From: a virus
Length of the DNA: 42,937 nt
Reading direction: 5' to 3' (one strand)
Virus record (IMG/VR): IMGVR_UViG_3300045110_000090
Location: 1-42,937 of that record
Below the pieces are notes generated by a model. The model saw only the letters and a list, made by a program, of their open reading frames with translations. It made no database searches and was not told the origin of the DNA. The position numbers and the translations under genes are program-made. How positions within the stretch are numbered: position 1 is the first letter of the stretch; every line of letters starts with the position of its first letter. Of this stretch, positions 1 to 42,937 are shown in pieces.

Positions 1-127
1 CCGACGCTCGCGACGTTATGGTCGAAGGCGAGTCCGGCGTTCTCGCGATATGTCCGCCGGCCGAACGGCCGCTATACGAGCCGTCGAAGCGGCGACTGAC
101 GTGGCCGAACGGCGCCATGGCTACCGT
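1..127. repeat. Left copy of 127-bp terminal overlap
   Basis: These 127 bases are identical to the last 127 bases of the window (42811-42937). They lie inside the terminase gene and the reading frame continues exactly across the join. This supports a circular or circularly permuted genome whose assembly was closed with a k=127 overlap. It is not a separate biological repeat as far as the sequence shows. Confidence 0.95.
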
Positions 128-1016
128 CTACTCGGCCGACGAGCCCGAGCGTTTGCGCGGGCCGCAACACGACGGCGCATGGTGTGACGAGCTCGCGTCA
201 TGGCGTTTCGCGGACGCCGCATGGGCTAATCTGCAATTCGGGCTCCGGCTCGGCCAGGCGCCGCGGGTCGTCGTCACTACGACGCCGAAACCGATCCGGA
301 TCGTCAAAGAATTACTCGCGCTCGAGTCGACCGTCGTTACGCGCGGATCGACGTACGAGAACAGGGGAAACCTCGCCGACTCGTTTATCCAGGCGGTCCG
401 CGATCGCTACGAGGGGACGCGGCTCGGACGCCAGGAACTTTACGCCGAACTGCTCGAGGACGCCGAGGGCGCACTATGGAAACGCGACGAGCTCGACGAC
501 CATCGCGTCCGGCTCGCTCCCGACCTGAAACGGATCGTCGTCGCCGTCGATCCCGCGGCGACCAGTAACGAGGAAAGCAACGAGACGGGGATCGTCGTCG
601 CCGGCGTCGCGAAAGACGGCCAGGGTTACGTCCTCGACGACCGCACTTGTCGCGCGTCGCCGCTCAAATGGGCCGAGCGGGCCGTTTCCGCATATCACGC
701 GTTCCGAGCCGATCGACTGGTCGCCGAGACTAACCAGGGCGGCGATATGGTCCGGACGACGATCGCGACCGTCGATCCGAAAGTCGCGTATAAAGCCGTC
801 CATGCGACGCGCGGCAAACTGACCAGGGCCGAGCCCGTCGCCGCGCTATATGAGCAGGGCCGCGTACACCATGTCGGATCGTTTCCGGACCTCGAGGACC
901 AGCTATGCCAATGGGAGCCAGGCGCTCCGAGTCCGGACCGGCTCGACGCGCTCGTCTGGTGTTTAACGGAGCTCATGCTCGACGCCGAGAAACCGCGGAC
1001 CGTAGTTACTTTCTGA
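1..1016 (+). CDS. terL: Terminase large subunit, C-terminal part (continues from 42528)
   Basis: This is the 3' part of the packaging motor gene. Joined to 42528-42810 it gives a 432-residue protein. Visible motifs are a Walker B region (AWCDELASW, acidic pair at about D157/E158 of the joined protein) and, later, the RNase H-fold nuclease start VAVDPAA (about D278) with a further acidic site near LDALVWCL. The enzyme uses ATP to translocate DNA into the prohead and cuts concatemers. Its nearest relatives by appearance are the Terminase_6 / gene-transfer-agent type. The stop at 1014-1016 is followed immediately by an AT-rich hairpin. The gene is split only because the circular genome was opened inside it. 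The identification is secure; the packaging type (cos or pac) cannot be read from it. Confidence 0.95.
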   Translation, partial: DARDVMVEGESGVLAICPPAERPLYEPSKRRLTWPNGAMATVYSADEPERLRGPQHDGAWCDELASWRFADAAWANLQFGLRLGQAPRVVVTTTPKPIRIVKELLALESTVVTRGSTYENRGNLADSFIQAVRDRYEGTRLGRQELYAELLEDAEGALWKRDELDDHRVRLAPDLKRIVVAVDPAATSNEESNETGIVVAGVAKDGQGYVLDDRTCRASPLKWAERAVSAYHAFRADRLVAETNQGGDMVRTTIATVDPKVAYKAVHATRGKLTRAEPVAALYEQGRVHHVGSFPDLEDQLCQWEPGAPSPDRLDALVWCLTELMLDAEKPRTVVTF

Positions 1017-1054
1017 TGGCTCAAAATAATTCCAGTCTGAATTATTTTGAGCCA
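1017..1054 (+). other. Perfect 15-bp AT-rich inverted repeat after terL
   Basis: A 15-base arm (1017-1031, TGGCTCAAAATAATT) is perfectly inverted at 1040-1054 around an 8-base loop. It begins one base after the terL stop. The AT-rich core stands out in this GC-rich genome. There is no T-tract, so it is not a standard intrinsic terminator. It could be an RNA processing or stability hairpin, or a DNA-level recognition site. Confidence 0.75.
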
Positions 1055-1071
1055 CGATCGGAGGTCGTTTT

Positions 1072-1278
1072 TTGGAAACGGAAATGCGGAAACTTACCGA
1101 ACGGATTAAGAAACTCGAGCGATGTATAAATAGCATTTACTGGGGCGTCCAGGACGAGTCGGATACTCAGGCGATCGCCGTTTATATCGAGCAGGAGTTT
1201 CCGGAGTTACTGGACCTCGAGGACGATCATGGCCAACAAAAACGGGACGCCGAAACGACCGAACGGACCGACGAATAA
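1072..1278 (+). CDS. Small coiled-coil protein of unknown function
   Basis: The product has 68 residues. The start is chosen as TTG at 1072 because GGAGG lies 7 bases upstream (1060-1064); the in-frame ATG at 1084 is too far from it. Residues 1-20 are a charged amphipathic helix (RKLTERIKKLERC), and the rest is acidic with a polar C terminus. It shares no motif with a family I recognise. It lies between terL and the next small gene, with which it overlaps by 50 bases in another frame. That overlap makes its last 17 residues the least certain part. A packaging accessory role is only suggested by position. Confidence 0.55.
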   Translation: METEMRKLTERIKKLERCINSIYWGVQDESDTQAIAVYIEQEFPELLDLEDDHGQQKRDAETTERTDE

Positions 1279-1519
1279 TCCGGCGATTAACGCCGCGCTT
1301 CGCCGTGTCGAGCGGGATCGCGTCCAGATAACTTGTCCCGTCTCGGACCTGATTCTCATGATCGCCGGTCTGGGGATCGCGCTTCACGATCCGGTTATCG
1401 CAAACCTCGACTCGGGGCGCCGGCTTGGGGCGATAATTAACTACATGACGGGCGTCGTTATCCAGGCCGAGCCCGCGCTCGAGGCTATGTTTACCGACGG
1501 CGATCCCTTTCCGAGTTAG
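1229..1519 (+). CDS. Hypothetical protein, 96 residues
   Basis: The product begins with a basic, Asn/Pro-rich segment (MANKNGTPKRPNGPTNNP), then a moderately hydrophobic region (about residues 40-80, including LILMIAGLGIAL and IINYMTGVVI). The hydrophobic stretches are short and interrupted, so a soluble helical fold is as likely as membrane insertion. The ATG at 1229 follows GAGG at a suitable distance. It overlaps the previous gene and ends 23 bases before the methyltransferase start. I recognise no family. The basic N terminus could bind nucleic acid, but nothing shows this directly. Confidence 0.6.
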   Translation: MANKNGTPKRPNGPTNNPAINAALRRVERDRVQITCPVSDLILMIAGLGIALHDPVIANLDSGRRLGAIINYMTGVVIQAEPALEAMFTDGDPFPS

Positions 1520-1530
1520 TCAACGACGTG

Positions 1531-1542
1531 TAGAATGATCGC
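1531..1542 (+). promoter_or_regulatory. TAGAAT box placed for a leaderless start
   Basis: TAGAAT (1531-1536) is followed by only six bases before the ATG at 1543, and no ribosome site precedes that ATG. The 12-base word CGTGTAGAATGA (1527-1538) recurs exactly in the early rightward promoter (34334-34345). A -10 box at this distance would start transcription at or next to the start codon. The -35 match (TTCCGA, 16-base spacer) is weak. Confidence 0.45.
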
Positions 1543-2118
1543 ATGAAAATACTTATCGCATGCGAATTTTCCGGTATCGTTCGCGAGGCGTTCCGAGCTC
1601 GCGGACATGACGTCTGGTCGTGCGACTTCCTCGACACTGAGCAACCAGGGCCGCATATTGTCGGCGACGTTCTCGAGGTTATCGCCGGCGACGCTTGGGA
1701 TATGATGGTCGCGCATCCGCCGTGTACTTATCTGACCTCGAGCGGGCTCCATTGGAATACACGCCGGCCGGAGCGGGCCGCACTGACGGACGCCGCGCTC
1801 GAGTTTGTCCGCCGGTTACTGGACGCGCCGATCGAGAGGATCGCGCTCGAGAATCCCGTCGGGTGTATCTCGAGCCGGATCCGCAAGCCGGACCAGATCG
1901 TTCAACCATGGTTTTTCGACGACGAGCAGTCGAAAACGACTTGTTTGTGGCTTAAGGGACTGCCTCCGCTCATGTCGACCATGCTTGTCCCGCGGCGCCG
2001 CTATCTGAACCAGACCGCGAGCGGCCAGAACAAACTCGGACCGTCGCCGGACCGGTGGAAAGAGCGATCGAGAACGTATCCAGGTATCGCGCGAGCTATG
2101 GCGGAGCAATGGCTATAA
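1543..2118 (+). CDS. C5 cytosine DNA methyltransferase-like protein, short form
   Basis: The product has 191 residues and carries the core motifs of 5-methylcytosine methyltransferases: ACEFSG near residues 6-11 (AdoMet-binding motif I), HPPCT near 58-62 (motif IV with catalytic Cys61), and ENP near 103-105 (motif VI). Bona fide enzymes of this family are usually over 300 residues with a separate target-recognition domain. This short phage form lacks an obvious one, so the target is unknown. By family it would transfer a methyl group from S-adenosylmethionine to cytosine in DNA, perhaps to evade restriction. It has its own TAGAAT box and no ribosome site, so it looks like an independently transcribed cargo gene in the structural operon. 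Confidence 0.75.
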   Translation: MKILIACEFSGIVREAFRARGHDVWSCDFLDTEQPGPHIVGDVLEVIAGDAWDMMVAHPPCTYLTSSGLHWNTRRPERAALTDAALEFVRRLLDAPIERIALENPVGCISSRIRKPDQIVQPWFFDDEQSKTTCLWLKGLPPLMSTMLVPRRRYLNQTASGQNKLGPSPDRWKERSRTYPGIARAMAEQWL

Positions 2119-2381
2119 AGAAACCGGACGTCGAAAAAACGCCGCTCGAGACGCTTCAGGAAAAATACGACGAGCTCGAGCTCGAGAATAGAGTCCTTCG
2201 CCGCGACTATGAGAAAGTTTTCGGATGGTGGAAACGAGTCCGCGGCGAGAATAACGACCTCGCGACAAAACTTATGGACAAGCGGATCGAGCTCGAGAAA
2301 CTCCAGGCTCATATTTCGGAGCGGATCGACGAGCTCGAGAAACTCAAGGGGATCGAGGCGCGAGGTCTGCTTTACAGATAA
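2109..2381 (+). CDS. Coiled-coil protein of unknown function
   Basis: The product has 90 residues and is almost entirely a charged coiled coil. Heptad-like Leu/Glu patterns run from about residue 12 to 85 (for example LETLQEKYDELELENRVL and IELEKLQAHISERIDELEKL). The start ATG at 2109 overlaps the end of the methyltransferase by 10 bases. An upstream in-frame GTG at 2055 exists but has no ribosome site. It lies directly before the portal gene. Small coiled-coil proteins here may act as portal or packaging accessories, which is inference from position only. Confidence 0.6.
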   Translation: MAIKKPDVEKTPLETLQEKYDELELENRVLRRDYEKVFGWWKRVRGENNDLATKLMDKRIELEKLQAHISERIDELEKLKGIEARGLLYR

Positions 2382-2396
2382 AACCAGGGAGGTGCC

Positions 2397-3854
2397 ATGC
2401 CGGAATATCCGTCAACGATCGTCGACGAGTCGGTAGCGACTCAAACCGGACAATATGCCGGCTACACTCTGACGGATATTCAGGAGGCGCTATTCCAAAT
2501 GCGGCTCCGGCTCCCGCAATACGATCTGTACGCGGATTATTACGACGGAAATCACTCGATACACTTCGCGACCGACAAATGGAAATCACAGTTTGCCAGT
2601 CTCTTTCGACGACTCTCCGATAACTTGTGTCAGGTCGTTGTCGACGCGCCGGCCGAGCGGCTCCAGGTCGAGTCGTTCGGCGTCGAGGAGGGCGGCGGAT
2701 CTGGCGCCGAGACGATAACTCAGACCGCCGGCCAGATATGGCAGCAAAACCGCATGGACGTCCGAGCCGGCGTCGTTCATCGCGAGGCGTTACGCGCCGG
2801 CGACGCTTACGTCCTCGTCTGGCCGGACGTCGACGGTCGTCCCGTATTCTGGCCGCAACTTGCATCATTGTGTACGGTCGCGTACGACCAGGAGTATCAG
2901 GGGCGTCAGCTATGGGCCGCGAAACTCTGGCTCGATTACTCGACCAGGCGTATTCGGCTCAACATGTTTTATCCGGACCGGATCGAAAAATACGAGTCGT
3001 CGTCGGCATACGCTCAACTGACCGAGATACCGCAGTCGGCCGGCGTGTTTCGACCGTACGAGTCCGAGCCCGTCGAGCCATGGCCGCTCCCGAATCCATG
3101 GGGTATCGTTCCGCTCTTTCACTTTGCCAATAACGCATGGATGTCTGTATTCGGCCGCTCCGAGCTCCGCTCGATCATTCCGCTCCAGGACGCGCTCAAT
3201 AAAACGCTCGCCGACCAGCTAATCGCGCAGGAGTTTATGGCATATCCTCAGCGATGGGTCGTCGGGCTCGAGGTCGAGCTCGATCCAGTTACCGGCAAAG
3301 CCAGACCGCCGTTTGAGCCAGGCGCCGACCGACTCTGGGCCGCGGCAAACGAGAATATAAAATTCGGTCAATTCAACGCCGCGGATCTGAAACAGTATCT
3401 CGAGATCGAGGAGTCGCTCCGGCTCGAGATAGCGAGACTCGCCGCGCTCCCTCCGCACTTTCTGACGCAATGGGTCGGACGACCGCCGTCGGGCGAGGCG
3501 CTTCGCGCGTCCGAGTCCAGGTTTGTGAAGAAAGTACAAGACCGCCAGGCCGAATACGGCAATATCTGGGAGGACGCCATGGAGCTCGCGCTCCGCATGG
3601 CGGCGTCGGCGAACGAGTCCGTCCGGCTAACGTGTAACTGGGTCGACGCGGCGTCAGTCGACGAGGCCGACCGGCTCGCGAATATCATGCTCAAAAAACA
3701 GATCGGGATATCGACTGAGCAGGCGCTCGCCGAGGCCGGATATGCGGAGCAGGATATCGTCCGTATGACAGACGAGAAACAAGCGGCCGCGGACCAGCAA
3801 CGCCAGTTATTCAACTCCGGACTGATACCTCCGCCTCAAGGGTCGGCTCCCTGA
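2397..3854 (+). CDS. Portal protein (SPP1 gp6-like)
   Basis: The product has 485 residues, typical of SPP1 gp6-type portals. The dodecameric portal forms the DNA channel at one head vertex, nucleates prohead assembly and docks the terminase. Characteristic regions are the N-terminal YYDGNH segment (about residue 48), the RLSDNLCQVVVDAPAERL helix region (about 74-91), and the long helical C-terminal part with FLTQWVGRPPSGEALRASE. The start is well fixed by GGGAGG directly upstream of the ATG at 2397. Position between terminase and MuF agrees. The C terminus is Gln/Ala-rich (DEKQAAADQQRQL). Confidence 0.93.
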   Translation: MPEYPSTIVDESVATQTGQYAGYTLTDIQEALFQMRLRLPQYDLYADYYDGNHSIHFATDKWKSQFASLFRRLSDNLCQVVVDAPAERLQVESFGVEEGGGSGAETITQTAGQIWQQNRMDVRAGVVHREALRAGDAYVLVWPDVDGRPVFWPQLASLCTVAYDQEYQGRQLWAAKLWLDYSTRRIRLNMFYPDRIEKYESSSAYAQLTEIPQSAGVFRPYESEPVEPWPLPNPWGIVPLFHFANNAWMSVFGRSELRSIIPLQDALNKTLADQLIAQEFMAYPQRWVVGLEVELDPVTGKARPPFEPGADRLWAAANENIKFGQFNAADLKQYLEIEESLRLEIARLAALPPHFLTQWVGRPPSGEALRASESRFVKKVQDRQAEYGNIWEDAMELALRMAASANESVRLTCNWVDAASVDEADRLANIMLKKQIGISTEQALAEAGYAEQDIVRMTDEKQAAADQQRQLFNSGLIPPPQGSAP

Positions 3855-3919
3855 CGGATGGGGGCCGATTAAAGGGGGCCGGCTCGGACGGGGGAATGGG
3901 CCGGCTTTCCGCTACAACG

Positions 3920-4015
3920 ATGATTAACCAGCCTCCGCAACCTCGGCCGCTCGGCGTTGTCGAGTTTTGGATACTCGTCGCGGCGCTCGTCTGTATCGCA
4001 TGGCGGTTCTTATGA
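3920..4015 (+). CDS. Single-helix membrane mini-protein (31 residues)
   Basis: A short frame starts at ATG 3920 and ends at 4015. It begins with a Pro-rich segment (MINQPPQPRP) followed by one hydrophobic helix (VVEFWILVAALVCIAWRFL). The stop overlaps the next ATG (4012) in the ATGA arrangement, typical of coupled translation. The preceding 65 bases after portal are G-rich and hold no gene. Codon choice matches the genome. Function is unknown; a role in host membrane modification or lysis is possible but unsupported. Confidence 0.5.
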   Translation: MINQPPQPRPLGVVEFWILVAALVCIAWRFL

Positions 4016-4425
4016 GCAATGGAGCAACGATCTGCGATCACAATCGATATTTTGTCTACGATCTCGCTCGGGAGATGTATTGGGAAATGGAGACGCCGCC
4101 GAGACTTACCATCAGCGGCCAAGTCGTTTCAGAAATCAAAAATAGCCATGGTATCCCTTGGAAACTAGCCCACTTCATCTTGGAAATCACGCAACTGCGC
4201 GACAAGTTGGCTGAGGCTGAGAGGGCGCGAAAGGAAGCAGAGAAGGCACTGGCGAACGTCAAGGATGAATTGGAGAACGCGAACGATGCGTACTTCAAGC
4301 TCGAAGTTAGGTCCGACAACTTGGAGGAGCGGGTTATAGAATTGGAGGAAAAGCTGGGATCTGGCTCGGGCTCGTCATTGGCTTTATCGCCGGCGCCGCG
4401 GTCTGGACTCTGCTCGAACAAATGA
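4012..4425 (+). CDS. Coiled-coil protein with foreign codon usage, frame likely broken at its 3' end
   Basis: The product has 137 residues as read. About residues 55-115 form a strong coiled coil (ITQLRDKLAEAERARKEAEKAL, then VIELEEK). Codon use differs from neighbours: GAA, TTG and AGG outside the usual CC-AGG context are common here, which suggests imported DNA. The last about 23 residues are low-complexity (GSGSGSSLALSPAP) and overlie a well-formed membrane helix in the -1 frame (4311-4490). The natural product is therefore probably coiled coil plus membrane anchor, joined by a frameshift or broken by recombination near 4350. I recognise no family. Confidence 0.55.
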   Translation: MSNGATICDHNRYFVYDLAREMYWEMETPPRLTISGQVVSEIKNSHGIPWKLAHFILEITQLRDKLAEAERARKEAEKALANVKDELENANDAYFKLEVRSDNLEERVIELEEKLGSGSGSSLALSPAPRSGLCSNK

Positions 4426-4490
4426 AAGCAAAAAAGACACTCTGGACGGTATATCGAGCTCAGACGACGCCGGCGTTATTCCATGCCTGA
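4311..4490 (+). other. Out-of-frame membrane anchor overlapping the coiled-coil gene
   Basis: This frame is open from 4311 (after TAG at 4308-4310) to TGA at 4488-4490 and has no ATG, GTG or TTG start. From about 4353 it encodes AGIWLGLVIGFIAGAAVWTLLEQ followed by a basic stretch, a convincing transmembrane anchor in native codon usage. It would follow the coiled coil of the 4012 gene after a -1 shift near the A-run in GGAAAAG (4347-4353). It ends 8 bases inside the MuF gene. It is either a frameshift product or a remnant. Confidence 0.5.
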
Positions 4491-6600
4491 TATAAACGAC
4501 ATCGTCGACCGTCAACGCGAACTGCTCGCCGCTCGGGACAAAACTCTGCTCGACCAGATATCGTCGGACTACCAGAAAATCATCAGCCGGATTTTCGACG
4601 ACTATAACGCGCTCCAGGACAAGATCGACGCGGCGCAAGCGGCCGGCGAGGACTTTTCGCCGTCATGGCTTTTCCGTCGCGATCGGCTCGGCGATCTGCT
4701 CGGCCAGGCTCAGAAAGAATTCGACCGGTTTTCCTACCAGGCGACCGCGGCGACGTCGAAAGAGCAACTCGCTCAGATAATTCTATCCGAGACGCATACG
4801 TTTGAAATGATCGACGCCGGTTTCGCCGGCGGCTCGGCCGCGGCCAGGTTCGGCCAGACGTTTAACCGGCTCCCGACTCGAGCGGTCGAGGGGCTCGTCG
4901 GCCGCGCGTCGGACGGCTCGCCGCTTAAAGAGCTATTCGATAATCTCGGGCCGGCGCTCGGCCAGGGACTCCGCGACGAGCTAATCCAGGCGGTCGCGAT
5001 CGGCCAGGCGCCGCGGACGACCGCTCAACGGATCCGCGATCTGGTCGCCGGCAACGAGGCCAGGGCCCAGCTAATCGCGCGGACCGAGACGATCCAGGCA
5101 TACCGCGAAGGCGCCCATTTGACGTCGCTCGAGAACGACGACGTTCTCGACGGGTGGATATGGATTACGGCGCTCGACGGCCGCGCTTGCGCCGCTTGCG
5201 TCGCGCTCAACGGATCGTTCCATAAACTCGACGAGCGTATGGCATGCCATCCGGCTTGCCGGTGTACCAAGCGGTTCGATACGAAGTCGTTCGCCGACCT
5301 CGGGATCAAGGGGATCGGCGAAACCAGGCCTCCGCCAGTCGAGACGGGCGCGACTTGGTTCGCGGGTGTTTCACGTGAAACACAGTCGCTCATACTGGGG
5401 AAACGCGGCGCTCAGGCGTACGTCGACGGCGACGTCAAACTGAGCTATTTTGTCGGGCTCCGCGAGGACTCGCGATGGGGTCGCTCATACTTCCAGCGAG
5501 CGTTTAAGGACGCGATACTCGGACCTCAGCCAGGCGTCGTTATCAATTACACGCCGTTTGCGGTCGTTCCGCCTCCGCCGATACTGCCTCCGCCGAAACC
5601 TCCGCGGAAACCGCGAACGCCGAAACCGAAACCGATCTTCGAGCCCGTTCTCGAGCCGGCGCCGGTTATCGTCGAGCCCGTCGCGCCAGCTCCAAAGCCG
5701 TTAACCGCTCGCCAGGCGCGAAAGAAAGTTATCGAGATTAACCAGGCATTCGACGTTGCGGATCGCGCCGAGTCTGTCCGGCGTATGGCGGAGCGGGACG
5801 CGATCCGGCTCAAGGTCGACCGCGGCGAAATCTCATGGATGGAGCATAACCGGCTGATAAAAGAGTCTAACGACGCTCAAGCGGTATGGGTCGAGACGCG
5901 GCTCGCCGAACGTCGGGCCGCTATGCGCGAGGTTCTCAAGGTCGCCGATCCGATAACGGTCGACGCGGACTGGAGCAAATACAAATTCGCCGGCAAAACG
6001 CCGGAGCAGGTCGCCGCGGTCCGCAAGATACATGAGCAGGGGATCGAGGACTTTCGGTCGCTCGTCTCGAAAGTTATGGAGCCAGTCGGCGAGAAAGCAA
6101 ACTTCGATGCCGGCGCCGATCCGGTTACGGGCCGGTTTCCGCGGATACCAGGCAACCGTGTAATTATGAAGTCGACGACCAGGGATCGCTCATTCGCGCT
6201 TGGCGAGACGGTCAACATGGCGTTCGGTACAAAAGAGGATACCGTCGTCCATGAGCTCGGACACTGGCTCGAGGGCGCGACTCCGCAGGTCCGGTTTGCG
6301 ATCCAGGCGTTTTACGACAAGCGGACAAAGGGCGACGTGTTCGAGAAACTGAGGGACTTGTTTCCAGGGTGGAATTATCTCGACCATGAGATAACGAAAA
6401 AGGACAAGTTTCTCGAGCCGTACATGGGCAAATGGTACTCAGATAAAAACTACTCGAAAACGGCGCCGCAAACGGCGAGCGAGATACTCAGCTATGGACT
6501 CGAGCTCTTTCATCGCGAGGCCGCTCGACTCGCCGAGAAGGATCCGGAGTACTTCGATTTTATTTATAACTTGGTTCGCGGGATTATCAAACGGAGGTGA
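4483..6600 (+). CDS. MuF-type head morphogenesis protein fused to a metallopeptidase-like domain
   Basis: The product has 705 residues. The MuF domain covers roughly residues 150-275, with ARTETIQAYREG (about 199-210), LDGRACAACVALNG (about 229-242) and the metal-binding HPACRC (about 256-261). MuF proteins sit inside the capsid near the portal. A Pro-rich linker follows (about 360-405), then a long extension with HELGH at about 590-594, a zinc-metallopeptidase signature. A possible third ligand is Glu in TASEILSYGLE (about 667). MuF proteins with C-terminal toxin or enzyme domains are known in phages and prophages. The domain could act during capsid maturation or be injected into the host. 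The MuF call is strong; peptidase activity rests on the motif. Confidence 0.85.
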   Translation: MPDINDIVDRQRELLAARDKTLLDQISSDYQKIISRIFDDYNALQDKIDAAQAAGEDFSPSWLFRRDRLGDLLGQAQKEFDRFSYQATAATSKEQLAQIILSETHTFEMIDAGFAGGSAAARFGQTFNRLPTRAVEGLVGRASDGSPLKELFDNLGPALGQGLRDELIQAVAIGQAPRTTAQRIRDLVAGNEARAQLIARTETIQAYREGAHLTSLENDDVLDGWIWITALDGRACAACVALNGSFHKLDERMACHPACRCTKRFDTKSFADLGIKGIGETRPPPVETGATWFAGVSRETQSLILGKRGAQAYVDGDVKLSYFVGLREDSRWGRSYFQRAFKDAILGPQPGVVINYTPFAVVPPPPILPPPKPPRKPRTPKPKPIFEPVLEPAPVIVEPVAPAPKPLTARQARKKVIEINQAFDVADRAESVRRMAERDAIRLKVDRGEISWMEHNRLIKESNDAQAVWVETRLAERRAAMREVLKVADPITVDADWSKYKFAGKTPEQVAAVRKIHEQGIEDFRSLVSKVMEPVGEKANFDAGADPVTGRFPRIPGNRVIMKSTTRDRSFALGETVNMAFGTKEDTVVHELGHWLEGATPQVRFAIQAFYDKRTKGDVFEKLRDLFPGWNYLDHEITKKDKFLEPYMGKWYSDKNYSKTAPQTASEILSYGLELFHREAARLAEKDPEYFDFIYNLVRGIIKRR

Positions 6601-6602
6601 CG

Positions 6603-6842
6603 ATGCCTAACCGGATAACCGTTAACGGAGTCGCGGCCGAGCTCGACGATATGCGGGTCTGGCGCTCCGCGGACGAGGGGCTCCGCGCGACACTCGAGGT
6701 TAAAGCGGGACTTTATGTCGCCGGCGGAGCAACGCCGGATCCGGTCGGCCGGCAACTCGAGGCGGCGGTCCGCTCACTCGGCGCCGTCGTCGTCTCGCGC
6801 GATCCGTATATCGCCGACGATACTCCAGGTCGCGTGTTTTGA
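6603..6842 (+). CDS. Small hypothetical protein between MuF and scaffold
   Basis: The product has about 79 residues from the ATG at 6603. That start is preferred over GTG at 6597 because GGAGG (6593-6597) overlaps the GTG and stands 5 bases before the ATG. The sequence looks like a small beta-rich fold (RITVNGVAAELDDMRVW; ATLEVKAGLYVAGG). I recognise no family. Its position, before scaffold and capsid, fits a minor head component. The 56 bases after it show no other gene. Confidence 0.6.
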   Translation: MPNRITVNGVAAELDDMRVWRSADEGLRATLEVKAGLYVAGGATPDPVGRQLEAAVRSLGAVVVSRDPYIADDTPGRVF

Positions 6843-6898
6843 CGTTGACGATCGGCCATGCTTCGCGTTAAAGTCCGGCCGTTACCGCTACAAACACC

Positions 6899-7456
6899 AT
6901 GCCAGAACAACAAGATCAAGCCAGAGACGCGCATGTTCTGTCCGACGGGGACGATAAAAACTCGGGCGCTTCCTCGGCCGGCGAGACTCAGACGTCGAAA
7001 TCTCAAACTGAGGGAACGCAGGCGCAAAACGCCGGCAAAACCTTCACGCAAGCCGAACTGGACAAGTATGCGGACCGCGTCCGACGCGAGGAAAAACGTC
7101 GCTTCGAGCAGGAGCTCGAGACGGCGAAACTTTCCGAGGTTGAGCGAGCCGCAAAGCGGGTTCATGAGCTCGAGAAAGAGATTCGACAAAGGGATGCTCG
7201 CGACGTTGTTTCAGACGCCGCGCGAAAAGCCGGCGCCGTCAATACTGGAGCGGTCTATAAACTCGTACGCGACATGCTCGAGTTTGATGACAAGACCGGC
7301 CAGGTTTCCAACCTTCGCGACGCTATCGACACGGCTCGCGAGACGGCTCCCGAATTCTTTCCCAAACGTCCAGGCTCGGGCAACGGCGGCGAAGGTCGCG
7401 CCGGTTCATTCTCCAACGGTATGAATGATGAGATACGCCGACGGGCGGGCCGTTAG
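6899..7456 (+). CDS. Capsid scaffold protein
   Basis: The product has 185 residues and shows a typical scaffold layout. There is a disordered polar N terminus (residues 1-48, Ser/Thr/Gln-rich), a long charged coiled coil (about 50-105, with KYADRVRREEKRRFEQELETA and AAKRVHELEKEIRQRD), and a basic C terminus (NDEIRRRAGR) suited to binding the capsid shell. Scaffolds chaperone coat protein into proheads and leave or are cleaved before packaging. It lies directly before the major capsid gene. No clear ribosome site precedes the ATG at 6899. Family assignment is by architecture and position rather than by a specific motif. Confidence 0.8.
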   Translation: MPEQQDQARDAHVLSDGDDKNSGASSAGETQTSKSQTEGTQAQNAGKTFTQAELDKYADRVRREEKRRFEQELETAKLSEVERAAKRVHELEKEIRQRDARDVVSDAARKAGAVNTGAVYKLVRDMLEFDDKTGQVSNLRDAIDTARETAPEFFPKRPGSGNGGEGRAGSFSNGMNDEIRRRAGR

Positions 7457-7503
7457 CTAAGACCGAGCGAATACCTCCAACTCTTAAACGTCGCGGCTCC
7501 GCT

Positions 7504-7523
7504 CTTGTCCGGCCGAGGACAAG
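7504..7523 (+). promoter_or_regulatory. Hairpin masking the capsid ribosome site
   Basis: CTTGTCC (7504-7510) and GGACAAG (7517-7523) form a perfect 7-bp stem with a 6-base loop, ending three bases before the capsid ATG at 7527. The likely ribosome site GAGG (7515-7518) lies in the loop and stem. It could control translation or stabilise the 5' end of capsid mRNA. The 70-base gap here has no other feature. Confidence 0.5.
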
Positions 7524-7526
7524 ACC

Positions 7527-8477
7527 ATGCCTTACAATAATATTATCTCGAGGACTGACGCCGCGGCGCTCATCCCTGAGGACGTCGCAAACCAGATAAT
7601 CCAGGAAATGCCTCCACAATCGGCCGCTTTGTCGATCTTTAAACAGGTCCGCATGGCGTCCGCCCAGCAACGCCTCCCTGTTATGTCCGCTCTGGCCGTC
7701 GCTTACTGGGTAAGTCCGACCGATACCGGCTTAAAACAAACGACTGAGGTCAACTGGTCGAATGTGTATCTGAACGCCGAGGAAATCGCTTGTATCGTTC
7801 CGATCCCTCAAGCCGTTCTCGACGACGCCGCTTTTGATATCTGGGGAAACGTGCGACCGATCCTCGTCGCGGCGATCGGCCGGACGCTCGACGCCGCGGT
7901 CTTTTTTAGCACAAACATTCCAGGCACATGGCCGACCGGTATCGTCGCCGCGGCCGTCGCGGCCGGTAATACCGTCACGGCCGGAGCAACGGCCGCAAAC
8001 GGCGGACTCGCGGCGGACTACGTCTCGGTCTTTGCGAAGGTCTGGGAAGATGGTTACGAGACTAATTTCGGGGTCGCGCCTCCGCAGGCACAAGCGGCGC
8101 TATATAACGCTCGCGACACCCAGGGCCGACGGCTCGACGATTTTACGATTACGGCGAGCGGCGCAACTCTGGCCGGCGTTCCGATCGACTTCACCATGGG
8201 CGGACTATGGCCGGCTCCAGGGACGGGAGCGGCTCAAATGATCGCCGGCGACCGTAACCAGGGGATTATCGGGATCCGTCAGGATATTACGTACAAGATA
8301 CTGACCGAGGCGGTTATCCAGGATAACGCGGGCGCGATCGTTTACAATCTGGCGCAACAGGACATGGTCGCTATGAGAGTCGTTTTCAGGGTCGCTTTTG
8401 CGGTTCCGAATCCGATCACGTATGAGAATCCGACGGCCGGAACGCGTTATCCGTTCGCCGTTCTGAGGTCAGCATAA
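7527..8477 (+). CDS. Major capsid protein (HK97 fold expected)
   Basis: The product has 316 residues, within the usual range for HK97-fold coat proteins lacking a large delta domain; the separate scaffold gene upstream agrees. Regions typical of the family are the N-terminal arm with QIIQEMPPQSAALSIFKQV (about 20-38), the P-loop/spine region with EIACIVPIPQAVLDDAAFDIW (about 88-108), and the C-terminal strand with VYNLAQQDMVAMRVVFRVAF. It builds the icosahedral shell. Position after scaffold and before decoration and connector genes supports it strongly. Confidence 0.92.
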   Translation: MPYNNIISRTDAAALIPEDVANQIIQEMPPQSAALSIFKQVRMASAQQRLPVMSALAVAYWVSPTDTGLKQTTEVNWSNVYLNAEEIACIVPIPQAVLDDAAFDIWGNVRPILVAAIGRTLDAAVFFSTNIPGTWPTGIVAAAVAAGNTVTAGATAANGGLAADYVSVFAKVWEDGYETNFGVAPPQAQAALYNARDTQGRRLDDFTITASGATLAGVPIDFTMGGLWPAPGTGAAQMIAGDRNQGIIGIRQDITYKILTEAVIQDNAGAIVYNLAQQDMVAMRVVFRVAFAVPNPITYENPTAGTRYPFAVLRSA

Positions 8478-8489
8478 CGAGGAGGGATC

Positions 8490-8738
8490 ATGGTCGAAGT
8501 CAACCAGACGACAAGCGAAGTCGGCGAGGGCGTCGAGCCGGTCGATACTTACGAGGAGTCGCTCGAGGCGGGATATTTCGGGATAAAGAAAGATCCGCTA
8601 CCGAACGACGTGTATACCGTCGCCGGCTCGGTCGCTCGTCAGGACGAGCTATTCGCGGCGCCGGAGTCGACGGGCTCGAGTCTGCCGCGACGCGGTCCAG
8701 GCCGGCCGCGGAAGGACGTCGGCGAGCGGAAGGAGTAA
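8490..8738 (+). CDS. Small capsid-associated protein sharing a peptide module with the next gene
   Basis: The product has 82 residues. Residues about 27-46 (EAGYFGIKKDPLPNDVYTVA) match a segment of the next gene product in the pattern AGYxGIxxDPxPNxxYTVAG. The C terminus is basic and resembles an AT-hook (RRGPGRPRKD), a motif that binds AT-rich DNA grooves in other proteins. It sits 12 bases after the capsid gene behind a GAGGAGG site. The shared module probably binds the same capsid partner, with this form carrying a basic tail instead of an Ig domain. Function is inferred only. Confidence 0.7.
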   Translation: MVEVNQTTSEVGEGVEPVDTYEESLEAGYFGIKKDPLPNDVYTVAGSVARQDELFAAPESTGSSLPRRGPGRPRKDVGERKE

Positions 8739-8741
8739 ACC

Positions 8742-9221
8742 ATGGCAAACGCTAATCCGCCGACCGGATCATGGCCGGCGGCGGTCGCGGCCGGATACCT
8801 CGGGATCGCCGTCGATCCGACGCCGAATTTAAACTATACGGTCGCCGGCGTCGTCGTTCCGCTCCCGACGCCGGAGTCGCAATATAAACAGATCCGAGCC
8901 GCTCAACGCGCCGTTATTACGGCGTCCGTTGACGGGACACAAACGGTCGCCGCGGCTCCGGTTCTGACGGCTATCAATCCGACGACGGCGGTCAAGGGAA
9001 CGGCTGACGTTTTGTGTACTCTGACCGGATCAGGCTTTACGCCGGCGTCGAGGGTCAGAATATCGACGACCGACGTTGGAGGGGTTTGGGTCGACGCAAA
9101 CACCATGACGATTTTCCTCGGCGTCTCTCAAGTCTTAACGCCGACGACATGGCCGCTAAACGTCTTTACGCCGGCTCCAGGCGGAGGAACGTCGGCGAGT
9201 ATCAATTTCACGGTTACTTGA
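8742..9221 (+). CDS. Capsid decoration protein with Ig-like (IPT/TIG) domain
   Basis: The product has 159 residues. The N-terminal third repeats the module AGYxGIxxDPxPNxxYTVAG found in the preceding protein. Residues about 70-159 look like an IPT/TIG Ig-fold domain: VLTAINPTTAVKGTADVLC, then LTGSGFTPASRVRI, ending with INFTVT. Ig-like domains on phage heads and tails display weakly binding surfaces for host cells or glycans. Position right after the capsid gene supports a head-surface role. GGAG precedes the ATG at 8742. Confidence 0.75.
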   Translation: MANANPPTGSWPAAVAAGYLGIAVDPTPNLNYTVAGVVVPLPTPESQYKQIRAAQRAVITASVDGTQTVAAAPVLTAINPTTAVKGTADVLCTLTGSGFTPASRVRISTTDVGGVWVDANTMTIFLGVSQVLTPTTWPLNVFTPAPGGGTSASINFTVT

Positions 9222-9230
9222 GGGAACGCC

Positions 9231-9617
9231 ATGACGACTCTCGAGGCTCGCGATCTGCTCGCGACGATGGTCCAGGCGAAAGCTAATCCGACGTTATGTC
9301 CGCCGGAACTGGACTATTGTTTATCCAGGGCTCGAGTTTGCGACGACCATGGCGCGGCGCCGGCCGATCCGGACTGGTGCGGAACATGGGATTTCAACCG
9401 AGCCGCTCGCGAGGCATGGGAGCTAAAAGCGGGGAAGGCGGCGAACTATCATGACGTCACTATCGACGGCCGGACGTTCGCCGCTAACCAGGTCTTTAAA
9501 GACTGTCAGGCTCAGGCCGACCGATACCGGCGCCGGATCGCCGGTACAATTCAGTGTGACGCGGATCTGTCAAATTCGGGAAGTCTGCCGCTTACTTGCA
9601 CTTGTGAGGCGATTTAA
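9231..9617 (+). CDS. Putative head-tail connector protein
   Basis: The product has 128 residues, helical in its first two thirds (EARDLLATMVQAKANP; FNRAAREAWELKAGKAAN). It carries seven cysteines, including a C-terminal LTCTCEA and CPPELDYC. Cysteine content this high is unusual for a connector. Position after decoration genes and before gp10-like protein fits the adaptor slot between portal and stopper. The stop TAA overlaps the next ATG by one base (TAATG), showing translational coupling. No specific family motif is visible. Confidence 0.55.
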   Translation: MTTLEARDLLATMVQAKANPTLCPPELDYCLSRARVCDDHGAAPADPDWCGTWDFNRAAREAWELKAGKAANYHDVTIDGRTFAANQVFKDCQAQADRYRRRIAGTIQCDADLSNSGSLPLTCTCEAI

Positions 9618-10009
9618 TGGCCGCGAACGAGGGGTTTACGTTCCATGACGGGCTCGGCGAACTGTATCGCGCGACGCTCGATCGCGAACGTGAAACGATA
9701 TGGGGCTCGGGGGCGAAGGCCAGGCTTTATATTGTCGCCGCGGGCGGATACGAGCTCACGGTCGAGCTCCAGGACGGATGGCAGGCGAGACGCTGGACGT
9801 CGCCGGATACTGACGTCGAAGGATGGCGGCTCGAGGTCGAGGAGTCCGCAGATCTGACCGAGACGCTCATGCAACGGATCGCCATGGTCGATCTGGTATC
9901 CAGTCATGGATTATCCGCGAGATACTCGGTCGTCCAGGTCGACCGGCCGATAACCGCCGGTCATATCTGGTCGGTCAGACTCCAGCCGACGGGCGAACAG
10001 ATCACATGA
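9617..10009 (+). CDS. Putative head completion / stopper protein
   Basis: The product has 130 residues with mixed beta pattern (ATLDRERETIWGSGAKARLYIV; ITAGHIWSVRLQ). It starts at an ATG overlapping the previous stop and ends by overlapping the next start in ATGA form, so it belongs to a tightly coupled neck cassette. The size and all-beta look fit head-closure proteins (SPP1 gp16 or lambda FII type), which form a ring below the adaptor. The assignment is from position and size, without a diagnostic motif. Confidence 0.5.
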   Translation: MAANEGFTFHDGLGELYRATLDRERETIWGSGAKARLYIVAAGGYELTVELQDGWQARRWTSPDTDVEGWRLEVEESADLTETLMQRIAMVDLVSSHGLSARYSVVQVDRPITAGHIWSVRLQPTGEQIT

Positions 10010-10437
10010 CGTTTAACCTCATACTCGACGCGTCGAAAGTCGCCGGCGATATAACGACCGTCGCCTCGAAAGTTATCAAAAAAGTCACTTATGACGTCCA
10101 GGCGACGATCGTCGACCGGATACGGCTCGGACCCAAGACCGGCCGGATATACAAGCGGCGCCGCAAGGGCAAAGCCGGCAAGCGGAAAGGCGCGAAGGCG
10201 TTCATTTTTCATCAGGCGTCGGCTCCAGGCGAAAGTCCGGCGACAGACTGGGGGACGCTTATCGGCTCGATATCCGTTACGCCGTTTGTTAATCCGCTCG
10301 TCGGCGAAATCGAGATTTCAGCGAGTTACGCCGCATATCTCGAGCTCGGGGCTCCGCGGGCGCATCTCGAGCCGCGGCCGTTTATCAAGCCGGCGATCGA
10401 GGACGTTATCAAACGAGCTCAGGCGGGAGGGTATTAA
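10006..10437 (+). CDS. HK97 gp10-like tail/neck component
   Basis: The product has 143 residues from the ATG at 10006, which overlaps the upstream stop by four bases. The frame is open further upstream to 9823, but that part lies inside the previous gene. The C-terminal half matches the HK97 gp10 pattern: SASYAAYLELGAPRAHLEPRPFIKPAIE, with the conserved Y-x-x-xLE-G and xRPF-P-A. These proteins act at the head-tail joining interface of siphoviruses. A basic segment (RRRKGKAGKRKGAK, about 46-59) is unusually Lys/Arg-rich and may contact DNA or the neighbouring ring. Confidence 0.8.
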   Translation: MTFNLILDASKVAGDITTVASKVIKKVTYDVQATIVDRIRLGPKTGRIYKRRRKGKAGKRKGAKAFIFHQASAPGESPATDWGTLIGSISVTPFVNPLVGEIEISASYAAYLELGAPRAHLEPRPFIKPAIEDVIKRAQAGGY

Positions 10438-13400
10438 ATGCCGACTGCCGCTCTGGCAACTTGTCAGCTATACGGGACGATATACGACGTTTTCGGCCAG
10501 CCGGTCGCGGGCGCGATCGTCGGCGTTATGGCGGTCTATAAAAACGGCTCGCTCATACTCTCGAGAACAAAAGAGGTCGAGACGGACGTCGACGGATACT
10601 TTACGCTCGACCTCCCGCGGGACTCGGTCGCCGTCCTGTATGCGAATACTCCAGGTTTGAATATCTCATGCCTCGGATCGCCGACCGCGATCCCAGACGC
10701 CGACCAGGCCGAGCTCGCCTCGATCGTCGGCGACTTCGAGCTCTGGGACCAGGTTCCGGTCGCGATACCGATCGGCGCCGGCGTCTCGAGTTTCAACGGC
10801 CGGACCGGAGCGGTCGTCCTGACAAGTCTCGACGTCACGACCGCGCTCGGCTATACGCCGGCCGACCAGGCGGCGCTCGCCGGTTATCTGCTACTCGCCG
10901 GCGGGACCATGACGGGACCGCTCGCGCTTGCGGCGGATCCGACGCTCGCGGCTCAGGCGGCGTCGAAACACTACGTCGACCAGGCGATCGGCTCCGCGAT
11001 CGGCGCAATACCGGCCGGCGTCTCGAGTTTCAACGCGCGGACGGGCGCCGTTCTTCCGCTCGTCGGGGATTACGCCGCTTTTTATGCGGCGCTTGTTCAT
11101 ACGCATACTCGAGCTCAGATAACCGACCTCGGGATTTTCTCAACCTCTGCTCCAGGACTTGTCCCTCAGCCGACCGCCGGCGACGCGGCCAAGGTTTTGA
11201 CCGGAGCGGGGACATGGGCGGTTGTAGCGGCCGGCGTTGACACGGCCGCTAATTACACATGGACCGGCTTGCATGATTTCCAGGGAAATCCGACGCGCGT
11301 CAAGCAACTCATGGGGCCGGCCGATACCAACGTTCTGCAAATAACCGGAAATCAATTATTGCAATTGTATTCTCCGACCGAAATAAAAATTAGCGGAGCC
11401 GTTGTCGAGGTTAGCGCAAATTTTACAATGGCTCATTTGCAATTCTTGCATCCGACGGAAATTGAATTCGGCATGTCCGCGTTGCCGGCGTCCGCAACGG
11501 CGCTTTTGCATTTCAGTTGCTTCGATACAAGTTTTCAGCAACAGGACCGCTACCGGCTGTTTGGCTCCGGCCGGCATTATTACAACGCACCGAAGGCGAC
11601 AACCGATAACGCGGACGCAACCGTAACCGTCTGGGCAAGTGACGCGCGGGTGACAAGTTTTACTTACGCCTTGCGGAGCGTCGGGCGCGCAATATTTACC
11701 GGAGCCGTCACGCTTCCGGCGGATCCGACCGCGGCGCTTGACGCGGCAACAAAACAATACGTCGACGCGCATACCTCCGCTCCTCCGCCTATATTCTCAA
11801 CCTCCGGTCCAGGACTTGTGCCTGCTCCCGCAACGGCGGATCCGACAAAGTTTTTGACGGCCGCAGGGACTTTTGTTTCCGCCGGCGCCGCAAGCGTCGA
11901 CCTTGCGGCAAATTATCCATGGACGGGCGCACATACGTGGACGTCAGGCGTTCAGCTTTACGGCGGAATGGGCCGGCTCGGCGTTAACGACACGCCTAAA
12001 AGCTATGCACTCGTTCATGTGTTATCGACTGGACTTGCAGACTTTGTTTTTGAGTTTACAAATAACACGGACTCGGCGGTTTACTTTCAATGCGCGACCG
12101 CGGGAAGTGTGAATAACTCCCGCGGGCGCGGCCGCGCGTATCTATCCTCGTACGGCGATTTACTCATCGGCAACCATGACGGAACACCAGGAAACTTGCC
12201 GGAGTTTCGGGCCGCGTTCCTCGACGTCGGAACGCTCCCGTATAAACGGTCATGTTGGATATACGGGTTTCCCGCGGACGCAAATAACTATTTTGTTTGT
12301 ACGCTAACGGGGAGTGCGACGCCGCTTTTTGCCGTCAACGTCAACGGCGACGTTATCGTCTCACGCGATCCGACCGTCGCGCTCGGAGTAGCAACAAAAC
12401 AATACGTTGACGCAACGGCCGCAACCGGCGTCAACCTGTCCGCCGATTACGCATGGACGGGGATTCATACATGGGCGAAGGCGGGCACGTTTACCGCGGA
12501 CTTTAACGGCGGAGGTCTAAGCATTAAGGGCGGCTCGTCCGTCATATCACCAACGCTAAACTATTTTGACGAGGCCGCGGCGCTAACGGCTCGGATCGGA
12601 GTCGCGAGGACTGCCGGCGCGCTTATAGCGGGCGCCGGCGTTGGTGACTGGTGTTTCGCTCAACAAGGCTCCGGAAATTGCTTACTCAACTCCGGCGGAA
12701 CGTTTGTATTAACGGCTAATCCGACGCTCGGCGGAGTCATGGTCGCGCCGCGTCTCGCCGTCAACGGTGCAATTGATAACCGCACGCGGGTCCAGGTCGT
12801 AACAAATTATCCGGACTGGTCGTTTTCATTTACTAACGGCGCCAACGCCTCGGTTAACTTCGCAATTGAGCCGACAAACATCCTGCCCGACGGCGTCCGC
12901 GGCCGCTCCGCCATGATCTATTACGGTGACTTTCTATTCCGGCGCTACGTCGACGGATGGGCCGGCGACGTGATCGCGATGCGGCTCGGGCTACCGGCTA
13001 CCATAGCGGGCGATCCGGCGGTCGCGGTTTACGGGACCGTGGCGCTCAGTCATAACTTTTTTCAATGTATAGCGGACTCGACGCCGGTTTTCATGGTCCA
13101 TTCAAACGGGGACGTTACACTCGCGCATGATCCAACGTCCGCACTACACGCCGTCACAAAACAATATGCGGACTTAAAACTCGCGAAGGCCGGCGGGACC
13201 ATGACGGGACTGCTAACGCTTTCGGGAAATCCTTCGGCCGTCCTCGACGCCGCTCCGAAACAGTATGTCGACCTCCGGCTATTGAAAGCCGGCGACACCA
13301 TGACGGGCGCGTTGACCATGTCGAACGTCTCGATCATTCAAAACTCCGCGGCGCTCGGAGCTCTGACGCTCGGCGTTCAAGAGGAGTTACTGACGCTCGC

Positions 13401-13743
13401 GACTGGCGCCCTGACGACCGACACGGCCGGAAACCTGTTACCGGCAAACTCGATTATTCTTAGCGTCACGGGGCGCATAACGACGACGATCAACAATATT
13501 ACGAACTGGAAACTCGGCGACGCGACCGTCGCGGATCGGTTCTCGGCCGTCTCGACGACGCTAACCTCGGGGACGACCGTCGTCGGGCTCAACATGTGGG
13601 ACGCGTCCAGGGTGACGGCCGGCATGGGCCAGATACAAGCGGCCGCGGCAAAAGTCCGCGTGACTGTTACGGGGACTCAGAACACGGCCGGCGCGATCCG
13701 GATCACAACTCGTTATCTGACAGTCGCCGCGGCGACGAGCTAA
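10438..13743 (+). CDS. Large fibre-like protein with tail-fibre repeats, encoded among neck genes
   Basis: The product has 1101 residues. Residues about 8-70 resemble a carboxypeptidase-regulatory-like beta-sandwich (GTIYDVFGQPVAGAIVGV; TDVDGYFTLDLP). Then comes a series of fibre repeats of the form DPTxAxxAxTKQYVD, often followed by AGGTMTG (near residues 158-182, 425-442, 642-658, 898-916, 931-947). Such repeats form trimeric shafts in phage fibres. The gene directly follows the gp10-like gene and precedes the tail terminator, so head or neck fibres (whiskers) are as plausible as tail fibres. Part of it (about 11300-13150) is richer in A/T with different codon choice, suggesting imported receptor-binding modules. 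Confidence 0.75.
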   Translation: MPTAALATCQLYGTIYDVFGQPVAGAIVGVMAVYKNGSLILSRTKEVETDVDGYFTLDLPRDSVAVLYANTPGLNISCLGSPTAIPDADQAELASIVGDFELWDQVPVAIPIGAGVSSFNGRTGAVVLTSLDVTTALGYTPADQAALAGYLLLAGGTMTGPLALAADPTLAAQAASKHYVDQAIGSAIGAIPAGVSSFNARTGAVLPLVGDYAAFYAALVHTHTRAQITDLGIFSTSAPGLVPQPTAGDAAKVLTGAGTWAVVAAGVDTAANYTWTGLHDFQGNPTRVKQLMGPADTNVLQITGNQLLQLYSPTEIKISGAVVEVSANFTMAHLQFLHPTEIEFGMSALPASATALLHFSCFDTSFQQQDRYRLFGSGRHYYNAPKATTDNADATVTVWASDARVTSFTYALRSVGRAIFTGAVTLPADPTAALDAATKQYVDAHTSAPPPIFSTSGPGLVPAPATADPTKFLTAAGTFVSAGAASVDLAANYPWTGAHTWTSGVQLYGGMGRLGVNDTPKSYALVHVLSTGLADFVFEFTNNTDSAVYFQCATAGSVNNSRGRGRAYLSSYGDLLIGNHDGTPGNLPEFRAAFLDVGTLPYKRSCWIYGFPADANNYFVCTLTGSATPLFAVNVNGDVIVSRDPTVALGVATKQYVDATAATGVNLSADYAWTGIHTWAKAGTFTADFNGGGLSIKGGSSVISPTLNYFDEAAALTARIGVARTAGALIAGAGVGDWCFAQQGSGNCLLNSGGTFVLTANPTLGGVMVAPRLAVNGAIDNRTRVQVVTNYPDWSFSFTNGANASVNFAIEPTNILPDGVRGRSAMIYYGDFLFRRYVDGWAGDVIAMRLGLPATIAGDPAVAVYGTVALSHNFFQCIADSTPVFMVHSNGDVTLAHDPTSALHAVTKQYADLKLAKAGGTMTGLLTLSGNPSAVLDAAPKQYVDLRLLKAGDTMTGALTMSNVSIIQNSAALGALTLGVQEELLTLATGALTTDTAGNLLPANSIILSVTGRITTTINNITNWKLGDATVADRFSAVSTTLTSGTTVVGLNMWDASRVTAGMGQIQAAAAKVRVTVTGTQNTAGAIRITTRYLTVAAATS

Positions 13744-14309
13744 TGGAAGATGAAATGTTCAACGATGCTCAACTCGATCGGATCGAGGCGAAACTCGATC
13801 TTGTAAATCAGCGACTCGAAATAATTCTCGAACGGGAGGAAAAAATCATGGGTGACTTGCAGGATATGGAAAAGGCGTTAAATACGATCCAGAAGTCGAA
13901 CGCCGAAATTGCGGCCGACCTCGATAAGATACTCGCTAACCAGAACAAACTCGCGCAGGCGCTCGCCGCGGCCGCGGCCGTCGGGTCGGCGGCGAAAGCG
14001 GAGCTCGAGAAACTTACTAACCAGGCCGAACAGATCGCGTCGGATATTCAGGCAACGGAGAATAAGGCGGAGGCCGCGAGCGGCGGCGCAAAGCCGGACC
14101 AGGGGCTCCCGTCGGGCGGGGCGCATCCGGATCATAGCTTGCCGAGCGGCGGCGCCCATCCGGATCAAGGTTTGCCGAGTGGCGGTCATATTAGCGGTCA
14201 GCCGGTTCCAGGCGGAGGCGGGAATTATCCGAGCGGCCAGCCGGTACCGGACCGCGGTCAACGGCCGGACCAGGGACTACCGCCGACGGGTCAACCTAAG
14301 AAAAGATAA
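13743..14309 (+). CDS. Coiled-coil protein with a Gly/Pro repeat tail
   Basis: The product has 188 residues from ATG 13743, which overlaps the upstream stop by one base. A second in-frame ATG at 13848 has a strong GGGAGG (13834-13839) and would give a 153-residue form. Residues about 5-115 are coiled coil (LDRIEAKLDLVNQRLEIIL; LEKLTNQAEQIASDIQATE). Residues about 118-188 are low complexity, with GGAHPDQGLPS-like repeats about 11 residues long. I recognise no family. A fibre chaperone or adaptor for the preceding fibre is a guess from adjacency. Confidence 0.65.
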   Translation: MEDEMFNDAQLDRIEAKLDLVNQRLEIILEREEKIMGDLQDMEKALNTIQKSNAEIAADLDKILANQNKLAQALAAAAAVGSAAKAELEKLTNQAEQIASDIQATENKAEAASGGAKPDQGLPSGGAHPDHSLPSGGAHPDQGLPSGGHISGQPVPGGGGNYPSGQPVPDRGQRPDQGLPPTGQPKKR

Positions 14310-14323
14310 GGGGACAAATTCAA

Positions 14324-14683
14324 ATGGCTAATATTACTCGAGGTCCAGGCGTCTCGGAGCTAACCGGCGAGACGCCGGCGTTCAAGGCTCAGACCGTTAA
14401 AGCGGTCCAGCAATGCCGGCAACAGTTGCCAGGGTGGATACAACAGGAAAACGTTTTCGCGGACGTTATGCGAAACCTGAAGGCTCAGGCGATCGACGGC
14501 GCGAACGCTCCGACTCAGGCGGAGATTGACGAGATTAACCGCCAGGGCTCGGCGATGTACGGCGGAACGAGCTACGTCCCGCTAACGCTCGAGGCATGGA
14601 CGGCGCTTATGTCTGCTATGACGGCCATGTTCGATGGGTGGAACGGCGGACAAAACACGGCGTTTCTGAACGCTCAACCTTAG
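14324..14683 (+). CDS. Hypothetical protein in neck/tail region
   Basis: The product has 119 residues, mainly helical. It shows AFKAQTVKAVQQCRQQLPGW near residues 19-38 and a C-terminal segment (LEAWTALMSAMTAMFDGWNGG) rich in Met and Trp. GGGG precedes the ATG at 14324 at moderate distance. It lies between the repeat-tail protein and a small helical protein, in the same coupled operon. No family is recognised. Confidence 0.6.
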   Translation: MANITRGPGVSELTGETPAFKAQTVKAVQQCRQQLPGWIQQENVFADVMRNLKAQAIDGANAPTQAEIDEINRQGSAMYGGTSYVPLTLEAWTALMSAMTAMFDGWNGGQNTAFLNAQP

Positions 14684-14896
14684 GTGGATATCGACGTCGA
14701 AACGATCGCGTTAGCCATGGACCGGATCGTCGCGGCGATCGGCGAGCTCCGCGCGGTCGCGCTCGACGAGGCTCGCCGGCGGAGCATGGACGATCTGACC
14801 ATGGGCCGGCTCGCGACGGTCGCCGATAAACTCGAGAACGTCGTTACGCTTTTAAGCGGTCCAGGGCTCCGGCGTCTCGACGAGGGCCAGGCATGA
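14684..14896 (+). CDS. Small helical protein with GTG start
   Basis: The product has 70 residues. GTG at 14684 follows the previous TAG directly. The sequence is one long helix pattern (ETIALAMDRIVAAIGELRAVALDEARRRSMDD and GRLATVADKLENVVTLL). The end overlaps the tail terminator start by four bases (ATGA). No family is recognised. The tight coupling on both sides supports it as a real gene. Confidence 0.55.
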   Translation: MDIDVETIALAMDRIVAAIGELRAVALDEARRRSMDDLTMGRLATVADKLENVVTLLSGPGLRRLDEGQA

Positions 14897-15354
14897 TCGT
14901 AAACGAGCGGGATGTCCGCGTCGCGCTCGCCGGAATAATCGCCGCGGCCGTTCCGCTCGGGCTCGTTTATAACCGATGGGTTCTCGCCTTCGATCCAGGG
15001 CAATGGGCCGGACTGCTACGTTCGCCGGCCGACGCCGGCCGCGTCAACTCATGGATGGTGACACGCCGCGCGGTCGCTCAGGAAAAGATCGGGAATAATT
15101 GTGTTCGCGCGGTCTGGCACTACGACGTTATCGGTTACTACGGATACGCGACCGGCAACGACACGGCGAGCTCCGAGGACCAGTTTCAGGCGGACGTCGA
15201 CGCGGTCTGTAAAGCGGTCGCCGACGCGGCGCTCGATCCGGCGATCGGGCGGAACGATCAGGTCCAGTTTCCAGCTATCACGATCGAAGCATTCGGCGGC
15301 GAGCTCGTTCATGTCGCTCGCGGCCGATTATCAATAACGCCATGCCTCCATTAA
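14893..15354 (+). CDS. Putative tail terminator / completion protein
   Basis: The product has 153 residues with an alpha/beta pattern: N-terminal RDVRVALAGIIAAAV helix, RNSWMVTRRAVAQE-like strand region, and a C-terminal strand with ELVHVARGRLSITPC. Tail terminators (lambda gpU type) cap the tail tube and end its growth. Location right before the tail tube gene is the usual one. No diagnostic motif is visible, so position carries much of the weight. Confidence 0.6.
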   Translation: MIVNERDVRVALAGIIAAAVPLGLVYNRWVLAFDPGQWAGLLRSPADAGRVNSWMVTRRAVAQEKIGNNCVRAVWHYDVIGYYGYATGNDTASSEDQFQADVDAVCKAVADAALDPAIGRNDQVQFPAITIEAFGGELVHVARGRLSITPCLH

Positions 15355-15379
15355 ACGAGGCGCCCAGGGAGGCTTATCT

Positions 15380-16438
15380 ATGACGGACTATCTATCAAGA
15401 GACGTTAAACTCGGGCTCAGTCTGTTACCGGAGACGACGTATAATACGAATTATTCGACGGCTCCGGACTACGAGCCCGTCGTTACCAAAACCGCGTTTT
15501 ACGTTCTCCCGCAAATGGAGAAAACGGACGACGCCGGCCGGATCGGCAACGGGACCGAATTCGCGACTTATATCTGTAATTCTTACTGGTCGCATCCGGC
15601 CGTCAATATCAATGACGACGTCAACGTCGATACGGCCGGCCGGCTACTATTGCGGGCGCTCGGCGGACCGGTTCTCGATACGGCGGCGGGGACGGGGACC
15701 AGGCATTCCGCGGCCATGTTGCCAGTCGCCGCGGGGCGCCAGTTACCGAGCTCGGATTTTCTCTCGACGCTTGGCGGCGCCGACTTCATTCTCGCGGGTA
15801 TGTGCGTCGAGCGTTACCGACTGAGCCAGAGTCGGGCCGACGTCCCGCAGTATTCATGCGATCTTATCGGCTCCGGAAAACACGTCCGGCCGTCCGGTCT
15901 TACTCTGACCGGCGCCGCTTTGACGATCCAATGTCTGACCGGTAACGACGTCGTCCTCGCATGGACGGACTCGGGCGGGCGTAAGACGATAACGGCCGCG
16001 GGATGTCGCGTCCGGTCATGGTTTGTCGAGATAGTAAACAACCTCAAACAGAACGACCGATGCGCCGGCGATCCGCAACTCGCCGAGGGTGCATGCGCTC
16101 CGGCCGGATACGTCCGGAAACTGCTCCGCGGCTCGAGGGCCGTAACAGCTCAGATCGTTATCACGCTCGACTCAACCATTCCCGAGTGGATACAGATGGC
16201 GTGTAACGAGATACTGACAGATCTTACGTTTACGGTTAACGGGCCGCTTATCGGAGCGGGACCGACGAAAAACTCGCTCGAGGTCGTCATTCCCAAGTCG
16301 ACGATCCGCGCGACGACCTCCGGCGACGACTCGGACGACGCGGTTATCGCGCTCGACTTTGTCGCCATGTACGATCCGACGACCGGCGGAGCGGCGACCG
16401 GCTCATGTACTAATTCAGTCGCAACGGGATTTAAATAA
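15380..16438 (+). CDS. Major tail (tube) protein
   Basis: The product has 352 residues, larger than minimal tube proteins but within range. It opens with the polar segment LSRDVKLGLSLLPETTYNT that is common in tube proteins, then alternating strands. The C terminus has VIALDFVAMYDPTTGG, resembling the terminal strand of the tube fold. It has five or more cysteines, including CAGDPQLAEGACAPAGY (about 231-247). GGGAGG precedes the ATG at 15380. Its place before chaperone and tape measure genes makes the role likely. The extra mass may be an inserted surface domain. Confidence 0.8.
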   Translation: MTDYLSRDVKLGLSLLPETTYNTNYSTAPDYEPVVTKTAFYVLPQMEKTDDAGRIGNGTEFATYICNSYWSHPAVNINDDVNVDTAGRLLLRALGGPVLDTAAGTGTRHSAAMLPVAAGRQLPSSDFLSTLGGADFILAGMCVERYRLSQSRADVPQYSCDLIGSGKHVRPSGLTLTGAALTIQCLTGNDVVLAWTDSGGRKTITAAGCRVRSWFVEIVNNLKQNDRCAGDPQLAEGACAPAGYVRKLLRGSRAVTAQIVITLDSTIPEWIQMACNEILTDLTFTVNGPLIGAGPTKNSLEVVIPKSTIRATTSGDDSDDAVIALDFVAMYDPTTGGAATGSCTNSVATGFK

Positions 16439-16450
16439 CGGGAGGCTACG

Positions 16451-16912
16451 ATGCCAGATCAACGCACTATGCAGGCTCCGCCGGCGCCGTCTCAACATGT
16501 TCTGACGCCGCGTCCGGATCCGACGCCGGACTCATGGTATATAACCAGGCGCGACGCGATTATCGAAGGCGATCCAGGGGTATTGCCGTCGGGTGATACA
16601 TGCGCCGAGCAACGGACCGAATACGCCGATATCGCGGTCGCCGAGTCGACTCCGCCGGCCGCGACGCTTGCGTCGATCGCGCCGGCAACGGGGACCGTCG
16701 GTCAGGCGGACTTTACGCTCCAGGCGATCGGGACCGACTTCGCAAGCGGCGACCAGATCGTAATAAACTCCGTCCCGTCCGTAACGACGTTTGTCTCGGC
16801 GACTGAGCTCTCGACTCCGATCGTCGGATCGACGCTTATCGCCGGATCGTTTCCGGTTCTCGTCCGTCGCGGATCGGTCGATACGACGCCGGTCAACTTT
16901 ACGGTTACATAA
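16451..16912 (+). CDS. Tail decoration protein: shared peptide module plus Ig-like domain
   Basis: The product has 153 residues. After a Pro-rich start, residues about 27-52 carry the module YxxRRDAxIxGDxGVLPxGxTxAxxRxE, which recurs in the protein at 17085. Residues about 70-153 look like an IPT/TIG Ig fold (LASIAPATGTVGQADFTLQA, then PVNFTVT). The last residues (NFTVT) match those of the capsid-side Ig protein at 8742. It follows the tube gene as that one follows the capsid gene. It probably displays an Ig domain along the tail tube; this is inference. Confidence 0.7.
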   Translation: MPDQRTMQAPPAPSQHVLTPRPDPTPDSWYITRRDAIIEGDPGVLPSGDTCAEQRTEYADIAVAESTPPAATLASIAPATGTVGQADFTLQAIGTDFASGDQIVINSVPSVTTFVSATELSTPIVGSTLIAGSFPVLVRRGSVDTTPVNFTVT

Positions 16913-16921
16913 GGGGCGACT

Positions 16922-17101
16922 ATGTCCGAGACGGAGCCCGCGACAATGATCGCGCTTTTTACTGATTTTCTGGCCGCGTTCGGCCAGGCTACGCCGGCGG
17001 AGCGGCGGGCGTTTCTGGATTTCATCGGACCTCAGTCGCGGGCGGACCTGCTCGCTCTGGCCGACGCGATCCGCGAGAAAACAAATGACTCAGGACGATG
17101 A
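16922..17101 (+). CDS. Small hypothetical protein, 59 residues
   Basis: An ATG at 16922 with an upstream GGGGCGA site opens a frame ending at TGA 17099-17101. The product is helical and acidic at its start (MSETEPATMIALFTDFLAAFG), then PAERRAFLDFIGPQSRADLLALADAI. It overlaps the next gene by 17 bases. No family is recognised. Position between the tube and chaperone genes fits an unidentified tail accessory protein. Confidence 0.5.
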   Translation: MSETEPATMIALFTDFLAAFGQATPAERRAFLDFIGPQSRADLLALADAIREKTNDSGR

Positions 17102-17339
17102 TTATTACGTCCGCCGGCGCGACGCTTTAATCCAGGGCGACGCCGGCGTTTTGCCGGACGGACGGACCGCGGCCGCGGCTCGCGCCGAGCTCGAGCTCGA
17201 GGCTCAACGCGACGCGCGGATACGGCGAGCAAGATCATATCAACGAGGGTTAGATGGCCGAGAACACACTCCAAACCAATGGGTCGGATCAAGACTTTTC
17301 CCGCACATGCGAAAACGGATCGGATGTTGCGGTCAGTAG
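17085..17339 (+). CDS. Protein carrying the tail peptide module without an Ig domain
   Basis: The product has up to 84 residues. Residues about 7-35 match the module of the 16451 protein (YYVRRRDALIQGDAGVLPDG, then AARAELE). No Ig domain follows; instead there is a short basic helix. The last about 28 residues overlap the chaperone gene by 86 bases in another frame and look less protein-like. The module match supports the N-terminal half; the true end is uncertain. Confidence 0.5.
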   Translation: MTQDDDYYVRRRDALIQGDAGVLPDGRTAAAARAELELEAQRDARIRRARSYQRGLDGREHTPNQWVGSRLFPHMRKRIGCCGQ

Positions 17340-18081
17340 TGAGCTTGCGGTCGACTACGCTTTCGACGCTCGCGAGTTTGAGATAGCGATCGAGGTCCGG
17401 CGGGGCGAGACGACTTATCATTTCGCGCATAGATTACGCCGGCCGACGCTCGAGGAACTGCTCGAGCGGGATCGCGCTATTACATACGAGGTCGTTGAGG
17501 TCGACTCGCGCCAGGACGTAATACACTTCGACGTCGAAGCGGCCAATGCTCGGCTATGGGATAAGATCGCCGTTTTTGTCCAGGGTTACGACTTCGGGGA
17601 CGGCGGGACGGCCGAGGACTGGCGCATGGTTTCGGATCGGGATCGCGAGCGAATGCTCGGGACGCATAAGTCACGCGTCATACTCGGGCTATATCAGGAC
17701 GAGACGGAGCCGGTCGAGGACGACGGATTTTCGCTCGAGACGATCCGCATACGTCAGACGTTCGGAACGGTCGCGCGGTCCGAGGTTGTTCATACGCTCC
17801 GGCTCCCGACGGAGGCCGAGCGGATTAAATTCAAGGCTCGCTCGACTCAGACTCAGTTTATCCGCGGAGCCCGCAAACGCCATGAGACGATCCGCTCCGA
17901 TCTGAAAAGTTTTATCGGGTTTTACGATCTGTTACTCGTCGATATCCAGGGCGGGACGGTCGACGGCTTGCCTTTCGCGACCGCTCGTCGCGGACCGTTT
18001 CTCGCGGCCATCGATCCCATGTGGAAACGCTCGGTCGTCCAGTCGCTCGTTAACTCGCTCGAGGCGAACCTGCGGGACTGA
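17254..18081 (+). CDS. Tail assembly chaperone, zero-frame product (gpG-like)
   Basis: The product has 275 residues and occupies the slot between tail tube and tape measure, where siphoviruses encode the chaperones that coat the tape measure during tube assembly. The N-terminal half is beta-like (EFEIAIEVRRGETTYHFAHRLRRPTLEE) and the C-terminal half helical, with FIRGARKRHETIRSDLKSF and SVVQSLVNSLEANL. Its stop lies inside another open frame that has no start codon of its own, as expected for a lambda G/GT-type frameshift. A GAGGG site precedes the ATG at 17254. The first about 28 residues overlap the 17085 gene. Confidence 0.7.
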   Translation: MAENTLQTNGSDQDFSRTCENGSDVAVSSELAVDYAFDAREFEIAIEVRRGETTYHFAHRLRRPTLEELLERDRAITYEVVEVDSRQDVIHFDVEAANARLWDKIAVFVQGYDFGDGGTAEDWRMVSDRDRERMLGTHKSRVILGLYQDETEPVEDDGFSLETIRIRQTFGTVARSEVVHTLRLPTEAERIKFKARSTQTQFIRGARKRHETIRSDLKSFIGFYDLLLVDIQGGTVDGLPFATARRGPFLAAIDPMWKRSVVQSLVNSLEANLRD

Positions 18082-18479
18082 CCGAGGCTCTGGTCGCATG
18101 GTTCGGCGGGCAACTCGAGCTCGATCATGATAACGCCGGCGCCAGGTGTCCAGGCGAGGAACGATGCGAGATAACCGGACCGCTCCGAAACCGCGGCTCG
18201 CGTTCGATCGAGGATACATGCCGCGGATGCAACCTCCGCCATACCAAACCAGGGAGTCAACCTCCGGAACTGCTCGCCGCGATATCGCAGACGCTCGAGC
18301 TCGACGAGGTCCGCGGGCTCGGGGCTCACTTCACATGGCCGGACGGACTAACGTCGATCGAATGGGCGGGACTTCGGGCGCTCGAGCGGGCTCGGAAGGA
18401 CTTCGAGCGTAAACAGGCGCAACGTCAACGGCGCGAGGCCGAACAGTCGCGGGTCGCTAATCTCGTCAGACATCACTAA
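18054..18479 (+). CDS. Tail assembly chaperone, -1 frame extension (gpGT-like)
   Basis: This frame is open from 18054 (after TAA at 18051-18053) to TAA at 18477-18479 and contains no ATG, GTG or TTG before deep inside it. It is -1 relative to the 17254 gene, so expression needs a shift between 18054 and 18081. The roughly 134-residue extension begins GLTEALVAWFGGQLELDH, has four cysteines in a C-x5-C ... C-x2-C arrangement (RCPGEERCE, DTCRGCN) suggesting metal binding, and ends in a charged helix. Usual heptamer slip sites are not obvious. The tape measure ATG follows immediately at 18480. Confidence 0.6.
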   Translation, partial: LARGEPAGLTEALVAWFGGQLELDHDNAGARCPGEERCEITGPLRNRGSRSIEDTCRGCNLRHTKPGSQPPELLAAISQTLELDEVRGLGAHFTWPDGLTSIEWAGLRALERARKDFERKQAQRQRREAEQSRVANLVRHH

Positions 18480-21400
18480 ATGGCCGATGCGATAAAAATA
18501 CAGGTCGTTCTCGATACGGGCGACGTCCAGGGCCAGACGGAAAAGATAAAAAAGGGGCTCGAGGGCGCCGTCGATAACGCGACCGCGGCCGGCAAAGCGG
18601 CCGGCAAGGGATACGGCGAAGGGTTCAATAACGGCTCGAGCTCGGCGCTCCAGGCCGGCGCCCAGTCGGCGAAAAAGAAAACAAACGAGCTCGGGAAAGA
18701 CCTCGCCGCTCAGGCCAATGAAGCGGGGAAGGCGTTCGGACAAAACCTCGGCGGCGCGATCCACGCCGCGTTCGAGCTCAACTTTAACGAGGTCATAAAG
18801 AAACTCGGCGAAGTTAAAGAGGCCGGCGCCAGGATCGGCGAGATACTCGCGGGCGGCGGCGGCGAAGGACTAAAGACCGCGGCCGCGGGACTGGAGGCGA
18901 CCGGCGAAGCGGCCGCGGGCGCGTCGACCGCGCTCGTCGCGTTTGCGGCAACCGTCGCCGTCGTCGTCGCCGCTCTGGCCGCGGCCGGCGCCGCGTTTCT
19001 CGGGCTCGGTCATATTCTCGCCGAGCATATCATCGCGCTCGACCGGCTATCGCGGACGACCGACGTCTCGGTCCAGGATATCGCGACATGGCAGGCCGCA
19101 TTCCGCGACGCCGGCGGCGAGGCGAACAACTTCGAGTCGTCGCTCCTGCACCTCCAAAACGTCAGCGAGCAGGCTCGTCAGGGAAACCAGAAATTCGCCG
19201 AGACGCTCTTAAAGAACGGGATCATATCGAAGGACGCGACCGAACAATGGAATCAGGCGGTTAACGCCGTCGGTCGACTGACCGACCAGACCGCCAGGGT
19301 CCGGCTCGCGACTGAACTATTTGGCCGCGAAAACGCAAAAATGATTCTCTCGATGAAAGGGCTCGAAAAGGGCGCCGAGGGGATTAACGAGGAGTTTAAA
19401 AGTTACGGCGAGAACATAACGCCGGCCGCGATCGAAGCAACGCGCCGGCTCGAGGACTCCGAGCAGAAACTCGCGAAAGCATGGGACAACTTTAAAACCA
19501 GTATCGGGACGCCGGCGATCGACGCGCTCGACTTTCTCGTCGAGCATTTGGTTAAGGCGTCGGACGCTTTCGACGACTTCGACCGGAAAATGACGGAGGC
19601 CGGCAAGCGGCGAGGCGGATCGGCGCTCGACGCGTTTTTGCATCGTAACGACGTCGTCCCGTTGCCGGAGTCGCGGGAGCCACAAATACTACCGCCAGGC
19701 GTCGGGGCCGAGGGTCCGGTCGTCTCGGATGAAGATTTGCGGCGCGTCCGCGAACAACAGGAGGCCAGGGATAAAGCGGAGCTCGACGCGGTTATCAAGG
19801 GCGTGAAAGAGAAACTCTCCGCGAAACGACAACTCGCCGCGGCCGAGCGGGCGCTCGAGCTATCGAATACCGAGCAGCTCGTCCGCCAGACGAAGGACGC
19901 AAACGACCGCCAGATCGCCGACCTCGAGTCGTCGCATAAACTCGGACTGCTCGATTACAAAGATTATTACGACAAACGTCTGACATTGACGCGCCAGTCG
20001 ATCCAGGCGGAAATAGATCTGACGTTTAAACAGATCGACTCAGCTAACGCGGCGCTTCGCGATCTTAACGCCGAGCTCGGCGACCTCCAGGCGAAGCGGG
20101 CGCAACAACTCGCCGCGAAGGATACGGCCGGCGCCGCGGCGACCGACGCCGAGATACTCGCCGTCCGGCTAAATCTGCTCAAGGTGAGCGGCGACCTCGC
20201 GAAAGCATACGCCGACCTCGCGATCAAAACGCGCGAGTTTCGAGCCGCGGACGCGGAGACGGATAAAGCGGTCGGACATTCGAATACGGTTCTCGGCGAG
20301 CAGGTCGAACTGCTCAATAACTACCGGACCGCGTCGGACGAGGTTAAAGAGTCGATTAAAGAGCGGGCCGCGGCGGTTCGCGCGGATCCGATATTCCAGG
20401 AGTCCGAGCGGCTCAAACAGTCGATCGAGACGCTCCAGAAGTTTATCAATCAGCCGGACGCGAATATCGCCGCGCGTCAGTCGGAGGCGTCGCTCCAGGC
20501 CATCGCCGAGGTCGTCGACTCGGATCACAAAGCGACGCTCGAGATAATCAAGGATCGCGTTTTGATAGCGGACGCGACGATATATCACTCGACCAGGGCT
20601 CAGGCGATACTGCTCGACCATCTGGCGCAACAGAAATCAGTTACACAGTCGGTCGGCGACGCCATGATATCCGTTTACGAGGGGGTCGCCGGCGCGATCG
20701 ACCAGGGGATCGGGAAACTGACCGCCAAACTCGGAATATTCGGAGACGCGGTCCGCGAGGTTTTAAGCGGGATAACGCGCTCCGTTCTGACGCTATTCAC
20801 GACGACGCTAATGGGCGGGCGGGGCGGCGGTCCAGGCGGCGGCGGGACGGTCGGCGGTCTGCTCGGCGGCGGAGCGGGCGGCGGCGGCGGGATACTCGGG
20901 GCGCTATTTCCGGCGAGCGGGGCCGCGGCCGGCGCCGGCGGGATCGGCGGGCTGCTCCAGGGCGCGACGGCGCCGCAATTTATCAACCTGTCCGCGGCCG
21001 GCGGAGGTGTCCAGTCGGCGCAGCTCGGCGCGACGATCGAGTCGGTACTCGCCGGAGGGTTTCCAGGCGCTTCGACCGTCGGCGGGATACAGGCGCCGAC
21101 GGCGTTATCGGTCGCCGGCGTCGGGATCGCCGGCGGTCTGACGGGGATCGCGCGGGGGTTTTTCGGTCCAGGCGCCATAGCTAAGGGATTACCAGGCGCC
21201 GGCGGACTTTCTAATTTTCTCGCCGGTATCGGCGGCGCCGGCGGGCTCGCGCTCGCGGGGCTCGGCGTTTCGCTCGGCTCGGGACTCGGCGGAACGTCGA
21301 AAACGGGCGGCGTGCTAGGCGCGATCGGCGGGGGGATACTAGGCATAGGGGCGGGGATCGCGGGGACCGCCTTCGGGCTCGGAGCCACGTTAGCGGTCGC

Positions 21401-22109
21401 TCTGGCGCCGCTACTCGGAGCGGCGTTAATCGCGGCGCCCTTCATAATCGCGGCCATCCTGCTCGGACGGGCCGCGCAACGGAAAAAAGACGAGGCGTTA
21501 GCGGATTCTTACTGGAAAGGCGCCGCGGACCAGATCGTCGAGTTAACGCGGGGCGTCCAGTCGGACCGGATCGACGGTCAGGACGCACTACAACAGGCGC
21601 TCGCGCTCAGGGCTCAGGCGGTCGCGCAGATCGGGACGATCAAAACGGCGAGCGTTCGCGAGTCCAGACTGGCGCATCAGATACCGGACCTCGATCGGGT
21701 GTATATCGAGCCGCTCAAAAAAGCGGTCGAGGCTCAGGCTCGCCGGCGGGCTACGGGTCAGTCGATCATTCCGGAGTTTGCGACCGGCGGATATGTTTCG
21801 GGCGTCGATCGCGGATACGACTCCGTTCTCGCTCGTTTGCGGCCAGGCGAGGCCGTTTTGACGCGCGAGCAACAGGCCAGGCTCGGGGGCGAGGGCGCAC
21901 TACGCATGGCCGGCGTCCCAGGCTTCGCCGAGGGCGGCGTCGTCTCTCAGACTTCGGTCAACTCACAGATGGTTATCTATCTCGACGTCGAGCTCGGAGT
22001 CTCACCAAACGCCGCGGGCGATCTGGTCGTAACCGGAGCGACGACTCCGCAGGGGCGCCAGGTCGTCGTCCGGACTGTGAAGTCGGCGCAGAAAAACCGC
22101 GAGTTATAA
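18480..22109 (+). CDS. Tail tape measure protein
   Basis: The product has 1209 residues. Residues about 1-145 are Ala/Lys/Gly-rich and helical. A hydrophobic stretch lies near 145-190 (VAVVVAALAAAGAAFLGLG), followed by long coiled coil (about 200-680), with LDRLSRTTDVSVQDIATWQAAF typical of tape measures. A Gly-rich region (about 780-960) and a second hydrophobic stretch follow (about 969-995, LLGAALIAAPFIIAAILLG). The C terminus has ATGGYVSGVDRGYDSVLARL and EAVLTREQQ, a common tape measure ending. It sets tail length and may form a channel in the host membrane. At about 1.5 angstrom per residue it predicts a tail near 180 nm. No lytic domain is visible. Confidence 0.93.
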   Translation: MADAIKIQVVLDTGDVQGQTEKIKKGLEGAVDNATAAGKAAGKGYGEGFNNGSSSALQAGAQSAKKKTNELGKDLAAQANEAGKAFGQNLGGAIHAAFELNFNEVIKKLGEVKEAGARIGEILAGGGGEGLKTAAAGLEATGEAAAGASTALVAFAATVAVVVAALAAAGAAFLGLGHILAEHIIALDRLSRTTDVSVQDIATWQAAFRDAGGEANNFESSLLHLQNVSEQARQGNQKFAETLLKNGIISKDATEQWNQAVNAVGRLTDQTARVRLATELFGRENAKMILSMKGLEKGAEGINEEFKSYGENITPAAIEATRRLEDSEQKLAKAWDNFKTSIGTPAIDALDFLVEHLVKASDAFDDFDRKMTEAGKRRGGSALDAFLHRNDVVPLPESREPQILPPGVGAEGPVVSDEDLRRVREQQEARDKAELDAVIKGVKEKLSAKRQLAAAERALELSNTEQLVRQTKDANDRQIADLESSHKLGLLDYKDYYDKRLTLTRQSIQAEIDLTFKQIDSANAALRDLNAELGDLQAKRAQQLAAKDTAGAAATDAEILAVRLNLLKVSGDLAKAYADLAIKTREFRAADAETDKAVGHSNTVLGEQVELLNNYRTASDEVKESIKERAAAVRADPIFQESERLKQSIETLQKFINQPDANIAARQSEASLQAIAEVVDSDHKATLEIIKDRVLIADATIYHSTRAQAILLDHLAQQKSVTQSVGDAMISVYEGVAGAIDQGIGKLTAKLGIFGDAVREVLSGITRSVLTLFTTTLMGGRGGGPGGGGTVGGLLGGGAGGGGGILGALFPASGAAAGAGGIGGLLQGATAPQFINLSAAGGGVQSAQLGATIESVLAGGFPGASTVGGIQAPTALSVAGVGIAGGLTGIARGFFGPGAIAKGLPGAGGLSNFLAGIGGAGGLALAGLGVSLGSGLGGTSKTGGVLGAIGGGILGIGAGIAGTAFGLGATLAVALAPLLGAALIAAPFIIAAILLGRAAQRKKDEALADSYWKGAADQIVELTRGVQSDRIDGQDALQQALALRAQAVAQIGTIKTASVRESRLAHQIPDLDRVYIEPLKKAVEAQARRRATGQSIIPEFATGGYVSGVDRGYDSVLARLRPGEAVLTREQQARLGGEGALRMAGVPGFAEGGVVSQTSVNSQMVIYLDVELGVSPNAAGDLVVTGATTPQGRQVVVRTVKSAQKNREL

Positions 22110-22112
22110 GGC

Positions 22113-25100
22113 ATGCCGCGTGACTTACCGACTGGTTTAATCGCACTACTCAAAAGCGGGTTCGCCGAAACCCATTCGACGCTCGCGATATCCCTCCTCG
22201 GTCAGGGTCGCTCAGTCAAAAACATTATTTATCTTGCGACCGCGGCCGAGGGCGGCTCGAGCGGTCCGCCGACCGGAGCTCCGGCCGCGTCGGCTATTAC
22301 GATCCCGAATCATGGTTTCGAGACGCCGATCCTCGGGGCGCCAGGTTACGAATACGCGCCGGCGGGCTCGTCATGGACGATGTCGGGATGCGGAATTATC
22401 CAGGGCTCGTTATTTGGCGCGGCTCCGGCTTATGAGGGTATCCAGGGCGCATTCGTATCCCTGACGGGCTACATGTTGCAGACGTTGACGGGGTTTATCG
22501 GCGGGACAAATTACGAGCTCAGATTTCACGCGGCGCAACAGATACCAGGCCAGGTAACACATGACTTTGACGTATATCTCGACGCGACACTCCTCGGACA
22601 TGTCGTCCCGTCCTCGGCCGCGTTTGAACTGATAACGCTCCCGTTTACCGCGGGTCAGTCGAGTTACACGCTCAAATTTCAGGGCGTCAATACGGCGGGC
22701 GCGAGTGTGTCGTCGATAATCGACGACGTCCAGATCGTACCGGCGTCGGGCGGGATATCGCGACCTCCAGGCCGCGGCGTTGCCTACCAGCCGAGACTCC
22801 GCCAGACCGGACCGGTCGCCATGTCGCTTACGCGTTCGGCGGATCGGGTCGACGTCGTCGTCGAAAATATCGACCGGCTCGCCGGTTCTCAATTCGTCGC
22901 GATCCAGGATGAGCTATACGGATCGTTTGCGGAGTTTGGCCGCATCTGGCGCGACCTCCGAAATCCCGCGAACAGTTACCAGATCACACTCTTGACCGGC
23001 CAGGTTATCGCAGCTCGAGCGAGCGAGTCGGAGGTCCAGCTAACGCTCGTCTCGGATATCTACGCGTCGGGCGCGATCGCCGGCCAGATCGTATACGGGC
23101 GCTCATGTCCATGGACGTTCAAAGATCCGGCGACATGTGCGTTTGTCGGACCGGAGGCAACCTGCAACAAGTTACTGGACGATCCAGGCGGATGCTCTGG
23201 CCGCTCAAACGAGCATCATTTCGGCGGTTTCCCGTATATAAAGAGTGTCGACACTATCTCGGATCCCGCGGCGATCCAGAAAAACGTCCAGTATCAAACC
23301 ATCATTCAACCGGCGTCGCTTACGGCCGACGAGCTCGCCGCGGGCGCTCGGGCGACGACGGCGATCATTCAACGTCATAATTTACTGCTCCAGGGTTTCA
23401 CGGTTACGGACGACGCGGTTAACGACGCGACTAAGATCGTCGCCGGCGGAGTCGGCGGAGCGAACTACCAGACGCTCAAGGAAAACGACGGTTATAGCTA
23501 CGTCCGGACGTTGCCACCTCAGCCGACGCTTAATTTTCTGAACGCGTTCAAACTGACGGACGACCCAGGCAACCTTGAGACGGATATCTCGACGTACGGC
23601 GTCCCGACCGGACAACTCAACGTCCGAACGGATTTTAAGGCGAGCGGCTCGATCGACGTCGCGAATGTCGTCTCTTACAACATAAGCGGGATCGTTACGC
23701 TCGACGCCGTTTTGAACCTCCAGCCAGGCATGGGGATACTCGTCGAGGGCGCCGGCGTCGGCGGTGCGGACTTTATCGGGACGATCGGCGCCGTCTCGGC
23801 GGACTGGAAAACTTACGTCCTGACCGCGGGGTTTCCGACCGCTCCGCCTTCGGGAGCTCGAGTCCAGGCCGACGATACGGCGGCGGTCCAGGCATGGATT
23901 ACGGCGCATGGCGATCTGGCCATGCCTCCAGGATACTATCGGCTCACTAGTTCGATTATTGTCCCGACGACGTCCGAGGGGTTCGCGGTCGTTATTCACG
24001 GCTCGGGATGGGACTTGTCGGTTTTCGCGTTCCAGCATCATGGGGACGGTTTCATACCGACGGCGCCGGACTTAAAGATCGACTCGCTCGTTTTCGAGGA
24101 TCTGACGATCGGGACCGGCACCAAGTGGAACGCGTCCGGACTGCTCGACGCCGCGAGCCGCGGATACGGGCTCCGCATGACGGCGCCAGGGTATCTTGGG
24201 ATATACAATAATTTTGTACTCAACCGTTGCCGCGTTATCGGATGGGGCGCTTTCGGCGTCTGGTCCGATAACATGGAAGTCTCATGGATTACGAATTGTA
24301 TATTCCGCGAGAACAGATTCGGCCATGTCGCGTTTGTCGCGCCGGACCAGGCCGAGACGGCCAAGCTACCGAACGCTAACGTTCTCCGCTCGAACGCGTT
24401 CGACCAGGCATACGGCGGAGGCGACTCGGACCGGACCGCGTCCGGCTCAATGACTCAGCCTCCAGCGAGCCCGACGCCGGCTCAGACTGACGCCGCGCGG
24501 GCGATCAGTATCTCGGGCGTCTCGCTTACGGCCGCGGATCGCGGTCGAGCGGTTATCGTCCATGGCGCCGGTACTAATAACTCCAACCTTTACTCTTTTA
24601 TCGACGTCGTTCTGACGGGCTCGACTGCAAAACTCGCGCATGCGGCTCAAACGACCGTCGGGGGCGCAACGGTCGAGATACTCTCGAGCTCGATCGCGTC
24701 GATATATCTCAACCGAGCTCACGATACGATTCTGGACGGCGGGACGATCCAGGGAAACTTTACGACGGCGCTCCCGTCGACGGAGTGTAACGCGATCCGC
24801 GCGGACGAGTGTTTTAACCTCCGGATCGTCGGAGTCCATGAGGAGGACGCCGGCGGAAACGGCGGATCGGCCGTCCGGCTCGCGAACTGTATCGGCGTCA
24901 ATATCGAAAACTGGGGCGGAACGTCGGCCGGTCCAGGCCTGACGAATGCTCATAACGCCGATTTTCAACTTATCAATACGCATGGCGTCTCGGTCCGTAA
25001 CTCGTTTTTCAACGATCGGCCGCAATTCGTTATCGACGACACGTCGTCCGAGGTCCAGATCGACGACTCATGGATCGTCGGCTATAACAACCTCTGGCAG

Positions 25101-28100
25101 GCGGACCGCTCATGGGATCGGCTCCGGATCGGCTCCGGCGTTCGGACGGCTCAGACCGCCGAGTCGCGGACCGCTCAACTCGCCGGCAACGAATATTCTT
25201 ACGATGGGTTCTTCGGGCGCGATCTGGTCTTAAACGGTCAGTTTCTCGACGGCTCGGACGGGTTCGAGTCATGGACAAAAGCGACCGGATATATCTCGCG
25301 GACCGCTAACTCGCCGTTTCAGGGCGGGACGTTTATCAACGTCGACGCGACCGGAGTCGCCGACGCCGGCGGGACGCCGGTCCTCGTTCTCGAGCAACTC
25401 GTCGCAATACCGGACGTCGTCGGGCCAGGGTTATTTACGCTCGGGTTCAACTGGAATCTGGATTTTCAGGGCGGGACCGAGCAGACGGGCCGGTTTATGG
25501 AGGTCCGTTTGCACCCTTCGAGCGGGGTTGACGAGGCGATCCAATGGTCGACGCGGCCGTTTCCGGTCGTCCAGGATACATGGCAGGTCGGCCATGTCAG
25601 GTGTTTTCTCGGGACTGGAACGGGCCGGACGATCGCGATCCGGATCAACGTCACTCAGGGACCGAATAACGTCTCAATGCACTTCGCGAATTTTCGGCTC
25701 GCCGCGGGGAAACACATATTCGGATCATGGGAGCGGGCCATTCACGATTTCGGCGGGCGTATGCGGGCGCCGCTCGAGTTTGCGCCGATTACGAATCCGC
25801 CGTATCCGCCTCCGCCTCCAGGCTCACCATACCTCTCGATCGTCAACATCGCCGGCGTTCTGAACCTCGGGAAAAACGGCGCGTATACGCCGCTAACGAC
25901 GACCGGCTCGAGCGGTCCGATCCTCGGTCCGCCAGGTTATTACGCGGTCTTTAAAGGGCCGGACGGGACGTCGCTCGATTACGCGTCGCTCAAACAGGAG
26001 ACGACCGGCTCCGGTATCGTCCATGTTCTCAATGTTCCGCTCTGGATTGACCGGCAACGCGCCCTGATATCGGATTACACGTCGAGCGGACTAAAAGCGA
26101 CGATCGCGATCTGTGACTATGACGACGTCGTTTACTTCGGGCCGGACTTCAACGCCGCGGGCGCCCAGTCGGGATCGAACGTCGTCATACGAGCGGCGCA
26201 TGGTGATATCTCGAGTTTGCAGATAAGCGGCTCGGGCCGGCGCATGACGTTCAATTCGGACCTCGCGCTCGCCGGCGTTACGCCTCCGCTCCCGACTTTC
26301 TTTGTCGGTATCTCGGACCTCGCGCTCGACGGGCTCCGGATACAGCAGACGACCGCGGGTCTGTACGTCGGATACATGCTGTCATGCTTTTTCTCGGGGA
26401 CGGCGACCGACGCTCTTTTTGCAGTCGATCAGAAAGGCGGACTCGCTCGGCTAAACAACCTCAGCTATAACCAATGGCCAATAAATCACGGTCCAGGCGG
26501 GACCGCCGTCCTGACGAATAACGGATCTGGAACGTTGACATGGGCGCCGGCGACATCGAGCGGCCACGTCATACAGGAGGAGTCGACGATCTTACCGGCT
26601 CGGCCGGCGCTCAACTTTGTAGGGCTCGGTTTCCAGGCCGCGGACATCCCTCCGCCAGACGCAAATCCGCGAACAAACGTCACCCTGTTTCAGGCGTCGG
26701 TTATGCAGGAGGGCGTCGTTACGACCGGTATCCAGGATTTCGGCGGTCGTAAGCATTTGCGGAGCGGAATGACGGCGTACGATAACGGGCTCCCTCCGCT
26801 CGTCGCGCAATATACCGGCGGAACGACAAACGCGTCGATCCAGGAATGGTGGATATCCGGCAACTCGACGCCGCTTGCGCTACTCAATACTCAGCCGACG
26901 CTCCGGCTCGGGATACCAGGTCCAGGCGGTCGCGCCGGCTTTCTCGAGCTCTGCTTCGACGTCAACTCGGGGACAACCAAACTTAGCGCCGGCCAGAACC
27001 AGGGCGTTTCTTATACGCTTTATTTTCCGAATACGGCGCCGGTTATCGGCTCGACTTTGCAGGTTTTGAACGCCGGCGGTCAACTCACATGGTCCGCGGC
27101 CGGAACATCCGGACATGTGATTCTTGAGGAGGGCGTGTCCATAGCGCAACGCGCGGGGCTCAACTTCCAGGGCGCCGGACTGACGGCCGTCGACGACGGG
27201 ACAAACTCCGTAATCAAACTCAACGCGGCAACGGCGACGCTCGAGGGGATCGTCTCGTCGATCGGTCAGACTTTCGGCGGTCGTAAAACGTTCAACGCGG
27301 GCGCGACCATGCTCGGGCTCGCGTCGACCGTTCCGGTTCTTACGGTCGCGCTCGCCGTCGGCGCCTCACCGACGGGCCGGCTCCAGGAATGGCAGGACTC
27401 AAACGGCCAGGTTCTCGGATACGTCGACCAGACTCCGGCGTTTCACTTGGGGGCGCAGGGTTTCACGACTGGCATGCTTGAGCTCGCGTCGGCGTCGTCC
27501 GCAAACTTTACGACGCTCCGAGCCGCAACGTTTCCGGCCTCGTCGCTTATCTATGTCTTGCCAGTCGTTAATCCGACTCCAGGCCAGGTTCTCGGCGTCG
27601 ATACGATCGTCGGCTCGGTTATCAATACCAAATGGCAAAACTCCGCGACCGGCGCCGGCAACGTCACGGTTACAGCTCCGCAGGGGACCGATTTAACCGT
27701 CCCGCGATGGTCCGGAACGTCGCCGACGACGACGCTTGTCGACTCAAATATTATCGACAAAACGTCGACCGTCGGGACCATTCAATTCACATGCAACCAA
27801 CTGCTTTTTAAACGGCTCGACGCGAACGATATCCAGGACTTTTATCAACGGTCCGGATCGGGCGCCGGCGTTATCTGGCGCGTCGATCGGCGGACGGGAT
27901 CGTTTCCGCCGAATGGCATGACGGACCAGAACAATACGACCGAGCTCCAGTTACATTTTGAGCCGACGACCGGCGGAGGGCCGAACGACCATCCGTATTT
28001 TGTCGCCGGCGATCGTCACTTTTGGTTTCAGGCGGGCGTCAGGGTCCGGCCGCTTTCATCGAATACGGCGACCGTCGGGAACGCCTTCGAGGTTCAGGAG

Positions 28101-29792
28101 GTATCGACCGGTAACGTTAAATTCGCCGTCGAACAGAACGGAAACCTCCAGTATGTTTACGGCGTTCCGTACGTCTGGCCGAATGCCGCGGCTCCGGCCG
28201 GCTCGACGTATCTCCGGAACGACGGGACCGGACATCTATTCTGGACTGCTATCGCGACCGGCGCCGCTCATGTGATCTATGAGGAGACGACGCCGCTCGC
28301 GCAACGCGCTAACCTGAAATTTCAGGGCGCCGCGATAACGGCGTCGGACAATGGGACTGATACGCTCGTCCAGCTTAACGCCGCGACGACGACCACGGAC
28401 GGTATCGTTAACACGGTTTCTCAGACTTACGCCGGCCGAAAGACTTTCAACCAGGGCGCGACCATGCTCGGGATCGCCTCGATCGAGCCGGTCCTGACGA
28501 CTCAGCTATCGAGCGGCGCCGGCTCCGGCGCTCGTATCCAGGAATGGCGCGATATCGCCGGAAACTATCTCGGATATTTCAACTCGACGCCGGCGCTCCG
28601 CGTCGGGAGTCCGTCGTTTTATACGGGGATGCTCGAGCTCTGCTCGTCTCAGTCAAGCAACTATAGCGTTTTGCGAGCCGCGGATTTTCCGGTCGCGGCG
28701 CTTGTGTACGTCTGGCCGGCAAATACTCCGGTCAATAACCAGGTTCTCGGCGTCTCGAGCGTTTCCGGCGTGACGGTTAACCTCGCATGGCAGACCGGCG
28801 GCTCCGGCTCGGGCGCGAATATCCAGTTATCCAACCTCGACAACTCGGGGTCCGCCGTCACTCCGTCGACCTCGATCAATACGCATCTGGGATTTTCCGT
28901 CGACGGCGGGTGGAATATCGGCGCTCCGGCGCATCGCGTCGGGTCCATGTATTTACTGGGGACGTTTTTCATGTATCCGGCGGGCTCGACTAATCCGTCG
29001 TCGCCGAAAGCATTCGGGTTTCTCGATCCTCAGGTCGGCGAATATACAAAAGTCCTCCTTAGTGGAAACGCTCATATCTGTCAGGGTGGAAACGGGCAAC
29101 GGTTACAATTTACGAGTTATCACTCGTTCGAGTTTCGCGGCAACCGGCGCAATAACGGACTCGGGACGCCGCTCGGATTTACGACTATCTCGGGGACCGA
29201 CTCGAGCTCGTTTCTCGTATATCTCGACCGGTCGGCCGGCGCTCCGGACTCGATACCGTTACTCGTCAATACCGACACGGCCGCGGCCCAGATAACCAGC
29301 GATTTGTTTGTTTGCCAGAATGCGGGGACGACTAAATTCCAGGTCGGCGGTCAGGGGACTATCATCGCGCAGGGCGGGACGCGGTTCAGAGCGAAAGAGA
29401 TTCAGCCAGGCGGCGCCGGCGGGACGACCGCCGTCTCGTCGCTCTGGCGGACGATCATAGTTGATACTTGGTTCGGATATCACACTCTGACGTTGCCGTC
29501 CGCGCAGCTAAACCCAGGGATGATTATCGACGTTATCCACATGCGGGCGATTCAGAGTATTCTGGGGCTCGTACAAGGTCGCGACCAGGCGATATATATC
29601 CAAACTAATTGGCTTACCGGCGGCTCGGACGTATTCAACGCATGGCCGACGGCTAACACTCAGGCGAGTCAATTCATACTTGCATATCCAGGGACAAACG
29701 GTCTGCCGAATCCCGACAACCAGCATAAAATGGTGAAACTGATCGCCGACGAGTCGCTCGCTATCTGGTGGCTTATGCCTTACTACATTTAA
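22113..29792 (+). CDS. Giant tail-tip / tailspike fusion protein with gpL-like cysteine cluster
   Basis: The product has 2559 residues. The N terminus resembles lambda gpL-type tip proteins (TGLIALLKSGFAETHSTLAI). A lectin/CBM-like beta-sandwich appears inserted at about 60-220 (NHGFETPILG to SSIIDDVQIVP). The gpL-like part resumes with four cysteines at about 332, 342, 351 and 361 (CPWTFKDPATC, CNKLLDDPGGC), matching the cysteine pattern that binds an iron-sulphur cluster in gpL. A right-handed beta-helix spike follows from about 585 (DDTAAVQAWITAHG, MPPGYYRL) to about 1000. Then come lectin-like segments and three long repeats starting HVIxEE near 1485, 1667 and 2052. It probably joins the tail tip to a host glycan-binding or glycan-cleaving spike. 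Confidence 0.8.
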   Translation: MPRDLPTGLIALLKSGFAETHSTLAISLLGQGRSVKNIIYLATAAEGGSSGPPTGAPAASAITIPNHGFETPILGAPGYEYAPAGSSWTMSGCGIIQGSLFGAAPAYEGIQGAFVSLTGYMLQTLTGFIGGTNYELRFHAAQQIPGQVTHDFDVYLDATLLGHVVPSSAAFELITLPFTAGQSSYTLKFQGVNTAGASVSSIIDDVQIVPASGGISRPPGRGVAYQPRLRQTGPVAMSLTRSADRVDVVVENIDRLAGSQFVAIQDELYGSFAEFGRIWRDLRNPANSYQITLLTGQVIAARASESEVQLTLVSDIYASGAIAGQIVYGRSCPWTFKDPATCAFVGPEATCNKLLDDPGGCSGRSNEHHFGGFPYIKSVDTISDPAAIQKNVQYQTIIQPASLTADELAAGARATTAIIQRHNLLLQGFTVTDDAVNDATKIVAGGVGGANYQTLKENDGYSYVRTLPPQPTLNFLNAFKLTDDPGNLETDISTYGVPTGQLNVRTDFKASGSIDVANVVSYNISGIVTLDAVLNLQPGMGILVEGAGVGGADFIGTIGAVSADWKTYVLTAGFPTAPPSGARVQADDTAAVQAWITAHGDLAMPPGYYRLTSSIIVPTTSEGFAVVIHGSGWDLSVFAFQHHGDGFIPTAPDLKIDSLVFEDLTIGTGTKWNASGLLDAASRGYGLRMTAPGYLGIYNNFVLNRCRVIGWGAFGVWSDNMEVSWITNCIFRENRFGHVAFVAPDQAETAKLPNANVLRSNAFDQAYGGGDSDRTASGSMTQPPASPTPAQTDAARAISISGVSLTAADRGRAVIVHGAGTNNSNLYSFIDVVLTGSTAKLAHAAQTTVGGATVEILSSSIASIYLNRAHDTILDGGTIQGNFTTALPSTECNAIRADECFNLRIVGVHEEDAGGNGGSAVRLANCIGVNIENWGGTSAGPGLTNAHNADFQLINTHGVSVRNSFFNDRPQFVIDDTSSEVQIDDSWIVGYNNLWQADRSWDRLRIGSGVRTAQTAESRTAQLAGNEYSYDGFFGRDLVLNGQFLDGSDGFESWTKATGYISRTANSPFQGGTFINVDATGVADAGGTPVLVLEQLVAIPDVVGPGLFTLGFNWNLDFQGGTEQTGRFMEVRLHPSSGVDEAIQWSTRPFPVVQDTWQVGHVRCFLGTGTGRTIAIRINVTQGPNNVSMHFANFRLAAGKHIFGSWERAIHDFGGRMRAPLEFAPITNPPYPPPPPGSPYLSIVNIAGVLNLGKNGAYTPLTTTGSSGPILGPPGYYAVFKGPDGTSLDYASLKQETTGSGIVHVLNVPLWIDRQRALISDYTSSGLKATIAICDYDDVVYFGPDFNAAGAQSGSNVVIRAAHGDISSLQISGSGRRMTFNSDLALAGVTPPLPTFFVGISDLALDGLRIQQTTAGLYVGYMLSCFFSGTATDALFAVDQKGGLARLNNLSYNQWPINHGPGGTAVLTNNGSGTLTWAPATSSGHVIQEESTILPARPALNFVGLGFQAADIPPPDANPRTNVTLFQASVMQEGVVTTGIQDFGGRKHLRSGMTAYDNGLPPLVAQYTGGTTNASIQEWWISGNSTPLALLNTQPTLRLGIPGPGGRAGFLELCFDVNSGTTKLSAGQNQGVSYTLYFPNTAPVIGSTLQVLNAGGQLTWSAAGTSGHVILEEGVSIAQRAGLNFQGAGLTAVDDGTNSVIKLNAATATLEGIVSSIGQTFGGRKTFNAGATMLGLASTVPVLTVALAVGASPTGRLQEWQDSNGQVLGYVDQTPAFHLGAQGFTTGMLELASASSANFTTLRAATFPASSLIYVLPVVNPTPGQVLGVDTIVGSVINTKWQNSATGAGNVTVTAPQGTDLTVPRWSGTSPTTTLVDSNIIDKTSTVGTIQFTCNQLLFKRLDANDIQDFYQRSGSGAGVIWRVDRRTGSFPPNGMTDQNNTTELQLHFEPTTGGGPNDHPYFVAGDRHFWFQAGVRVRPLSSNTATVGNAFEVQEVSTGNVKFAVEQNGNLQYVYGVPYVWPNAAAPAGSTYLRNDGTGHLFWTAIATGAAHVIYEETTPLAQRANLKFQGAAITASDNGTDTLVQLNAATTTTDGIVNTVSQTYAGRKTFNQGATMLGIASIEPVLTTQLSSGAGSGARIQEWRDIAGNYLGYFNSTPALRVGSPSFYTGMLELCSSQSSNYSVLRAADFPVAALVYVWPANTPVNNQVLGVSSVSGVTVNLAWQTGGSGSGANIQLSNLDNSGSAVTPSTSINTHLGFSVDGGWNIGAPAHRVGSMYLLGTFFMYPAGSTNPSSPKAFGFLDPQVGEYTKVLLSGNAHICQGGNGQRLQFTSYHSFEFRGNRRNNGLGTPLGFTTISGTDSSSFLVYLDRSAGAPDSIPLLVNTDTAAAQITSDLFVCQNAGTTKFQVGGQGTIIAQGGTRFRAKEIQPGGAGGTTAVSSLWRTIIVDTWFGYHTLTLPSAQLNPGMIIDVIHMRAIQSILGLVQGRDQAIYIQTNWLTGGSDVFNAWPTANTQASQFILAYPGTNGLPNPDNQHKMVKLIADESLAIWWLMPYYI

Positions 29793-29808
29793 CTGGAGGA
29801 CAAAACGC

Positions 29809-30144
29809 ATGCCTACGCTCGAGTTTAAAACGATCCCGTTCGCCGACGGTCAGGGCGCGATCGACTATAAAGAGGTCGTCAGACTGGCGGTCAAAAATCC
29901 CGAGCCGCAAACCGGACCGGACGGTCGGCCGCTCCCAGGCTCTTTCGATTTCGACCAGCTATTTTACGCGTTGAAACTCGTCGACAAGATCGACGCCGCT
30001 AACGGCCGGCTCGAGCTCAACGACGAGGAGGCAAAATATCTCGTCGGCCGAGTCCGCAAAATGGGATGGATGACGGCCGATCGCGCGATCGGCGAGTTTT
30101 TGCGGGACGTCGTCGCGCTCGAGCCCGCGGCGGAGCTCCCATGA
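29809..30144 (+). CDS. Small tail-tip region protein, unknown
   Basis: The product has 111 residues. It shows FDFDQLFYALKLVDKIDAANGRLELNDEEAKYLVGRVRKMGWMTADRAIGEFL, a helical bundle-like pattern with acidic and basic faces. GGAGG precedes the ATG at 29809 and the stop overlaps the next start by four bases. I recognise no family. Its place between two tail-tip genes suggests a tip chaperone or minor component. Confidence 0.6.
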   Translation: MPTLEFKTIPFADGQGAIDYKEVVRLAVKNPEPQTGPDGRPLPGSFDFDQLFYALKLVDKIDAANGRLELNDEEAKYLVGRVRKMGWMTADRAIGEFLRDVVALEPAAELP

Positions 30145-31484
30145 CTCGGCCGCTCAATATCCAGCCGTTTCTCGAGGACTCGCCATGGAATGATCCCTTC
30201 GGGAATAACGGCGGGGACGGCTCCGGCGGCGACGGCTCGGGATCGCCGACCTCGCCGTCGAATAACGTTATCAACGACCTCCAGGTCGATACGGGCGCGA
30301 CTAAACCGCTCGCGTACGGGCGCCATATCGTCGCCGGCCAGCTTATCCTGCATGACTACTCAGCCGGACCGCCGGCCGCGTCGACGGTTCTCGTCGCGCT
30401 CGGCGTCGGCGAATGGGACTCGATCGAAAAGCTATGGTATGCGGGCGACGAGGTCGCGGCGACGGCGTATCACTTTCACCCAGGGACGCAGTCGACCGGA
30501 CCGACCGACGCGGTCCAGGGGATCGATCCGTTTTTTCCGACCGGTCTTACGTACTCGGAAACGGCGTACGTCGCCGTCCAGGTACCGGAGCCATTCGTCT
30601 CGGAGGATCGGCCGGACAAACTCCGCGGTCTGTATAAGTGCCTCAAGGTCGCGGACTATGACGCGAACGGAAACCAGACCGGATACGGATACTCGGCGAA
30701 TCCCGCGAGGGTCGCGGCGGATCTGTTAATCAAACGCGGCAAGCGGCCGGCGTCGCGGATACACTGGGGCTCATGGGTTCAACTCCGCGACTATTGCGAC
30801 GAGCTCATATCATGGGACGACGGGACGGCGGTCCGCTCGATCAAGCGGTTTGAGTGTCACATCGTATTCAGCCAGGCGACCGACCTCGCGACGGCGCTCG
30901 AGTCGGCGCTCCAGACGGCGGGCGCGTTCTGGCAGGACGACGGGAAACAGATCCGATTTCTCCGGCCGGTCGATCCGCCGGCGATACACACTTTCGATGA
31001 GTCGAACATCGTCGACGGATCATTCTCGTTTTACCAGAAAGATATCCGCGAGCGGCCGAATCGTATCCAGGCCAAATTCCGCAATATCGACGATCCGTTT
31101 CTTATCGAGTCGACGGTCGAGACAAAACGCGAGACGCTTATCGAGAAAGTCGGTATCGTCGACCCAGGCGTCCGCAACTTCGGAAACATGACGATCGCTC
31201 AGGCTCAACGACTGCTTGAACGACAGATCCGGCTTGAGGCCGACTTTGCTATTTATTGCGAGCTCCGCGGTCAGGGCGATAGTCTGCATGTCTTACCAGG
31301 CGATTACGTCTCGGTAACGCATACCGTTCCGCTCTGGACGACGGTCCGATGTCTTGTCGTTGACGCGGTCGACGAGTCGGCCGAACAATATGCGGACGAG
31401 CGGTCGTTTTTACTGCAACGGATCGACGCGCCGTTATACTCCGACCTCGACCAGAAACCGATCCAGCCGGCGATCGCGCCATGA
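30141..31484 (+). CDS. Tail tip attachment protein (gpJ/baseplate-hub-like)
   Basis: The product has 447 residues from ATG 30141, chosen because it overlaps the upstream stop as ATGA; the frame itself is open to 30066. An N-terminal Gly/Asp/Ser-rich stretch (NNGGDGSGGDGSGSP) follows a short lead. The body matches the central part of gpJ-like tip proteins: PLAYGRHIVAGQLI (about 52-65), NPARVAADLL, RSIKRFECHIVFSQATDLATALESAL and FDESNIVDGSFSFYQKD, ending with GDSLHVLPGDYVSVTH. These domains build the central hub at the tail end. The length is much shorter than lambda gpJ, so fibre-like parts are probably supplied by neighbouring proteins. Confidence 0.75.
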   Translation: MTRPLNIQPFLEDSPWNDPFGNNGGDGSGGDGSGSPTSPSNNVINDLQVDTGATKPLAYGRHIVAGQLILHDYSAGPPAASTVLVALGVGEWDSIEKLWYAGDEVAATAYHFHPGTQSTGPTDAVQGIDPFFPTGLTYSETAYVAVQVPEPFVSEDRPDKLRGLYKCLKVADYDANGNQTGYGYSANPARVAADLLIKRGKRPASRIHWGSWVQLRDYCDELISWDDGTAVRSIKRFECHIVFSQATDLATALESALQTAGAFWQDDGKQIRFLRPVDPPAIHTFDESNIVDGSFSFYQKDIRERPNRIQAKFRNIDDPFLIESTVETKRETLIEKVGIVDPGVRNFGNMTIAQAQRLLERQIRLEADFAIYCELRGQGDSLHVLPGDYVSVTHTVPLWTTVRCLVVDAVDESAEQYADERSFLLQRIDAPLYSDLDQKPIQPAIAP

Positions 31485-31491
31485 GAACACC

Positions 31492-33003
31492 ATGAGTCAA
31501 ATGTCGTTATCGCCTCCGACGGCCGTCATGATCCCGCAGGGATGGCAGGAGTTTATACTCGTTGCCGACGCTCCGCCGGCGATCTGGACGGCGGTTACTA
31601 ACGCGGTCGTTCAGCAAAACCTTTCAATCAAGCCGGCCGACGTCAACGCGACCATGTCCGCATACGGCGCCCATCGGCTCCGCCAGGGAACGGGAACGGT
31701 TACGTTCATGCTCGACTCAGGTATGTTTCCGGCGTCAGGCGGAGTATTCGGGGCGAACCTTCAGGACGCGGACTCGGCGTTATTTGCGGGATGGGAGTAC
31801 AACAGATCGACAAACTCGCTCAGGGTGTACAACTCGACGAGCTCGAACCTTCATACTTTTCCGGTCGTTCTCTCGACGGGCTCGACGATAACGATCGAAA
31901 TAGCGGGCTCGGTCTGGCGCGTCTCATACTCGAGCTCGAGCGGGACGGATAGCTACACAGTCACGCCTCCAGGCGGGATCAAATATCCATGCTTTTACGG
32001 CGTTGCCATGTCGGCGACTATGACGGCCGGTTCATTCTTTCCGATCCCGACGCTATTCGGGCAATGGACGAGTCTCGCGGATCCGTTCTGGACTGTATCG
32101 GGCGGGACCGTTCAGCCGGAGTCGGGACTCGCTCGAGCTCAGTTTTACGCGGGGATCGCGAATATCGGGATCGCTCCAGGCGTGTATCAGATCGCGGCGA
32201 CTTACGCCGACTCGGTCTGGCAAAAGGCGATCGGGACGATAACAGTCCAGGCGCTTGTCATACTCGGGCCGGCGGTCGTCTCGCTCAATCCAGGCCAGGT
32301 CGTCGACTTCAATACAAATTACGGCGATAACGTCACATGGTCCGCGGTCGGCGGAGGGTCGATAACCGTCTCGGGGATATATACGGCGCCGCTTGTACCA
32401 GGGAATTACACGGTCCGCGCGGATTATGGAGCTCAACAGACGGCGACCGTTACGGTCCAGATCGCGGCGACTATCTCGCCGGCTCAGACCTCGGCGTTTC
32501 CAGGCCAGACGATCCAGTTTACAACCAACATGCCGAGTCCGGTCTGGACGGCGACATGCGGAACTATTACGGCGGGCGGACTATGGACGGCGCCGAGCTC
32601 GATCGGCGGGACTTGCACGATAACCATGACGTCAGGGTCGACGGTCGTTACGCTCGACGTCAAAATACTGGACATTTTTCCGTATGATCCAAGCGTAAGT
32701 TTTGTCGACGACGTCACGAAAACTATCCTGATGAGCATGGCCGAGGACGGATCGCGGACCGCCAGGGTCAAAAACCAGTACAACAAAAGCCGGCGTAAAT
32801 ACGAGCTCACATTCCGGAATCGCGATCCGAACGAATATCTCGCGGCCGAAAGTTTCTGGCGGACTCACCATCCGGATAAGACGTTCATGTTTAACGACGC
32901 GATCCTCGGGATACAGGTCGAGGTCTATTTCGACTCAGACTTTCGATGCGAGCCGCAGGCGGGATGTCCGATCGACTACTCGTTCCGGCTTATCGAAAGA
33001 TAA
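31492..33003 (+). CDS. Minor tail protein with Ig-like repeats and a gpM-like C terminus
   Basis: The product has 503 residues from ATG 31492; the open frame upstream overlaps the previous gene. Residues about 20-200 form a lectin-like beta domain (VTFMLDSGMFPASGG; SLRVYNSTSSN). Residues about 205-415 contain three Ig-like repeats with recurring WTxxxGxIT-x-GxYTAP patterns (for example TWSAVGGGSITVSGIYTAP and VWTATCGTITAGGLWTAP). The C-terminal about 80 residues (RKYELTFRNRDPNEYLAAE to CPIDYSFRLIER) resemble small minor tail proteins of the gpM/DUF2460 type that attach near the tip. It probably presents binding domains at the tail end. Confidence 0.7.
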   Translation: MSQMSLSPPTAVMIPQGWQEFILVADAPPAIWTAVTNAVVQQNLSIKPADVNATMSAYGAHRLRQGTGTVTFMLDSGMFPASGGVFGANLQDADSALFAGWEYNRSTNSLRVYNSTSSNLHTFPVVLSTGSTITIEIAGSVWRVSYSSSSGTDSYTVTPPGGIKYPCFYGVAMSATMTAGSFFPIPTLFGQWTSLADPFWTVSGGTVQPESGLARAQFYAGIANIGIAPGVYQIAATYADSVWQKAIGTITVQALVILGPAVVSLNPGQVVDFNTNYGDNVTWSAVGGGSITVSGIYTAPLVPGNYTVRADYGAQQTATVTVQIAATISPAQTSAFPGQTIQFTTNMPSPVWTATCGTITAGGLWTAPSSIGGTCTITMTSGSTVVTLDVKILDIFPYDPSVSFVDDVTKTILMSMAEDGSRTARVKNQYNKSRRKYELTFRNRDPNEYLAAESFWRTHHPDKTFMFNDAILGIQVEVYFDSDFRCEPQAGCPIDYSFRLIER

Positions 33004-33015
33004 CGGGAGGCTCCA

Positions 33016-33156
33016 ATGGCTCGATGGGATCTGATATTTATCGTTGCGGCGTTTATCTGCTTTCTACTCGACGCGCTCAGGGTCCAGGCGAGGTTTAACC
33101 TTACGGCGGCGGGGCTCGCTCTGCTCACCATCGGGCTCGCGTTTCCGCGGGTCTAG
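33016..33156 (+). CDS. Small two-helix membrane protein, holin candidate
   Basis: The product has 46 residues from ATG 33016, with GGGAGG at 33005-33010. It has two hydrophobic segments (LIFIVAAFICFLLDAL and LTAAGLALLTIGLAF) separated by a basic turn (RVQARFN). Small phage proteins of this layout occur often near the end of tail operons and are sometimes called holins, but holin function is not demonstrated by the sequence. No endolysin gene stands next to it. It ends inside the convergent leftward gene at 33064. Confidence 0.6.
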   Translation: MARWDLIFIVAAFICFLLDALRVQARFNLTAAGLALLTIGLAFPRV

Positions 33157-33357
33157 GTCGACGGCGACATGGTAACAACCGTCGTCGCCGATATAGACGA
33201 TACCTCCGCCAAGTCGGAGTATGCCGCTCGGCCGCGAGTCCAGACTCGCGAGCCGCGTCTCGACGATATCGAAAAACTCCGCGAGCCGGTCGTCGAGCCG
33301 CTCGAGCCGATCCGCGATCCGCTCGAGCGGCGTCCGTTCCTCAATCCCATTTGGCAT
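33064..33357 (-). CDS. Leftward coiled-coil protein, last gene of control operon
   Basis: The product has 97 residues. Its start codon directly follows the upstream stop (TAA-ATG junction at 33355-33360). Residues about 9-42 form a coiled coil (LERIADRLERLDDRLAEFFDIVETRL), followed by a small beta-like segment (GGGIVYIGDDGCYHVAVDLD) and a basic tail. The coiled coil resembles segments of the two upstream leftward proteins (RIERRL / RLERIERKL), so they may oligomerise together. The last 31 residues overlap the convergent membrane-protein gene. No family is recognised. Confidence 0.6.
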   Translation of the reverse strand: MPNGIEERTPLERIADRLERLDDRLAEFFDIVETRLASLDSRPSGILRLGGGIVYIGDDGCYHVAVDLDPRKREPDGEQSEPRRRKVKPRLDPERVE

Positions 33358-33846
33358 TTAAACGGCTCCGTTGCCAGTCGGCGGAGCGGGACTCCGTCGC
33401 GACTCCAGAAACTTTGTCAGGTCGTCGAGTATCTGGCCGCTCGGATCGTCCGCGGCCAGGCGCCGCTCAATCCGCGCGAGTGTGTCTTTAATTTGAAAGA
33501 CCTCGGCCGCGATCCGCTCGAGCAGTCGACGATTATCCGCGGCCGCGATCCGCTCGTCGGTCTGGCCGATACGGGACGCGGGGCGATCCTCAAACTCCGG
33601 CGTCGCGAGCAATGGCTCGATCGGCTCGTCGAGTATTCGTTTATAAGTCGGTTTCAGTTTCATGATATCCGTCACACTGTAGCGTCGATTATTCTTGTTT
33701 GCGGTTTTTGACGGATAACTTTTTATCAGACCTTGGCGCTCCAATTCTTCCAACTGGACCGCGTTCATTCCGAGACGATGGGCCGCGGCGGTTTTTCCGA
33801 TGGTCGCCGGTTCCATGGTTTTGTCTCCGTATCTATCTCTGGACAT
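33358..33846 (-). CDS. MerR-like winged-helix protein with C-terminal coiled coil
   Basis: The product has 162 residues, or 152 if the second Met (start at 33816) is used; both have a purine-rich site. Residues about 15-62 match a MerR/excisionase-type winged helix: IGKTAAAHRLGMNAVQLEELERQGLI, then NNRRYSVTDIMKL as the wing and following helix. The C terminus has a coiled coil (RLLERIAAEVFQIKDTLARIERRL, about 105-130). The layout, N-terminal MerR-like DNA binding plus coiled coil, recalls RacA-like anchoring proteins as well as phage excision/control proteins. It probably binds phage DNA; its precise role is unknown. Confidence 0.7.
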   Translation of the reverse strand: MSRDRYGDKTMEPATIGKTAAAHRLGMNAVQLEELERQGLIKSYPSKTANKNNRRYSVTDIMKLKPTYKRILDEPIEPLLATPEFEDRPASRIGQTDERIAAADNRRLLERIAAEVFQIKDTLARIERRLAADDPSGQILDDLTKFLESRRSPAPPTGNGAV

Positions 33847-34052
33847 TGTGATTTTGCCTCCAGCGACGGCCGAGCGACCGTCGCAAAGTACATGGCTATA
33901 AGTCGCCGCGTCCGGTCGGCGTCCGACTCGAGGTCGGATAGCTTGCGCTCGATCCGCTCGAGCCGGCGTCCGATCCGGACGAGGTCGAGTAACGCGAGGT
34001 CGAGTTTCGCCTCGACCGTTTTCGGGTGTATCTCAACTGCTACGTTTGGCAT
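33765..34052 (-). CDS. Leftward small coiled-coil protein
   Basis: The product has 95 residues. After a short strand-like start (MPNVAVEIHPKTVEAK) a coiled coil covers about 17-50 (LDLALLDLVRIGRRLERIERKLSDLESD). The C-terminal third is polar and Pro-rich. It overlaps the repressor gene by 20 bases and the winged-helix gene by up to 82 bases, so its C-terminal part is less certain. It belongs to the leftward control operon. No family is recognised. Confidence 0.5.
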   Translation of the reverse strand: MPNVAVEIHPKTVEAKLDLALLDLVRIGRRLERIERKLSDLESDADRTRRLIAMYFATVARPSLEAKSQCPEIDTETKPWNRRPSEKPPRPIVSE

Positions 34053-34248
34053 TTTGCTTACCGAGTAGTTTCCGCTCGAGCTCGGCCAGGGCCAGGCTCA
34101 GAAAAGGCGGGACGCCGGCCGTCCCGAGCTCCCATCGCGATACGGTATTCAGACGGACGCCGAGCTCCGCGGCAAGATCCGCCTGACGGAGCCCGAGACG
34201 GCTCCGCCATTCCCGTATAAAATCGCCGGCGCTCTTGTAATTGGCCAT
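34033..34248 (-). CDS. Cro/CI-type (XRE) repressor
   Basis: The product has 71 residues with a classic helix-turn-helix at about 18-42: GLRQADLAAELGVRLNTVSRWELG. There is no C-terminal dimerisation or protease domain, so it resembles a small Cro-like regulator more than a LexA-cleavable CI. It is the first gene of the leftward operon. Its promoter has TTGACT, 16 bases, TATAGA, with the -10 box only 8 bases from the start codon. There is no ribosome site between, so the message is probably leaderless as for lambda cI from PRM. A 13-base palindrome in its promoter may be its operator. Confidence 0.85.
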   Translation of the reverse strand: MANYKSAGDFIREWRSRLGLRQADLAAELGVRLNTVSRWELGTAGVPPFLSLALAELERKLLGKQNAKRSS

Positions 34249-34256
34249 GTCCGGAC

Positions 34257-34284
34257 TCTATAACGGACCGCTCCGGTCAGTCAA
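34257..34284 (-). promoter_or_regulatory. Leftward repressor promoter
   Basis: On the minus strand TTGACT (34284-34279) and TATAGA (34262-34257) are separated by 16 bases. The expected transcription start is about 34250, one or two bases from the repressor ATG (34248-34246). This is a close sigma-70 match and implies a leaderless transcript. Confidence 0.7.
34266..34278. promoter_or_regulatory. Candidate operator palindrome
   Basis: GACCG-CTC-CGGTC is a perfect 5-bp inverted repeat with a 3-base centre, lying exactly between the -35 and -10 boxes of the leftward promoter. A small XRE dimer could bind here and autoregulate. No second exact copy was seen nearby, so the assignment is tentative. 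Confidence 0.45.
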
Positions 34285-34315
34285 CAACTCGTAGAAAATA
34301 ATTCTCAATTAACGC

Positions 34316-34343
34316 TTGACTATCATTCACCATCGTGTAGAAT
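34316..34343 (+). promoter_or_regulatory. Rightward early promoter
   Basis: TTGACT (34316-34321), a 16-base spacer and TAGAAT (34338-34343) form a good sigma-70 promoter firing into the early operon. The first gene starts at 34386 behind GGAGG. The region 34249-34385 is AT-richer than its surroundings and divergently transcribed, as in lysis-lysogeny switches. Confidence 0.7.
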
Positions 34344-34385
34344 GACTGGTGTCGGGATTATCCGGCAAGTATCCAGGAGGCGGGC

Positions 34386-34574
34386 ATGGTCAAGATTACG
34401 GTTGAGGAAATGAGGCGGGCGATAGAAGCGGAGCGGGAGGCTATTGATGCTGGCCGGCCGGCGTCGCGGACGATAGCGGAGTTTGACGTTGAGGAGCTAG
34501 AGCGGATGGCGGCGGAGACGGCGGAGGCGGAGGCGCGGCCGTTTGCGGCGCAACCGGCGGGATGCAATTCATAA
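34386..34574 (+). CDS. First early gene: small acidic helical protein
   Basis: The product has 62 residues, helical and acidic (VEEMRRAIEAEREAIDAG; FDVEELERMAAETAEAEA). GGAGG stands before the ATG at 34386. Codon use departs from neighbours, with runs of GCG GAG and an AGG codon outside the usual CC-AGG context, suggesting recent arrival. As the first gene after the switch promoter it could be an anti-repressor or host-takeover protein, but nothing in the sequence shows which. Confidence 0.6.
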   Translation: MVKITVEEMRRAIEAEREAIDAGRPASRTIAEFDVEELERMAAETAEAEARPFAAQPAGCNS

Positions 34575-34590
34575 CAGCTAAAGACACGGC

Positions 34591-34629
34591 CGCCGGCTCG
34601 AGGGTCCGACTAAGAAACTCGAGCCGGCG
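34591..34629 (+). other. Perfect 12-bp hairpin in the early leader
   Basis: CGCCGGCTCGAG (34591-34602) is perfectly inverted at 34618-34629 around a 15-base loop. It lies in the 91-base gap between the first and second early genes. No T-tract follows, so it is not a plain intrinsic terminator. It could be an antitermination or processing hairpin, or an attenuator needing a factor. Confidence 0.65.
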
Positions 34630-34665
34630 CATGGCAGCAAACACCCAGAAACAGGAGTTTACGTT

Positions 34666-34941
34666 ATGTCGACTTATATCACGGTTCCAGGGCAGGAGAA
34701 AACGCTCGTCGACTTCGACGACGCGAAGGTCGTCGAGACGCTCCGCGGGATGGCTCAGTCGCTCGCCGAGTTTGAGAAAATGATGCGCGGGACGATCCGC
34801 TCGCTCGCCGATCACGTCGGCGCATGGGAGTGTGAGTTTTGCGGCGAGTATACGGTCCAGGCGATCACGGTCGAGTCTGAGGACGAGTTTGGCCGGCGCG
34901 AGTCGGCGGTCTTTTGTCCAGCTTGCGGAGGGGAGCGATAA
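34666..34941 (+). CDS. Early zinc-ribbon protein
   Basis: The product has 91 residues. The N-terminal part is helical and acidic, with KVVETLRGMAQSLAEFEKMMRG (about 21-42). The C-terminal part has CEFC (about 56-59) and CPAC (about 85-88), a likely zinc ribbon. AGGAG precedes the ATG at 34666. Small zinc-ribbon proteins are common phage early products that bind host enzymes or nucleic acid. No specific family is recognised. Confidence 0.65.
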   Translation: MSTYITVPGQEKTLVDFDDAKVVETLRGMAQSLAEFEKMMRGTIRSLADHVGAWECEFCGEYTVQAITVESEDEFGRRESAVFCPACGGER

Positions 34942-34943
34942 CC

Positions 34944-35315
34944 ATGAAACGGGAAAGAGAAATGACAAACGCGGACTTTACCAGAACCATGTCGGCTCGG
35001 ATCGCCGAGCTCGAGGCTATGGTCGCCGGTCGCGATATCGCGATCAACAAACTCCAGGGAACGCTCGAGGAACGTAACGAGCGGATTAAAGGTCTGCTCG
35101 CCGAGCTCGCGGATCGCGGCGCCAGGATAACCGACCTTCGCGCGACGATCGCGGACGACGATCGCCGGATAACGGAACTGATCGCGGACGGCGACCGGCA
35201 ACGCGCCGAGCTCGCGAGCGAGACTCAGCGACGATGGCTCGCCGGCGAGGCCGAGCGAATGATCGACCAGGCGCGAGCGATACTTTTCGACGCGTCGAAA
35301 CTTGTCAGTAAATAA
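34944..35315 (+). CDS. Early coiled-coil protein
   Basis: The product has 123 residues from ATG 34944 (GGGGAG upstream); the same frame is open to 34914 but that lies in the previous gene. From about residue 15 to 110 it is one long coiled coil with regular charged heptads (MSARIAELEAMVAGRD; RITDLRATIADDDRRITEL). It ends with a helix, MIDQARAILFDASKLV. No family is recognised. Confidence 0.6.
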   Translation: MKREREMTNADFTRTMSARIAELEAMVAGRDIAINKLQGTLEERNERIKGLLAELADRGARITDLRATIADDDRRITELIADGDRQRAELASETQRRWLAGEAERMIDQARAILFDASKLVSK

Positions 35316-35327
35316 CGGGAGGTTTTC

Positions 35328-35771
35328 ATGAAAAAGTACATCGCAATAACCGAGACGCGGACGATACCGTACGACGACTATTTAGCAAAAACACAAGACC
35401 TCGGGTCTTATTTCAAAGTGAAGGACGCGGCCAGGGAGGGCGCGATTATGCCGGCAAAATTCAGCGAGAAAGTTTCCAGGGATCCGCGCGATCTGATTTT
35501 CATGCCGGATCGCGCATATATCGAGCGGCTCGCGGTCGGCGATCTGGCGCGTAACTGTTTCGGCTCGCTCGATCGGATCGTCGAGATAACGTTTCGCGGC
35601 GAGGACTCGGACGGCCACATGTACGTCGGATATTACACGCGGTTCGGTCGCGACGGGCGCGTCAGTCACTCGATCAAACAGGACCGGATCGACCGGACGA
35701 TCGCACTAACAAACCGCTACTCGGCCGCGGATATCGACGCGCTCGAGCGGCTCACAAACTGGGAGGAATAA
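35328..35771 (+). CDS. Early hypothetical protein, 147 residues
   Basis: A strong GGGAGG precedes the ATG at 35328. The sequence is a mixed alpha/beta fold: YIAITETRTIPYDDYLAK at the start, EITFRGEDSDGHMYVGYYTRFG (about 87-108) as probable strands, and a helical C terminus (SAADIDALERLTNWEE). I recognise no family. It stands in a run of small early genes with regular spacing and native codon use. Confidence 0.6.
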   Translation: MKKYIAITETRTIPYDDYLAKTQDLGSYFKVKDAAREGAIMPAKFSEKVSRDPRDLIFMPDRAYIERLAVGDLARNCFGSLDRIVEITFRGEDSDGHMYVGYYTRFGRDGRVSHSIKQDRIDRTIALTNRYSAADIDALERLTNWEE

Positions 35772-35773
35772 TC

Positions 35774-36163
35774 ATGGCAGTCAAAATTACAGCAGGCGAG
35801 GCGGTTCTGTACGACTCAGTAACCGGCCAGGCGTTCGGTCCGGTCTGGTCAGACTATGAGGACGCCGAGGAGTTTCTGAAATGGGCGCTCGACTCCGAGC
35901 TCCCGTCGGTCGACGAGCTCACGTATAAAGATCTGAACGCGGCGATCGCTCAGTTTTATGCTGATCGAGCCGCGACTGGCGGGGCTCCGCTCGTCAGGTA
36001 CGCGCGACGAGGGGTCGCCAGTATGACGACCGGCGAGACGGCGACGGCCGCATACGATCGAGCGATCGAGTCGTATGTTCAGGATAACGGCGACTGGGTT
36101 CCGATAACCGTTGCGGAAGTTATCCGATCCGAAGTCGAGCGGATACTGGCGGAGGCGGAATAA
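35774..36163 (+). CDS. Early hypothetical protein, 129 residues
   Basis: GGAGG precedes the ATG at 35774, two bases after the previous stop. The N terminus has a strand-turn-strand look (KITAGEAVLYDSVTGQAFGP), then helices (EDAEEFLKWALDSEL; YKDLNAAIAQFYADRAA) and a C-terminal helix (VAEVIRSEVERILAEAE). No family is recognised. It is the last gene before the TAGAAT box at 36191. Confidence 0.6.
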   Translation: MAVKITAGEAVLYDSVTGQAFGPVWSDYEDAEEFLKWALDSELPSVDELTYKDLNAAIAQFYADRAATGGAPLVRYARRGVASMTTGETATAAYDRAIESYVQDNGDWVPITVAEVIRSEVERILAEAE

Positions 36164-36165
36164 AC

Positions 36166-36196
36166 ATGACACATTCAACGCTCTGTAGAGTAGAAT
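36166..36196 (+). promoter_or_regulatory. Internal early promoter placed for a leaderless start
   Basis: TAGAAT (36191-36196) lies seven bases before the ATG at 36204, and no ribosome site intervenes. ATGACA at 36166-36171 is a possible -35 box with a long 19-base spacer. The arrangement is the same as at 1531 and at the repressor promoter. Confidence 0.4.
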
Positions 36197-36203
36197 ACGC
36201 GCC

Positions 36204-36419
36204 ATGAGTAAACACGTAAAACCGGCGTCGGGCTCGCCGGATCCGGAGCCCGAAACGATCGACCGCCAGGCCGGACTCGGGTCGGCGGACTGTGAAGTAT
36301 GCGGCGAGCGGCTCGGCGCTCGCGACGTCTGGCGCAAGGGTGAATGGTTCGGCCATCTGTGTCCGGACTGTGAGAAAGACGGCCGGCGAGGAGTGGCTCG
36401 TTCCAGGCCTCCAGTTTGA
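36204..36419 (+). CDS. Small zinc-ribbon protein, probably leaderless
   Basis: The product has 71 residues. After a Pro/Ser-rich start it carries CEVC (about 30-33) and CPDC (about 53-56), forming a likely zinc ribbon, and a basic tail (KDGRRGVARSRP). The lack of a ribosome site and the TAGAAT box seven bases upstream suggest a leaderless message. It could bind nucleic acid or a host protein; no family is recognised. Confidence 0.6.
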   Translation: MSKHVKPASGSPDPEPETIDRQAGLGSADCEVCGERLGARDVWRKGEWFGHLCPDCEKDGRRGVARSRPPV

Positions 36420-36591
36420 GCGGGACGCGCGTCTCGGTCTTGCCCCTTTACGGGACGTCTCGAGCGGCTCCGCTCAACCGGCGCCTCGTCGTAGCGATGA
36501 GCGGGGCGCCGCTACTCAAAAAAAACGCCGACACGCGTCGGCGTCAATGCTCGGTTTGTTCTGCAAAATCACTTATCCAGGAAGGTATCCA
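36420..36591. other. Structured non-coding gap, possible small RNA
   Basis: This 172-base gap has no convincing gene. It holds GAGCGG-CT-CCGCTC (about 36463-36476), a longer hairpin with GGCGCC ends (36480-36485 / 36505-36510) and an inner TCGTCG/CGATGA stem, and a perfect 8-bp hairpin next to an A-tract (36518-36544). Such density of stems suggests a structured RNA or a regulatory leader for the annealing-protein gene. Confidence 0.45.
36518..36544 (-). terminator. Intrinsic terminator for leftward transcription
   Basis: ACGCCGAC (36525-36532) and GTCGGCGT (36537-36544) form a perfect 8-bp stem with a 4-base loop. On the minus strand it is followed by eight T residues (A-run 36518-36525). 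No leftward gene lies to its right, so it would stop antisense RNA or end an unrecognised leftward transcript. Confidence 0.7.
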
Positions 36592-37431
36592 ATGACAACT
36601 GATATAGCAACTGCAAAACGCGAGACGGACCTCGCGGTTTACGAGTCGCTCGCTTTACGCGGCGATATCTCGGGGCTCAAGCCGGCGGAGCGGGTCCGGT
36701 ACTTTACCGAGCTCTGTAACTCGCTCGGGCTTAATCCGGCGACTCAGCCGCTCATTCCGTTGACGCTCAACGGAAAACAGACTTTCTATTTTGCGAAGGG
36801 CGCGACTGACCAGCTAGCGCGGATACACAACCTCAGGCGCGAGGTCTTATCGCGCGAGCCGTTCCAGGATGTTTTCGTCGTCACGGTCCGCGCGACGTTG
36901 CCGGAGGGTCGCGCCGAGGACTCGATCGGGGCGGTCGCGATCGGAGGGCTCAAGGGCGAGGCGCTCAGTAACGCGCTTATGAAAGCCGAGACAAAAGCAA
37001 AACGGCGGGCGACGCTCTCGATACTCGGGCTCGGCGGGCTCGACGAGTCCGAGCTCGAGTCGATACCGGCCGAGTCGTTTACGACGGCCGAGCCGGCGAG
37101 GATCGAGCCGGTCAGGACCGAGCCGCGTCAGATCCGCGCGGCCGTCGCGGGGATCAACGGCGAGCAACGCGGCCGGCTCGCGAAGTTATCGCGCGATCTG
37201 ATAGCGGCCGGAGTCGCGAAGGAAAACCTCCAGGGCAAAATGAAAGACATGGCCGGCGTCTCGAGCTCGGCCGATCTGACCAGTATCCAGGCCGAGCAGG
37301 TTATCGGAGTCTTTGCCCAGTGGAACGCGTCACTCGTCGAAGCGGCCGACGAGAAAGCCGAACGCGACGCGATCCAGGCCGAGTCGGAGCCAGTCGTCGA
37401 GACTCCGAAGAAAGTCGAGGTGCCATTTTGA
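36592..37431 (+). CDS. Putative single-strand annealing recombinase
   Basis: The product has 279 residues from ATG 36592 (AGGAAGG upstream). The N-terminal about 150 residues match a phage family with LKPAERVRYFTELCNSLGLNP, LNGKQTFYFAKGATDQLARIH and MKAETKAKRRATLSILGLG. The last is similar to the conserved helix of Rad52/ERF/RecT-superfamily annealing proteins. These coat single strands and pair complementary DNA, supporting phage recombination and replication. The C-terminal part is a variable linker and a small helical domain, ending VEVPF. The partner gene overlaps its stop. I am confident of a recombination role by family resemblance but not of the exact class. Confidence 0.65.
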   Translation: MTTDIATAKRETDLAVYESLALRGDISGLKPAERVRYFTELCNSLGLNPATQPLIPLTLNGKQTFYFAKGATDQLARIHNLRREVLSREPFQDVFVVTVRATLPEGRAEDSIGAVAIGGLKGEALSNALMKAETKAKRRATLSILGLGGLDESELESIPAESFTTAEPARIEPVRTEPRQIRAAVAGINGEQRGRLAKLSRDLIAAGVAKENLQGKMKDMAGVSSSADLTSIQAEQVIGVFAQWNASLVEAADEKAERDAIQAESEPVVETPKKVEVPF

Positions 37432-37979
37432 GCGAGATACTACCGGATAAACTTCGCGGACTGCTCCGCCGGCTCGTCGCGATCGACGACGAGCTCGCGT
37501 CGAAACGCGCCGCGGCCGAGCGGCGCAAGTCCAGGATAACGCTCGATCTGACGGCCGCTAAAGACCTCAAGACCGGAAAACTTGTCCTGACAAACGACAA
37601 GCAACGCGACGCCGCGGTCGCCGAGTTTCTCGAGCAGGACGCGGAGTTTCTCGATCTGTTTCGGGATATGAAAACGTTCGAGCGGGAACGCTCCGACCTC
37701 CAGATCGAGCTCGACGCGATCCGCGTCGATATCAAATACGACCTCCAGCGACGTGAGAAAGCGAATATCGACGCGTCGCTCGAGCTCGCCGACAAGATCT
37801 GGCATTTGCGCCAGGCTCCGGACGCATGGTCGCCGGAGCGGGTTCGAGCGGCCGTCTCGTCGGGGCTCGGCGGTCCGGTCGACGGTCCGCCGGAGTTTTT
37901 CAGAGGTCCAGGACTTCACATAATCGACGACTCGGCCGCGGGGACGCCGGAGGTTGAGGACGACGACGTCCCGTTTTAA
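37428..37979 (+). CDS. Coiled-coil partner of the annealing protein with SSB-like acidic tip
   Basis: The product has 183 residues. The start is TTG at 37428, overlapping the previous stop as TTGA, with GAGG 7 bases upstream. About residues 5-125 are coiled coil (LRGLLRRLVAIDDELASKR; FERERSDLQIELDAIRVD). The end is EVEDDDVPF, closely matching the C-terminal tip DDDIPF of bacterial SSB, which recruits repair and replication proteins. No OB fold is present, so it is not SSB itself. It may dock host SSB-interacting enzymes onto the annealing complex; this is inference from the tip and neighbour. Confidence 0.65.
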   Translation: MSEILPDKLRGLLRRLVAIDDELASKRAAAERRKSRITLDLTAAKDLKTGKLVLTNDKQRDAAVAEFLEQDAEFLDLFRDMKTFERERSDLQIELDAIRVDIKYDLQRREKANIDASLELADKIWHLRQAPDAWSPERVRAAVSSGLGGPVDGPPEFFRGPGLHIIDDSAAGTPEVEDDDVPF

Positions 37980-37991
37980 CTGGAGGACAAC

Positions 37992-38261
37992 ATGCTAAAA
38001 CCAGGGCCGCGACTACGCGATCTGATAACCAGAGCAACGCCGGAGCAGGCGGAACGGGCTCGGCTCGTCGCCGAGGAACATCGCCGGCGATGTGTTAAGG
38101 ACGGGATCGAGCCAGGGATCGCCGAGACGGTTCTCGCCGAGGCGCTCGAGATAGAAATTCGCGAGCTCAACGCCGGCGATGACGATCCGGAGCTCGAGGT
38201 TCGCCGGAGGCTCGAGCTCCATACGGGCCGCGACTATTCACGCTCATATACCGAACGGTAA
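37992..38261 (+). CDS. Small charged helical early protein
   Basis: The product has 89 residues. It is rich in Arg and Glu with helices TPEQAERARLVAEEHRRRCV and IAETVLAEALEIEIRELNAG. GGAGG lies before the ATG at 37992. The pattern could be a small DNA- or protein-binding helical bundle. No family is recognised. Confidence 0.6.
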   Translation: MLKPGPRLRDLITRATPEQAERARLVAEEHRRRCVKDGIEPGIAETVLAEALEIEIRELNAGDDDPELEVRRRLELHTGRDYSRSYTER

Positions 38262-38276
38262 ACAGGAGGCAAAATC

Positions 38277-38489
38277 ATGGGTGATAACTATATGATCGCG
38301 ATCGGCGAGGCTATCAAACTCGGGCTCGGGAAGGACGGCGGGCCGCGGCGACTGCTCATATTCGACGTTGCGACGCCGGAGTCGGACCAGGCGATCCACG
38401 TCGACAAACGTCATTATGAGATACGGTTTATTGGCGAGACGGAGTCGTCGGTCGAGATAGCGATAACCAGAAAGGCGCCGCGACCATGA
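38277..38489 (+). CDS. Small beta-rich early protein
   Basis: The product has 70 residues with strand patterns RRLLIFDVATPESD, YEIRFIGETESSVEIAITRK and little helix. GGAGG precedes the ATG at 38277. The stop overlaps the next start (ATGA), so the two are translated together. No family is recognised. Confidence 0.6.
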   Translation: MGDNYMIAIGEAIKLGLGKDGGPRRLLIFDVATPESDQAIHVDKRHYEIRFIGETESSVEIAITRKAPRP

Positions 38490-38692
38490 AAGAGAAACGG
38501 CTCGAGGTCCGTCTCGTTCATGACGCGGCGACGCATGTCCCGTTCGGAGTCTGGCTCGGGAAGATACTCGTCTCGCGTCACACTTGTGAAGCGGACGCGA
38601 CGCGGATACGTGACAAACTCAACGCGAAAATTGAGCGGCGAGCGGTTCTCGACGTCGTCGCGAGGATCCGGAACGATGTCCGAAACTCTTAA
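38486..38692 (+). CDS. Small basic early protein
   Basis: The product has 68 residues, beginning with strands (RLEVRLVHDAATHVPFGVWLGK) and ending with a basic helix (IRDKLNAKIERRAVLDVVARIRNDV). It overlaps the upstream gene by four bases and the Dam-type methylase gene by 17. Function is unknown. A methylase accessory role is possible only from adjacency. Confidence 0.6.
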   Translation: MKEKRLEVRLVHDAATHVPFGVWLGKILVSRHTCEADATRIRDKLNAKIERRAVLDVVARIRNDVRNS

Positions 38693-39695
38693 CGCGCCGT
38701 TTCCATGGTTCGGCGGAAAGCGGCGAGTGGCGAGTCTGGTCTGGCGGCGGTTCGGCGACGTTCCGAACTACGTCGAGCCGTTCGCCGGCTCGCTCGCCGT
38801 TTTACTCGGCCGCGAGACGTCGCCGAAAATCGAGACGGTCAACGATCTGGACTCGTACGTCTCGAACTTCTGGCGGGCCGTTCGGGCCGAGCCCGACGCG
38901 GTCGCGGACTTCGCGGACTGGCCGGTCAATCAGACCGACCTTACGGCTCGTCACCAGTGGCTTGTTAATCAGGTCGACTTTCGCGAGCGGATGCTCGTCG
39001 ATCCGGACTATTACGACGTCAAGATCGCGGGATGGTGGATCTGGGGATTATCCCAATGGTTCGGCCAGGGATGGTGTGACGCGCGACCGAGCCGCTCGAT
39101 CGTCATGCGAAAGCGGCCGCATATCTCAGGGCTCCAGGGGATCAACGCGCGTCGCGTCTGGCGGAAAATGCCATATCTCGGATCGGCCGGCATGGGGCTC
39201 ATGTCGGACGGCTCGACCTCGAAACCGATCGCGGATCTGTTCGCGCCGCTATGCGAACGGCTCCGCCAGGTTCGCGTCTGTTGTACCGACTGGACTAACG
39301 TCCTGACGTTTTGTCCGACGACTAATATCGGACTGACGGCCGTCTTTCTCGATCCGCCGTATGAGCTCGGATCGCGGGCGCCGTGTTATTCAACCGACGG
39401 AAATATCTCGGCCGCGGTCCGCGACTGGGCCGTCTCTGCCGGCTCCGATCCGCTCTTTCGGATCGCGCTTTGTGGATACGAGGGCGAACACGTCATGCCG
39501 GCCGACTGGACAAAAGTCGCATGGAAGGCGACCGGCGGACACTCGAGAAACGGCGGACGCGGAGTCGCCAATGCGACGCGCGAGCGAATATGGTTCTCGC
39601 CGGCGTGTATCACTCCGCAACCAGGACTATTCGACGCGCTCGATATAGACTCGCCGGATTATGACGACGCGATCGAGCTCGAGGTTTTCGACTGA
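38676..39695 (+). CDS. Dam-type (D12 class) adenine DNA methyltransferase
   Basis: The product has 339 residues from ATG 38676; the frame is open upstream to 38520 but that part overlaps other genes. Class-defining motifs are PFPWFGGKRRVAS (about 8-20), EPFAGSLAVLLGR (about 34-46) and the catalytic DPPYE (about 226-230). It would transfer a methyl group from S-adenosylmethionine to adenine N6, probably in GATC or a related site, protecting phage DNA or masking it. GATC is very common in the genome. Some central residues (GWWIWGLSQWFGQGWC) are unusually Trp-rich, which occurs in phage members of this class. Confidence 0.88.
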   Translation: MSETLNAPFPWFGGKRRVASLVWRRFGDVPNYVEPFAGSLAVLLGRETSPKIETVNDLDSYVSNFWRAVRAEPDAVADFADWPVNQTDLTARHQWLVNQVDFRERMLVDPDYYDVKIAGWWIWGLSQWFGQGWCDARPSRSIVMRKRPHISGLQGINARRVWRKMPYLGSAGMGLMSDGSTSKPIADLFAPLCERLRQVRVCCTDWTNVLTFCPTTNIGLTAVFLDPPYELGSRAPCYSTDGNISAAVRDWAVSAGSDPLFRIALCGYEGEHVMPADWTKVAWKATGGHSRNGGRGVANATRERIWFSPACITPQPGLFDALDIDSPDYDDAIELEVFD

Positions 39696-39903
39696 ATATC
39701 TCGAGTATATCCGGAGCGAACGATGGGCGCGTCGCTCGAGGCTTCGCAAACTCCAGGCGGGATGGACATGCGAGTCATGCGGTTCGCCGTACGCGCTCCA
39801 GTGTCACCATCTGACGTATGCCAGACTCGGAGCGGAGCTCGACTCCGACCTCGAGGTTTTATGCCGGCTATGCCACATGAAAAAAGAGGGTCGGCTCGAA
39901 TAG
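39661..39903 (+). CDS. Small HNH endonuclease
   Basis: The product has 80 residues. It carries the HNH zinc layout CESC (about 37-40), CHHLTYARLG (about 48-57) with the catalytic His, and CRLCHMKK (about 68-75). The ATG at 39661 lies 35 bases inside the methylase gene, so the first about 12 residues are uncertain. Small HNH proteins nick or cut DNA and can aid terminase, act as homing enzymes or take part in restriction-like systems. Its place next to a methylase is notable but both are far from terL. Confidence 0.8.
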   Translation: MTTRSSSRFSTEYLEYIRSERWARRSRLRKLQAGWTCESCGSPYALQCHHLTYARLGAELDSDLEVLCRLCHMKKEGRLE

Positions 39904-39924
39904 ATCTGGACAAGCGGATGAGCG

Positions 39925-40218
39925 ATGGCGGATTATACAGACCGCTCTTACTCAGAAAAACAAAAACGCGCTCAACGTTTGAATGTTGTCCGGCAGGACT
40001 TCAACCGTCGTCGCGTTTTGTTTGCGTCATGTCCCATGACGCGGGCGTCCGTAACGGGGACGCGCGTTATCCAGATAATGCCAACCTCCCGTCCGGACGT
40101 CAACTCAAATGTTGGTAAACGTTTGGAGACTTGCCAATGTCTAACGGGAAAATGCCATGGGGGAAATTCTACTGGAGCGACTGGGATCGAGACGTCGCGC
40201 TCGCGTCATGCTCACTAG
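39925..40218 (+). CDS. Doubtful small protein
   Basis: The frame from ATG 39925 gives up to 97 residues. The first about 32 (MADYTDRSYSEKQKRAQRLN and VVRQDFNRRRVL) look like a basic helical protein. The last about 27 lie within the replication gene and look like read-through of another frame. A competing frame (39919-40118, 66 residues) covers the same DNA and ends neatly before the next ribosome site. Which of them is translated cannot be decided by eye. Confidence 0.3.
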   Translation: MADYTDRSYSEKQKRAQRLNVVRQDFNRRRVLFASCPMTRASVTGTRVIQIMPTSRPDVNSNVGKRLETCQCLTGKCHGGNSTGATGIETSRSRHAH

Positions 40219-41003
40219 CGGCGCAGGGCGCATGGATGCGGCTCTTATGCGCGATGCAAGAGCAGGATACATACGAGGTCCGCGGGTCCGTCGATAACTT
40301 TGCCAGGATTTTACGATGTTCGGGGCCGGAGGCGGCGGAGGCGATCGACGAGCTCGCCGTAACCGGCGCGGCGGACCTGTACGCGTTCAAACCTCGAGGC
40401 CGGCCGCAACAGGTCCCAAACATTAACGACGATTTATCGGGGTTTTACTCCGTTACATGTCGCAGATTGAAACGGGAATGTAACGCTCGAGAAACGGTCC
40501 GTAAACGAGTGCAAAGACATAGACTTGCAAAAGAGAAACGCTCGCGTAACGGTTCTGAAACGGATTTGAAACGCGAATGTAACCGGTTAGAGTCAGAGTC
40601 AGAGTCAGATCCAGAGAAGAAAAGAGCAATGCTCGCGCGCGCCGTCGCCGTCGGCGACGTCTCCCATGGTGCGCGGGAGGGTGGCTCGGCGGACCAGGCG
40701 CCTGACGGCGCCGCGCGCGCGTCGGGGATTTCCGGAGCGGAGTCTCAGAACGGGACCGGAGCAGACCGAGCCGGCTCCAGGTTTACACTCGACCAGATCG
40801 AGCGATACGTCGAAACGCTCGACGACGTCCGCAACGCTCGCGGACTCGCCGTCTCGATTAAACGCTCCGGCGTCGACGACGATCGGATCGCCGCGTTTCT
40901 CAACGGCGGCTCGATCTGCAAAACTCACCAGCAACTCACGGAGGAACGAAATGCCAGAATTTTTAGACGAATCCAGGATCGCCGCGCTACGCGGGATAAT
41001 TGA
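40137..41003 (+). CDS. Replication initiator / helicase-recruiting protein
   Basis: The product has 288 residues from ATG 40137 (GGAG 8 bases upstream); TTG at 40131 is an alternative. The N-terminal about 110 residues resemble phage replication proteins of the DUF1376/winged-helix type: MPWGKFYWSDWDRDVALASC, SLAAQGAWMRLLCAMQEQDT, then a helix-turn region. A basic middle (about 112-150) with two KRECN copies is encoded by repeated DNA that looks like origin iterons. An acidic Ser/Glu stretch (ESESESD) and a C-terminal helical domain (FTLDQIERYVETLDD) follow. As in lambda O, the origin may lie in this gene. Confidence 0.65.
   Translation: MSNGKMPWGKFYWSDWDRDVALASCSLAAQGAWMRLLCAMQEQDTYEVRGSVDNFARILRCSGPEAAEAIDELAVTGAADLYAFKPRGRPQQVPNINDDLSGFYSVTCRRLKRECNARETVRKRVQRHRLAKEKRSRNGSETDLKRECNRLESESESDPEKKRAMLARAVAVGDVSHGAREGGSADQAPDGAARASGISGAESQNGTGADRAGSRFTLDQIERYVETLDDVRNARGLAVSIKRSGVDDDRIAAFLNGGSICKTHQQLTEERNARIFRRIQDRRATRDN
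40469..40573 (+). repeat. Phased GAAACG iterons, candidate replication origin
   Basis: GAAACG starts at 40469, 40491, 40535, 40557 and 40568: spacings 22, 44, 22 and 11 bases, all multiples of 11. GTAAC or GTAAAC accompanies most copies. The 18-base pattern TTGAAACGSGAATGTAAC occurs twice 99 bases apart (9 x 11). The copies fall in different codon phases, so protein repetition does not explain them. A tract of GAGTCA repeats follows at about 40589-40607. Confidence 0.65.
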
Positions 41004-41610
41004 GCGATCGCGCCGCGTTACCGGATCCGCCAGGCTATCCGAGTCCGAGCTCGAGTCAACGATCGAAGCATGGGCCGACGTCGTCTCGAATATCCGGACC
41101 GAACGTCTCGACGACTGCTACCTCGAAGCGATCCAGGCGCACGAGGGCCGCGGGCCGCTCCAGCCGCGCGCGCTCGTCGACGCTTGGTTTGCGATCCGCA
41201 ACTCGTCCAGGCTCCGACTCGTCGATCCGATCAACGACTCCGACAAAGCATGCGGACTCTGTGACTCCGAAGGGTGGCAACGTTTCGAGATAGCTTGCCC
41301 GACCGTCGGCCGCTCGCGGATCGTCGTCCGCGGGTGTGCCTGCTCGTACGCGACGCCGGCCGAACGGAAACCGGATCCGCTCCGTCCGCCGGACTGGGCT
41401 CGAAACCCAGACTCCGGCGTCTGGCTCCCGCAAACGCTCCAGGCGATCCGCTCCAAACCGTGTAACTGCTCGCTCTGCAAAGCCGAGGCCGCGGTTACGC
41501 CGGCTGAACAAACCGATTCGAAGTGGACAAAATTCGACCCTGAGTTTTTCCAGGGACTCGTCGACGAGCTCCAGGCCAGGCGTGAACGGCCATTAACCGA
41601 GAAACTGTAA
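40951..41610 (+). CDS. Cysteine-rich protein following the initiator
   Basis: The product has 219 residues from ATG 40951 with GGAGG upstream; the long frame before it overlaps the initiator gene. Residues 1-90 are helical (SRIAALRGIIERSRRV; ESELESTIEAWADVVSNIRTERL), similar in look to replisome accessory or helicase-loader N termini. A zinc site appears in the middle: CGLC (about 99-102), CACSY (about 127-131) and CNCSLC (about 171-176). No Walker motif is present, so it is not a DnaC-type ATPase. A role in replication is inferred from position. Confidence 0.6.
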   Translation: MPEFLDESRIAALRGIIERSRRVTGSARLSESELESTIEAWADVVSNIRTERLDDCYLEAIQAHEGRGPLQPRALVDAWFAIRNSSRLRLVDPINDSDKACGLCDSEGWQRFEIACPTVGRSRIVVRGCACSYATPAERKPDPLRPPDWARNPDSGVWLPQTLQAIRSKPCNCSLCKAEAAVTPAEQTDSKWTKFDPEFFQGLVDELQARRERPLTEKL

Positions 41611-41615
41611 AGACC

Positions 41616-41717
41616 GTGTTTCTATATATTTACTACGCCGCTTGGTTTGCGGCTATGCTGCTCGTCGGTTATCTCGCGTTCGAGGCTATGCGGCTCGGAC
41701 TTTTGGGGATTTTATGA
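41616..41717 (+). CDS. Membrane mini-protein (33 residues, GTG start)
   Basis: GTG at 41616 opens a 33-codon frame ending at TGA 41715-41717, overlapping the next ATG (41714). The peptide is one hydrophobic helix with aromatic start (MFLYIYYAAWFAAMLLVGYL) and one Arg near the end. It resembles small phage membrane peptides such as holin-like or superinfection-exclusion peptides. Coupling to the following gene supports translation. Function is unknown. Confidence 0.45.
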   Translation: MFLYIYYAAWFAAMLLVGYLAFEAMRLGLLGIL

Positions 41718-41920
41718 ATAAACCGTACGTTGCGTTATACGGGAAAGTCCCGATGCTTAAGGCTTACTGTTGTAGTTGCAGGCGTTACGCCTTCGTTCTC
41801 GACGACGAGCTCCAGTGTTGCGGGCGAGTGTATCTCGCCGAGCCGCTCGACGAGTCGGTCCAGGTCAGACGAGAAAGCGGTTTTAAAGACCGTAGGCGCT
41901 TCGGAAAGGCGGGATGGTAG
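41714..41920 (+). CDS. Small zinc-ribbon protein
   Basis: The product has 68 residues from ATG 41714 (ATGA overlap with the upstream stop). Residues about 17-34 contain CCSCRRYAFVLDDELQCC, a compact likely zinc knuckle. The C terminus is basic (FKDRRRFGKAGW). It is the last zinc-ribbon gene of the early operon. No family is recognised. Confidence 0.6.
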   Translation: MNKPYVALYGKVPMLKAYCCSCRRYAFVLDDELQCCGRVYLAEPLDESVQVRRESGFKDRRRFGKAGW

Positions 41921-41999
41921 GCTAGGGCACCCATGACGGGATCCCGCGCAACCTTGGCCGGTTTCCGGCTCAGGAAACGCTATCTCAGAAAGAGTCGAC
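41921..41999 (+). other. Structured leader before the late membrane gene
   Basis: This 79-base gap contains the palindrome CGGGATCCCG (41937-41946) and a strong hairpin: CCTTGGCCGG (41952-41961), TTT loop, CCGGCTCAGG (41965-41974), with one mismatch and one wobble. No T-tract follows and I match it to no known riboswitch or tRNA. It could be a leader element controlling the late genes. Confidence 0.45.
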
Positions 42000-42293
42000 A
42001 TGCCGGATTTTGGGTTTTGGGTCGGTTTAGCCATCGGGATCGTCCTCGGGTTCGGCGCCAGTCTCGTCCTGTTTCTTCCGATCGTTTGGCGCCAGACTAA
42101 CCTCGAGGACGCGCTCGATAATCGAAAAATGGATCTAAATCTCGCCGTCGCAACTATTGAACGCGTTAGAGTTAACCTCGACGCGCTCGTCGCCGACCGC
42201 GACTCCAGGGTTTTGAATGAGTTTTTCAGGCCGGAAAATGGCCAGATAACGCCATTAATCCAGGCCAAAAAAGGCGAAAAATGGCAGGAGTAA
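42000..42293 (+). CDS. N-terminally anchored coiled-coil membrane protein
   Basis: The product has 97 residues. One strong membrane helix covers about 5-31 (FWVGLAIGIVLGFGASLVLFLPIVW), followed by a coiled-coil segment (LEDALDNRKMDLNLAVATIERVRVN) and a polar tail. This layout (N-in anchor, helical periplasmic or cytoplasmic part) is seen in i-spanins as well as in other phage membrane proteins. The next gene starts inside its end. A lysis role is possible since no other lysis genes are recognised, but unproven. Confidence 0.55.
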   Translation: MPDFGFWVGLAIGIVLGFGASLVLFLPIVWRQTNLEDALDNRKMDLNLAVATIERVRVNLDALVADRDSRVLNEFFRPENGQITPLIQAKKGEKWQE

Positions 42294-42589
42294 AGGGCAG
42301 ATCCGGTCGTAAGTCTAAATTATTGCGGACAAAACTCGCCGAGCTCGTCGACGACGCATGGCCGGTCAAAAAACGCCATGAGATTATCGCGAGTTTGCAT
42401 AACTCCGCGATCAACGACGGTGATACCGAGGCCGCGAAAACTCTGCTCGCGTACGCGTACGGCCGGCCGGCTCAACGTCACGAAATATCCGGACCGGACG
42501 GGGACTCGCTCCAGATCGAAATCCAGGATGTCTCAGACCAGCTACGAGCTAAACTTGCTAACCTCGCTCGAGCCCGCGGAGTTAAATAA
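42281..42589 (+). CDS. Terminase small subunit candidate
   Basis: The product has 102 residues. It starts MAGVKGRSGRKSKLLRTKLAEL, a basic GRSGRK lead seen in small-terminase-like proteins, then helices (HEIIASLHNSAINDGDTEAAKTLL, YAYGRPAQ) and a C-terminal coiled segment (VSDQLRAKLANLARARG). It overlaps both the upstream membrane gene (13 bases) and terL (62 bases), the classic place for TerS. TerS recognises the packaging site and regulates TerL. No clear HTH is visible, so the call rests on position and the N-terminal pattern. Confidence 0.65.
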   Translation: MAGVKGRSGRKSKLLRTKLAELVDDAWPVKKRHEIIASLHNSAINDGDTEAAKTLLAYAYGRPAQRHEISGPDGDSLQIEIQDVSDQLRAKLANLARARGVK

Positions 42590-42937
42590 TTTTCTCGCGG
42601 ATCTGACGCCGGCCGAGTCTCAGGCACTGCTTTACGACTGGTCGTTCTGGGCCAGGCCGAACCAGCTCGCGCCGGCCGGCGACGACTGGCTCACATGGCT
42701 ACTATGTGCCGGCCGCGGTTTCGGCAAGACCAGATCGGGCGCCGAGTGGATCCGCTCGGAGGCAACCTCGGGAGGGCGTCGCCGGCTCGCTCTGGTCGCG
42801 CCGACCGCGGCCGACGCTCGCGACGTTATGGTCGAAGGCGAGTCCGGCGTTCTCGCGATATGTCCGCCGGCCGAACGGCCGCTATACGAGCCGTCGAAGC
42901 GGCGACTGACGTGGCCGAACGGCGCCATGGCTACCGT
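42528..42937 (+). CDS. terL: Terminase large subunit, N-terminal part (continues at position 1)
   Basis: The frame opens at ATG 42528 and runs to the end of the window; its last 127 bases duplicate the window start. The Walker A site AGRGFGKT lies at about residues 61-68, preceded by a Trp-rich segment (YDWSFWARPNQLAPAG) typical of this terminase type. Position 42810 plus window bases 1-2 make one codon, so the join keeps the frame. The 62-base overlap with the preceding small gene suggests translational coupling; TTG at 42555 is a possible alternative start. Confidence 0.92.
   Translation, partial: MSQTSYELNLLTSLEPAELNNFLADLTPAESQALLYDWSFWARPNQLAPAGDDWLTWLLCAGRGFGKTRSGAEWIRSEATSGGRRRLALVAPTAADARDVMVEGESGVLAICPPAERPLYEPSKRRLTWPNGAMAT
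42811..42937. repeat. Right copy of 127-bp terminal overlap
   Basis: This is identical to positions 1-127. The true genome probably ends at 42810 and rejoins position 1. The duplicate should be removed before counting genes or bases. Confidence 0.95.

Follow-up and report, generated by a model that had tools for sequence, protein, structure and literature searches.

SSB tails form a hub that gathers bacterial repair, restart, and replication enzymes. A pair of adjacent phage genes raises the question of whether such a tail can be carried by a protein without the OB fold of SSB: the first gene encodes a putative annealing protein, and the second encodes a predicted helical protein that ends in an SSB-like tip. 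The reading we favor, with a confidence that stops just short of even, is that of a recombination module that pairs its annealing protein with an OB-less tail carrier where phages usually have an SSB; this tail carrier would recruit host enzymes.

The window, meaning the whole stretch of DNA analyzed, corresponds to a 42,937-base virus record in IMG/VR, which shows near-complete synteny with a second record, G001. Many of the matches to its capsid and portal proteins come from phages of Actinobacteria, with identity below 60%. The record appears to be cut within the large terminase gene (42590-42937 and 1-1016), with a terminase-small-subunit-like ORF, recognized by eye, at its end (42281-42589) and ORF 18-1016 at its start; in G001, the latter is part of a single 434-aa ORF (35540-36844). 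Genes for a DNA methyltransferase (1543-2118, PHROG 757) and a D12-class adenine methyltransferase (38520-39695) are also present. The two genes in question, here called the annealer and the partner, comprise the following features.

36592-37431, + strand: ORF of the putative annealing protein (279 aa; C terminus KKVEVPF)
36637-37068, + strand: Rad52-like annealing core (aa 16-159), a conserved block of the 23-sequence alignment, e.g., MKAETKAKRR
37147-37386, + strand: predicted helical C-terminal domain of the annealer (aa 186-265; model helices 190-205, 210-221, and 231-265)
37414-37428, + strand: C-terminal VEVPF of the annealer, by direct reading
37428-37431, + strand: TTGA overlap of the annealing-gene TGA stop and the partner TTG start, read from the sequence
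37428-37979, + strand: ORF of the partner (183 aa; helical hairpin, linker, and SSB-like tip; C terminus VEDDDVPF)
37446-37814, + strand: predicted helical hairpin of the partner (aa 7-129) with the turn KTGKLVLTNDKQR, from AF2
37866-37958, + strand: linker of the partner (aa 147-177), with pLDDT <50 at 147-167
37959-37976, + strand: SSB-like tip DDDVPF of the partner, by direct reading

Judged from the sequence, translational coupling of the annealer and partner genes through the TTGA overlap is probable. The partner homologue in G001 starts at the equivalent residue (M-S-x-L-L-P), its ATG overlapping the TGA of the preceding gene. In that phage, an HNH-type gene (L324:1088-1501) lies between the annealer and the partner, and the overlap of its stop with the partner start reads ATGA.

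The designation of ORF 36592-37431 as an annealing protein, originally proposed from the sequence alone, is supported by its predicted fold and gene context. An AF2 model from 23 sequences (mean pLDDT 86.6) has a Rad52-type fold. Its best Foldseek match in the PDB is human RAD52 (E 3e-4), the top matches all being RAD52, and phage Rad52, ERF, and RecT proteins are matched in BFVD, with low whole-chain TM-scores to the matches (about 0.25). Among curated families, none in Pfam, PHROGs, or NCBIfam is matched above its cutoff; the best E value for Pfam Rad52_Rad22 is 0.19 for the annealer and 0.0013 among its relatives. Of the 23 aligned family members, two match Pfam Rad52 weakly and one matches a PHROG annotated as a RecT-like annealing protein. 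A scan of viral contigs gave about 440 relatives, and identity of the annealing core to viral relatives is about 40-65%. Relatives have SSB genes and Gam-like proteins as neighbors, a setting of recombination genes; NinB-like and nuclease-like neighbors were seen by eye only. As both the predicted fold and the gene context support this identity, we describe ORF 36592-37431 as a putative annealing protein with a Rad52 fold. The same fold and context are found in the Rad52/ERF/RecT phage annealing proteins, whereas the subfamily of the window falls below Pfam cutoffs and some of its members have SSB-like tips. The annealer residues VEVPF are as first described, but their likeness to an SSB tip is weak: because a single acidic residue occurs in the last six, "VPF end" is a firmer label than "SSB tip."

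The partner C terminus also reads as described, DDDVPF, and the accompanying proposal of a coiled coil instead of an OB fold is supported by the structural prediction. The AlphaFold model, made from a single sequence (mean pLDDT 72), contains helices at 7-49 and 57-129, a short third helix, disorder at 147-167, and zero strands; the turn KTGKLVLTNDKQR is identical in G001. Consistent with this, profiles for SSB (PF00436) and DUF669 (PF05037) have zero matches in six frames of the window and G001, though an SSB too divergent for these profiles may still be encoded. Pfam, PHROG, and NCBIfam likewise return zero matches for the partner, and Foldseek finds generic helical hairpins alone, with a best E value of 0.1 and no PDB family.

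In several relatives, the gene that follows the annealer also encodes a helical protein, of the Mu Gam-like or Gp157-like type. Neither sequence nor profile comparison relates these proteins to the partner, and those inspected have no SSB tip; Gam/Gp157 homology of the partner was accordingly rejected (hhalign probability, 0.5%; no PHROG 253 match). The Gam family is named for DNA-end protection, and the partner could be pictured as a decoy whose free tip fills the SSB pockets of RecO, RecQ, RecJ, and ExoI, so that phage ends are shielded or host recombination is blocked. The Gam-like protein (PHROG 253 match) that follows the annealer in several relatives would suit this picture, as would the small size of the partner and its lack of any other recognized domain. 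However, a decoy has no need for gene overlap or for a tip shared with the annealer, and with the partner unrelated by profile to its Gam-like counterparts, we consider a decoy role improbable. Phage MW202444.1 (L083:4655-4990) has a 111-aa coiled coil directly after its annealer, with an NExxR...L...Y/F pattern like that of the partner turn region. It is a possible, marginal candidate for a remote homologue of the partner, as its score was reached in 3 of 2,000 heptad shuffles; unlike the partner, it has no tip and ends in ASEQVA.

An annealer accompanied by a tip carrier is known in kind, since annealer-SSB modules are standard, with erf-ssb, rad52/22-ssb, and sak3-ssb in Firmicutes phages (PMC8093625). 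In these modules and in the Sak4-SSB pair of HK620, an annealing gene stands beside one whose product ends in a tip, as in the window (PMC5928155, PMC8093625). What sets the window apart from the annealer-SSB modules is that its tip carrier is OB-less, with a predicted hairpin and an unnamed family, and that its annealer also ends in VPF. Deinococcus DdrB, with a purported SSB-like tail, is a precedent for a tipped annealer; it differs, however, in having another fold, in being bacterial, and in carrying the motif on the annealer itself, with no such tail-carrying partner described there. DdrB is absent among the Foldseek matches shown for the annealer. The earlier note knew of no described partner of this kind, and our search, confined to open-licence PMC papers, agrees in finding no described OB-less helical partner that bears a tip.

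To what extent the tip is conserved can be judged from one further phage. Direct searches of IMG/VR, GTDB genomes, phages, and plasmids gave no partner homologues. G001, reached via the major capsid protein (90% identical), is the sole other phage found with the partner; an alignment-based rescan returned G001 again and nothing further, 31 bacterial genomes yielded nothing convincing, and another neighbor gene was unproductive as bait. Identity between G001 and the window is 56% for the partner and 66-69% for the annealer, the search that first identified the annealer giving 68% and an alignment over the full length 66%. Both tips are kept in G001, as DDSDIPF in the partner and DKSVPF in the annealer, so the conservation that the earlier note had named as a test of its proposal is found in the one homologous phage. 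The G001 partner linker is 15 aa shorter, the linkers of the two phages barely align, and the annealer segment before the tip is poorly conserved between the phages. The partner tip is encoded by GAC GAC GAC GTC CCG TTT TAA in the window and by GAT GAT TCA GAT ATT CCA TTT TGA in G001, the stop codon being TAA in one and TGA in the other. Because the tip is kept while the adjoining sequence has diverged, the partner tail is probably functional, and its retention alongside diverged linkers, codons, and stop is what purifying selection predicts, in the one genome pair that the two partner-family members found can provide.

The strictly kept part of the tip is the aliphatic residue plus the Pro-Phe terminus (SVPF and DIPF in G001), and acidity varies. 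This bears on another explanation, in which the acidic tips regulate the phage proteins themselves, shielding the annealer DNA-binding surface or tuning oligomerization with SSB pockets uninvolved. As discussed in PMC5928155, an SSB can have its DNA-binding site contacted by its own acidic C-terminal tail, and the net charge of the last 20 partner residues is -7, both of which such regulation would accommodate. As charge is not the feature that has been kept, we see little likelihood in it.

Could the two tips be chance endings without function? The six frames of the window contain 511 ORFs with 50 aa or more. A terminal PF together with two or more acidic residues among the final 10 occurs in only two of these, the annealer and the partner, which are adjacent to each other. 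When the two genes were shuffled with their own codons, such ends arose at rates of 0.0004 and 0.0011. The motif is short, and the tail is disordered and of low confidence in the partner model, as a chance origin would allow. Against it stand these shuffling rates, the conservation of both tips in a phage as diverged as G001, and an enrichment of tips on related annealers; chance endings are thus already disfavored, and we rate them as very improbable.

The enrichment was measured across the annealer family with a strict tip test, which 11 of 211 distinct annealer tails pass (about 5%). The test is also passed by 27 of 2,026 other same-strand ORFs with 120 aa or more, roughly half of which their sequence marks as canonical SSBs; on the opposite strand, 1 ORF of 8,676 passes. 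Annealer tips are therefore enriched with a Fisher P value of 5e-4 against all, or 6e-6 with canonical SSBs set aside, in a comparison that ignores the kinship of the annealers. On a FastTree phylogeny of the annealer core with the 14 PF-ending members labelled, there are about seven label changes, which makes more than one gain of SSB-like tips probable. Six PF-ending members fall in a single clade of eight; the tips in this clade are DDDCPF (L034), ADEIPF (L043), AGEIPF (L061), DAEMPF (L063), PGEIPF (L064), and DKDLPF (L087).

Of the 186 relatives in which a gene follows the annealer, 12 have a tip on the product of that following gene, mostly an SSB or SSB-like protein; in the window, this slot is filled by the OB-less partner. 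A mutual exclusion between annealer tips and neighbor tips was considered (1 of 13 against 35 of 197), but these are too few to claim it. L129 (5833-6501) and L144 (5868-6545) each encode, some 1 kb downstream of a related annealing gene, a protein of 222-225 aa; the two proteins have diverged and end in the SSB-like tips ETEIPF and EVEIPF, respectively. The L129 protein has zero Pfam or PHROG matches, and homologues of these proteins in the sister loci L149, L151, L153, L159, L160, and L161 have no tip. The L129 and L144 proteins are possibly a second non-SSB tail carrier.

How might an OB-less tail act? The SSB tip binds more than 17 partners, and its last two residues, Pro-Phe, fit a pocket of RecO (PMC7913777). 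We infer that the partner tip may bind host SSB partners. In such a scheme, the annealer would displace host SSB from phage single-stranded DNA, and the partner hairpin would oligomerize, bind the annealer on that DNA, or both. The resulting array could show several tips to the conserved SSB-tail pockets of host proteins, candidate readers being RecO, PriA, ExoI, RecQ/RecJ, primase, chi, and the like. Together with the VPF end of the annealer, the partner would restore the SSB hub function, and host restart, loading, or nuclease enzymes would be brought to the annealed intermediate. Several points weigh against a module that recruits host enzymes: the annealer tip is weakly acidic, only two partner-family members were found, and the SSB of the host is present anyway. 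The DdrB annealing protein offers a further argument by analogy, in that its SSB-like C-terminal motif is dispensable for radioresistance (PMC3834827).

The main rival to host-enzyme recruitment is docking within the phage pair, in which the partner tip is a ligand of the helical C-terminal domain of the annealer and the partner serves as a loader or scaffold, with host enzymes uninvolved. There is precedent in Sak4, for which the phage SSB tail is required to bind SSB-coated DNA and the last six SSB residues (NDYPPF) are required for stimulation of this cognate annealer (PMC5928155), and in Red-beta, in whose CTD K253 and probably K214 mediate SSB binding (PMC8303780). The annealer model has a helical C-terminal domain, a candidate docking domain by analogy to the Red-beta CTD, and the two genes overlap. 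However, sequence comparison matches this domain neither to the Red-beta CTD nor to another SSB-binding fold, the VPF end of the annealer would itself compete for the site, and some annealers carry tips in loci without a visible tip-bearing neighbor. We regard docking as less likely than recruitment of host enzymes but as the foremost alternative to it.

Taken more broadly, a module that recruits host enzymes would mean that the jobs of SSB are split, the annealer coating single-stranded DNA and the OB-less partner supplying the tail that directs host enzymes, and that SSB tips have been grafted repeatedly onto non-SSB phage recombination proteins. We put this forward tentatively, at somewhat less than even confidence. 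If true, the partner would show the SSB tail and its DNA-binding fold separated in nature and would be a clean reagent for learning which partners annealing proteins need, and it may explain why some hosts but not others support annealer activity. The finding also suggests a simple genome-wide search for non-SSB phage proteins with an acidic Pro-Phe tip.
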